Notes under the pieces: model-generated
The model's input: only the letters and a program-made list of their open reading frames with translations
Databases searched by the model: none
Told to the model about the DNA's origin: nothing
Part shown: one piece after another, positions 1 to 43,712 of the stretch
Position numbering within the stretch: position 1 is the stretch's first letter
Layout of the letters: the number at the start of each line of letters is the position of its first letter
Translations under genes and position numbers: made by a program
DNA from: Methanothrix sp.
GTDB taxonomy: Archaea > Halobacteriota > Methanosarcinia > Methanotrichales > Methanotrichaceae
Direction: 5' to 3'
Assembly (NCBI GenBank): GCA_026394475.1
Contig: JAPKYD010000084.1
Span: forward strand, 1 to 43,712
DNA length: 43,712 nucleotides

Positions 1-44
1 AGAGGACTCGATAGTCTCCAGATGCTGAGAGCCAGCTTATCCAG

Positions 45-1289
45 CTAAACACGTACCAATATTGTAATGGGTTGTGGCCCGCCAATCCATTTTTCCATTA
101 ATAAGTCAAGATCCGCAGTTGTCTTCCCATCGGCATTTGGCATCCAAGGTCCTGGCCTAAACAAGAAATCGAACCTGGGATCGCGGAGCTTGGAGGCCAA
201 GCCATCTAGTTGGCGACGAAAATTAAGAAGGCTGGCGCTGAGATATATCTTCTCAGCGGCACCACTCGCCAAGTTCTGCTGCCTAAATTTTGGAGGAATT
301 ACTCTTATGGGATCGCCAAGTTGAATAGGCCTTCCTTCGCTATCTAGTTCGAATGCTATTGTCTTTCTAGATTGACCCGTACCTGGAGATGTATGCGTAG
401 AATTCATCAAGCAGTGAAGATCGAACCAGAACTTATGGATGCTAAATGGGATGGGAGTATCTACGGTAAGATTATCTTTACTTATACCTGATATTGGGAT
501 CTTCTTTAATGTTTCTTGTTTAAGTGCCATTATCTTCTCAATAACAAATCCGCGATTAGTATCCTCAATTGCGCCAAACGCAATAGCTGCGATTTCATCA
601 AAGGTCATTGCCCAATACGGTATAAAAAGTGGATTTTCTTCCTTGATAGGATTTACTCTAAAAACAGTTGCTCTATCTTTCAATGCAGCCGGATATTCTC
701 CATGAATATCAATAATTATTATTCTAGATGATGGATATCGTTCCTTATCAGATAATGACGCAAGTAATCCCGCCACAGTAGTTGATTTTCCTGCTCCAGT
801 TGCTCCTACTATAGCGCTATGACGGGTAATTAGCTTATTAATATCTATTAAAGACGGTATGGTTTCGGCGCTTGCGAGATGGCCAACTTTAACAAAATAG
901 GGCGAATCTGGTAAGCCGTATATGCGTACGAGATCTTCTTCAGTCACTAAATGTGCTGGATCTCCAACAGTGGGAAATTGCGAAAGTCCGCGCCTAAAAA
1001 CGCCTCGCTTAAAACTCTCACCTATGAGTTGAACTGTCATCCAGCGATGGCCATATGGTTCGGATTGCACAAGACGTTCAGGCACCGCACTTGCGCCCAC
1101 CTGTGAGACAATACCAAACAAATCAGTATATCCTACTGGTATTCGAACAAAACTGGCAACTTGTCCTATGCGATATCCATGACCGTTTACAAAAACTAGC
1201 CCTGGAATCGTATCGTCAGATAATGCAACGCTAATTGTTGCGCCTTGAACATCTTGAACTGAGCCTAGAAACGTAGGGTCCTTTGGCAT
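45..1289 (-). CDS. HerA-like (DUF87/FtsK-HerA superfamily) ATPase, C-terminally truncated in this reading frame
   Basis: N-terminal beta-barrel-like region, Walker A GATGAGKSTTVAG, conserved IIIIDIHGEY; the ORF stops right after KWIGGPQPITIL, where HerA proteins normally continue toward the second ATPase motif block. Confidence 0.8.
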   Translation of the reverse strand: MPKDPTFLGSVQDVQGATISVALSDDTIPGLVFVNGHGYRIGQVASFVRIPVGYTDLFGIVSQVGASAVPERLVQSEPYGHRWMTVQLIGESFKRGVFRRGLSQFPTVGDPAHLVTEEDLVRIYGLPDSPYFVKVGHLASAETIPSLIDINKLITRHSAIVGATGAGKSTTVAGLLASLSDKERYPSSRIIIIDIHGEYPAALKDRATVFRVNPIKEENPLFIPYWAMTFDEIAAIAFGAIEDTNRGFVIEKIMALKQETLKKIPISGISKDNLTVDTPIPFSIHKFWFDLHCLMNSTHTSPGTGQSRKTIAFELDSEGRPIQLGDPIRVIPPKFRQQNLASGAAEKIYLSASLLNFRRQLDGLASKLRDPRFDFLFRPGPWMPNADGKTTADLDLLMEKWIGGPQPITILVRV

Positions 1290-1294
1290 TTCGT

Positions 1295-2497
1295 CTAACG
1301 GCCTAACCGCTCCTCTCCACCAACGATATCTGCTAGAAAATTACCGAAATTGGCAAAATCACCTAAATTTAATTGTGCTTGCTTTATGTCATTTACTACA
1401 CTTTTCATAATCCAATCTACAGCATATGGCAATCCATTAGGTTCCGTCTCTTTCGTTTCCATCCAAAGAGCTCGCCTGGTTCCAATTATTGCCTCGTTCT
1501 GAGCCAGTAAGCTTAGGTTTGAGCGACCCAATGAAAGCCCAATTGCTTGAGGATATTTATTTAAATTCCCATATAGCATCGCAAATATGCTTGCAGTAGG
1601 ATTTCCTTTCAATCCTTCAATCATAATTTGGTTAATATGTTGATCGCTAAATGAGTAGCCATTAGTTATAAGAATGCAAGATGGTTGTTTAAAAAAGGCA
1701 CGCAATCGGTCTATCATAGCCAAGTATGGCATCATTCTACTTTCATCATATTTTAGATGCGATGGATGGATAAGCCGTCGTTGAAGCGAGTCTTCAATTT
1801 CAATTTCTCCACGGGATACATTTCCTCTATCATCTAAGTGCCAATTAATTGAACCGTGAAGCTTCCATAGTCTGACCCATCTATTTGGTAGTATGTCGTC
1901 CTCCATAGCATGTGAATCAAAAAAGGTATGAAAAGATCCAATGAATCCATCGAAAAAAGGCACCCTGGAGTCTTCTAATGCTTGTTCCATCAATAGATCG
2001 TAATTTGTGGTGAATATCTGGATTGCTGAACCTCTAGGTATTGCTCCGATCCATGAAGCTATTTTATGGTAAGGCGTCTTGTAGTCCGGCAATGTTCTTG
2101 TCATTAGATTTGAGATCTCATTGCATATCATTTGATCTAGCGTGCGAAGTTCGGAGGCGGTTAAGCCCCTCACAGTCTCGCTTCCAGCGACCTGATGAAG
2201 AGCTCTCAAATGGCTCAGAATATCTTCAATAGTTGGATTCTGTCGCCCATCTTTTTCAAAATGAGATAAAAGGATAGCAAATGATTTTTTATAATTTTCA
2301 TCACATTTACATTTATCGCAGACTTGCTTTGTAAGTCCAGAGATACCTGGTATCAGAGGACTACTGGTTCCGTTTGTTTCGATTTTTATAGATAGGGGGC
2401 ATCCAGCACCAAGGAAAAGTCCTATTGGCATTTTATCTGTCGCGAGACTCTGTCGGAGATAACTTGCTTGTCGGATAGGATCATGAAATTGGCTTAT
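1295..2497 (-). CDS. SIR2-like NADase-type protein (SIR2_2 family), partner of HerA
   Basis: N-terminal PIGLFLGAGCPLSI, IFTTNYDLLMEQAL, WKLHGSINW and ILITNGYSFSDQHINQ motifs typical of SIR2-like defence proteins. ORF track starts at ATG 2431; in-frame homologous-looking N-terminus extends to an ATA codon at 2497 behind AGGAGGGG. Confidence 0.8.
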   Translation of the reverse strand: MSQFHDPIRQASYLRQSLATDKMPIGLFLGAGCPLSIKIETNGTSSPLIPGISGLTKQVCDKCKCDENYKKSFAILLSHFEKDGRQNPTIEDILSHLRALHQVAGSETVRGLTASELRTLDQMICNEISNLMTRTLPDYKTPYHKIASWIGAIPRGSAIQIFTTNYDLLMEQALEDSRVPFFDGFIGSFHTFFDSHAMEDDILPNRWVRLWKLHGSINWHLDDRGNVSRGEIEIEDSLQRRLIHPSHLKYDESRMMPYLAMIDRLRAFFKQPSCILITNGYSFSDQHINQIMIEGLKGNPTASIFAMLYGNLNKYPQAIGLSLGRSNLSLLAQNEAIIGTRRALWMETKETEPNGLPYAVDWIMKSVVNDIKQAQLNLGDFANFGNFLADIVGGEERLGR

Positions 2498-2677
2498 TTT
2501 TTCCCCTCCTTCTTTCTAAAGTCCAGCAGATAGCAACGTATTATTAAATTAGATGGTTCTTAACTCCTTTTGTATATCCTGATGAAGTTATTGCGGATCG
2601 AATTCTTAAACATTGCGCATCTGATGATGTGTCGCCAAAGAAAGCTCTATTAACCATCGCGAGCTACATCATCGTGG

Positions 2678-3256
2678 GTGCATCCGTTTGTTCGATTTCC
2701 TCTTCATCCCCCTGACCGTAGTCATCCTGCTGCTCCTCCTGGCAATGCTCAGGACATTCCTACCGATTTTCATCCCCTCTATCTGGCGGTCAACCTGGGT
2801 GGCTGCATCATACCCCTGGTCATCTCTGGTCATCTTCTGCTGCGCGGCCGGGCCTCTCCGGTCAAGGCCCTGCTCGGTGTTGCGATTGTAGCGGGAATAA
2901 CCTATTGGGCGGCCGAGGCCATACCAGGTGAGGGCATCGTCCTTCCCTTCTGGCTCTCGCCTCTTCTCGCCGCTGTCTGCGGGCTGGTGCTGGCGGGGGG
3001 CTACCGCCGGGCTCCACCCCTGGCTTACATCAGCGGCACTTTAGGAACTCTGCTGGGGGCAGACATCCTCAGCCTGCTCACTCCTGGCGTCCTGCCCGCC
3101 CTCTCGCCCCTCGATCTTCACCGAACCAGGCCGCTGGTTCTCTCCATAGGCGGAGCGGGCGTCTTTGACGGCATATTCCTTACGGGCGTAATCGCCGTGC
3201 TCCTGGCGGCTGGCATCGTCTGCCTCCTCCGCGGCACCTGCAGCGCTGATAGCTGA
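2678..3256 (+). pseudogene. DUF1614-family membrane protein, frame-disrupted
   Basis: C-terminal part LYLAVNLGGCIIPLVISGHLL...GEGIVLPFWLSPLLAA...APPLAYISGTLGTLLGADIL...GGAGVFDGIFLTGVIAVLLAAG looks like DUF1614; the hydrophobic N-terminus LFDFLFIPLTVVILLLLLAML lies in another frame (2688..2891). Confidence 0.6.
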
Positions 3257-3292
3257 AGGGATATCCAAAAAGAACCGCAGAGCCCGAGGAGA

Positions 3293-3535
3293 TCAGAGGC
3301 CGAAGCGCAGGAAATGGAGCAAGATCACCAGAAAGGCGCCCAAGACTCCTCCGATGCCGCAGATCAGTATGACCAGCCAGCTGTAGCCGATTCCCATCCC
3401 TGCTATGGAGTTGGCGATGAAGAGAATCACCAGCCCGACTACGGCATTGATGATGAAATTCTTGATGGATTTGAGGATCAAGAACGCCCCGAAGACTATC
3501 ACTATAAGTAATATTATAAGTCCCAGCTCAATCAT
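3293..3535 (-). CDS. Small membrane protein, BofA-like family
   Basis: 80 aa, hydrophobic; LKSIKNFIINAVVGLVILFIANSIAG pattern typical of pro-sigmaK-processing-inhibitor BofA-like proteins found in archaea. Confidence 0.65.
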   Translation of the reverse strand: MIELGLIILLIVIVFGAFLILKSIKNFIINAVVGLVILFIANSIAGMGIGYSWLVILICGIGGVLGAFLVILLHFLRFGL

Positions 3536-3559
3536 AGTAGTAGATTGGGGTGCTCAGCT

Positions 3560-6500
3560 TTAAAAAGTTTGCTTTTGAATTTCGAGGGGTTCGAGCTCGC
3601 TCGCCAAGCGGTGCCGCTCTTTTGTGTCCAGGGAGAGCGGATCGATGTGCACCAGCATTATGGCATTCTTCAAGGCTATCTCATCCCTCTGGGACTGAAT
3701 AAACCTCAGAACCGTCTCGTAGTTGCTCTGGGTTATGAGATACCCCAGGCCCTCCAGCAGAATGACGGGATAGTTCGACTTCTCCAGGAAATCGGAGATC
3801 ATGCTGCTCATGCGGGGGAAGTTCGTCGGATCCACGGTCCTGTGTCCCGGCTCGCTCTTCTGTGTCAGCCAGACGACGGTCTTCACAGGAACGTTATATC
3901 TCTCATTAAGGGTCTCAGGGTTGTACCTGCTTATGCAAAGCCCATCCATTCCGTGGCCCACCAGCTCGCTGAAGAGTTCCAGGCTTTGTTGCGGCTTCTC
4001 CTCCTCCAGGACATAAGTGGTTCCCGGAAGGAGGGCGATCTCATAAGGGCTTCTGCCGTAGCTCTTCATTAGCTCTGCCACGGAAGATGTGAAATCGAAG
4101 GCAGGGTCGTGCTTCTTTATGATCCTGGCCAGCCTCCTTATAGCCAGGAAGAAGGCACGTCGTGTCAAGACCAGACCCGGCTCGATCTGCAGCCACTGCT
4201 TGGGTAGGGCGTCTCGCATGTCCGGCTCACAGGCCGCCGCGGAGGCATTGTCAGAGATCGGCTCCGCCCTGTCCGCTTCAAAGAAGCTCTTGGCGGCTAT
4301 CAGCATATTGACCTCCTCCACAACCTCTCTTCTCTGGCCTTCGCTCAGACGAGAGAGCATGGCTTCAGAGAAGATCCGGAAGAGATAGGCGGACAGGGGT
4401 CCCAGGGTGAACAACAGCTCTTTGACCTCGTTTATGCCTGCTGGCAGGCTCACTTGCAGAAACTCCGGCCTCTCCGCCAGGAGCAGGCGAGTCTTTCGGC
4501 CCAGGAGCTCCATCTGATAGACAAAGTCCAGAATCTCTCTCTCCGGCAACACCTCGGCATTCTCTTTGACCAGCTGCTCTATGCTGTCTATGAGCACTAT
4601 GCTGTTATGGCTGGACTCCACAAAGGACTTGATGGTCATGAATAGGAGCGGTAAGTTTCGAGGCGAGATGTAACGGTCGCTGCCCTTTTCATCGCTCAAT
4701 TTGATGATAGGCGTCTCCTTGAAGCCCCACCTTCTTCGCACCTCCTCCGAAGCAAAGTGAGTGATGCACAGCCCCTCTATTCCGTGCGTGATCTGATCAG
4801 TGAAAACCTCGTAGGCCTTCTCGGGCACGACATAGATCTTCCCCATATCTAAATCATAGGTGGGAAGAGTGGCTTGTGCCGCTTCCATCACGGGCTTAAC
4901 CGGCACCTGGTCTTCCACGATCATCCTCGTGGCTGATGGTCCCACGGAGCCGGTGAGAGTCTTCTCGAACTGGCTCCATAGCTCAAGAAGCTGCCGCGCC
5001 TCAATCTTTTCTCTGCTGGTGCCGAGGCGCGTCAGATCGGCATCGACCTGCTGCTTTGCCCTCTCCTCGCCGATGTAGCGTGCCAGGGTTGCCTCCAGCT
5101 CCTCCACCGTACCCAGGTGAATTGCTCCTCGGTCGAGCTTCACAGGCTCGCCTTTTTCTTGATAAACGTCAACGAAGCGGTCGGTTATAGCCTCCTCTTC
5201 AGGGCTGGGCTTGGACAGGAGGGATACAAGAACATACAGGCTGCAGTTGACCAATAGGGTCCAGAAGACGGAGTTGGTCCAGATGTCCAGATCCAGGCCA
5301 AATAGATCCGTGGGCTTGAGGAAGGGTATGCCGAAAGGTCCATTCTTGACCAGATTTCCCAGCAGGCCATTGTCTTCAGCCACCGTGGGGATGAGGGCGG
5401 TGTAGGTCCAGAGCAGGAAGCCGGAGATCAGGCCCGCCATGGCCCCTTTCCTGCTGCCTCTCTTCCAGTAAAGACCGCCCAAGGCGGCAGGTGCCAGCTG
5501 GCTGGCCGCCAGAAAGGAGACCACTCCAATCTCTGCCAGTATCTGATAAGCCACAGCTCGCGAGTAGAGATACCCCAGGAACACCACCAGAAGGATGTTT
5601 AGCCGCCTCATATTGAGGATCGTGTTTGCCAGATTTCTGCCTGGCCCAATGCGGCTCAGAAGATAGGGCATCTCCAGGTCGTTCTGCAGCATAGTCCCTA
5701 CAGCTACGGATTCCACAAGGATCATGGCGGTGGCTGCCGATGTTCCGCCGATAAAGACGAATAGCGCAAGCCAATCCAGACCTCTGGAGTAAGGAATGGT
5801 TATTATGAAGGCATCTTTGAGCCCTGGTGTGTTCAGAAGCAGTCCGCCCCAGGCGATGGCCGGAACGAATATGTTGATCAATAGAAGATAGAGTGGAAAG
5901 AGCCACATCGCCTTCTTGAGATGATTCTCCTCCGAGTTCTCCACCGCTATAACGTGAAACTGCCTGGGAAGGAAGAGGACGGCGAAGAAAGAGATTAATG
6001 TCAGAGAGAACCAGGGGACATACTCCACATCCATGACCTCTGCATAATCCGGATTGGTGGTTGCCAAACGAGACAGCTCTTCTGTTATATTTCCATATCC
6101 CCCGAAGATGCCATAGGTGACATAGACTCCCGCTGCCAAGAAGGCCACGATCTTCACCAGGGATTCAAAGGCTACCACGGCCACCAGGCCTTCATGGCGC
6201 TCCATGGGATCGAGATGTCTCGCGCCGAAGATGACCGCGAAGGCTCCCAAAAGGAGGGCAACCACCAGCTTGCTCTCCACCGGGAATCCCAGGAATAGGT
6301 GCGGGCCGCTCAGGATTTCAAGAGACGTGGATATGGCTATGAGCTGCAGCGCCACATAAGGAGTGACCATGACCAGGCTCAGTACTGCCACTATGGCACC
6401 GATGGCGTAGCTTCTCCCATAGCGGAAGCTGATGAAGTCGCTCACAGAAGTCAGCCTGAACTCCTTCGAGACCCGTATCATCTTTCGGATGACGATCCAG

Positions 6501-6748
6501 CCCAAAGTCATGGCCAAGGTGGGCCCGAGGTAAATGGGCAGGAACTCAAGGCCGGTGGATGCAGCCCTTCCAATGGAGCCGTAAAACGTCCAGGCGGAGA
6601 CATAGACGCACAAAGACAGAGCGTAGACATAAGGGTTGGCGACGATGCTTCTGCCCAAGTGCTTCTGGCGGTCGGCATACGAAGCTATGCCGAAGAGCAG
6701 GAGCAGGTAGAGGACCATGACGATGAGGGCGACATGCGATTCTATCAA
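3560..6748 (-). CDS. SLC5-type sodium:solute symporter domain fused to STAC-like linker and two DUF835 domains (sensor-like protein)
   Basis: ~12-TM SSS domain (VYALSLCVYVSAWTFYGSIGRAASTGLEFLPIYLGPTLAM...), linker LEATLARYIGEERAKQQ as in CbrA-type SSS sensors, two C-terminal DUF835-like repeats (YVVPEKAYEVFTDQITHGIEGLCITHF...; YVLEEEKPQQSLELFSELVGHGMDGLCISRY...). Start reassigned to TTG 6748 (GGAGG upstream, TTGA overlap with the previous stop); track ORF runs to 6889. Confidence 0.8.
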   Translation of the reverse strand: MIESHVALIVMVLYLLLLFGIASYADRQKHLGRSIVANPYVYALSLCVYVSAWTFYGSIGRAASTGLEFLPIYLGPTLAMTLGWIVIRKMIRVSKEFRLTSVSDFISFRYGRSYAIGAIVAVLSLVMVTPYVALQLIAISTSLEILSGPHLFLGFPVESKLVVALLLGAFAVIFGARHLDPMERHEGLVAVVAFESLVKIVAFLAAGVYVTYGIFGGYGNITEELSRLATTNPDYAEVMDVEYVPWFSLTLISFFAVLFLPRQFHVIAVENSEENHLKKAMWLFPLYLLLINIFVPAIAWGGLLLNTPGLKDAFIITIPYSRGLDWLALFVFIGGTSAATAMILVESVAVGTMLQNDLEMPYLLSRIGPGRNLANTILNMRRLNILLVVFLGYLYSRAVAYQILAEIGVVSFLAASQLAPAALGGLYWKRGSRKGAMAGLISGFLLWTYTALIPTVAEDNGLLGNLVKNGPFGIPFLKPTDLFGLDLDIWTNSVFWTLLVNCSLYVLVSLLSKPSPEEEAITDRFVDVYQEKGEPVKLDRGAIHLGTVEELEATLARYIGEERAKQQVDADLTRLGTSREKIEARQLLELWSQFEKTLTGSVGPSATRMIVEDQVPVKPVMEAAQATLPTYDLDMGKIYVVPEKAYEVFTDQITHGIEGLCITHFASEEVRRRWGFKETPIIKLSDEKGSDRYISPRNLPLLFMTIKSFVESSHNSIVLIDSIEQLVKENAEVLPEREILDFVYQMELLGRKTRLLLAERPEFLQVSLPAGINEVKELLFTLGPLSAYLFRIFSEAMLSRLSEGQRREVVEEVNMLIAAKSFFEADRAEPISDNASAAACEPDMRDALPKQWLQIEPGLVLTRRAFFLAIRRLARIIKKHDPAFDFTSSVAELMKSYGRSPYEIALLPGTTYVLEEEKPQQSLELFSELVGHGMDGLCISRYNPETLNERYNVPVKTVVWLTQKSEPGHRTVDPTNFPRMSSMISDFLEKSNYPVILLEGLGYLITQSNYETVLRFIQSQRDEIALKNAIMLVHIDPLSLDTKERHRLASELEPLEIQKQTF

Positions 6749-6954
6749 CCAGAATTCCTCCGGTCGAAGAGATACAAGACCAGAATTATCATCAGCCAGA
6801 TCAAAGCTATATAAACCAATATCGCAGGTATGCCCATCACGGAGTATCCGACGGTCAGAGTGAGCATGGGCCAGTTGAAAAGCACCCAACCTAGAATGAA
6901 GAGGAATGCCCAGAATTCGTTCTGCAAAAGGAGATCCTTGAAGGAGAGCGCCAT
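6745..6954 (-). CDS. Small (69 aa) integral membrane protein, probable partner of the SSS protein
   Basis: Two predicted TM segments; stop codon overlaps SSS start (TTGA). Confidence 0.75.
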   Translation of the reverse strand: MALSFKDLLLQNEFWAFLFILGWVLFNWPMLTLTVGYSVMGIPAILVYIALIWLMIILVLYLFDRRNSG

Positions 6955-6956
6955 GG

Positions 6957-7634
6957 CTACAGACCCGGATAGACTGTCAATCCCTTAACGGATATATCTA
7001 CTGCATACTTTCCCAAATGGTGAGATGTGCCGCACATCTTCAGAATCTCGATGGACCGCCTCCTTACTAAATTTATCTCTTCATTTTGCAGTAATATGAT
7101 TCCGTCTGCGACATGCGCTATCTCCGCGGGATAGGGCGCTCTGGGCAGGGCATCGCCAGTTACCAGGGCCACCGCTTTTTGTGCTTTGACCAGGTGAGAT
7201 AGCTTGAGGAGAAATCGCCGGTAGTTGCCCTTGAACACTTGTTTAAGGTCAGACAGATTCTCAATGACGATGCGCTTGGCACCGAACTTTTCTATCTCCT
7301 CCTGGATCGCATCCAGAACATCTTCTGCCCGCCCGGCCCTTTCCACTTTATCCTCCAGCTCGATATAACAGATCTCCTTTCCCAAGTACTTTCTCTTCAC
7401 AAAATCGTAGGTAGAGACAAACTTGAATAAAGAATCAAGCGGTCCGCCAAAGGTCAGGAAATAAAGCCCGGGCTCGCCCAGATCCGCTCCTTTGCAGAGA
7501 AACTGAGTGCAGAAGGTGGTCTTGCCAGCACCAGCGTCTCCGGCCACGAGGGTCAGGGAGGGCACAGGAAGGCCGCCCCCGATCATCTCATCCAGTCCTG
7601 GTATTCCGGTGGGCATCCTTTCAAGGGAACTCAA
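6957..7634 (-). CDS. KaiC-like / RAD55-family RecA-superfamily ATPase
   Basis: PTGIPGLDEMIGGGLPVPSLTLVAGDAGAGKTTFCTQFLCKGA; KaiC-domain architecture. Confidence 0.9.
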   Translation of the reverse strand: MSSLERMPTGIPGLDEMIGGGLPVPSLTLVAGDAGAGKTTFCTQFLCKGADLGEPGLYFLTFGGPLDSLFKFVSTYDFVKRKYLGKEICYIELEDKVERAGRAEDVLDAIQEEIEKFGAKRIVIENLSDLKQVFKGNYRRFLLKLSHLVKAQKAVALVTGDALPRAPYPAEIAHVADGIILLQNEEINLVRRRSIEILKMCGTSHHLGKYAVDISVKGLTVYPGL

Positions 7635-7815
7635 ATCCTTTACACCTCGCTTCGCCTCTCTGAGGAGCTTTTGCAGCCGAGGAGAGCGGCAAAAGACAGC
7701 TATTCGAAACTATAATATCTTATCTTTCTTTGTCTTTATTCTTTTGGCCATGGGATTTCCCAAATCTCCAGACGGCTTTTATATCAGGAATTCATTCTCG
7801 ACAGCGTGAGACGAA

Positions 7816-9120
7816 TTGATCTTTAGAACTCATTATTCAGGCGATATAACCCCGGAATTAGATGGAGAAGAGGTTACCCTCGCAGGCTTTGCCCACGAGA
7901 CGCGCGACCTGGGGGGAATAGCCTTCCTGGTGCTGCGGGACAGAAAGGGCCTGGCCCAGGTTACTCTGGTCAAGAGGCTGGTGGGCAAGGAGATGTTCAG
8001 AACCGTTCGCTCCATCAGCCGGGAGAGTGTGGTTTTGGTGAGGGGAACGGTGAAGGCTGAGACGAAAGCGCCCCGCGGATTCGAGATCCTTCCCACCGAG
8101 GTCAAGGTGCTGAGCGCTGCCAAGGTGCCCTTGCCCCTGGATCCCACGGAGAAGGTGGAGTGCGAGCTGGACACTCGCTTGGATGCCAGATTCATGGACA
8201 TCCGCAGGCCCTGTGTTCTGGCCGCCTTCGAGATCGAGAGCGCAGTCTTGCGCAGCCTGAGGGGATATTTTTACATCCAGGGCATTACAGAGGTCTTCAC
8301 CCCCAAGATCGTGGCTGCTGCTACGGAAGGCGGCACGGACCTCTTCCCTATCAGCTACTTCGAGAAGGAGGCCTTCCTCAACCAGAGCCCTCAGCTTTAT
8401 AAACAGATGCTCATGGGCGCTGGGATGGATAAGGTCTTCGAGATCGGTCCTATCTTTCGGGCAGAGGAGCATGACACGCGCCGGCACCTGAATGAGGCCA
8501 TCTCCATCGACGTCGAGGTCAGCTTTGCCGATGACAAGGATGTCATGGAGATCCTGGAGGGGGCCGTCGCCGAGGCTTACAGGTATGTGGCCGAGAACTG
8601 TCGGTACCAGCTAGAGGTCCTGGGCCTGGAGCTTAAGGTGCCAAAGACTCCCTTTCGGAAGGTAACCTACACCGAGGCCCTGGAGATGGCCAGCGAGAGG
8701 TCCGAGGTGAAGATGCAGTGGGGAGACGATCTGGACACGGAGACGGAGAAGTTCCTGGGAGAGGCTATCGGAGAGCACTACTTTCTCACTGACTGGCCGT
8801 CGTCCATCAAGCCCTACTACACCCTGCCTTATGAGGATAAGCCCGAGATCTGCCGTGGATTCGATCTCATGCATCCGCGCATGGAGCTGGCCAGCGGAGC
8901 GCAGCGGGTGCATGACTACAACCAGCTTGTGGCGCGGATCAAGGAGAAGGGGCTGGACCCTGAGGGCTTCGAGTTCTACCTTAAGGCCTTCCGCTACGGC
9001 ATGCCTCCTCATGCCGGCTGGGGTCTCGGTCTCTCCCGGCTGGTCATGACCATGCTCAATTTGGAGAACATCCGGGATGCGGTCATCTTCCCCCGAGACC
9101 GAAGGCGCCTGGTGCCTTAG
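7816..9120 (+). CDS. aspS: Aspartyl-tRNA synthetase (archaeal type)
   Basis: OB-fold plus class II motifs: [92 protein letters not shown] start. Confidence 0.97.
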
Positions 9121-9148
9121 AAGGCATAAATATCAACTTTTTTCCTTT

Positions 9149-9465
9149 TTATTTCCAGCTTCCTTGCAGATTGATGTCCAGGATCTGATCAGCCGCCCTG
9201 GCTTTTCTCGATACTTCTTGATCCAAGTTCCATAAACCCCCGAGATCTCTCAAGAATCTCCGCTGTTATCGGCCCGATTTCCCTCGAACTCCTGCAACCG
9301 TCGCTCCAAATCATGAACATCGGAGGATCATTCTTGCTCCAAAACCATTTGAATCTGCCCGATGGTTTTGTAAGATCGATACCAAGATCCTCGGAGTATG
9401 GAGGAAACTGAGGGCGTAGATCTTTGATTAAATTGCATCTTCCCTGTCGATCATCTGGGGCTAAA
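9149..9465 (-). pseudogene. Decayed HhH-type DNA glycosylase/AP-lyase-like gene fragment
   Basis: Minus-strand translation gives PPYSEDLGIDLTKPSGRFKWF, then in shifting frames LQEFEG / REIGPITAEIL / RFLRDLGGLWNLDQEVSRKARAADQILDINLQGSWK*; together they resemble the two ends of an endonuclease III-like HhH protein. Confidence 0.55.
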
Positions 9466-9627
9466 ACCAGCTATCTAGATAAAAATAATTTTTATGATTA
9501 AGTCAAATCGGCTGCTTTACCAGTTAAATTAGATGTCGATTTCTGCCTCGTTTTGATTTTTGAATGAAAAAATATATATTCTTTGTCTACAAATCTCTAT
9601 GAACAAGTGCAAAAGGGAGAAGCCTTC

Positions 9628-10602
9628 ATGAGTAAAATGAAATCAATTGGCAAGAAGCTAACAGTGATGGCGCTGGCGGGGATGCTACTGGTATTATTAG
9701 CTGGAGTAGCTCTTGCCAGCCAGCCACCATCGGCGGATGAGAATGAACCTCATGGCTGCTCAGCTTGCGAGGAGAGGCAATCTGCCAGCCAGATCGGCGA
9801 TGATATATCAACCTACTCGAATGAACCTCCGACAGAACTAGTCGGCTCAGCCCAAAGCCCCACGGCCCTCAGGCCCGATGCCAGAGCTGTCGGAAGGCAT
9901 ACTTACACCCGGATCAAACTGCCAGCCAGAGCAACGCTGATATCGCCCAAGGGAACCATAGGAACCAGCAATCCGACTTATCTATGGAGATGCGTGCCGG
10001 GAGCCACGCAATACCTTCTCAAGGTAGCAAACTTAGATACTCAAATTACTACCATTGAGGAGTACGAGGCAGAAGAGGTGGTCTCAAACCAGGGGTGTTC
10101 TATTAAGCCTGGAGATATCCTCGCTGCAGGGAACTACAGATGGTGGATTCAGGCCAAGAACAGCAAGGGAACTGGCCCCTGGAGCTACTACAATAGCTTC
10201 AAGTTTGCCAACGTAAAACCTGGCAACGTGACTCCGATATCACCCCGAGGTCTCATCTCCACCAGACGCCCGACCTTCATCTGGACCGCCATATCGAGCG
10301 CCACCCAGTACAACCTTGAGGTGAGCGATCAGAACGAGGAGGTTGTCTTCGTGGAGTCGTATATGGCCGAGGATGTGACCTCGGGAACCAGGGCTATAGC
10401 TCGCTCGCCCACAATCCTTTCGGGTGGTATTTACTTCTGGAGGGTGCAGGCGTCCAACGATGCCGGAACTGGATCCTGGAGCAGCGACAAGTATTTTGAA
10501 ATAGTGTGCGGCAGCAGGGCGAGTCAGGCTGAGAAACAAAGCGAGCCTCGCCCCGAGAGAGAGAAGGGAAGCGCGGCCAGGCCATCGAGAGGCTCCGCCT
10601 AG
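9628..10602 (+). CDS. Secreted protein with two fibronectin-III-like repeats
   Basis: Signal peptide KKLTVMALAGMLLVLLAGVALA; repeats ATLISPKGTIGTSNPTYLWRCVPGATQYLLKV and VTPISPRGLISTRRPTFIWTAISSATQYNLEV; SD aaagggaga before ATG 9628. Confidence 0.75.
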   Translation: MSKMKSIGKKLTVMALAGMLLVLLAGVALASQPPSADENEPHGCSACEERQSASQIGDDISTYSNEPPTELVGSAQSPTALRPDARAVGRHTYTRIKLPARATLISPKGTIGTSNPTYLWRCVPGATQYLLKVANLDTQITTIEEYEAEEVVSNQGCSIKPGDILAAGNYRWWIQAKNSKGTGPWSYYNSFKFANVKPGNVTPISPRGLISTRRPTFIWTAISSATQYNLEVSDQNEEVVFVESYMAEDVTSGTRAIARSPTILSGGIYFWRVQASNDAGTGSWSSDKYFEIVCGSRASQAEKQSEPRPEREKGSAARPSRGSA

Positions 10603-10747
10603 GCTGCGATCTTCTTGGGTGAGGCCGCAGGGTCTCATCCTGCCTCTTTTCGATGCCCTCTGGGATTTGCTGTCTCCCTACAAAAGGTTTCGAGCATTTA
10701 TCGCAAGCGCGAGGCTGTAAGAAAAATGGTGGAGCTTCAAAAGATTG

Positions 10748-10790
10748 GCAGGCAGGCCCCATGGACAGGCAGATCGGGCCTGCGGCCTGC
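10748..10790. other. GC-rich hairpin (possible transcription-end structure between convergent genes)
   Basis: GCAGG+CAGGCCC (10748-10759) pairs with GGGCCTG (10776-10782) and CCTGC (10786-10790), 3-nt bulge, 16-nt loop. Confidence 0.4.
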
Positions 10791-10811
10791 TCGTGAAACT
10801 CTCCAGAGGCT

Positions 10812-11120
10812 TTAGACCTCATCCAGCTTCTCGATGCCCACCTTCCTTACTTTCGGCTTCCAGATCTTATCGGGCATCCAGGCGGGAGCCCCTGTGGGCT
10901 TGTCCACCTGCATCCTCTCGCCCACGAAAATGTGCACCTTCTTGGTGCCGCGTTCGCGGAGCTTGATATCGGTGTAGCCCCGGTTGGCTGCCTTGAGGGC
11001 TGCTTGCCTCGGTGATTTTCCTGTGAAGACTCCGATCTCATTGCCCTGAGCGTCCCTCAGGGCGAAATTTCTCATCTCAGCCGTAATGTCTCCTCCTTCA
11101 TGAAGATGAATATGGCTCAC
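10812..11120 (-). CDS. Non-histone chromosomal protein MC1
   Basis: RNFALRDAQGNEIGVFTGKSPRQAALKAANRG...IKLRERGTKKVHIFVGE...PAWMPDKIWKPKVRKVGIEKL; start may be the internal ATG at 11075. Confidence 0.95.
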   Translation of the reverse strand: MSHIHLHEGGDITAEMRNFALRDAQGNEIGVFTGKSPRQAALKAANRGYTDIKLRERGTKKVHIFVGERMQVDKPTGAPAWMPDKIWKPKVRKVGIEKLDEV

Positions 11121-11315
11121 AGCGTCGGTATATTAATCTAATCCAGATGCACCCCCGGAGAGGTTGGCTTTGGCCAGGCTACGAGCCCCGTCGCTGTCAC
11201 CAGGACAGGGCGCTGTTGCCAGAAAGGGACCAAAAGCCGTCTGGATTTCGGAAGATTGATGAAGTTTTAGTCAAGCATCCCTATAAATGGGAGAAGCACT
11301 TATCATTGGATTGAG

Positions 11316-11606
11316 ATGAGCGCCATCTTTGGAGAGCTTCTGACCTTCTCTCAGGAGAAGGGTCCCGATGTACGCCTGAGGGTCTACGGAGACGAGTTCT
11401 ATGCGCGCTACGAGACTGCGGATGGCTACTCCGTCATATACGACCTATCCCTGGGTCGTTTTGTCTACGCTCTGCTTCGAGATGGCCACTTCATCTCCAG
11501 CGACGTGGACCTCTCCATGGGTCCGCCTCCCGGAGTCTCGCCTCATCTTGAGGAATCGGATGAGACTCGAAGCGCAAAGGCTGAGAATAGGTTTTCCAGA
11601 AGATGA
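11316..11606 (+). pseudogene. Partial duplicate of the N-terminal domain of the downstream M6-type protease
   Basis: MSAIFGELLTFSQEKGPDVRLRVYGDEFYARYETADGYSVIYD aligns with MSSIFAEVLTFHQENGPEVRLRVYGDEFYARYEDLDGYTVVYD of the next gene; stops at a position equivalent to ~residue 97 of the paralogue. Confidence 0.75.
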
Positions 11607-11690
11607 CCCTCAAAATTATTAAATAGTTTGAAAGATATACATCAGCCACAGGCCGAGCTTGGGCCAAAGCTTCCTTTAGGTTGATCTGCC

Positions 11691-13544
11691 ATGAGTTCGA
11701 TATTTGCAGAGGTCTTGACATTCCATCAGGAGAATGGACCAGAAGTGAGATTGCGGGTCTATGGCGATGAGTTTTATGCCCGCTATGAGGATCTTGATGG
11801 TTACACTGTGGTTTATGATCCGGATCAGGGATTGTACTGCTACGCCCTATTGATTCGAGGCGAGTTCGTCTCCAGCGGTGTGGATATCAGCCAGACTCCT
11901 CCTTTGGGAGCGAGGCGTCACTTCAAAGAGGGGGAAGAGGTTCGCAACTACAAGTTTGAGAATAGATTTGCCAAAATGAATCCTCCTGCCGTATCTTATA
12001 AGCCCAATCTGAACTTTCGGACCTTCGGGCCTGAGAAAGGGCTGATGGAGGGACGCCGCGTCAGCGAGGGCGAGATCAAGGGTCTGACGGTTCTGGTCCA
12101 GTTCCAGGACCAGAAGAGCACTGTCACGCCCGAGGACGTGGACGCCATGCTCAACGGTAGGAACTACCACGATAATGGGAACTTCTGCTCCGCGCGGGAA
12201 TATTTCCAGCTCATGTCCAGCGGCAAGCTGGACTATACCAACGTGGTGGTGGGACCAGTAACGCTGAGCCGCAAGCTTCAATACTACACTCAAAACCTTC
12301 TTGTGAAGGAGGCTCTGGACCTGGCCGTCAAGGGCGGGGTCGATCTCAAGCAGTTTGACTCGCGAGGCGACGGTGTAGTCGATGCCATGAGCTTCCTTTA
12401 CGCCGGTCAGACTCAGTATTTGGGAGAGCTATGGCCTCACAACTACTTCATAGATCTGCAGTACGCAGATATGAGGACCTACTTCTACATGCTCTCCAGC
12501 ATGGGCCGCAGCAAAGAGGACCTGAGCATTGGAACCTTCTGCCACGAGAGCGGCCACATGCTCTGTCGCTGGCCGGACCTCTACGATTACGGGAACCGGG
12601 ACGGCGATTTCGAGAAGAGTGCAGGTCTTGGTTATTACTGCCTGATGAGCGCAGGAAACCATAACGACAACGGACGAACACCTTCGCCTGTCTGCGCCTA
12701 TCTGAGGAACCTGGTGGGATGGTGCGACAGAGTAGTCCGGCTTAACACGCCCGGCCAGTACCAGACGGATCATGGAGATTATGGGACGGTGATGATATAC
12801 GAGACCGGGAAGATAAATGAGTATTTCCTGGTGGAGAACAGATCTCAGGTCGATCTTGATGCCAGCATCCCCTCTAGCGGCCTGGCTGTCTACCATTGCG
12901 ACACCCTGGGCTCGAACGAGTGGCAGGGCGGCACTCCTTCCAGGCACTACCAGTGCGGGCTGCTTCAGGCAGACGGCAGCCTCGATCTGGAGACCAATCG
13001 CAGCATGGGGGATGAGAAGGACCTCTTTGGCCGCGTGGAGGGGACGGCCCTCAGCCACGCCACCAGGCCGGCCTCGAACCTCTGGGACGGATCGGATTCC
13101 GGCCTGATGATCTCGAATATTCTCTCTCCCGGCAAGGTCGTAACCTTCGCGGCAGGTCAGGCGCTGATGGACCATGTGGTAAAGGAGACCTCGTCACCTG
13201 GGGTGGCCATACCTGACAACAATGCCCAGGGCCTGAGCGATGTTATTCAGATCTCTCTGGAGGGCAAGGTGGCAAAGCTGAAGGTGAGGGTGGACATAAG
13301 CCACAGCAACATAGCCAATTTGAGGGTGGAGCTATTGTCTCCAGGCGGCAAGAGGGCTATCCTGCACAATCGCACCGGCCTTGGCAAGAAGAATCTGAAA
13401 AAGACCTACGACTCCAAGTCCTCGGCCGCTCTTACCGCCTTTATCGGCCAGTCCCTGAAGGGCAATTGGACCCTCAAGATCAAGGATTTGGTGGGTAGGG
13501 ATGTGGGTAAGCTGAACACCTGGAGCCTGGAGGTCGCCTACTGA
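11691..13544 (+). CDS. M6-family (immune-inhibitor-A-like) metalloprotease with C-terminal P/homB-like domain
   Basis: Zinc motif HESGHMLCRWPDLYDYG; N-terminal GDEFYARYEDLDGYTVVYD; C-term ISHSNIANLRVELLSPGGKRAILHNRTG...GQSLKGNWTLKIKDLVGRDVGKLNTWSLEV is P-domain-like; no obvious signal peptide. Confidence 0.85.
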   Translation: MSSIFAEVLTFHQENGPEVRLRVYGDEFYARYEDLDGYTVVYDPDQGLYCYALLIRGEFVSSGVDISQTPPLGARRHFKEGEEVRNYKFENRFAKMNPPAVSYKPNLNFRTFGPEKGLMEGRRVSEGEIKGLTVLVQFQDQKSTVTPEDVDAMLNGRNYHDNGNFCSAREYFQLMSSGKLDYTNVVVGPVTLSRKLQYYTQNLLVKEALDLAVKGGVDLKQFDSRGDGVVDAMSFLYAGQTQYLGELWPHNYFIDLQYADMRTYFYMLSSMGRSKEDLSIGTFCHESGHMLCRWPDLYDYGNRDGDFEKSAGLGYYCLMSAGNHNDNGRTPSPVCAYLRNLVGWCDRVVRLNTPGQYQTDHGDYGTVMIYETGKINEYFLVENRSQVDLDASIPSSGLAVYHCDTLGSNEWQGGTPSRHYQCGLLQADGSLDLETNRSMGDEKDLFGRVEGTALSHATRPASNLWDGSDSGLMISNILSPGKVVTFAAGQALMDHVVKETSSPGVAIPDNNAQGLSDVIQISLEGKVAKLKVRVDISHSNIANLRVELLSPGGKRAILHNRTGLGKKNLKKTYDSKSSAALTAFIGQSLKGNWTLKIKDLVGRDVGKLNTWSLEVAY

Positions 13545-13622
13545 AGGCAGCCTTTTCTGGCCTTTTCAAGGGCTCCTGTGATCTTCAGATGAGAGGTGTG
13601 ATGATTTGAGAATCAATTACCT

Positions 13623-14657
13623 TTGCTCTGTCTCCTTGCTCTCGGCTTAGGTGCCGGAGCGACAGGCGCACAGGATTCTTCCCTGCAGCAGTCCATGGAC
13701 ATGACGGGCGACGCCTTTGATGAAGATCTCCAAAACAGCTTGTTCGGTATGGTAACCAGCCCGAGTGCCCCATGGTTTGGGCCAAAGTTCGCTAACTCCA
13801 GCAGCGCCTACTCCTTCTTCAGCGAGTTTTACATCAACACCAGTGTACCCATGATCAGCGGATTAACACCCGTCAAGATCGACATCACTCATGAGAAGCC
13901 ATCCAAGATTTACTTCGGTAGCGGCCAGGAAGTCGCTTACAGCCAGTATCAAACCGCCGTGGCGCCAGCCGGAGGAAACGAGCTCTGGATTCAGAAGGGC
14001 GCGGACTGGTCCCAGTACGCCATCGTTCCCGCAGGAGCAGGGCTGCGGCTCATCGCCTTTGCACCCGTAAGCGGGCAGGCCGATTACTATGAGATCATCC
14101 AGACCGACTCCCTGAACATCACCAGCAACCGCGTTAACTTCTATTCCGGCTACAACAGCATGAACTTCGTCGCGGATAAAGTGGGCAGACACATTCTGCT
14201 CTTCGTGCTAAACAACCAGCCCAGCCAAGCCATCATAGTGGACGTGATCAGCCAGGCACCACCGGCTCAGCAGGACTACGGACAGAATCCATATCCCGGC
14301 AGCTTCAGCCAGCCCTCCGGCGGATCGGTTCAGTACCCGACAAATAACCCGACTTATACTACGACTTATGTGCCGCAGACTGATGCAGCCGCGGGAGATA
14401 CTCCGGTGACCATTCAGACTTCGATGATGGGATATGATGTCTATGTTGATGGTGCCTACGTGGGTAAAGACGGTACCAACGGCGACGCGATGGATGGGGT
14501 TTTCAGGTTCATGGTTGCGGGCGGACAGACTCATACCATAAGAGTCTTCGATGGCATGAACAACTATGAGAAACCCATGTACTTCGAGAGGGGCGTTGCC
14601 AAGGTGATCAATGTCCCACCGGCCACAACCGTTTATGCTTCGGGCGGGCTCTACTGA
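13623..14657 (+). CDS. Secreted hypothetical protein with C-terminal PEGA-like region
   Basis: Hydrophobic leader LLCLLALGLGAGATGAQD; C-term PVTIQTSMMGYDVYVDGAYVGKDG. Confidence 0.65.
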   Translation: MLCLLALGLGAGATGAQDSSLQQSMDMTGDAFDEDLQNSLFGMVTSPSAPWFGPKFANSSSAYSFFSEFYINTSVPMISGLTPVKIDITHEKPSKIYFGSGQEVAYSQYQTAVAPAGGNELWIQKGADWSQYAIVPAGAGLRLIAFAPVSGQADYYEIIQTDSLNITSNRVNFYSGYNSMNFVADKVGRHILLFVLNNQPSQAIIVDVISQAPPAQQDYGQNPYPGSFSQPSGGSVQYPTNNPTYTTTYVPQTDAAAGDTPVTIQTSMMGYDVYVDGAYVGKDGTNGDAMDGVFRFMVAGGQTHTIRVFDGMNNYEKPMYFERGVAKVINVPPATTVYASGGLY

Positions 14658-14845
14658 GCCCAATATCTTTCATTTCGGCGGAATTCTGTACAGAATCGGC
14701 CTTCCGTATACCCATTTTTGTTGCAGCGGCTCAAATAATCCAAAAGATGTCAGAGTCTCGATCAAGCCTTCGTCTTTGCGGCGAACTCAACTTCGCCAGA
14801 AAAGGCTAAATCTCATTAGATTAATTAATAGAGTGGGGGATCGTT

Positions 14846-15166
14846 TTGAATAAAGAGGAATTCATGAGGCAGATAGAGGGCTGTAAGCTTCCGGAGAGCT
14901 TTGATCAGCATCTTCTGGACCATGCCGCCGAGATGTTCGGAAAATGGGGAAAAACGACGCACATGGATGAGCGAGAGCACCTCTTCGAGACCTTTGGGCT
15001 GGCCTCCAAACCCGAAGACAGCAACGCGATGAGAATGGAGAAAGCGGCCCTGCGCTGCGTGTGCTCAAAGATGATGGATGCCAAGCTGAACAGGAAGGAC
15101 GCAGCAGATATCATCAGGAACTTCAACAAGATCAAGGAGCCGGGCTTCAAGTGGGTCGAAGGATAG
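14846..15166 (+). CDS. Hypothetical protein (106 aa)
   Basis: Intact ORF with ggggg-type SD upstream, TTG start. Confidence 0.6.
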   Translation: MNKEEFMRQIEGCKLPESFDQHLLDHAAEMFGKWGKTTHMDEREHLFETFGLASKPEDSNAMRMEKAALRCVCSKMMDAKLNRKDAADIIRNFNKIKEPGFKWVEG

Positions 15167-15309
15167 TCCCTTGCTGCAACCTTCTTTTTTTTGCAGCCGT
15201 TCATCAGGGGAAGGCCCAGGCAGAGGTGATCTGGGCGCTGCCTGAAGATGGCGGTGTGGTTCGAGATACATGAGATAATTTTAAGGCGAAAGAAGGAGCA
15301 AGTCTGTCT

Positions 15310-15837
15310 ATGAATTCCAGGATTAATAAGATACTCAAAAATCATTTTGGCGAAGATAAAGCTTTGAGGCATGAATTACGCTTGAGAATTGTTCCTTGTA
15401 TGGCCCTTGTAATGCTGTTTTTCTTCCCAACTCCCGCCTTCTCCACCCTAACATACGATTTTGTCGGGACAGCCATTAAAGTCTCAGAGCCCAATAGCTT
15501 GTTCGTAAATGTCACAGAATCAAGGATAGAGGGTTTAAAAGGAGACACTGAAGTGCTTCTCAAGCAGCCCTTGCCGGATCTTTCGTCTTTTAGGGGCAAA
15601 GAGCTGCAATTCGATATTTTAGGATATGACATCCTCGGAAGGCCAGTATGTACTGTATATCTTGATGGCATTCGCATTCATGATGTGTATTACTGCAACA
15701 AGTATCCCGAGTATTGCGACTATAACAGTCGCATCTTCCCAAATGAATTGATCGGATACGACCTTTATGGCCCATGTTACAATGGATGCCGCTCATATTA
15801 TGGTCAAAGCGGATGCTATTCCTGTAATTTTTGTTGA
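15310..15837 (+). CDS. Secreted Cys/Tyr-rich hypothetical protein
   Basis: Hydrophobic segment VPCMALVMLFFFPTPAFS; C-term YGPCYNGCRSYYGQSGCYSCNFC. Confidence 0.55.
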   Translation: MNSRINKILKNHFGEDKALRHELRLRIVPCMALVMLFFFPTPAFSTLTYDFVGTAIKVSEPNSLFVNVTESRIEGLKGDTEVLLKQPLPDLSSFRGKELQFDILGYDILGRPVCTVYLDGIRIHDVYYCNKYPEYCDYNSRIFPNELIGYDLYGPCYNGCRSYYGQSGCYSCNFC

Positions 15838-15968
15838 TCGAGAAGGCGGGATAAGCTTGAACAAAGAAAATAATATTATAAATATGTTGGGGGAAGGACG
15901 GCACTCTGCTTAAATTTGCAGATTCGTATCCTGCAGAGACCTCGCAGTCTCCACTAGTCTCTCGAAAA

Positions 15969-16072
15969 TAGGAGGGAGGCAAAAGTCTTCGGGAAAATAG
16001 GAGGGAAAGAAATGAGATTGTCGACCTTTGCCAACTATAATATACGTCAATCGTCGGTATATAAGGTTTTCG
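15969..16072 (+). repeat. Copy A of a ~100-bp dispersed element with internal inverted repeat
   Basis: taggagggaggcaaaagtc...gtcgacctttgcc...tatataaggttttcg; matches copy C at 17916-18016. Confidence 0.65.
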
Positions 16073-16204
16073 TTCCGAGACAAGAAAAATTCCTAAAAGC
16101 CTTCGGCCGGGCAGAAGAAGAGGGCTTTAGCAGTTGTGCAGGTCCGTGACCGCTAAAATAAAAAATATAAGCCCCTGCTTTCTGTTTTTGGCATGGGCCG
16201 TACC

Positions 16205-16306
16205 ACATCTTTATATCGTTGAAAGCCGACTTAAAAACGGGCAAAAGTCGATTAACGTCGGTTTGGATCCCTTGTGCTTCATCATCGACTTTGCCATCCT
16301 CCTATC
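16205..16306 (-). repeat. Copy B (inverted, more diverged) of the ~100-bp element
   Basis: Reverse complement reads ggataggaggatggcaaagtcgatga...ttaatcgacttttgcccg...cgatataaagatgt. Confidence 0.5.
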
Positions 16307-16573
16307 CCCATTCTTCCCCTGGGCCGAAATCCTCGGCCCTCAAAGGAGCTGACACGAGAAGATGGCTGAGCCTCCAGCGAAGAGCCCTGGACACAACTTC
16401 GGGCCCGAAAATCTCACGGCCATAAAGCGGCACAAAGGCGCTTGATAGTTATTTTCCCGAAGGGCCGATTTGCAGAGCGCCCTTTCATCCTTCTTATTTT
16501 CGCGATATTACCCAAAACTTTTTTGTTAGATTCAATAAGATATTATAATGTACATGAATACAAGGAGAATAGT

Positions 16574-16990
16574 ATGAGGAAAATATTGCTCATCCTAATC
16601 TTGTTGGCGCTTATAGCTCCATCTCTGGCCCTGACCGACTACCAGAGAGGTGTCTTGGACGGCCTCAATCGCGGATGGTTCATGGCCCAAAGGTATGACC
16701 AGGCTCAGGCGGGAAATCCCACTGCGTATAACCAGGCCGTTTTGGAATATAATACCTGGATTGAAAGCTTATTCGGGAAGAATGAGTCCCTGATGCTCAA
16801 AACCATCCTCCCGTCCCCGCGAGGACAGCCGTACTCCATCAGCAAGACCTTCACACCCATCCACGAGATAGATGCAAGCTGGAATCAAACAAGACAGGCA
16901 CAGCAACCACAACCTGATGCCAACGGGCTCATTAATGGATATCCTACAGAGATATACGACTCATGGGGGCCAGCCCTCAGCTCTTTTTGA
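16574..16990 (+). CDS. Secreted small hypothetical protein
   Basis: Signal peptide MRKILLILILLALIAPSLAL; ORF start trimmed to ATG 16574 preceded by aaggaga. Confidence 0.6.
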   Translation: MRKILLILILLALIAPSLALTDYQRGVLDGLNRGWFMAQRYDQAQAGNPTAYNQAVLEYNTWIESLFGKNESLMLKTILPSPRGQPYSISKTFTPIHEIDASWNQTRQAQQPQPDANGLINGYPTEIYDSWGPALSSF

Positions 16991-17142
16991 TGCAAGGATG
17001 ATGATACGGAAAGGCTGATGACCAAAGGGGACTGGCCTCGCTTGGAAGAGACGATGCCAAGACCGTCTCAACTCTCTCAAAGGATCAGATTTATATTGCA
17101 ATGCGCCTTTATCATTTGCCAACGAGTGGAGGAGGCGTTGAG

Positions 17143-17760
17143 ATGAGACGGTTGCTTGCGGCGATGCTGGTATTTTCTGTATGCGCTACTGCAAATCTGA
17201 TGACCGCTTCCGCGAAGGATACCCTTGCCCAGAACGTGTCTGAGCACTCCTGGGTCTTCGTCAATGGTTACATGGATGAATCGAGAATCCTGCAGACCCA
17301 ATTGGGCTTCCATGGATCGAAGATAGCCCTGGCCACCAGTGGCAGCGGAATTGCCACCAGAACCATAGACTCTTACGTCTTCACTGATTCGAATGTGGAT
17401 GAGGCAGGGCTTACCATCTCGGCCAACTATGATTACAAGCCCTACACGCCCCCGTTCACGCAAAGCGACCTCAGAAACGCCCTCTGTGCCAAGAATTATG
17501 AAGTGGGCTCTGTCTTCTCAGAATCCTATTCCATTGACAAGGACCTCATCAAGGATACCAAGATCTTCCAGAATAAGACTGCTTCTGTCTATGAAATCAG
17601 CTCCGAGATCCAGGGAACGGCCAGGATCGGCGCGAGGGTACAGAAGAATGCCGACACAGTGCATTCCTATATCATGGGCGGAACGTATGTCGGATATGCG
17701 CAGATAAGATCGGAGATCGTGGTAGGTAATAGCTCAATTTTGACCCTGCCGTGCCCGTAA
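17143..17760 (+). CDS. Secreted hypothetical protein
   Basis: Signal peptide MRRLLAAMLVFSVCATANLMTASA; SD ggagg upstream of ATG 17143. Confidence 0.65.
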   Translation: MRRLLAAMLVFSVCATANLMTASAKDTLAQNVSEHSWVFVNGYMDESRILQTQLGFHGSKIALATSGSGIATRTIDSYVFTDSNVDEAGLTISANYDYKPYTPPFTQSDLRNALCAKNYEVGSVFSESYSIDKDLIKDTKIFQNKTASVYEISSEIQGTARIGARVQKNADTVHSYIMGGTYVGYAQIRSEIVVGNSSILTLPCP

Positions 17761-17915
17761 AGGCATGGTAATAGTTATTTTTAGACCATCTGCGTGTCGC
17801 AACGCCGGCCATTTCATTACCCCTTCCTAGCTCGTGCAATCGGGGCAGCGATTCAAGGCATCAGGCGATCTATTGGCGCTTATGCCCACAGGCTTCTTTG
17901 GAGAAGACGAGGATG

Positions 17916-18016
17916 TAGGAGGGAGGCAAAAGTCGCGGGAAATAAGGAGGGGGAAAGAAACTAGATTCGACTTTTGCCGTATTCATATACGACGATTGTC
18001 ATATTTAAAGATTTCG
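17916..18016 (+). repeat. Copy C of the ~100-bp dispersed element
   Basis: taggagggaggcaaaagtcgcggga...cgacttttgcc...catatttaaagatttcg; perfect 11-bp inverted repeat GGCAAAAGTCG/CGACTTTTGCC. Confidence 0.65.
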
Positions 18017-18246
18017 TTTTCTGGCTGAAAAACCTCCGAAAGCTCACTTTCCCGGAAGAGAAGAAAGGAGACCTCGGCGAGAGGCCGTATCATCAGGATT
18101 TCATCAGATCGAAGGCCCACCGACTCACGCCAGGTGCCACATTGCTGCATCTGCGGGTAGAACATAACCTCAAAACCCTTATCGTCATAGCTTTTCACAA
18201 GCCCCTCGACCTGGTGGCGCTTCTTGAAAGTGTAGAAGTGCACCAT
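17983..18246 (-). CDS. Hypothetical protein (87 aa)
   Basis: Open frame only; 3' end overlaps repeat copy C. Confidence 0.35.
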   Translation of the reverse strand: MVHFYTFKKRHQVEGLVKSYDDKGFEVMFYPQMQQCGTWRESVGLRSDEILMIRPLAEVSFLLFRESELSEVFQPENEIFKYDNRRI

Positions 18247-18337
18247 GCCCCCTTCTTCCCGCCTGGAGTCAGAAGCCCATTGGAGCTATCCATTCTCTGC
18301 CGCGCACTCATAAACATCCGCCCGCCGCTCCTTATAA

Positions 18338-18517
18338 TTCAGGTTCGCCCTTTTCACTGTCCTGGAGGAGGACGAAAGCATCGCCACCATATCCGAGAGC
18401 ACTTCCTACCTGCATGGAGTGAGGAGCGGCAGGGTAACTGCTGTCGGCAAGCCGGTCAAGAAAGGCGGAAACGTGGCCTTCACAGAAGGGTATGTTAAAA
18501 CAACAAGCCGATTATAG
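18338..18517 (+). pseudogene. C-terminal fragment of a hotdog-fold (PaaI-type) thioesterase
   Basis: Open frame without start: FTVLEEDESIATISESTSYLHGVRSGRVTAVGKPVKKGGNVAFTEGYVKTTSRL*. Confidence 0.6.
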
Positions 18518-18721
18518 CTTTGCAGCCCTAAATCCGGTCATGCCGTGCTCTCCCAGCTGCAGCTTCCTGACCGTCTCTCCGGCGGCAAAGGCATCCTTTG
18601 CCCTGGCCAGTATCCTCGCCTTGCCAAGCTGCGTTCTCTTTCCGCAGGGGCAGGTCCTGGTCTTGGCGTCTTTTGGAGCGTAGAGGTGGCGGCCGCAGCT
18701 GCACCGGAAGACTATGAACAT
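18512..18721 (-). CDS. DUF1922 zinc-ribbon-like protein
   Basis: FRCSCGRHLYAPKDAKTRTCPCGKRTQLGKARILARAKDAFAAGETVRKLQ. Confidence 0.8.
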   Translation of the reverse strand: MFIVFRCSCGRHLYAPKDAKTRTCPCGKRTQLGKARILARAKDAFAAGETVRKLQLGEHGMTGFRAAKL

Positions 18722-18735
18722 TAAATTAAAAGGGA

Positions 18736-19116
18736 TTACTGGGGCAGCAGGATCGCGTTGATGACGCCATCCTGGCCGGGCCGGCTGGTAATTTTGGCGT
18801 CGCCAAGCTCCGTCTTGATGATTGCGCCCTTGGTGAGGATGCTTCTCCTCATGTAGTGCAGATTGGCCTTGTTGTCCCTCACGGTCTCAATCTTGACAGT
18901 CTTGGATTTGCCCGTCTTGGGATCGGCGACTGTGGCCATATTGCCGCGCAGCATGCGCATCTTCTGGTTTCCGCCTAAAGTGGCGATCTTCTTGGTCCTG
19001 ACGGCAGCAATGATGGTGTCGCTCTGCTCTCTGCCGGTCTCGTGCTTTCGCTTGCCTCTGGCAGGGATCAGTTTCCCGCCCGTGGGCTTCCTTCCGATTT
19101 TGCCTTGCCAACGCAT
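18736..19116 (-). CDS. rps8e: 30S ribosomal protein S8e
   Basis: MRWQGKIGRKPTGGKLIPARGKRKHETGRE...TKGAIIKTELGDAKITSRPGQDGVINAILL. Confidence 0.97.
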   Translation of the reverse strand: MRWQGKIGRKPTGGKLIPARGKRKHETGREQSDTIIAAVRTKKIATLGGNQKMRMLRGNMATVADPKTGKSKTVKIETVRDNKANLHYMRRSILTKGAIIKTELGDAKITSRPGQDGVINAILLPQ

Positions 19117-19176
19117 ATTGTAATTCCTCAGATCGCAAATTCTCTTTGGTGCACGGTATTTAACGGTTGTGGTGCT

Positions 19177-20721
19177 CTATTTCAATATCTTGACCATATA
19201 AGGCGTCTTTAAATCGTAGCCCAGGCGACGGTAGTAGCCCCTCGCCCCGATGCCGCTGGTGATCTCCAGTCTCTCGTAGCCCTTCTCGGCCGCCAGGGCC
19301 TCTGCCGCCTCCACCAGCCTTGCCCCGTAGCCCCGGTGCTGCCAACCATCCTTTCTAGTACCGATGGGAACCAGGGGCCCGTAGACGTGCAGCTCCCGCA
19401 CCCGCGCCCGTGATCCCAGCCGCAGGCGCAAGAATCCAACCAAGGTATCGTCTTCTGCCTCGAAGGACAGGAAGTGCTCCTCCCCTCCGCAGGCCTCGTA
19501 AACCTCGTGCCTCAGAGCTACCTCGGCATCTTTTACGTTCCGGAGTCCCGCCTCACGACAGCGAATGCAGCGGCAGCGGCCCTGGCGGGCTTTAAGGCGC
19601 GCTGCTGCCAGCTGGCGCAGATTGGATTTCCTCACGCCAGCCACGATGAGCTGCGCCGGGATGTCTCGCTGCACACGCTGCAGCCTCACGTAGCCGGGAA
19701 GAAGCTGCTTGACCCGAGAGACCAGCTCCGCTGCCTCTTCATCCTCCAAAGGCTCGTACTCCCCCTTTTGGTAGAGCCGGTACAGCTCCGTGCCCTCCAC
19801 CACCAGAGTGGGATATATCTTAAGGTAATCCGGCCGGAAGCGGCTGTCCAAAAAGAGATCCCGGAAAACCTCCAAATCCGCTTCGGGCGTAGAGCCGGGA
19901 AGCCCTGGCATCATGTGAAAGCCCACCTTCAGCCCCGCCTCCCGCAAGGCGCGATTGGCCCGGGCGGAATCCTCGACAGAGTGACCTCTCTTCATAGTCT
20001 GCAGGAGGTCATCGCGCGTGCTCTGCACGCCCAGCTCCACCTTGGTGGCCCCAAGAAGCAGCATCTCCTCGATCTCTCTGGGACCGCACCAGTCCGGCCG
20101 GGTCTCGAAGGTGGTGCCGATGTTGCGAACCAAAGCCGCCTCATTGGCCTTTGCCACCGCGGAAAAGGGCTGCCACGCTGAGGCTTGGGCCCGCGGATAA
20201 TCGTTCATGGCCTGCAGGCAGCGCTTGACAAACCAGTGCTGGTAGCCCAGCGGCCTCGACGTCATCGTCCCGCCCATGATGATGAGCTCCGCTTTGTCCA
20301 GAGGATGGCCAATCTCGTCGAGCTGGCCCAGCCTGGCCCTCACTTGATCATAGGGATCGTAGCTGTGCTGAGCCGCCCTGAGCGCCGCCGGCTCCCGGCC
20401 AGTGTAGCTCTGCGCAGAGTTGCAGGAGACGCCGCCTGGACAGGGGATACAGGTTCCTTGCGGACAGCGGGCAGGCGAGGTCATGGCCGCGATGACCGCC
20501 ACGCCGGAGAGGGTGCGTGTGGGCTTTCTCACCAGCATCTTGAGGCTCTCGCGTTCCTCAGTCTTTGCCTGGGCAAGGATATCGGCGTTGCCGGGCAGGG
20601 ATGAGAGTCCAAGGCTGGCTGAGACCTTCTTCTTGCGCGCCTCCAGGTCCGCTTCGTCGTTTATCTGGCCGGAGATTATGTCCTCCACAATCCTGCGCAG
20701 CTCGGGCCCTACTCTATCCAA
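19177..20721 (-). CDS. elp3: Elp3-like tRNA uridine-34 carboxymethyl synthase (radical SAM + GNAT acetyltransferase)
   Basis: CPQGTCIPCPGGV radical SAM region, MPGLPGSTPEADLEVF, C-terminal GNAT domain (QHRGYGARLVEAAEALA). Confidence 0.95.
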   Translation of the reverse strand: MDRVGPELRRIVEDIISGQINDEADLEARKKKVSASLGLSSLPGNADILAQAKTEERESLKMLVRKPTRTLSGVAVIAAMTSPARCPQGTCIPCPGGVSCNSAQSYTGREPAALRAAQHSYDPYDQVRARLGQLDEIGHPLDKAELIIMGGTMTSRPLGYQHWFVKRCLQAMNDYPRAQASAWQPFSAVAKANEAALVRNIGTTFETRPDWCGPREIEEMLLLGATKVELGVQSTRDDLLQTMKRGHSVEDSARANRALREAGLKVGFHMMPGLPGSTPEADLEVFRDLFLDSRFRPDYLKIYPTLVVEGTELYRLYQKGEYEPLEDEEAAELVSRVKQLLPGYVRLQRVQRDIPAQLIVAGVRKSNLRQLAAARLKARQGRCRCIRCREAGLRNVKDAEVALRHEVYEACGGEEHFLSFEAEDDTLVGFLRLRLGSRARVRELHVYGPLVPIGTRKDGWQHRGYGARLVEAAEALAAEKGYERLEITSGIGARGYYRRLGYDLKTPYMVKILK

Positions 20722-21224
20722 CTCACTACCTCATTCAGGCTGCGGCGCAGCGATGCAGCGGGCACCTCAGCCGGCCAGCCCAGGGATATTATGGCCACAG
20801 GGAGAACATGCTCCGCCAGACCGAGTGCCTCGCGCACGAGGGCGTCATCGAAGGCCCCGTTCCAACAGGCCCCCAGGCCCGCATCATGGGCGGCCAGAAG
20901 AAGGCACATCGCTGCCGCATCGGCATCCTGGATGGCATAGAGGCTTCCCCGGTCTCCGTAGCGAGAGCTGGAGCGGTCCACGTCTGCGCATACTACTATC
21001 AGCAGGGGCGCGCTCTGCACCTGCTCCTGGCCATAGGCGGCCAGGGCCAGGACTTTTCGCATCTGCGACCCCGTTATTATCACGTACCTTCTGGAGCGAA
21101 GGTTGCCTGCGGACGGCGCCGCCTCGGCCGCCTCTAAGAGGGCCCAGACCTGCTCCTTGGCAACGGGTCTGGTCTCATATCTCCGCACCGATCTTCTGCC
21201 CTGCAGAGCATCCTTGAAGTTCAT
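20709..21224 (-). CDS. Nitroreductase family protein
   Basis: RRSVRRYETRPVAKEQVWALLEAAEAAPSAGNLRSRRYVIIT; 3' end overlaps elp3 start. Confidence 0.92.
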   Translation of the reverse strand: MNFKDALQGRRSVRRYETRPVAKEQVWALLEAAEAAPSAGNLRSRRYVIITGSQMRKVLALAAYGQEQVQSAPLLIVVCADVDRSSSRYGDRGSLYAIQDADAAAMCLLLAAHDAGLGACWNGAFDDALVREALGLAEHVLPVAIISLGWPAEVPAASLRRSLNEVVSWIE

Positions 21225-21266
21225 CCTTTAGAGATGGCAAGCCAAAGGATTAAGAAATTTCTCCGA

Positions 21267-22208
21267 TCAGAGGAGTTCGCACAGGTAAAGAGGCTCCGTC
21301 CTGCCAAGCTGCCTCAATACCAAACCTTCCTCGTTCAGGATCAAGTAGGTGTCCGGCGTCTCCGGGCAGGAACCTTTTTCCTGCTCGCGGGTGAAGCTGC
21401 CTGCATTCACGGCCAGGGGCCCGCCCCTTCTCTGATAGATCCCGGCCCGGTGCGTGTCTCCGTAAACGAAGCAGTCCACCTTTCCCAGGTTTTGATCGCG
21501 AAGGAACTTCAATATGGATTCATACTGCCTCTTCACCGGCAAAAAACGTTGACCCCTGAAGATTCCGGCCTTGAACCACTGCAGCAGGCCGGAGACTTTC
21601 CAGATGCGGTCCTCGAAATTCACCATCTCCCCGATGCAGGCGGAGCGATAGATGCTCTCGTAGACATAGGTCATCATCATCTCCAGGTCGGCCGGCAGCA
21701 GCTCCTCCCCGGAGAGTCGCCGGAGCTTCTCCACCACCTGCATGGAGAAGGCCTGGATTCCGTCCAGATGATGACCGTGAGTGAAGAGGACGGTCCGATG
21801 GCAACAGCTGGTCTGGTAAGTGGGATAGAGCATCTCGATGTTAAGGCCGTTGATGGTCTGGCTCCAGCGCAAAGACGGAACGTAGACTGGATAAAGATCG
21901 CCTCGCGCCACCCGCTCCATGAACTCGTCCTCCTGATTTTGGACCACCAGGTGGTGATCGTGGTTGCCCACCACATAGCGTATCTTCAGGTCCATATCCG
22001 CTAACCTTTTCAGGAAATAGCGGGCGTCTCTCACCGCCTTCTCCGGCCGCACCCTCCAGAAATCGAAGATATCCCCCAGGAGCACGACCTCATCGCAAGC
22101 GTTTCCCCATTCCGATATCTCTTGCATCAGCTGGTCGACCTTTCCAGGATCGTTCAACGTCGATGAACACAAGCCGAAGTGAGTATCCGAGATAACAACC
22201 GATGCCAT
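21267..22208 (-). CDS. Calcineurin-like metallophosphoesterase
   Basis: VVISDTHFG, VVLLGDIFDFW, YVVGNHDHH, FTHGHHLD. Confidence 0.9.
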   Translation of the reverse strand: MASVVISDTHFGLCSSTLNDPGKVDQLMQEISEWGNACDEVVLLGDIFDFWRVRPEKAVRDARYFLKRLADMDLKIRYVVGNHDHHLVVQNQEDEFMERVARGDLYPVYVPSLRWSQTINGLNIEMLYPTYQTSCCHRTVLFTHGHHLDGIQAFSMQVVEKLRRLSGEELLPADLEMMMTYVYESIYRSACIGEMVNFEDRIWKVSGLLQWFKAGIFRGQRFLPVKRQYESILKFLRDQNLGKVDCFVYGDTHRAGIYQRRGGPLAVNAGSFTREQEKGSCPETPDTYLILNEEGLVLRQLGRTEPLYLCELL

Positions 22209-22356
22209 ACGCTCCTTTCCCATGCCCCATTCTTCTATGACTGTTATTATTTATAAATATTATGAGCCGCAGTTGAAGAGGAGGAATAGGGCTTGCCCTG
22301 TCTACAGCAAATCAAGCAAAAGGCAAAAATATGTTCTATGGAAGCATGCCCATAGA

Positions 22357-23229
22357 ATGATCGATATCGCCATTCCCAAAGGCAGCCTGCAAAACCAGAC
22401 GCTTCAGCTCTTCGAGCAGGCCGGCCTGGAGGTCAAGAGGACAGAGCGAGAGTACAATGCCCGCATCGATGACCCCCGTATCGGCAAGGTGAAGATCCTC
22501 CGCCCCCAGGAGATACCCACGTATGTGGCCAAGGGCTACTTCGACCTGGGCATCTCCGGCACGGACTGGATAATGGAGTCTGGCGCCGTGGTGGCCAAGG
22601 TCACCGAGCTCCATTACGGCAAACAGGGTCCAGGCAAGGTGAAGCTGGTGGTGGCAGTACCCGAAAACCTGGACATTCACTCCGCCAGCCAGATAAAGCC
22701 GGGAAGCCGCGTGGCCACCGAGTACCCCAACTTGACAAGCTCCTTCTTCCAGCGGCTGGGCATACCGGTGGAGATCCAGTTCTCCTTCGGTGCCACCGAG
22801 GCCAAGGTTCCGGAGCTGACCGATCTGGTCGTGGATCTCACCGAGACCGGATCGACTCTTAGGAGGAACGGCCTGAAGATCATAGACGTCATGCTGGAGT
22901 CCACCTCGGAGCTGATAGCAAACAAGAAGAGCTGGTCCGAGCCGGGCAAGCGCGAGGAGATCGTAGCCATAGAGACGCTTCTCTCCGCCGTGATAAGGGC
23001 GAGAGGCAAGGTTTTGCTGAAGATGAACGTGCCCGAGGATGAGATCAAGGATGTAATTGCCATTCTGCCCAGCATGAAGAACCCCACCATCTCCAAGCTC
23101 TACAACTCCGGCTACTATGCCGTGGAGACTGTCGTGGACAAATCCCAGGTCAACTTGCTCGTTCCCCAGTTGAAAAAGGCAGGAGCCGAAGATATCCTGG
23201 AGCTGGTCATTTCAAAAATCGTTCCCTGA
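22357..23229 (+). CDS. hisG: ATP phosphoribosyltransferase (HisG, long form)
   Basis: MIDIAIPKGSLQNQTLQLFEQAGL...LGISGTDWIMESG...VDLTETGSTLRRNGLKII; C-terminal regulatory domain present. Confidence 0.95.
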   Translation: MIDIAIPKGSLQNQTLQLFEQAGLEVKRTEREYNARIDDPRIGKVKILRPQEIPTYVAKGYFDLGISGTDWIMESGAVVAKVTELHYGKQGPGKVKLVVAVPENLDIHSASQIKPGSRVATEYPNLTSSFFQRLGIPVEIQFSFGATEAKVPELTDLVVDLTETGSTLRRNGLKIIDVMLESTSELIANKKSWSEPGKREEIVAIETLLSAVIRARGKVLLKMNVPEDEIKDVIAILPSMKNPTISKLYNSGYYAVETVVDKSQVNLLVPQLKKAGAEDILELVISKIVP

Positions 23230-23288
23230 GATCAATTTTTTCTTTTTTCTAAATATTTTACCGATCGAAAATCCTTCACAAAAACGAG

Positions 23289-23363
23289 CGGGCGCGGGGG
23301 GATTCGAACCCCCGATCTACAGCTTAGGAGGCTGCCGCCTTATCCTGACTAGGCCACGCGCCC
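23289..23363 (-). tRNA. tRNA-Arg (anticodon CCT)
   Basis: GGGCGCG acceptor pairs with CGCGCCC; anticodon loop CTCCTAA; T-arm GGGGGTTCGAATCCCCC; CCA not encoded. Confidence 0.93.
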
Positions 23364-23439
23364 TTTTGCCTCCTTTCCGTATAACCAGCACGTATATCAA
23401 CCTTTCCGGGTGGCGCTGGTCACGACGCTCTTCTTGGGC

Positions 23440-24876
23440 CTAGCGGATCAGCACCCCGCTCAGGACCACCACGAAGAGACCGAGGAAGAACCAGCCCAGA
23501 ATTCCCTCCATCATCGCCAGGTGCCTGTAGAAGCCCACCGGGTAGGTATTCACCGGGGCCTGAGAGGTGGTGAACATGGCGATGCTGAAGTAGAGGGCGT
23601 CGGTCAGAGATACACGCTTGCTGGGCCGCAGGCTTGGTTTTCCCGGTAGCTCCATCCCTTCGATCTCAAACTTGTTCATGCCTTTTCCCGCCCAGAAGAT
23701 CAATCCAAACAAGAGTATGGTAAAGAGGCAACAGAAGGCGGTATAGCTCACGCGAACTCCGTAGCCGCAGGATACCCAGGATACGATGTCCGATATCTTC
23801 GCCCAGCCCCACGGTTCCATATCCTGGCCGATTCTGCGGTACTGATAGTAGCAGTCATCCGCATCGTCGAACCACTCCAGGCTCTTGTAGTTCTTCACCA
23901 GCGCCAGATAGGCTGCTCCATTGTACACCATGCGGTCCTTTATGGCGTTCCAGCGCACCACGAACTTGGTGAAGTCGGCGCCGTTGAGATTGATCCTGGC
24001 ACCCTCTCCGAAGGTGACGTTGTCCAGCTGCATGCTGTAGAGCCTGGCATCCTCCAGAATCAGGCCTTTATCGAATCGGGCGTTGACGAAATAGGCCAGA
24101 TCTGCAAGCTTCACACCCCCGAAGAAGGCCGTCTTCTTGAATTCGACGTTAGCGAAGTCCGCCAATCCCCCGAAGCTGGATAGGCCAAAAGTGCTACCGC
24201 TCAAGAACCGTGCGCCGCGAAAGACCACATCGCTATCGAAACGAGTGGCTGCAAAGGTGGCGTTGCCACGGAACTGAGCATTGAGAAATGTGACATGCCC
24301 TCCGAAAAGGGTCTCCAGAAAGCTTACGTTCTCGAAATGTGCATCCTGAAAGTAGCCCAGCCGGATGAACTGGGCAAAGTTGAAGTCCACATCCCTGGCA
24401 AAGTTGGATGCGAGGAAGATGGCGTCTCCATCGAACTGAACGTTCCCAAAGCTGGTATCATTGAAGAAACGCGCACTCGTGAAGGAGGCGAGTCCATCAA
24501 AGACGGCATCCCTAAAGTCGGCCTGCCCCAGGAAATGGGCACCCGCAAACTTGGCATCCCCCAGAAACCTGACCTTGGCGAAGCTGACGTTCTCCTGGAA
24601 GGTGGTGCCTCGCAAATCCAAAGGCTCACCAAAGGTCACTCCCTCGAAGTTCGCCGGACCCAGGAATCGAGAGTTGATGACCCTCACAGGCTGCCTTAGA
24701 GGGCCTTCCAGGTTCCTCAGGTCCAAGGGACCGGTCACAGTGATGTTGTCATAATTTAGTTGCTCGCCCGATCTTATTTTGGCTGTGACATCCCCGGCAT
24801 CAAGGGCCTTGGAAGCACAGGCTCCGCACAACAGTAGAAAGGCGGCAACTATCAGCATCCATCTGGAGATTCGCAT
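23440..24876 (-). CDS. Secreted pentapeptide-repeat-like protein with C-terminal ion-channel-like two-TM module
   Basis: Signal/lipoprotein-like N-term, many AxFxGxAxF-type repeats, C-term ALYFSIAMFTTSQAPVNTYPVGFYRHLAMMEGILGWFFLGLFVVVLSGVLIR. Confidence 0.8.
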   Translation of the reverse strand: MRISRWMLIVAAFLLLCGACASKALDAGDVTAKIRSGEQLNYDNITVTGPLDLRNLEGPLRQPVRVINSRFLGPANFEGVTFGEPLDLRGTTFQENVSFAKVRFLGDAKFAGAHFLGQADFRDAVFDGLASFTSARFFNDTSFGNVQFDGDAIFLASNFARDVDFNFAQFIRLGYFQDAHFENVSFLETLFGGHVTFLNAQFRGNATFAATRFDSDVVFRGARFLSGSTFGLSSFGGLADFANVEFKKTAFFGGVKLADLAYFVNARFDKGLILEDARLYSMQLDNVTFGEGARINLNGADFTKFVVRWNAIKDRMVYNGAAYLALVKNYKSLEWFDDADDCYYQYRRIGQDMEPWGWAKISDIVSWVSCGYGVRVSYTAFCCLFTILLFGLIFWAGKGMNKFEIEGMELPGKPSLRPSKRVSLTDALYFSIAMFTTSQAPVNTYPVGFYRHLAMMEGILGWFFLGLFVVVLSGVLIR

Positions 24877-24920
24877 CACTGACTCCAAAGGGAGATGCCT
24901 GAGGATTTATCATTTTTGTC

Positions 24921-26429
24921 TTATCTGATCATCACCCTGCCCAGGGTCACCAGGAATAGAGCCAGCAGCAGCCACCCCATAATTCCTTCCAGAATGACGT
25001 AATATCGGTGCCGCCCCACAGGAAGGAAGTCGATGGGCCCCTGAGATAGAAAGACCATAGTGCTGAAGAAGAGGGCGTTTCTGAAGGTGACCCTCTCCGG
25101 AATGGAGTCCTTCTCCGCCGGTCCCTGCAAGGGCTTGGCGGATCTGCGGATGCCGTCTCCCCTCCAGAAGAGTATGGCAAAGATGAGAATGGTCAGAAGA
25201 GCCCAGGCCACGGCATAGCCTGGCCGAACGCCATAGCCGCAGGAGAGCCATGCCAGAACATCGATGGCCTTGGACCAGCCCCAGCCCGCATGGGCCTGGT
25301 TCATGCTGCGATATTGATAATAGCAGTCATCCTCGTCCCCGGGCCAGCCCAGGCGGTGATAGTTATCCACCAGAGCCAGATAGGCCCCGGGGTCCCAGAC
25401 CACATGATCTTCTATCTCTCTCCAGGGAACCCTCAGCCGATTGAAGTCGGTATCATTCAAGATGATTCTGCAGTCGTCTTTGCAATCCCCTTCATCCAGG
25501 AGCAGAGTGGAGATTTTGCCTCCTTTGAAGTTCAGGTCGCCTTGGAAGGTTGCGCCTTGAAAGCTGACGATATCCTCGAACTTGGTCAGGCCAAAGATGG
25601 CGTCTCCTCGAAACTTTGCCCCGGAGAAGTAGGCCGCATCTACGAAGCGCGTCAGCTCAAAGTTAGCCTCATCGCCGAAGAGGACGTCTCCAAACGAGGA
25701 GAGGCCACCAAACCTGGTCAGGGCGAACTGGGCTTGTCCTGAGAAAGATGCGTTGGTGAAGCCGGCAGCGGATTCGAAGGTCGATCCGAAGAAGTTGGCC
25801 CTGCCTGCGAAGGAGGCCGCGCCAAAGTCAAGCACGCCCTGAAACTTAACGTCGGAAAAGCACGCCTCTCCCAAGAACTGTGCTCCTGAGAAGTAGGTAT
25901 AATATCCGAAGCGAGAATAATTGAAGTCTGCACCTTTTTCAAACCACACCCAGTTGAAGCTGGCATCTTTATCAAACTGGGCATCCTCAAAGCTCACGTT
26001 GTCTAGAAAGAAGGCCCCGTCAAAGGTCGCAGGCCGGTCGAAGGATGCTCCCGTGAAGCTGGCATTATGAAAAACGGTGTTGGTCAGGTCTGCCCTTCCC
26101 AGAAAGCGGGATTTGTCAAAGCTGGCGTTCCCGAAGGTGGAGCCCCATAAAACCACATCCTTCTCCAGGGTCGTGCCATCGAAGCTGGCGTTGGATACAG
26201 TGCAGTTGATGAGCTCCAGAGAGCTCTCTAGTCTTGCCCCTGGCAATGTGCAGAGGAGAAGGTCCCCCGTGATAGAGACGCCTTCGCAATGAACTGGCTG
26301 GCCATCCACCATTCTGGAAAGGATCTCGCTGGCAGGGATCTGGGTCGAAGCCGAAGCTAGCCCCTCACCAATCCCTGCGCCGGTGGCCGCCAGCAGCAGG
26401 GCCAAGTGGATGAGAAACCGCCAGGACAT
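24921..26429 (-). CDS. Paralogous secreted pentapeptide-repeat-like protein with C-terminal ion-channel-like module
   Basis: Signal peptide, solenoid repeats, DDCYYQYRSMNQAHAGWGWSKAIDVLAWLSCGYGVRPGYA, ALFFSTMVFLSQGPIDFLPVGRHRYYVILEGIMGWLLLALFLVTLGRVMIR. Confidence 0.8.
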   Translation of the reverse strand: MSWRFLIHLALLLAATGAGIGEGLASASTQIPASEILSRMVDGQPVHCEGVSITGDLLLCTLPGARLESSLELINCTVSNASFDGTTLEKDVVLWGSTFGNASFDKSRFLGRADLTNTVFHNASFTGASFDRPATFDGAFFLDNVSFEDAQFDKDASFNWVWFEKGADFNYSRFGYYTYFSGAQFLGEACFSDVKFQGVLDFGAASFAGRANFFGSTFESAAGFTNASFSGQAQFALTRFGGLSSFGDVLFGDEANFELTRFVDAAYFSGAKFRGDAIFGLTKFEDIVSFQGATFQGDLNFKGGKISTLLLDEGDCKDDCRIILNDTDFNRLRVPWREIEDHVVWDPGAYLALVDNYHRLGWPGDEDDCYYQYRSMNQAHAGWGWSKAIDVLAWLSCGYGVRPGYAVAWALLTILIFAILFWRGDGIRRSAKPLQGPAEKDSIPERVTFRNALFFSTMVFLSQGPIDFLPVGRHRYYVILEGIMGWLLLALFLVTLGRVMIR

Positions 26430-26523
26430 ATACCTGCAAAGGATGTTCAGAGAGCAATATAATCCTTTTCGCCCCTTCAGTTGGCATAACTATTTACCCC
26501 AGCCTGCCCCCCTTGCAGGGCAT

Positions 26524-27450
26524 ATGGATGGCATTGAGGCGAAGAAGATCCTCGCCAAGCAGGGCTACCATCTCGTCGGCTCCGGGGCGGTCAAGCCCTG
26601 CCTCTGGCTCAACCGCAGCCTGCGAGGCGGCGATCAGTGCTACAAGCATCACTTCTACGGCATATCCAGCCACCGCTGTGTGCAGATGACGCCTACGCTT
26701 GCATGCAACCACCTCTGCCTGCACTGCTGGAGGCCGATGGACGGGCCTTTGCCCCTCACGGAGGCGCAGGAGCCCGGCCCGCTCTTGAATGGCATACTGC
26801 ATGAGCAGCAGAGGATCCTCTCCGGCTACGGCGGAGCAAAGACCACAGACATGAAGAGGCTGGCGGAAGCCCGAGAGCCCAGGCATGTGGCCATCTCCCT
26901 TATGGGCGAGCCCACTCTCTATCCCTATTTGAAAGAGCTTGTCGAGTTGATCTCCCAGCAGAAATTGACCTCCTTTCTGGTGAGCAATGGAACCAATCCG
27001 GAGGTCCTGGAGGATCTCAGGCCGACCCAGCTCTACATCAGCCTGAATGCCCCGGATGAGGAGCTGTACCGGCGCGTCTGCAATCCTGCCGGAGCCTTCT
27101 GGCCCAGGCTGCAGGAGAGCCTGAGCATACTAAAGAGTCACCATTGCCGCAGCACGGTCCGCATGACCTTGGCGCGCGGCCTGAACATGGAAAGGCCAGA
27201 GGATTATGCTCGGCTCCTGGAGGCATGCGAGCCCGATTTCGTAGAGGTTAAAGCCTACATGCACCTAGGTCGTTCCAGAGCCAGGCTCGATCGAGAGGCC
27301 ATGCCGGAGCACGCCGAGATTCATGCCTTTGCCAAGACCATGGGGGAGGCCATGGGCTACGAGCTGGCTGCAGAAGTGCCTCTCAGCAGGGTTGCGCTCC
27401 TCTCCAGCGGCCGCATCTCTAGAAGCCTCGTACCCCAAAGGCTCGACTAA
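26524..27450 (+). CDS. taw1: tRNA 4-demethylwyosine synthase (TYW1/Taw1, radical SAM)
   Basis: CYKHHFYGISSHRCVQMTPTLACNHLCLHCWRP, ISLMGEPTLYPYLKELVE, SNGTNPE; start at ATG 26524. Confidence 0.93.
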   Translation: MDGIEAKKILAKQGYHLVGSGAVKPCLWLNRSLRGGDQCYKHHFYGISSHRCVQMTPTLACNHLCLHCWRPMDGPLPLTEAQEPGPLLNGILHEQQRILSGYGGAKTTDMKRLAEAREPRHVAISLMGEPTLYPYLKELVELISQQKLTSFLVSNGTNPEVLEDLRPTQLYISLNAPDEELYRRVCNPAGAFWPRLQESLSILKSHHCRSTVRMTLARGLNMERPEDYARLLEACEPDFVEVKAYMHLGRSRARLDREAMPEHAEIHAFAKTMGEAMGYELAAEVPLSRVALLSSGRISRSLVPQRLD

Positions 27451-27747
27451 AACGAGAAGAATTGCAGAGGAGAGGTTATCCTCCAACGAAGTGACGATTA
27501 TGTTTAGCGGTTTATCATGAGGAAGGACTGATCATTTCCCAACCGATATGCCAATATTTCTCCCATAAGGACGAAAATATTCAAAAATTCATAATATATG
27601 ATCATACATAAATGTTTACGTTGAGGAACCGCAACGAAGATGGGTGCTCCCTCCGTCAGTGGGAAAACTATTTTTGTGTGTAGTTTCATTTGCGTCTTGA
27701 TCTCGCTGACAAAAGGACACGTAAGGGCTTGGAGTTCAGGTGAATAT

Positions 27748-28143
27748 ATGGACCAAGAGATAAAGATCATGCTCGTAGAGGACAATCCGGAGGACGCAGC
27801 CTTTACGCAGCGGATCCTTAAGCTCAACCGACTGAACAGGGATCTGGTCTTGGCTACCAGTGGTCGCGAGGCCATGGAAGCCCTGGAGAGACGGCACAAA
27901 GACGGAAATTTGCCAAATCTCATTTTATTGGATATAAACCTTCCAGATATCAGCGGCATTGACCTTCTCACCCGCATAAAAGAGGACATGCCCTTCTGCA
28001 AAATCCCCGTGGTCATTCTCACCGGATCCAACGAGGACCAAGATATCCAGAAGAGCTATGACCTGGGGGCCAGCAGCTACCTGGTCAAGCCCATCTCCAA
28101 CGACGCTCTGATGCTGGTCGTAGAGAAGCTATTTCGTCTCTGA
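27748..28143 (+). CDS. Response regulator receiver-domain protein
   Basis: IMLVEDNPEDAAFTQ, LILLDINLPDISG, VILTGSNEDQD, GASSYLVKPIS; start at ATG 27748. Confidence 0.92.
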   Translation: MDQEIKIMLVEDNPEDAAFTQRILKLNRLNRDLVLATSGREAMEALERRHKDGNLPNLILLDINLPDISGIDLLTRIKEDMPFCKIPVVILTGSNEDQDIQKSYDLGASSYLVKPISNDALMLVVEKLFRL

Positions 28144-28977
28144 GGCCAATTGCCTCGCCATCCTGAGGTTTCCTGAATCATCCCGGCGCAAATCCACAGG
28201 CGTCTCCAGGATCATGGGCAAGCCCTTCAAGGCCGGATGACATAGAATGTTCCTGAATCCCTGCTCTCCTATCTGCCCAAGACCTACATGCTCGTGCCGA
28301 TCGAGGTGCGAGCCAAAGGCTCCCCGGCAATCGTTGAGGTGGAGAAGCTTCAGCATCTGCAGGCCGATACTGCTCTCAAACTGATCCAGAGTCGTTTCCA
28401 GGCCTCCCGCAGTTCTCAGCTCATACCCGGCAGCGAAGAGATGACATGTGTCCAGGCAGACGCCCAAACGCCGCGCGCCTAAGGATTCGATGATGGCGGC
28501 AATATCCTGAAAAGATCCGCCCATGCTGTTTTTCGTTCCGGCGGTATTCTCCAGGAGCGGCACCACATCATTTTCAGCCGAGGAGAAGGCCGTCTCCAGG
28601 GCGCTTGCGATCCTTCTCAAGCCCTGCTCCCGGCCCGTACCCAGGTGGCTTCCCAGATGAGTAACCAGATAAGGGATGCCCAGCATCTGGCACCTCATCA
28701 GCTCCGTGGCGAGAGTCTCCACTGATTTTGCAAAAACATCCTCTTTGGGAGAAGCCAGATTGGGCAGGTAGGGCATGTGATCCACCGCCAGGTTCAGGCC
28801 CGATTCCTTGAACTTGACAATAAAGCGCTCGGCCTCATCTTCGGAAAGAGGCTTTGACCTCCAGCCCCGAGGATTGCAGGAGAAGATCTGAAATAAGTCG
28901 CATTCTTTCGCCTTTGCCCGGTCCACAGCCTTGTCCACACCTCCGGCAATGGAGATGTGTACGCCCAATCGCACCAT
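28129..28977 (-). CDS. nfo: Deoxyribonuclease IV / AP endonuclease
   Basis: RLGVHISIAGGVDKAVDRAKAKECDLFQIF, THLGSHLG, LLENTAGTKNSMGG, LGVCLDTCHLFAAGYE, LHLNDCRGAFGSHLDRHEHVGLGQIG. Confidence 0.96.
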   Translation of the reverse strand: MVRLGVHISIAGGVDKAVDRAKAKECDLFQIFSCNPRGWRSKPLSEDEAERFIVKFKESGLNLAVDHMPYLPNLASPKEDVFAKSVETLATELMRCQMLGIPYLVTHLGSHLGTGREQGLRRIASALETAFSSAENDVVPLLENTAGTKNSMGGSFQDIAAIIESLGARRLGVCLDTCHLFAAGYELRTAGGLETTLDQFESSIGLQMLKLLHLNDCRGAFGSHLDRHEHVGLGQIGEQGFRNILCHPALKGLPMILETPVDLRRDDSGNLRMARQLASETK

Positions 28978-29140
28978 TGAAGGCTATCAAGGAATCCCTG
29001 CCAGATCAACCTGATCCCAGAGAAAAAATTGATATCGATATCGATAATAATGGCTTAGATACAATCGCGACGCCGATGATGATAAAATCCTTCTGATCTG
29101 GTGATGAGCCCTATGAGTTCTGAGGCATGCGATTGAGGGT

Positions 29141-29458
29141 CTATTGTGCCCCTGCCGCCATCCTTGCCCTGGCCCATCGGTCGATGTTGTCTATCAGGTT
29201 CAGCTCTATTATCTTTCGGGCATCATAGAGCATCTCCGCCACATCACTCAGGGCGATGCTCTTCTTCTGGCCTTTCTTGTCGACCACATCGATGGCCTCC
29301 CCGGGCATGGATCTGCCCAGCTCCCGCATCAACATCGCCAGATCAGAGCAGGCATCTTTGAGGTATTTTATCGAGTAGTCCGAGGTAGGCTTCCTGTCGG
29401 TGAGGTTATTATTGACCTCCTTGATGGACCAGCACATGGTGAGGATATCCCTGTACAT
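29141..29458 (-). CDS. Hypothetical protein (105 aa)
   Basis: Intact ORF, predicted helical. Confidence 0.55.
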   Translation of the reverse strand: MYRDILTMCWSIKEVNNNLTDRKPTSDYSIKYLKDACSDLAMLMRELGRSMPGEAIDVVDKKGQKKSIALSDVAEMLYDARKIIELNLIDNIDRWARARMAAGAQ

Positions 29459-29515
29459 CTTGGCACCTCCCCAGAGTTCTCCGGGATGTATATTTAAGCG
29501 CTGTGGAGAAAAAGG

Positions 29516-29722
29516 TGGGGCTGGTGAGATTCGAACTCACGATCGACGGGTCTCTCCGATACTGAAGTGTCCAGCCGAAGAAACGGTGGCTGATAACAAC
29601 CCATTTCAGTGCTCCAACGGATCATCAACGGCCTCCCCGTCGAGAGGCCTCAGCAGACCCGTTGCTCATCATCAAATTATACCGCTGGAGCCCGTCGCCC
29701 TACCTGGCTAGGCCACAGCCCC
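29516..29722 (-). tRNA. tRNA-Trp (anticodon CCA) containing a ~133-nt intron
   Basis: GGGGCTG/CAGCCCC acceptor, ACGGG-CTCCAG...A-CCCGT anticodon arm interrupted by an intron, T-arm GTGAGTTCGAATCTCAC. Confidence 0.9.
29552..29684 (-). ncRNA. Intron-encoded C/D-box guide RNA in pre-tRNA-Trp (approximate intron bounds)
   Basis: Box C TGATGA, D' CTGA, C' TGATGA, D CTGA; guide upstream of D' (ACGGGTCT) complements the 3' exon AGACCCGT and guide upstream of D (TGGAGC) complements the 5' exon GCTCCA; the N+5 rule gives positions 39 and C34. Confidence 0.88.
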
Positions 29723-29730
29723 GCTCAAAG

Positions 29731-29804
29731 CGGGCCGAGAGGGATTTGAACCCCCGACCTAAAGGTTAAGAGCCTTTCGCTCTGCCTGACTAAGCTACCG
29801 GCCC
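29731..29804 (-). tRNA. tRNA-Lys (anticodon CTT)
   Basis: GGGCCGG...TCGGCCC acceptor, AAAGG-CTCTTAA-CCTTT anticodon arm, GGGGGTTCAAATCCCTC T-arm. Confidence 0.92.
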
Positions 29805-29908
29805 GGACCCCTCCAACGTCGATGCTGGATATATACATTTCGGATGAGCCCCGGCGCATGCTTTTATGAGGAGAAGATCAATGAAAGAAGAGGATCAGAG
29901 AGATCTCT

Positions 29909-31237
29909 TCAGAAGACGTTGATGTACCTCTCGATCTCCCAGGGATGGACGTAGGTATTGTATGCCTCCCACTCCAGCATTCCCAGGCGCATGATGTTGT
30001 CGAAGACATGATCGCCCAGGGCGGCACGCACCACCTTATCCTCTTCCAGGTGGTCTAAGGCCTCCTTCAGATTGGCGGGCAAGGTCTTTATGCCCAGTGA
30101 TTCGCGCTCAGCTATGCTGAGTTCATAGACATTGAGATCCACGGGATCTCCCGGGTCGATGCCCCGCCTGATCCCATCCAGGCCCGCCGCCAGGATGACG
30201 GCGAAGGTCAGATAGGGATTGCAGGCCGGGTCAGGAGACCGGAACTCCAGCCGCGTGGAGAGGCCGCGTCCCGCAGGGATGCGTATGAGCGAAGAGCGGT
30301 TTGGCCCGGACCAAGCGATGTAGACCGGTGCTTCGAATCCTGAGACCAGGCGCTTGTAGGAGTTGATGAGCGGGTTCGCCACGGCAGTTATGGCACTGGC
30401 ATGCTCTAGGAGGCCTCCCGCGAAGAACCTGGCCAGATCGCTGATGTTCATGGCCGTTTCGGGATCGTAGAAGGCGTTCTCGTCGCCGCGGAACAAGGAG
30501 ATGTTGGCATGCATTCCCGTGCCGGCTGCCCCGAAGATAGGCTTGGGCATGAAAGTGGCGCGCAAGCCCTCTCGCATGGCGATGGTCTTGGTGACATACT
30601 TGAAGGTCACCACTTTATCAGCGTTCTTCAGCGCGTCGTCATAAACGAAGTCGATCTCATGCTGGCCGCGGGCAACCTCGTGATGCGAAGCCTCAATGGT
30701 GAAGCCCATCTGCGTTAAGGCTCTTATTATCTCGCGCCGTACATCCTCTGCCAGGTCCATGGGGCCGAGGTCGAAGTAGCCGCCAAAGTCATGCGGCACA
30801 GTTGCGGAGCCACCATTCTGCTTCTCAAAGAGGAAGAACTCCAGCTCCGGTCCGACGTTCATCTTGTAGCCCATCTCCTTCGCTATCTGCAGCTGCCTGT
30901 GCAGCACATATCGCGGATCGCCCTCGAAGGGCTTTCCGTTGGGGAGGTGCACATCGCAGATGAACCGGCCTTCGTTGGAGCCATCCTTGGACCGCCAGGG
31001 CAGGAGGCAGAAGGTGGAGAGGTCGGGTCGAAGGACCATATCCGATTCCTGGATCCTGGCAAAGCCCTCGATGGATGAGCCATCGAAGGATATGCCGTTC
31101 TTCAGAGCCTTTCCCATCTGGGAGGTGGGAATGGCCACGTTCTTTACTATCCCTTGAATATCCGTGAACTGCAGCCGGAGGAACTCTACGTTCTTCTCCT
31201 GAATAGTCTTTTGAATCTGCTCTTGGGAGTACATCAA
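29909..31237 (-). CDS. glnA: Glutamine synthetase type I
   Basis: FDGSSIEGFARIQESDMVLRPD, GPELEFFLF, GTGMHANISLF, NPLINSYKRLVSGFEAPVYIAWSGPNRSSLIRIP. Confidence 0.97.
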   Translation of the reverse strand: MMYSQEQIQKTIQEKNVEFLRLQFTDIQGIVKNVAIPTSQMGKALKNGISFDGSSIEGFARIQESDMVLRPDLSTFCLLPWRSKDGSNEGRFICDVHLPNGKPFEGDPRYVLHRQLQIAKEMGYKMNVGPELEFFLFEKQNGGSATVPHDFGGYFDLGPMDLAEDVRREIIRALTQMGFTIEASHHEVARGQHEIDFVYDDALKNADKVVTFKYVTKTIAMREGLRATFMPKPIFGAAGTGMHANISLFRGDENAFYDPETAMNISDLARFFAGGLLEHASAITAVANPLINSYKRLVSGFEAPVYIAWSGPNRSSLIRIPAGRGLSTRLEFRSPDPACNPYLTFAVILAAGLDGIRRGIDPGDPVDLNVYELSIAERESLGIKTLPANLKEALDHLEEDKVVRAALGDHVFDNIMRLGMLEWEAYNTYVHPWEIERYINVF

Positions 31238-31394
31238 ATCATCATCTCTATTGCCAAGGTGTGTTATGAAGACTTATAACCTGGGCTTGACATCGAGTTT
31301 TATAAAGCTAACCGATCGGATGAAACACTCCGGCCTGAGAATGGCGGCAGGCGCAAATATCCTTATCTAGGGTTATACTCTTCAGGGGAATCTG

Positions 31395-32813
31395 ATGTCC
31401 GGCAAGAGAGTTCTGGTGGTGGACGCAGGGGGCAGAGGAAATGCCATAGCCCATGCCTTTGCCCGGAGTGCTGCCGTCGAGATCGTATATGTCGCTCCCG
31501 GCAATGCCGGCAGCGAGATGATGGAGAAGTGCCGCCTTGCTGCAGGGCAGGGCAAAGCTTTGAAGTCGATCTCGGAGCTGCTCGATTTTGCAAAGAAAGA
31601 GAGCATAGACCTGACTTTTGTCGGCCCGGAAGGCTACCTCTCCGAAGGGATTGTCAACATCTTTCAGGAGGAAGGCCAGAGAATCCTGGGCCCCAGGAGA
31701 GAGGCGGCAATACTGGAAGGGAGCAAGTGCTACACCAAGGACCTTCTCAAGAGACTGAGGGTACCAGTGCCGCCCTGCCAGAACTTCGCCGATGCCGATG
31801 AGGCCCGTGAGTACGTACGATCGACCTTGGCCGAAGACCCTGAGAAGGGCCTGGTGATCAAAGCGGACGGCCTCGCCGCCGGAAAGGGGACGGTGGTCTG
31901 CAGCTCACAGGAGGAGGCCCTTTCCACCATCGATCGCATTATGGTAAGCCCCAGGCTCTTTGGGCCGGCGGGCAATAAAATCGAGATAGAGGAGCGGCTG
32001 GAAGGCCGCGAGCTGATGTTCTTCGCTCTCAGCGATGGAGGGACGGTGCTACCGCTGCAGTCGGCAATGGATTACAAGCAGGCCTATGCGGCGGACGAGG
32101 GCGTCGCCATCCGGCTCTTCAACAAGCTCTCCGGCAACCCCAACCTGGACAACAATCCCAATACGGGAGGCATGGGAGGCTTCTCGCCGCACCCCTGGCT
32201 GGATGAGGAGCTGACGGAGAAGATAATCAAGAGGATCGCCGTCCCCACTGTACGCGGCTTCAAAGAGGCCACGGCCCAGGAGTATACGGGCGTGATCTAT
32301 TTCGGCCTCATGATCTCCGATGAAAAAGATGTTCACGTTCTGGAGATAAATGTGCGCCTGGGCGACCCCGAGGCGGAGGTGATCCTGCCCCGCCTGAAGA
32401 CAGACTTCTACCAGCTATCTATGGCCATGCTGGACAGGAGGCTGCGTGGCGTGCAGCTGGAGTGGTCGCCCAACTTTTGCCTGGGGGTGTGCGCCACCTC
32501 GGGAAGAGCCATCAAGCCCTTGTCTTCCGGTGGCAGTGAGCGGCCCGGCTACCCCGGCGAGCACTACACCAACATGCCCATCAGCGGTCTGGAGAAGGTA
32601 GACCCGGACGTTCTGGTCTACCACAACGGCACCGCCTTCGGCAATGACGCCCAGGGCAAAAGAAGGTTATTCACCACCGGAGGCCGCGTGCTGACCCTGG
32701 TGGCCCGTGGCAGAACACTTGCCGAGGCCAGGACCAGAGCCTATGACAACATCAAGAGGATCAGGTTCAATGGAATGCGCTACAGGAAGGATATCGGCCT
32801 TGCTTATCTCTGA
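31395..32813 (+). CDS. purD: Phosphoribosylamine--glycine ligase
   Basis: VLVVDAGGRGNAIAHAF, ADGLAAGKGTVV, NNPNTGGMGGFSPHPWL, VLEINVRLGDPEAEVILPRL. Confidence 0.95.
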   Translation: MSGKRVLVVDAGGRGNAIAHAFARSAAVEIVYVAPGNAGSEMMEKCRLAAGQGKALKSISELLDFAKKESIDLTFVGPEGYLSEGIVNIFQEEGQRILGPRREAAILEGSKCYTKDLLKRLRVPVPPCQNFADADEAREYVRSTLAEDPEKGLVIKADGLAAGKGTVVCSSQEEALSTIDRIMVSPRLFGPAGNKIEIEERLEGRELMFFALSDGGTVLPLQSAMDYKQAYAADEGVAIRLFNKLSGNPNLDNNPNTGGMGGFSPHPWLDEELTEKIIKRIAVPTVRGFKEATAQEYTGVIYFGLMISDEKDVHVLEINVRLGDPEAEVILPRLKTDFYQLSMAMLDRRLRGVQLEWSPNFCLGVCATSGRAIKPLSSGGSERPGYPGEHYTNMPISGLEKVDPDVLVYHNGTAFGNDAQGKRRLFTTGGRVLTLVARGRTLAEARTRAYDNIKRIRFNGMRYRKDIGLAYL

Positions 32814-32840
32814 GGATTCATAATAGGAGTAATAATACTG

Positions 32841-33815
32841 ATGATAATATTCGGCTTGGAAGGTACGGCCTGGAACCTCAGCGCTGCCCTGGTGGATGAG
32901 CAGGGAGTGATCTACGAGAAGAGCGCGACTTACACTCCCGCCCGTGGCGGCATCCACCCCCGTGAGGCCTCCCAGCACCATGCGGAGCACATGGCCAAGG
33001 TGGTGGGGGATGTTCTGGCCAAGGCCAGGGAGCAGAACCTGAAGATGGAGGCCATCGCCTTCTCCCAGGGTCCGGGCCTTGGGCCGTGCCTGCGCACCGT
33101 GGCCACGGCGGCGCGCGTGCTCTCCCTGCGCTTCAGGCTGCCGCTCGTGGGCGTCAACCACTGCGTGGCTCATATCGAGGTGGGAAAATGGCAGTCGGGT
33201 GCCAGCGATCCCGCGATAATATACGTCAGCGGGGCCAACTCACAAATCCTGGCCCTCCGCCAGGGACGGTACAGGATCTTTGGGGAGACCCTGGACATCA
33301 GCATTGGAAACGCCATCGATAAGTTTGCCAGAAGCGTCGGACTATCTCATCCAGGCGGCCCTCCGGTGGAGAAGCTGGCAAGAGACGCCAAGCGCTACAT
33401 CCCATTGCCCTACACGGTGAAGGGCATGGATCTCTCCTTCTCCGGCCTGTCCACTGCAGCCACGGAAGCGGCCAAGAAGTACGACCTGGCCGACGTCTGC
33501 TATAGCCTGCAGGAGACCGCCTTCGCCATGCTGGTCGAGGTGACGGAGAGGGCCATGGCCCATGCCGAGAAGAAGGAGGCCATGCTGGTAGGCGGCGTGG
33601 GGGCAAACAAGCGTCTGGGCGAGATGCTGAACATCATGTGCCAGGAGAGGGGCGCGAAGTTCTTCTTGCCGCCCCATAAGTTCATGGGCGACAACGGCCC
33701 CATGATCGCTTACACTGGCCTGGTCATGCTCAAGAGCGGCGCGATAACGCCTCTGCAGGAGTCCAAGGTCAGACCAGGGTACAGGACGGACGATGTGGTG
33801 GTGACGTGGGCATAG
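32841..33815 (+). CDS. kae1: tRNA threonylcarbamoyladenosine synthase subunit Kae1 (stand-alone, no Bud32 fusion)
   Basis: IFGLEGTAWNLSAALVDE, REASQHHAEHM, GVNHCVAHIEVG, VGGVGANKRLGEML, DNGPMIAYTGLVML. Confidence 0.95.
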   Translation: MIIFGLEGTAWNLSAALVDEQGVIYEKSATYTPARGGIHPREASQHHAEHMAKVVGDVLAKAREQNLKMEAIAFSQGPGLGPCLRTVATAARVLSLRFRLPLVGVNHCVAHIEVGKWQSGASDPAIIYVSGANSQILALRQGRYRIFGETLDISIGNAIDKFARSVGLSHPGGPPVEKLARDAKRYIPLPYTVKGMDLSFSGLSTAATEAAKKYDLADVCYSLQETAFAMLVEVTERAMAHAEKKEAMLVGGVGANKRLGEMLNIMCQERGAKFFLPPHKFMGDNGPMIAYTGLVMLKSGAITPLQESKVRPGYRTDDVVVTWA

Positions 33816-33909
33816 CCAAAAACCCGGTCATATCTCAGTCTTCCTTGTTCCCGGATTAGGCCGGAGCGTCACAAGACATTTTTTTAAAAAATAGTGAAAA
33901 ACAAAAAAA

Positions 33910-34473
33910 TTAAGCTGCGGCCTTGGGCGCGGCTTCTTCGGAAGGTACAGTCATGCTGTATCCCACACCCAGGAGCCCGATGAGGATGGCATAGATTCCC
34001 AATACCTGCACCAAGAGAATGGCAGTGAGCAGAGGCGGGTTGAAGAGCACCAGCAGACCGAAGAGCACAGAGATTATCCCCGAGACCACCAGAATGAGGC
34101 GCGGATTGCCCGCGGGGGCCTGCGTGAAAGCGATGACGAGATCCCCTACTCCCGTGACCAGTGCCCATGCGCCTATGAAGTAGATGATGGCCACAGCCAT
34201 AAAGACCGGGGAGGCCACGGTCGCCACGCCGATGATGAGCCCCAGGATGCCCAGGAGCAACATAGCCCAGCGGGGAGCAGGAAGCTGCTCCTTGCTGTAA
34301 GATACTCCCACGGCCAGGGTTCCAATAGAGCCGATGATGGCAAAGAAAGCGAAGAAGTAAACCATAATGTCCAAGATGTATCCGCTCCAGAGGAGAGCAA
34401 CGATTCCCAGGAGCACCACCAGCACCCTGGTCCACATGAAAGATTTATTGCTACTACTGACAGAAGTCTCCAT
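33910..34473 (-). CDS. HdeD-family (DUF308) membrane protein
   Basis: Six TM-like segments with repeated GIILGVATVASPVF / GVGDLVIAFTQ...LILVVSGIISVLFGLLVLFNPP patterns. Confidence 0.85.
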   Translation of the reverse strand: METSVSSSNKSFMWTRVLVVLLGIVALLWSGYILDIMVYFFAFFAIIGSIGTLAVGVSYSKEQLPAPRWAMLLLGILGLIIGVATVASPVFMAVAIIYFIGAWALVTGVGDLVIAFTQAPAGNPRLILVVSGIISVLFGLLVLFNPPLLTAILLVQVLGIYAILIGLLGVGYSMTVPSEEAAPKAAA

Positions 34474-34606
34474 AAGGTCCCTCCTAATCATTTAATGATG
34501 TTATGTTATTAATAATTTCTCATCATTAATTTACTTTAGCAATATATTGAGAATTTTTGCCAGAAGAATCCGTATCTTAAAGATCAGAAGGGGGATCATT
34601 CCGAGT

Positions 34607-35065
34607 TCAGGCGGCACGATAGCTCAAGGACACTTCAGGATCAGTCAGGTCGAATCCCTGCACGTCCAGCACTATAGAACCATTGTAGGTGGAAGAGAGA
34701 AACTCCAACCCCCTGGAGCAATTGATCTCCTTGAGCTCGAAGCTGCCGGGGACGTAGAAGACGGCATGATACTCATCATAGTAGCCGCTTAAAGGAAGTT
34801 TCAGTCTCCACCCTCGGTCCTCTTTCTCCAGAAGAGAATCAGTGACGGCATAAAGCTGGCCGTTCTCCTCGTAGATGTGCTCAGAGGAGTTCAGGAAGGG
34901 AAGGCCCACAGGATCGTCCACGTTTCCCACCACAAGAACCTGTTTTGTGTTTGTATTATCCACGTAGACGTTCAGGAAAAGCTGCCGTGCTTCGACTAGG
35001 CCTAAAGATGCAAAAATAAGAAGCAGAGCAAGGAATAAGCCCGCTAGCTTGGCTGAAATCATCAA
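34607..35065 (-). CDS. Secreted protein homologous to the extracellular domain of the regulator at 36596-37732
   Basis: RQLFLNVYVDNTNTKQVLVVGNVDDPVGLPFLNSSEHIYEENGQLYAVTDSL...GYYDEYHAVFYVPGSFELKEINCSRGLEFL; signal peptide. Confidence 0.75.
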   Translation of the reverse strand: MMISAKLAGLFLALLLIFASLGLVEARQLFLNVYVDNTNTKQVLVVGNVDDPVGLPFLNSSEHIYEENGQLYAVTDSLLEKEDRGWRLKLPLSGYYDEYHAVFYVPGSFELKEINCSRGLEFLSSTYNGSIVLDVQGFDLTDPEVSLSYRAA

Positions 35066-35100
35066 TTAAATCCTCCGGTGAAGTCTGTGAGTTCAAAGAT

Positions 35101-35817
35101 CTACCGGCACATCTCCCCGATACCGTCATGCCCTTTTCCGCACCGGAGAGGCTGCATATCGAGCAATACCGTGTACTGTCCTGCGTGCTGGGTTTGGTTC
35201 AGTTCCAGCTCACCCTTGCCCACCATGCCACCTTCTGAGGTCGCGATGATCACGGATATACTGCCCACGATCGCTATCTCGTTGTCTGCAGATGCGAGGC
35301 TGGGGTCTGCCAAATCAGCCCTTACAATAGTTGAGTTATTGCCCGAGGGGGATATTTCGATGTTGCCCAGAGGGTAAATGCTTCTGTCCAGCATCAAGCT
35401 TCCACGATAGGTAGTCTCGTCTTCTCTTGCCCGGATCTCTTCCCTTATCTCGTCGAGGCTCTTATTGGAGGCCAGCAGCGTTCTGATCTGCGTGGGGTCC
35501 AGGGGCAGCAAAGTCTCCACATTTAGTCTCAAGACATGAGATTCATTGTCCTTCAGAGCGAAGCCCCGTCCACTTTGAAGAATCTCGATGGGCACCCCCA
35601 TGGGGAGGCCCTCCATTTGATGGAACATCATGCCTTCTGGCTGCTCGGAATCCATCCGCTCTCTGTTCTCGTTCATGTTTAAGATCTGATCGGGCTGCGC
35701 AAAACTCATATCGGCAAGACCGATAAGCATCAAACTTGCCAGCACCATGTATGGACACATATATAGAAATCTTCTACGAATGCTCATCATAAGGACCTGC
35801 CTGCCAATTTCTGCCAT
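35101..35817 (-). CDS. Secreted hypothetical protein
   Basis: Hydrophobic leader YMVLASLMLIGLADMSFAQ; intact ORF. Confidence 0.6.
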   Translation of the reverse strand: MAEIGRQVLMMSIRRRFLYMCPYMVLASLMLIGLADMSFAQPDQILNMNENRERMDSEQPEGMMFHQMEGLPMGVPIEILQSGRGFALKDNESHVLRLNVETLLPLDPTQIRTLLASNKSLDEIREEIRAREDETTYRGSLMLDRSIYPLGNIEISPSGNNSTIVRADLADPSLASADNEIAIVGSISVIIATSEGGMVGKGELELNQTQHAGQYTVLLDMQPLRCGKGHDGIGEMCR

Positions 35818-36065
35818 CTTATATTTTGTTGATCATAAACTCTTTTTTTTATCCGAATTTTATTGCGCCTCGTGCCACAGACCTCTCATCTTTCCCAAAT
35901 TCATCGTTCTTACATTTAAGGATTTGATCCCATAACTTAAAAGATTAATTGCCCATCGGGATGCAAAGAAGATGGCCGGCGAATCATATGCCAGCCACCG
36001 CACGGTTTCTTGCCCAGGAGGGGATGGACCATCTTTATGGATGATAATGGACGGCTTTGTGGGCC

Positions 36066-36441
36066 CTAGGCAGGACCTTCCGACACGCCCATGAACGGGA
36101 TTGAGCCACTTTCGCTGGCGCTATTCCTGGCATCATGCCCGCAGCGCGCATAATCCATGATCTCGGAAATTTGCCATAATTTCTGGTTCTCTTCTTTCAG
36201 CTCGCTCCAAGTCATGTTGTTTTGCTCTTGCATCCTCTTCTGGTGCAGCTCCTTGATTTGATTCACGGTCATGTCATTTAGCTCATCCATCTTCGCTCCG
36301 ATCTTGTCTCCATTCATGTCGGATATTCGTTGCACTCTTATCGGCTGGCAACTTATCAGCCGGCACCGAGAACGTCGGCGCCACCATGACGCAGACAATA
36401 GCCAGCGCCATCAGAGTAATCCTGCATTTCATTTTGGTCAT
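36066..36441 (-). pseudogene. Small secreted protein with signal peptide and mature region in different frames
   Basis: Frame 1 from ATG 36441: MTKMKCRITLMALAIVCVMVAPTFSVPADKLPADKSATNIRHEWRQDRSEDG*; frame 2: RISDMNGDKIGAKMDELNDMTVNQIKELHQKRMQEQNNMTWSELKEENQKLWQISEIMDYARCG... Confidence 0.55.
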
Positions 36442-36595
36442 ACCTCACTATTTATATCCCACACTTCCTACCCGATTATCTTTCAAGAACGGCTCTGCTT
36501 TTGGCCGCTCCCAAAGTAGGCCTGGCATGAACGATACAAAAAGATAGAGCTGAACGAACGATCAATCTGAGAGCGGGATAAAGAAGCCAAAATGT

Positions 36596-37732
36596 TCAAG
36601 AACGTTCTTTCTTGGATAAAAACCATTCAGAAAGTTCTATTATGTTTGTTCTACCCCATTCCTTCTTGGTTATGAGTTTTCTTCTCTCCAAGGAGATCAA
36701 AATGCCAGTAAGAGAGGATTTTGGCGTGCCGGTCTCGTACCTTATCTCCGCCTGGGTCATTCTGCCTCCATGATCGATTAAAGTTGTCAGCACTGCATGC
36801 TCCCTGGCGGTAAGGGTCTGCATCACCGCCTCCATCTCGCTGCTGACCTCTATTTTATTCTTCAAAGCGCTATCCGACCCGGAGTCCATGTGTTCCTCAG
36901 AGTCTTCGGAAGGCATAAGCTCAGTTGCCTCGACCAGGTAGACTCCGTCATCCGTTTGCTCAGATTCAGGAGAGGCGACCTCTTCTGGGAAGTCCAAGTC
37001 CTTTCCAGGCCCGTGAGATGCTCCCTCAGGTAGATCCAGGGGATGAGAGGCCTCAACCGGCGCTGCCATTATAGTATCTACCCTGGCTGTAGCGCCTTTG
37101 CCGGAATCATTCTTTAGTCGCATCATGAAGATGGCAAAGGCTGAGCCGAGGGCCAGGAGAGCGGCAATGATCAAGAGCTTGGCGAGATTGAAGTCATTGC
37201 CCACGAAGCCAGGAGGGCCAGGGGGAAGGAGGGGATTCACAGCTAAAGGCTGCTGATAATCGATGGCGATCTTGGGATTTTGAACCTCATACCCTTGCAC
37301 ATCCACCACCAGGGATTCATTGGACGCTGAAAAGAGATAGTTCAGACCATCGGTGACATTGATCTTTCCCAGCTTCATGTAGCCGGGCAGGTAGAAGGCA
37401 ACGTGGTAATCGTCGTAATAGCCGCGGGAGGCAAACCTCATGGTCCAGAGGTCGCCTTCTTTCGTGGTCAGGCCGTCTGTGAGGGCATAGAGCTGATGAG
37501 TATCGTTCTCGAACCTGTACTGCGATGTGTTCAGGAAAGCCAGGCCGCTGACGTTCTCGGCGTAGCCCGTAACCAGGCCCTTGCCGGTATTATCCAGGTA
37601 GACATTCAGGATGAGCCTCTGCCCGTAGGAGGCCTCTTGCCCCTGGACAGAAACCGAGGAGAGGACAAGAGCAGCAAAGAAAACCAACATAGCGATGATA
37701 AGCTTCCTGCTCATTTTGGTCCACCACGTCAT
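36596..37732 (-). CDS. Membrane-anchored one-component regulator: extracellular sensor domain, TM helix, linker, C-terminal winged helix
   Basis: Signal peptide, sensor LILNVYLDNTGKG..., TM LAKLLIIAALLALGSAFAIFMM, acidic linker, wHTH EMEAVMQTLTAREHAVLTTLIDHGGRMTQAEIRYETGTPKSSLTGILISLERRKLITKKEWGRTNIIELS. Confidence 0.85.
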   Translation of the reverse strand: MTWWTKMSRKLIIAMLVFFAALVLSSVSVQGQEASYGQRLILNVYLDNTGKGLVTGYAENVSGLAFLNTSQYRFENDTHQLYALTDGLTTKEGDLWTMRFASRGYYDDYHVAFYLPGYMKLGKINVTDGLNYLFSASNESLVVDVQGYEVQNPKIAIDYQQPLAVNPLLPPGPPGFVGNDFNLAKLLIIAALLALGSAFAIFMMRLKNDSGKGATARVDTIMAAPVEASHPLDLPEGASHGPGKDLDFPEEVASPESEQTDDGVYLVEATELMPSEDSEEHMDSGSDSALKNKIEVSSEMEAVMQTLTAREHAVLTTLIDHGGRMTQAEIRYETGTPKSSLTGILISLERRKLITKKEWGRTNIIELSEWFLSKKERS

Positions 37733-37789
37733 AACAGTGATCGTTTTAATGACTGAACATATTTAAACGAGACTCAAAATTATCCGGCA

Positions 37790-39427
37790 TCACCAGGCCC
37801 GGCAGGCGATGGGCATCCTCCAGCCGCTTCCGAAAGCCCGGTCGGTTACCTTCAACCCAGGTGCAGCTTGCTTGCGCTTGAACTCGGCGTTCTTAACCAG
37901 CCGCAGCACGCGGCCTACCGTCTCCGCATCAAATCCCTGAGCGAGGATCGCCTCCGCCGACTGGTGCCGCTCGATGTGCATTTCAAGAATCGCATCCAGA
38001 ACCTCGTAGGGCGGCAGGCTGTCCTGGTCGGTCTGGCAGAAACGAAGCTCTGCGGAGGGGGCCTTGCTCATCGCTGCGGCAGGGATGATCTCTTGCCCTC
38101 GAGAGGCGTTCAACCATTTTGCCATGCGGTACACCATGGTCTTGGGGACATCCGAGATGACGGCCAGGCCGCCGGACATATCGCCGTAGATGGTGCAGTA
38201 GCCCACCGCCAGCTCTGATTTATTTCCCGTGGTGAGGAGGACGGAGCCGTACTTGTTGGACAGCGCCATGAGCAGGTTGCCCCGAATGCGGGCCTGGATG
38301 TTCTCCTCCGTCACGTCTCGTTCCCGGCCGCGGAAAGCGTCCTCCAGCCCGGAGTCGAAGTAGGCCATGATGTCCGTGATGGAAATAGCGATCGTCTTTA
38401 TGCCCAGATTTTGCGCCAGCCTCTGCGCGTCCTCTATGCTTCCTATGCTTGAGTAAGGCGAGGGCATGAGCACGCCCAAAACGCTTTCTGGGCCAAAGGC
38501 TTCGGCGGCCACAGCGGCCACCAGACTGGAGTCTATGCCGCCCGAAAGCCCCAGAAGAGCGCTTGAGAAGCCGCACTTATGCACGTAGTCGCGCGTGCCC
38601 AGGACCAGAGCGCGCCAGATCTCGGCCTCGGGCGCGAAATCGTCTTTGGCTATCGTTCCAGCGAGAGATTCCAGGTCTGCTACTATCAGATCCTCCTCGA
38701 AGCCCCTGGCGCGGGCAACCAGGCGGCCTCTGCCGTCGAAGAAGCAGCTTCTTCCGTCGAAGACCAGCTCGTCGTCGCCGCCCACCTGGTTGACGTACAG
38801 GAAAGGAACCCCGTACTTGCGGGCCATACTGCTCAACATGGCCTCGCGATGTGCCTGCTTTCCCACCGTAAAGGGCGAAGCGGATAAGTTGATTACCGCC
38901 CCGGCTCCCGCCTTCACCAGCTCCTCAATGGGATCGGTGTGGTAGCGTCTGCGCCTCCAGAGGTCGCGATCGTTCCAGATGTCCTCGCAGATGGAGATGC
39001 CTAGCCTGATATTCCCAATATCCAGGATCTGTGGCTCGCAGGCGGACTCAAAGTAGCGTTCTTCGTCGAAGACGTCATAGGTGGGAAGCAGCGTCTTATG
39101 ATAGGTCCTCTCCACCTGCCCGCTCCTCAGCAGGGCCGCGGAGTTGAAGAGGGGTCGGCCCACTTCCCCGGGATTGGGCTCGGCCAGGCCCACCAGGACC
39201 GGAGACGAGCCTTTCAGATCCAAGGCAAGCTGTCTCAAGATATCCCAGCCGGCTCGCACGAAATCGGCATTCAGGAGCAGATCGCGAGGCGGATAGCCCA
39301 GGAGCGCCAGCTCGGAGGTGACGGCCAGATCGGCGTCCCCGGCCTGACGTACGGCTCGGGCGATGAGGTCGCTGTTGCCTTTGAGGTCTCCTACGGTGGG
39401 ATTAAGCTGCAGGAGGGCTATCTTCAT
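37790..39427 (-). CDS. nadE: Glutamine-dependent NAD+ synthetase (nitrilase-type amidase + NadE)
   Basis: MKIALLQLNPTVGDLKGN..., SICEDIWND, LGLSGGIDSSLVAAVA, TTGNKSELAVGYCTIYGDMSGG. Confidence 0.96.
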   Translation of the reverse strand: MKIALLQLNPTVGDLKGNSDLIARAVRQAGDADLAVTSELALLGYPPRDLLLNADFVRAGWDILRQLALDLKGSSPVLVGLAEPNPGEVGRPLFNSAALLRSGQVERTYHKTLLPTYDVFDEERYFESACEPQILDIGNIRLGISICEDIWNDRDLWRRRRYHTDPIEELVKAGAGAVINLSASPFTVGKQAHREAMLSSMARKYGVPFLYVNQVGGDDELVFDGRSCFFDGRGRLVARARGFEEDLIVADLESLAGTIAKDDFAPEAEIWRALVLGTRDYVHKCGFSSALLGLSGGIDSSLVAAVAAEAFGPESVLGVLMPSPYSSIGSIEDAQRLAQNLGIKTIAISITDIMAYFDSGLEDAFRGRERDVTEENIQARIRGNLLMALSNKYGSVLLTTGNKSELAVGYCTIYGDMSGGLAVISDVPKTMVYRMAKWLNASRGQEIIPAAAMSKAPSAELRFCQTDQDSLPPYEVLDAILEMHIERHQSAEAILAQGFDAETVGRVLRLVKNAEFKRKQAAPGLKVTDRAFGSGWRMPIACRAW

Positions 39428-39540
39428 CTTGAGGAAAGATGTAAACACGCGAATTTAAACCTATCAGCAAAAATGACTATGGCGCAATGATGACAAGGCC
39501 TGTCTGATTCATGATGAGGATATTGAGTTCTGAGCGCCGC

Positions 39541-40524
39541 TTAAAGATCACGATGTGGCGTGAGATCGCATCCTGTGCAGCGATAGCACCCAGTCTGAGC
39601 AAGATCGCCCCTCAGATCGTTTTTCTCCAGCGCCCTCTTCAGGTGACTGGCCAGGCCAAGCAGCCGCTCCGCCGAAGGCCTCGTCATCTCCACCTCGCCG
39701 ACGCGCAAGGGATGCGGGTAAACCGCCCGCAAAACCGGCAAGACGCCCATCTCCGCCAGCTCATCGATGCCCTGGCGCAGGGTTTTGTCGGACTCGCCCA
39801 GGCCCACGATGACATTGGAGAAGACCCTGGTTTTGCCGAAGATGCCAACCGCCTCCTGCAGAGCATCCATTATCTCCTGAAATGAGATACCTGGACAGAC
39901 CTGCGGGAAAAGATCGCGGTCCACGGTCTCCAGGTTGTACTTCACCTCATCTGCTCCCGCTCTTTTCAGCATCTGATTGACGCCAGGAAAGGGGCAGACC
40001 GAGACGCCCAAGGGCAAGCCGAAGGCCTTCAGGTCCCGGACTATTTCCGCCACCCGCTTCGCTTCGTGCCGCAGCGAGACCTCCACGCCGCTGGTCAGGG
40101 AGATGGCCCGAAGGAGTCCTGTCTTTTGCGCCCCTTCCACCATCTCTCGAACCGTCTGCAGAGACTTCACACCGCCCTGCAGCCTGGGCACGGCACAGAA
40201 CTTGCAGTCATAGATGCAGCGCTCTGAGACGGTGATGTAGGCCTGCTCAGGACAGTGCAAAAGCGGCTCTACGAGCTTTCCGCTGGCGATCTCTCTGTCG
40301 CCTTTTAAAACAGAGACTCCATCCTCTCTGCGCTCCATTCGCAGAGGCGAGCTTTCAACCACAGATAACCTCACTATCCGCTCACCGGAGCGAAAGAAGA
40401 CAGACTGGCCGCCAGCGCCAGGGCCTGCGGTGGATACCTGCCCGCCCGCCTGGCAGACGATGCCAGACCGGTAAGGCTGCACGGTTCCGAAGCCGAGGAG
40501 GTGAGCCTTGGTCTCAAGATCCAT
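39541..40524 (-). CDS. Radical SAM protein, biotin-synthase-related
   Basis: CIYDCKFCAVPRLQGG (CxxxCxxC), AISLTSGVEVS, RVFSNVIVGLGESD; C-terminal Cys cluster TGCYRCTGC. Confidence 0.85.
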   Translation of the reverse strand: MDLETKAHLLGFGTVQPYRSGIVCQAGGQVSTAGPGAGGQSVFFRSGERIVRLSVVESSPLRMERREDGVSVLKGDREIASGKLVEPLLHCPEQAYITVSERCIYDCKFCAVPRLQGGVKSLQTVREMVEGAQKTGLLRAISLTSGVEVSLRHEAKRVAEIVRDLKAFGLPLGVSVCPFPGVNQMLKRAGADEVKYNLETVDRDLFPQVCPGISFQEIMDALQEAVGIFGKTRVFSNVIVGLGESDKTLRQGIDELAEMGVLPVLRAVYPHPLRVGEVEMTRPSAERLLGLASHLKRALEKNDLRGDLAQTGCYRCTGCDLTPHRDL

Positions 40525-40605
40525 CGCTGCCTGTTAGGCGCGTCCAGCTTAAAGAAATGATCCCTGCAAGAGCTCATTAACCTCTTCTGCCCACAAGCTT
40601 AAGGC

Positions 40606-41067
40606 ATGATCCTGCTCCTCTTCCATGATCGTCGCTCCCTGGCCGATGTGGCCGGCCTCAAATCAGCCATCGAGGAGTGCTACAGTCCCTACGGATTGAG
40701 GGTGCAGGAGAGCGGCTATCTCTACGTTCCTCTGGAGGGGACAAGGCTGAATGCTGCCCAGCTTCTCAAGTATCTGGGCAGGGCCTTCGGCACGAAAAAA
40801 GCGCTCTGGCTGGTGGACAGCGAGCTGTTTTATCCTGGAATTGGAGCTGTGCTGGGCTGCTCTGCAAAGAGTGCCGCCCTCCTTTATGCCGGCCTGGAGC
40901 CCGATGTGCTGGCCAAGGAGGGCCTGCACGATATGCTCGACCCTGCTCAAGGCTGGGCAAGGGACGCCTTGAGCTTTCATCCCACGGTCACGACATTGCT
41001 CTGGGCGATGAGAGGCCGGTTGATGTCATCATGGAACATCCTGAAGTCGTACTGGCCTGAAGCATAG
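40606..41067 (+). pseudogene. Truncated archaemetzincin-like protein lacking the zinc motif
   Basis: YLYVPLEGTRLNAAQLLKYLGRAFGTKKALWLVDSELFYPGIGAVLGCSAKSAALLYAGLEPDVLAKEGLHDMLD resembles archaemetzincin up to the zinc helix; HExxHxxGxxH absent; last ~90 nt overlap the convergent gene. Confidence 0.5.
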
Positions 41068-42857
41068 GGAAGCTGCCAGGTCATGCTGCCGCAGCTTCTG
41101 CTGCCGATGGGCCTCTTCCCCAGGTCGAACTTATCCGGCCGGGTCATTCCATACATGCCGATTACGCCCGTTCCCTCCGGCGGCGCTCCCCAGTAGGTGA
41201 TAGTAACCGTGCCGCCCGGAGCGACATGGGAGGGCTCAGCGACCACCTTGGCACCAGAGGTGGCCTTCACCTCCACGATATTGCTCGATGCCAATGGCTC
41301 AGAGGCACCGGCCGCGAACATCTTGAACTCGAAGCTGCCCCCGTCAGAACTGGAGAAGGTGATGTTGCCGTTTTCTTGGCCCATCAGGTTCTGGCGGGAG
41401 GCGACGTCTGAAGTGCCTGCCCGGGACATGCCGATCCAGTCGTTGGTCTGTCCGGATGCCCCAAAGAAGGCAACGAAGATCTTCTCGCAGGTGCCCACCT
41501 GCAAGGGCGAGGCAAAGATGCCGGGCACGGCCACCCTGAAGGCCATGGACATGACCTCTGTGCCATTCTTGTCATGCATGCGCAACCGATAGGAGCCTTC
41601 CTCCAACGGAGCCGTGAGGACGACATCTCCAGTGACATTCCGGCCCAGATACAGGTCATTCTGGCTTTGGTTGCCCAAAGCCACTCCCAACCAGACCTCA
41701 GAGGTTGCTGGAGAGGTAAAGTTCACCCTCATCTCGCTGCCGGGAAGGAAGCTGAACTGGAAGAGCTGGAGGACTGCGCCGCCCGGACCAGAGGATCGGC
41801 CCGGGATCTTGGCGGGAGCAGCTAAAGGAAACTGGTCAACGCTGTGACCGCCGGGGATGCGATACTCGGAGTCGCAGATCTTCTTGCCCTTGCAGCCCTC
41901 GGAAGCATCATTGAAGTTGCTGTAGTTGTTGCCCAGTTTGCCGTTGTCCCAGCGGTCCAGACTGTCGTCGTAGGCGTTGTTCTTGTTGGAGAGATTGTTC
42001 AGGTAAAAGGTGTTGTTGGAGGAGGCTGATTCCTCCGAGGGCATGCTGTTATAGGAGATGACCACGCCCTTGCCTTGAGACTTGATCCCTTTGCTGACAT
42101 CGAGATAGGAAACAGATATGCCCTTAACGTTTCCCACAAAATCGTTCTTTTGCACAATGTTGTCCCGGCAGGTGTCCATGATCAGCCCGCCATCGTTGCT
42201 GCCGGCATAGTTTCCTTCGATGAGATTGCTCTGGCAGTTCTGCATATAAATGGCCTCGTATCTGTTTTGGAGGAAGCTATTGCCCAGTACCTCATTTCCT
42301 TGGGAGTTCACCAGCTTGAGACCGTATTTGTTCTCTTTGACCTGGTTTCCCTGCAGGATATTTCTGCTGCAGTTCTTCAGGGATAGGCCCTCTCTGCTGT
42401 TTGCCAAAGCCACGTTGCCAGCGATGGTGTTGTTGTGGCACTCCTGGAAGAGCATCCCGGCATTTCCATTGCCGCTGGCCATGTTATTGCGGATGACGTT
42501 GTTGTTCGAGAGCACCAGGATGCCGGCATCCTCTGTCCAGCCGCTGGCACTCTTGGCCCAGAAGCCCTCCAGAACGATACCGTCTGCCTTCAGGGCTATG
42601 GCCGGACCGTTTTCTGTCTCCACGCGCGGAAGGCCGCTTCCCGAGTCTATGCCCTTCAGCACGATCGGCTTGTTGATCACAAGGCTCTCCTGGTAGGTGC
42701 CGCTGTAGACTTCTATGCGATCACCTGGTCTGGCGGCATCTATGGCCGCCTGGATTCGATCGCCCGGCTTGACGGTGACAGAGGCACTCGCACAACCGGC
42801 AATCAGGAGGAGCGTTACGGCAATCAACGCTGCTATCTTCTCTGGCATGGCCTTCAT
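40977..42857 (-). CDS. Secreted NosD-like parallel beta-helix (PbH1) repeat protein
   Basis: SVTVKPGDRIQAAIDAARPGDRIEVYSGTYQESLVINKPIVLKGI, repeated NxIxGNxxxxNxxGLxLxNCxxN units. Confidence 0.9.
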   Translation of the reverse strand: MKAMPEKIAALIAVTLLLIAGCASASVTVKPGDRIQAAIDAARPGDRIEVYSGTYQESLVINKPIVLKGIDSGSGLPRVETENGPAIALKADGIVLEGFWAKSASGWTEDAGILVLSNNNVIRNNMASGNGNAGMLFQECHNNTIAGNVALANSREGLSLKNCSRNILQGNQVKENKYGLKLVNSQGNEVLGNSFLQNRYEAIYMQNCQSNLIEGNYAGSNDGGLIMDTCRDNIVQKNDFVGNVKGISVSYLDVSKGIKSQGKGVVISYNSMPSEESASSNNTFYLNNLSNKNNAYDDSLDRWDNGKLGNNYSNFNDASEGCKGKKICDSEYRIPGGHSVDQFPLAAPAKIPGRSSGPGGAVLQLFQFSFLPGSEMRVNFTSPATSEVWLGVALGNQSQNDLYLGRNVTGDVVLTAPLEEGSYRLRMHDKNGTEVMSMAFRVAVPGIFASPLQVGTCEKIFVAFFGASGQTNDWIGMSRAGTSDVASRQNLMGQENGNITFSSSDGGSFEFKMFAAGASEPLASSNIVEVKATSGAKVVAEPSHVAPGGTVTITYWGAPPEGTGVIGMYGMTRPDKFDLGKRPIGSRSCGSMTWQLPYASGQYDFRMFHDDINRPLIAQSNVVTVG

Positions 42858-43110
42858 ACAAGCTAACGGACTGCTCAGGCGATATAAAATGCCATTCCTC
42901 GCTCATTTAGCCAAATCATTCCGCATTCATCCTCTGTGCCAGACGATATTCTTCGTCCCCCTTTATTGGCTCGCCGCAGCGATTTGGAAAAAGTTTTCTT
43001 GCCCCGTCAGGGAGTTTTTTAAAGCAGGAATGGCATTATCTAAATAAAGTTCAACAGAGAAGCGGCCCGGAGTGGGCGCTCCGGATGTATCGTGTAAAAG
43101 GGATCAGGAA

Positions 43111-43712
43111 ATGGGAATAAACGACTATCTCCTCTACTTCGTATATGCCTTCGCCTCCATATTCGTGATAGTCAACCCCATCGAAGCCACCCTTATCTTC
43201 GTTACCCTCACCTCAGGCCTGAGCTCCCAGGAGAAGAGCCGGATCTACACGCGCACCACCCTGGTGGCCTTCTCCATCGCCATTCTGTTCTCCGTGGCAG
43301 GGGACGTGGTGCTGCGCCTCTTCAGCATAACTGTGGACAGCCTGCGCGTCGCGGGCGGCATCCTGCTCTTCCTGGTGGCCATCGACATGCTGCGAGGCGT
43401 GCGCCAGCAGAAGAAGGTTACCGAGGCGGAATTGAGGGACGCCAACCAGCGGGAGGACGTATCTGTCTTTCCTCTGGCCATACCGCTGCTCACCGGTCCT
43501 GGGGCCATCACCACTGTGGTGGTGCTGATGGGAGCGGCGGGCACCCTCACCGAGAAGGCGCTGGTGCTCTTAGCGCTGATACTGACCTTCGCGGCTACCT
43601 TCTTCATCCTCAAGTTCTCGGAGTACATCGACCGGGCCCTGGGGATCACGGGCATCATGGTCACCACCAGGATCATGGGGCTGATCCTGGGGGCGGTGGC
43701 GGTGAACTTCGT
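43111..43712 (+). CDS. MarC-family integral membrane protein (partial, runs off window)
   Basis: Translation from ATG 43111: MGINDYLLYFVYAFASIFVIVNPIEATLIFVTLTSGLSSQEKSRIYTRTTLVAFSIAILFSVAGDVVLRLFSITVDSLRVAGGILLFLVAIDMLRG...FPLAIPLLTGPGAITTVVVLMG; not in ORF track because no stop is in the window. Confidence 0.92.
   Translation, partial: MGINDYLLYFVYAFASIFVIVNPIEATLIFVTLTSGLSSQEKSRIYTRTTLVAFSIAILFSVAGDVVLRLFSITVDSLRVAGGILLFLVAIDMLRGVRQQKKVTEAELRDANQREDVSVFPLAIPLLTGPGAITTVVVLMGAAGTLTEKALVLLALILTFAATFFILKFSEYIDRALGITGIMVTTRIMGLILGAVAVNF

What the first reader, a model, noticed from the sequence alone, without database searches (positions are those of the whole stretch)
3560..7634. Candidate novel signalling module: KaiC-like ATPase + 69-aa membrane protein + SLC5 symporter fused to two DUF835 domains
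The three genes are tightly linked: a 2-nt gap, then a TTGA stop/start overlap. In bacteria, CbrA-type sensors fuse an SLC5 transporter domain through a STAC-like linker to a histidine kinase. Here the same layout (SSS domain, then a LEATLARYIGEERA linker) ends in two DUF835 domains instead of a kinase, and a KaiC-superfamily ATPase is co-transcribed. DUF835 proteins are poorly characterised and occur in archaeal signalling contexts. This suggests a kinase-independent, substrate-responsive transporter-sensor that works with a KaiC-like ATPase.
Basis: partly seen in the sequence, partly recalled or inferred. Interest (0 to 1): 0.8.

Follow-up and report, generated by a model that had tools for sequence, protein, structure and literature searches.

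The report
Archaeal transporter-sensor with KaiC-like output domains
All well-sampled members of a family of acetate-eating methane-producing archaea carry a bacterial-type nutrient transporter-receptor whose usual kinase end has been replaced by two dead KaiC-like domains, which suggests they sense their food by a kinase-free route that nobody has yet studied.

Summary
The genes are kaiC-like 6957-7634, a 69-aa gene 6745-6954 and a 1062-aa gene 3560-6748, all on the minus strand, with a 2-nt gap and a TTGA overlap. The large protein is SLC5 + STAC + two DUF835 domains. Its SLC5-STAC half is homologous to CbrA-type transceptors: the CbrA cryo-EM chain matches at E=4e-106, and plasmid-borne histidine kinases of that type are ~47% identical. 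The 69-aa protein matches the small partner encoded upstream of 78 of 90 bacterial SLC5/STAC genes. DUF835 is a P-loop-less KaiC/RecA-like fold. The gene is found in every reasonably complete Methanotrichaceae genome (47 of 50 by the SLC5/STAC query; the rest are partial assemblies) and in no other genome sampled from the class and phylum. The tree gives one origin, consistent with transfer from bacteria. The adjacent kaiC is ancestral but dispensable: present in 29 of 50 genomes, lost repeatedly, with one deletion scar. Best reading: a transceptor, probably for acetate or a similar carboxylate, whose histidine-kinase output was replaced by tandem inactive KaiC domains that signal to KaiC-family ATPases. 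Ligand, transport and signalling are inferred, not shown.

The parts
6957..7634 (-). kaiC-like ATPase gene, 225 aa; Walker A (GDAGAGKT) intact, the catalytic Glu pair of KaiC replaced by Gly-Gly
   Evidence: Pfam KaiC E=1.8e-39; alignment A2 of 19 orthologs; motifs
6745..6954 (-). 69-aa two-helix membrane protein, small partner of SLC5/STAC receptors (motif FNWP), CbrX-like by position
   Evidence: conserved in all relatives examined; profile hits upstream ORFs of 78 of 90 bacterial SLC5/STAC genes
6745..6748 (-). TTGA stop/start overlap (translational coupling of small and large gene)
   Evidence: sequence; NTGA overlap in 25 of 29 relatives
3560..6748 (-). 1062-aa transceptor gene: SLC5 + STAC + DUF835 + DUF835
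5216..6745 (-). SLC5 (LeuT-fold) domain; lysine 199 equals CbrA K196, the proton-coupling lysine
   Evidence: 10ed_A E=4e-106; fold match to SGLT/NIS/CHT1; pocket mapping
4910..5113 (-). STAC domain (IGEERA ... TGSVGPSATR)
   Evidence: STAC-only profile hits CbrA STAC, E=1.2e-4, top hit in PDB
4421..4858 (-). first DUF835 domain (inactive KaiC-like)
   Evidence: Pfam match 4559-4822; homologous to the second copy, hhalign 98.8%
3593..4000 (-). second DUF835 domain, more conserved than the first; near-invariant YLITQSNYETVLRF block
   Evidence: Pfam E=4.1e-37; alignment A6, 83% mean column identity; KaiC/RecA fold
3293..3535 (-). BofA-like small membrane protein gene, 80 aa, 24 nt downstream, conserved neighbour
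   Evidence: Pfam BofA E=4.1e-9; conserved downstream in 27 relatives

Best explanation
This is a transporter-receptor (transceptor) of the SLC5/STAC family that has swapped its histidine kinase for two inactive KaiC-like (DUF835) domains. Shown by homology: a LeuT-fold SLC5 domain with the proton-coupling lysine, a STAC domain after it, and a two-helix small partner encoded upstream with overlapping start and stop. Inferred: binding or transport of a small carboxylate, most likely acetate, changes the SLC5 conformation; STAC relays this to the tandem DUF835 domains. These have a RecA/KaiC fold without a P-loop, so they should not work as ATPases themselves. They would bind KaiC-family ATPases (the operon's own where it is kept, other family members elsewhere) and so change their assembly or activity, replacing the phosphorelay of CbrA/CrbS. 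The module probably entered the ancestor of Methanotrichaceae from a bacterium and was fused there to archaeal KaiC-type output domains.
For: SLC5+STAC: hmmsearch hit to chain 10ed_A, E=4e-106 over positions 7-613; tblastn 47% identity, E~1e-120, to Paracoccus histidine kinases. STAC alone, E=1.2e-4. Small partner: 78 of 90 bacterial loci hit versus 0 shuffles; 18 of 19 'elsewhere' control hits are the same ORF uncut and the last also looks like this family. Partner geometry known for CbrX-CbrA (PMC13022988). Proton lysine and most pocket residues conserved. C-terminal model pLDDT 85, pTM 0.81; Foldseek hits dominated by RecA and KaiC, E to 4e-7. DUF835 matches a FlaH model E=6e-5; deeper hhalign against KaiC E=3.5e-4 in the correct register. 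DUF835 is called inactivated KaiC in PMC5847659. No Walker A at the expected place in any of 30. The same genome has a second DUF835 operon that also contains a KaiC gene: HK - DUF835 - PadR - KaiC. Distribution. Monophyly, support 98. Acetate: family of acetate users; acetyl-CoA synthetase-like gene within about 5 kb of 17 of 90 bacterial relatives; CrbS of the same family controls acs (PMC5715377).
Against: The adjacent kaiC is missing in 21 of 50 family genomes, and genus g9, which lacks it, also shows no second DUF835 gene, so no specific ATPase partner is universal. Ligand is inferred only from lifestyle, family and bacterial gene neighbours; pocket residues do not discriminate substrates, and one CbrA pocket residue (F248) is not conserved. 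Papers on CbrA argue that sensing may be cytoplasmic, not through SLC5. Shallow profile comparison of DUF835 with this operon's KaiC was negative, and TM-scores over the full tandem are low (about 0.25). The full-length model has low pTM (0.45). No expression, binding or transport data.
Confidence: 0.6

Rival explanations
1. It is primarily an acetate (or other carboxylate) uptake transporter of Methanotrichaceae; the DUF835 tandem is an inward-acting regulator that gates transport according to cell energy state, rather than an output of a sensor.
For: SLC5 domain complete, with the proton-coupling lysine and most pocket residues conserved; single copy in all reasonably complete genomes of acetate specialists; the CbrA SLC5 domain does transport.
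Against: Closest relatives are receptors, not plain transporters; a different protein, AceP/Ady2, is the acetate transporter proposed for these archaea (PMC3349665, PMC10598746); CbrA's transport is insufficient for growth.
Confidence: 0.2
2. It signals a solute other than acetate, such as an amino acid as CbrA does, using the same KaiC-type output.
For: CbrA binds histidine, RpuS responds to pyruvate (PMC13022988, PMC9100948); the pocket core is common to all clades.
Against: acs-like gene near 17 of 90 bacterial relatives; acetate is the main substrate of this family; these sequences differ from CbrA at pocket positions 56 and 248.
Confidence: 0.15
3. An ordinary PutP-like sodium/solute symporter with a meaningless C-terminal extension, and operon neighbours by chance.
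For: A genome paper describes SSS proteins of this family as PutP homologs (PMC10598746); generic SSF Pfam hit.
Against: Strong SLC5/STAC membership; C-terminal tandem conserved, the second domain more than the protein average; the whole architecture kept in every genome where the gene is intact.
Confidence: 0.04

Closest known systems
CbrA/CbrX transceptor (Pseudomonas), PDB 10ed
   Same: 13-TM SLC5 + STAC + translationally coupled small membrane peptide encoded upstream; conserved proton-coupling lysine
   Different: Output is PAS-histidine kinase to response regulator CbrB; here two DUF835 domains and no kinase; CbrA itself is a distant branch of the tree
CrbS/R (acetate) and RpuS/R (pyruvate) SLC5/STAC two-component systems
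   Same: SLC5/STAC receptor linked to carboxylate use; CrbS controls acetyl-CoA synthetase expression
   Different: Hybrid histidine kinases with REC; phosphorelay output; bacterial
DUF835 / iKaiC signalling proteins of archaea (REC-DUF835, REC-PAS-PAS-DUF835)
   Same: Inactive KaiC-like domain in a signalling architecture
   Different: Input is a receiver or PAS domain; here a membrane transporter-receptor
KaiC-like ATPases of archaea (ArlH/FlaH, KaiC hubs)
   Same: RecA-fold ATPase with intact Walker A, gene next to a signalling protein
   Different: Catalytic glutamate pair lost in genus Methanothrix; gene absent from about 40% of the family

Membership tests
SLC5/STAC receptor family | SLC5 domain of the 13-TM STAC-associated type | tested here: met
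   10ed_A aligned over the whole SLC5-STAC length, E=4e-106; about 47% identity to histidine kinases of this type
SLC5/STAC receptor family | STAC domain directly after SLC5 | tested here: met
   STAC-only profile, top PDB hit CbrA STAC, E=1.2e-4
SLC5/STAC receptor family | small two-helix membrane partner encoded upstream (common, not universal) | tested here: met
   overlap kept in 25 of 29
SLC5/STAC histidine kinase | PAS/DHp/CA kinase output | tested here: not met
   No HisKA or HATPase in the protein
SLC5/STAC receptor family | solute binding, transport, signalling | not testable with these tools
   needs assays
DUF835 (PF05763) | score above Pfam gathering cut-off | tested here: met
   both copies over cut-off
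iKaiC (inactive KaiC-like fold) | RecA/KaiC fold | tested here: met
   Foldseek E to 4e-7, prob 1.00 for RecA and KaiC, though TM over the tandem is low; FlaH profile hit E=6e-5
iKaiC (inactive KaiC-like fold) | no Walker A motif | tested here: met
   absent at the P-loop position in 30 of 30; one chance match in a C-terminal tail
KaiC-like ATPase (neighbour gene) | KaiC Pfam domain with Walker A | tested here: met
   E=1.8e-39; Walker A in 19 of 21, the other two being partial sequences
KaiC-like ATPase (neighbour gene) | catalytic Glu pair after strand 2 | tested here: not met
   GG in most of genus Methanothrix, one Glu (SEPP) in several deeper lineages
KaiC-like ATPase (neighbour gene) | obligate linkage with the DUF835 transceptor | tested here: not met
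   29 of 50 family genomes; deletion scar in L178

The most novel reading that the evidence does not exclude
The first archaeal SLC5/STAC transceptor, acquired from bacteria by the ancestor of Methanotrichaceae, in which the two-component kinase has been replaced by a pseudo-KaiC tandem: a kinase-free membrane route from acetate sensing to KaiC-family ATPases.
Probability: 0.5. Interest if true: 0.82.

Novelty: new variant of a known kind. Interest (0 to 1): 0.72.

Why it matters
Methanotrichaceae make much of the biological methane derived from acetate, and how they sense their substrate is unknown. SLC5/STAC signalling proteins have been stated to be absent from archaea (PMC5715377), and output through inactive KaiC domains has been proposed but, as far as I could find, not demonstrated. 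This protein joins both in one testable polypeptide found in every reasonably complete genome of the family, and gives a concrete handle on the proposed KaiC-based signalling network of archaea.

Tried and rejected
Longer 1109-aa start: rejected, frame closed in most relatives. Conserved triplet as a unit: rejected, kaiC lost repeatedly. Pfam, NCBIfam and PDB sequence search of the 69-aa protein: nothing; its identity came from bacterial gene neighbours. hhalign of this operon's DUF835 against its KaiC with shallow alignments: negative; a deeper alignment gave weak support. Makarova 2017 (KaiC hubs) is not held, so I cannot exclude that it lists this architecture. Papers on Methanothrix transport and metabolism did not mention the protein where I looked. 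Plain SSF genes near bacterial relatives were not enriched in the tblastn count (1 of 90), although the Pfam tally saw 4.
Full report
OBSERVATION. The gap of 2 nt and the TTGA overlap are real. The ORF list shows a longer 1109-aa frame, but in most relatives that extension carries stops, while the overlapping NTGA start is in frame in 25 of 29. The protein is therefore taken as 1062 aa. A BofA-like gene (3293-3535) follows 24 nt downstream and is conserved too.

DOMAINS. Pfam gives two DUF835 domains above cut-off and an SSF domain. A profile of 30 orthologs finds one solved chain, the cryo-EM chain 10ed_A ('histidine kinase', which I take to be the CbrA structure of PMC13022988 from its sequence features), E=4e-106 across the whole SLC5 and STAC part. 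A STAC-only profile finds the same chain first, E=1.2e-4. Against plasmid records the SLC5-STAC part is about 47% identical to Paracoccus sensor kinases over 95% of the query, E about 1e-120. CbrA K196, the lysine that replaces sodium in the Na2 site (PMC13022988), is invariant in the archaeal and the bacterial sequences. Y51, W55, F71, Y75 and F406 are conserved, S53 is S or T, A56 becomes T and F248 becomes S (the last rests on a single alignment).

THE 69-aa PROTEIN. No library recognises it. In bacteria, however, a small hydrophobic ORF with a motif like (F/L)N(F/Y/W)P sits directly upstream of most SLC5/STAC genes. A profile made only from archaeal sequences matches an upstream frame in 78 of 90 bacterial loci, against none of the shuffled sequences. 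The 19 hits in the 'elsewhere' control are 18 times the same ORF uncut; the remaining one also looks like this family. CbrX, the partner of CbrA, forms a two-helix hairpin on the SLC5 domain. I infer the same role here; CbrX itself was not compared by sequence.

DUF835. Both copies are related to each other (hhalign 98.8%). A published survey lists DUF835 as inactivated KaiC (PMC5847659). Here that is supported by a FlaH profile hit on the second copy (E=6e-5), by a confident model of the C-terminal half (pLDDT 84.9, pTM 0.81) whose best fold matches are RecA and KaiC (E to 4e-7), and by a deeper profile comparison in the right register (E=3.5e-4). TM-scores over the whole tandem are low, so the relative placing of the two domains differs from KaiC. 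No Walker A is found at the P-loop position in any of 30 sequences. The second copy is the more conserved, with a near-invariant block YLITQSNYETVLRF, a likely contact surface (inference).

DISTRIBUTION AND ORIGIN. Of 50 genomes of the family, 47 have the SLC5/STAC part by this search, nearly always single copy; the three without are partial assemblies (58-78% complete) in which an earlier search with the whole protein found pieces. None of the other 188 genomes of the class nor the 379 other genomes drawn from the phylum has a match at E<=1e-50, a level that nearly all the bacterial SLC5/STAC homologs listed reach. The archaeal sequences form one group (support 98). I infer one transfer from bacteria into the ancestor of the family; the donor is unresolved and other archaeal phyla were not searched. 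A paper based on the original STAC study states that STAC-containing signalling proteins are absent from archaea (PMC5715377), while a later review reports predicted SSS-containing kinases in some archaea, with Candidatus Nitrosocaldus as the example (PMC7918813).

THE KaiC NEIGHBOUR. Its Walker A is intact, but the catalytic Glu pair is Gly-Gly in most of genus Methanothrix and a single Glu in several deeper lineages. By genome search the ortholog is in 29 of 50 family genomes (19 of the 33 best ones), spread over nine of eleven genera, so it is probably ancestral. It is absent from nearly complete genomes such as G004, G228 and G033; in G004 a 16-residue remnant of its C-terminus remains just upstream of the small gene. 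Support for a DUF835-KaiC partnership of some kind comes from a second operon in the same genome: PAS histidine kinase - DUF835 - PadR regulator - KaiC (L166:2264-5263), with the kinase, DUF835 and KaiC genes also close together in L169 and L170. Genus g9 shows neither that second DUF835 gene nor the kaiC, so there the tandem must act on something else.

LIGAND. Not shown. These archaea live on acetate. Among 90 bacterial SLC5/STAC loci, 17 have an acetyl-CoA synthetase-like gene in about 704 kb of flanks, where I would expect one or two by chance (my estimate, not a computed control). Exonuclease-domain and DUF294/CBS genes are even more frequent neighbours (49 and 38 loci). CrbS, of the same family, controls acetyl-CoA synthetase (PMC5715377). 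Acetate is the best guess, not a result.

VERDICT. New variant of a known kind: a bacterial SLC5/STAC transceptor whose kinase has been replaced by a tandem of inactive KaiC domains, found throughout an ecologically important archaeal family. Steps shown by sequence: domain identities, homology, distribution, coupling of small and large gene, loss of kaiC. Steps inferred: transfer direction, ligand, conformational relay through STAC, and KaiC-family ATPases as targets.

Noticed in passing
window 45-2431 (-): SIR2-like gene (1295-2431) followed by a HerA-like ATPase cut by the contig end (45-1289): a SIR2-HerA anti-phage defence pair (PADLOC E=1.5e-128 and 1.2e-78).
   Followed up: partly
L166:2264-5263 (G000 contig C95): Second DUF835 operon in the same genome: PAS histidine kinase, DUF835 protein with a Cys-rich insert, PadR regulator, KaiC-like ATPase with a degenerate Walker A (GAEGTLKS); kinase, DUF835 and KaiC genes also close together in L169 and L170.
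   Followed up: partly
L178:3004-3051: Remnant of the last 16 codons of the lost kaiC gene just upstream of the small gene in a nearly complete genome.
   Followed up: yes
L037:3950-7141: Azoarcus plasmid SLC5/STAC protein annotated with an EAL domain: another output swap in this receptor family, on the bacterial side.
   Followed up: no
bacterial loci L059-L136: Exonuclease-domain (49 of 90) and DUF294/CBS (38 of 90) genes flank bacterial SLC5/STAC kinases; their role with the receptor is unexplained.
   Followed up: no
window 11316-11606 and 11691-13544 (+): Short ORF resembling the N-terminus of the following large metalloprotease-like ORF: looks like a partial tandem duplication.
   Followed up: no
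window 3293-3535 (-): BofA-like small membrane protein conserved directly downstream of the transceptor gene; role unknown.
   Followed up: partly
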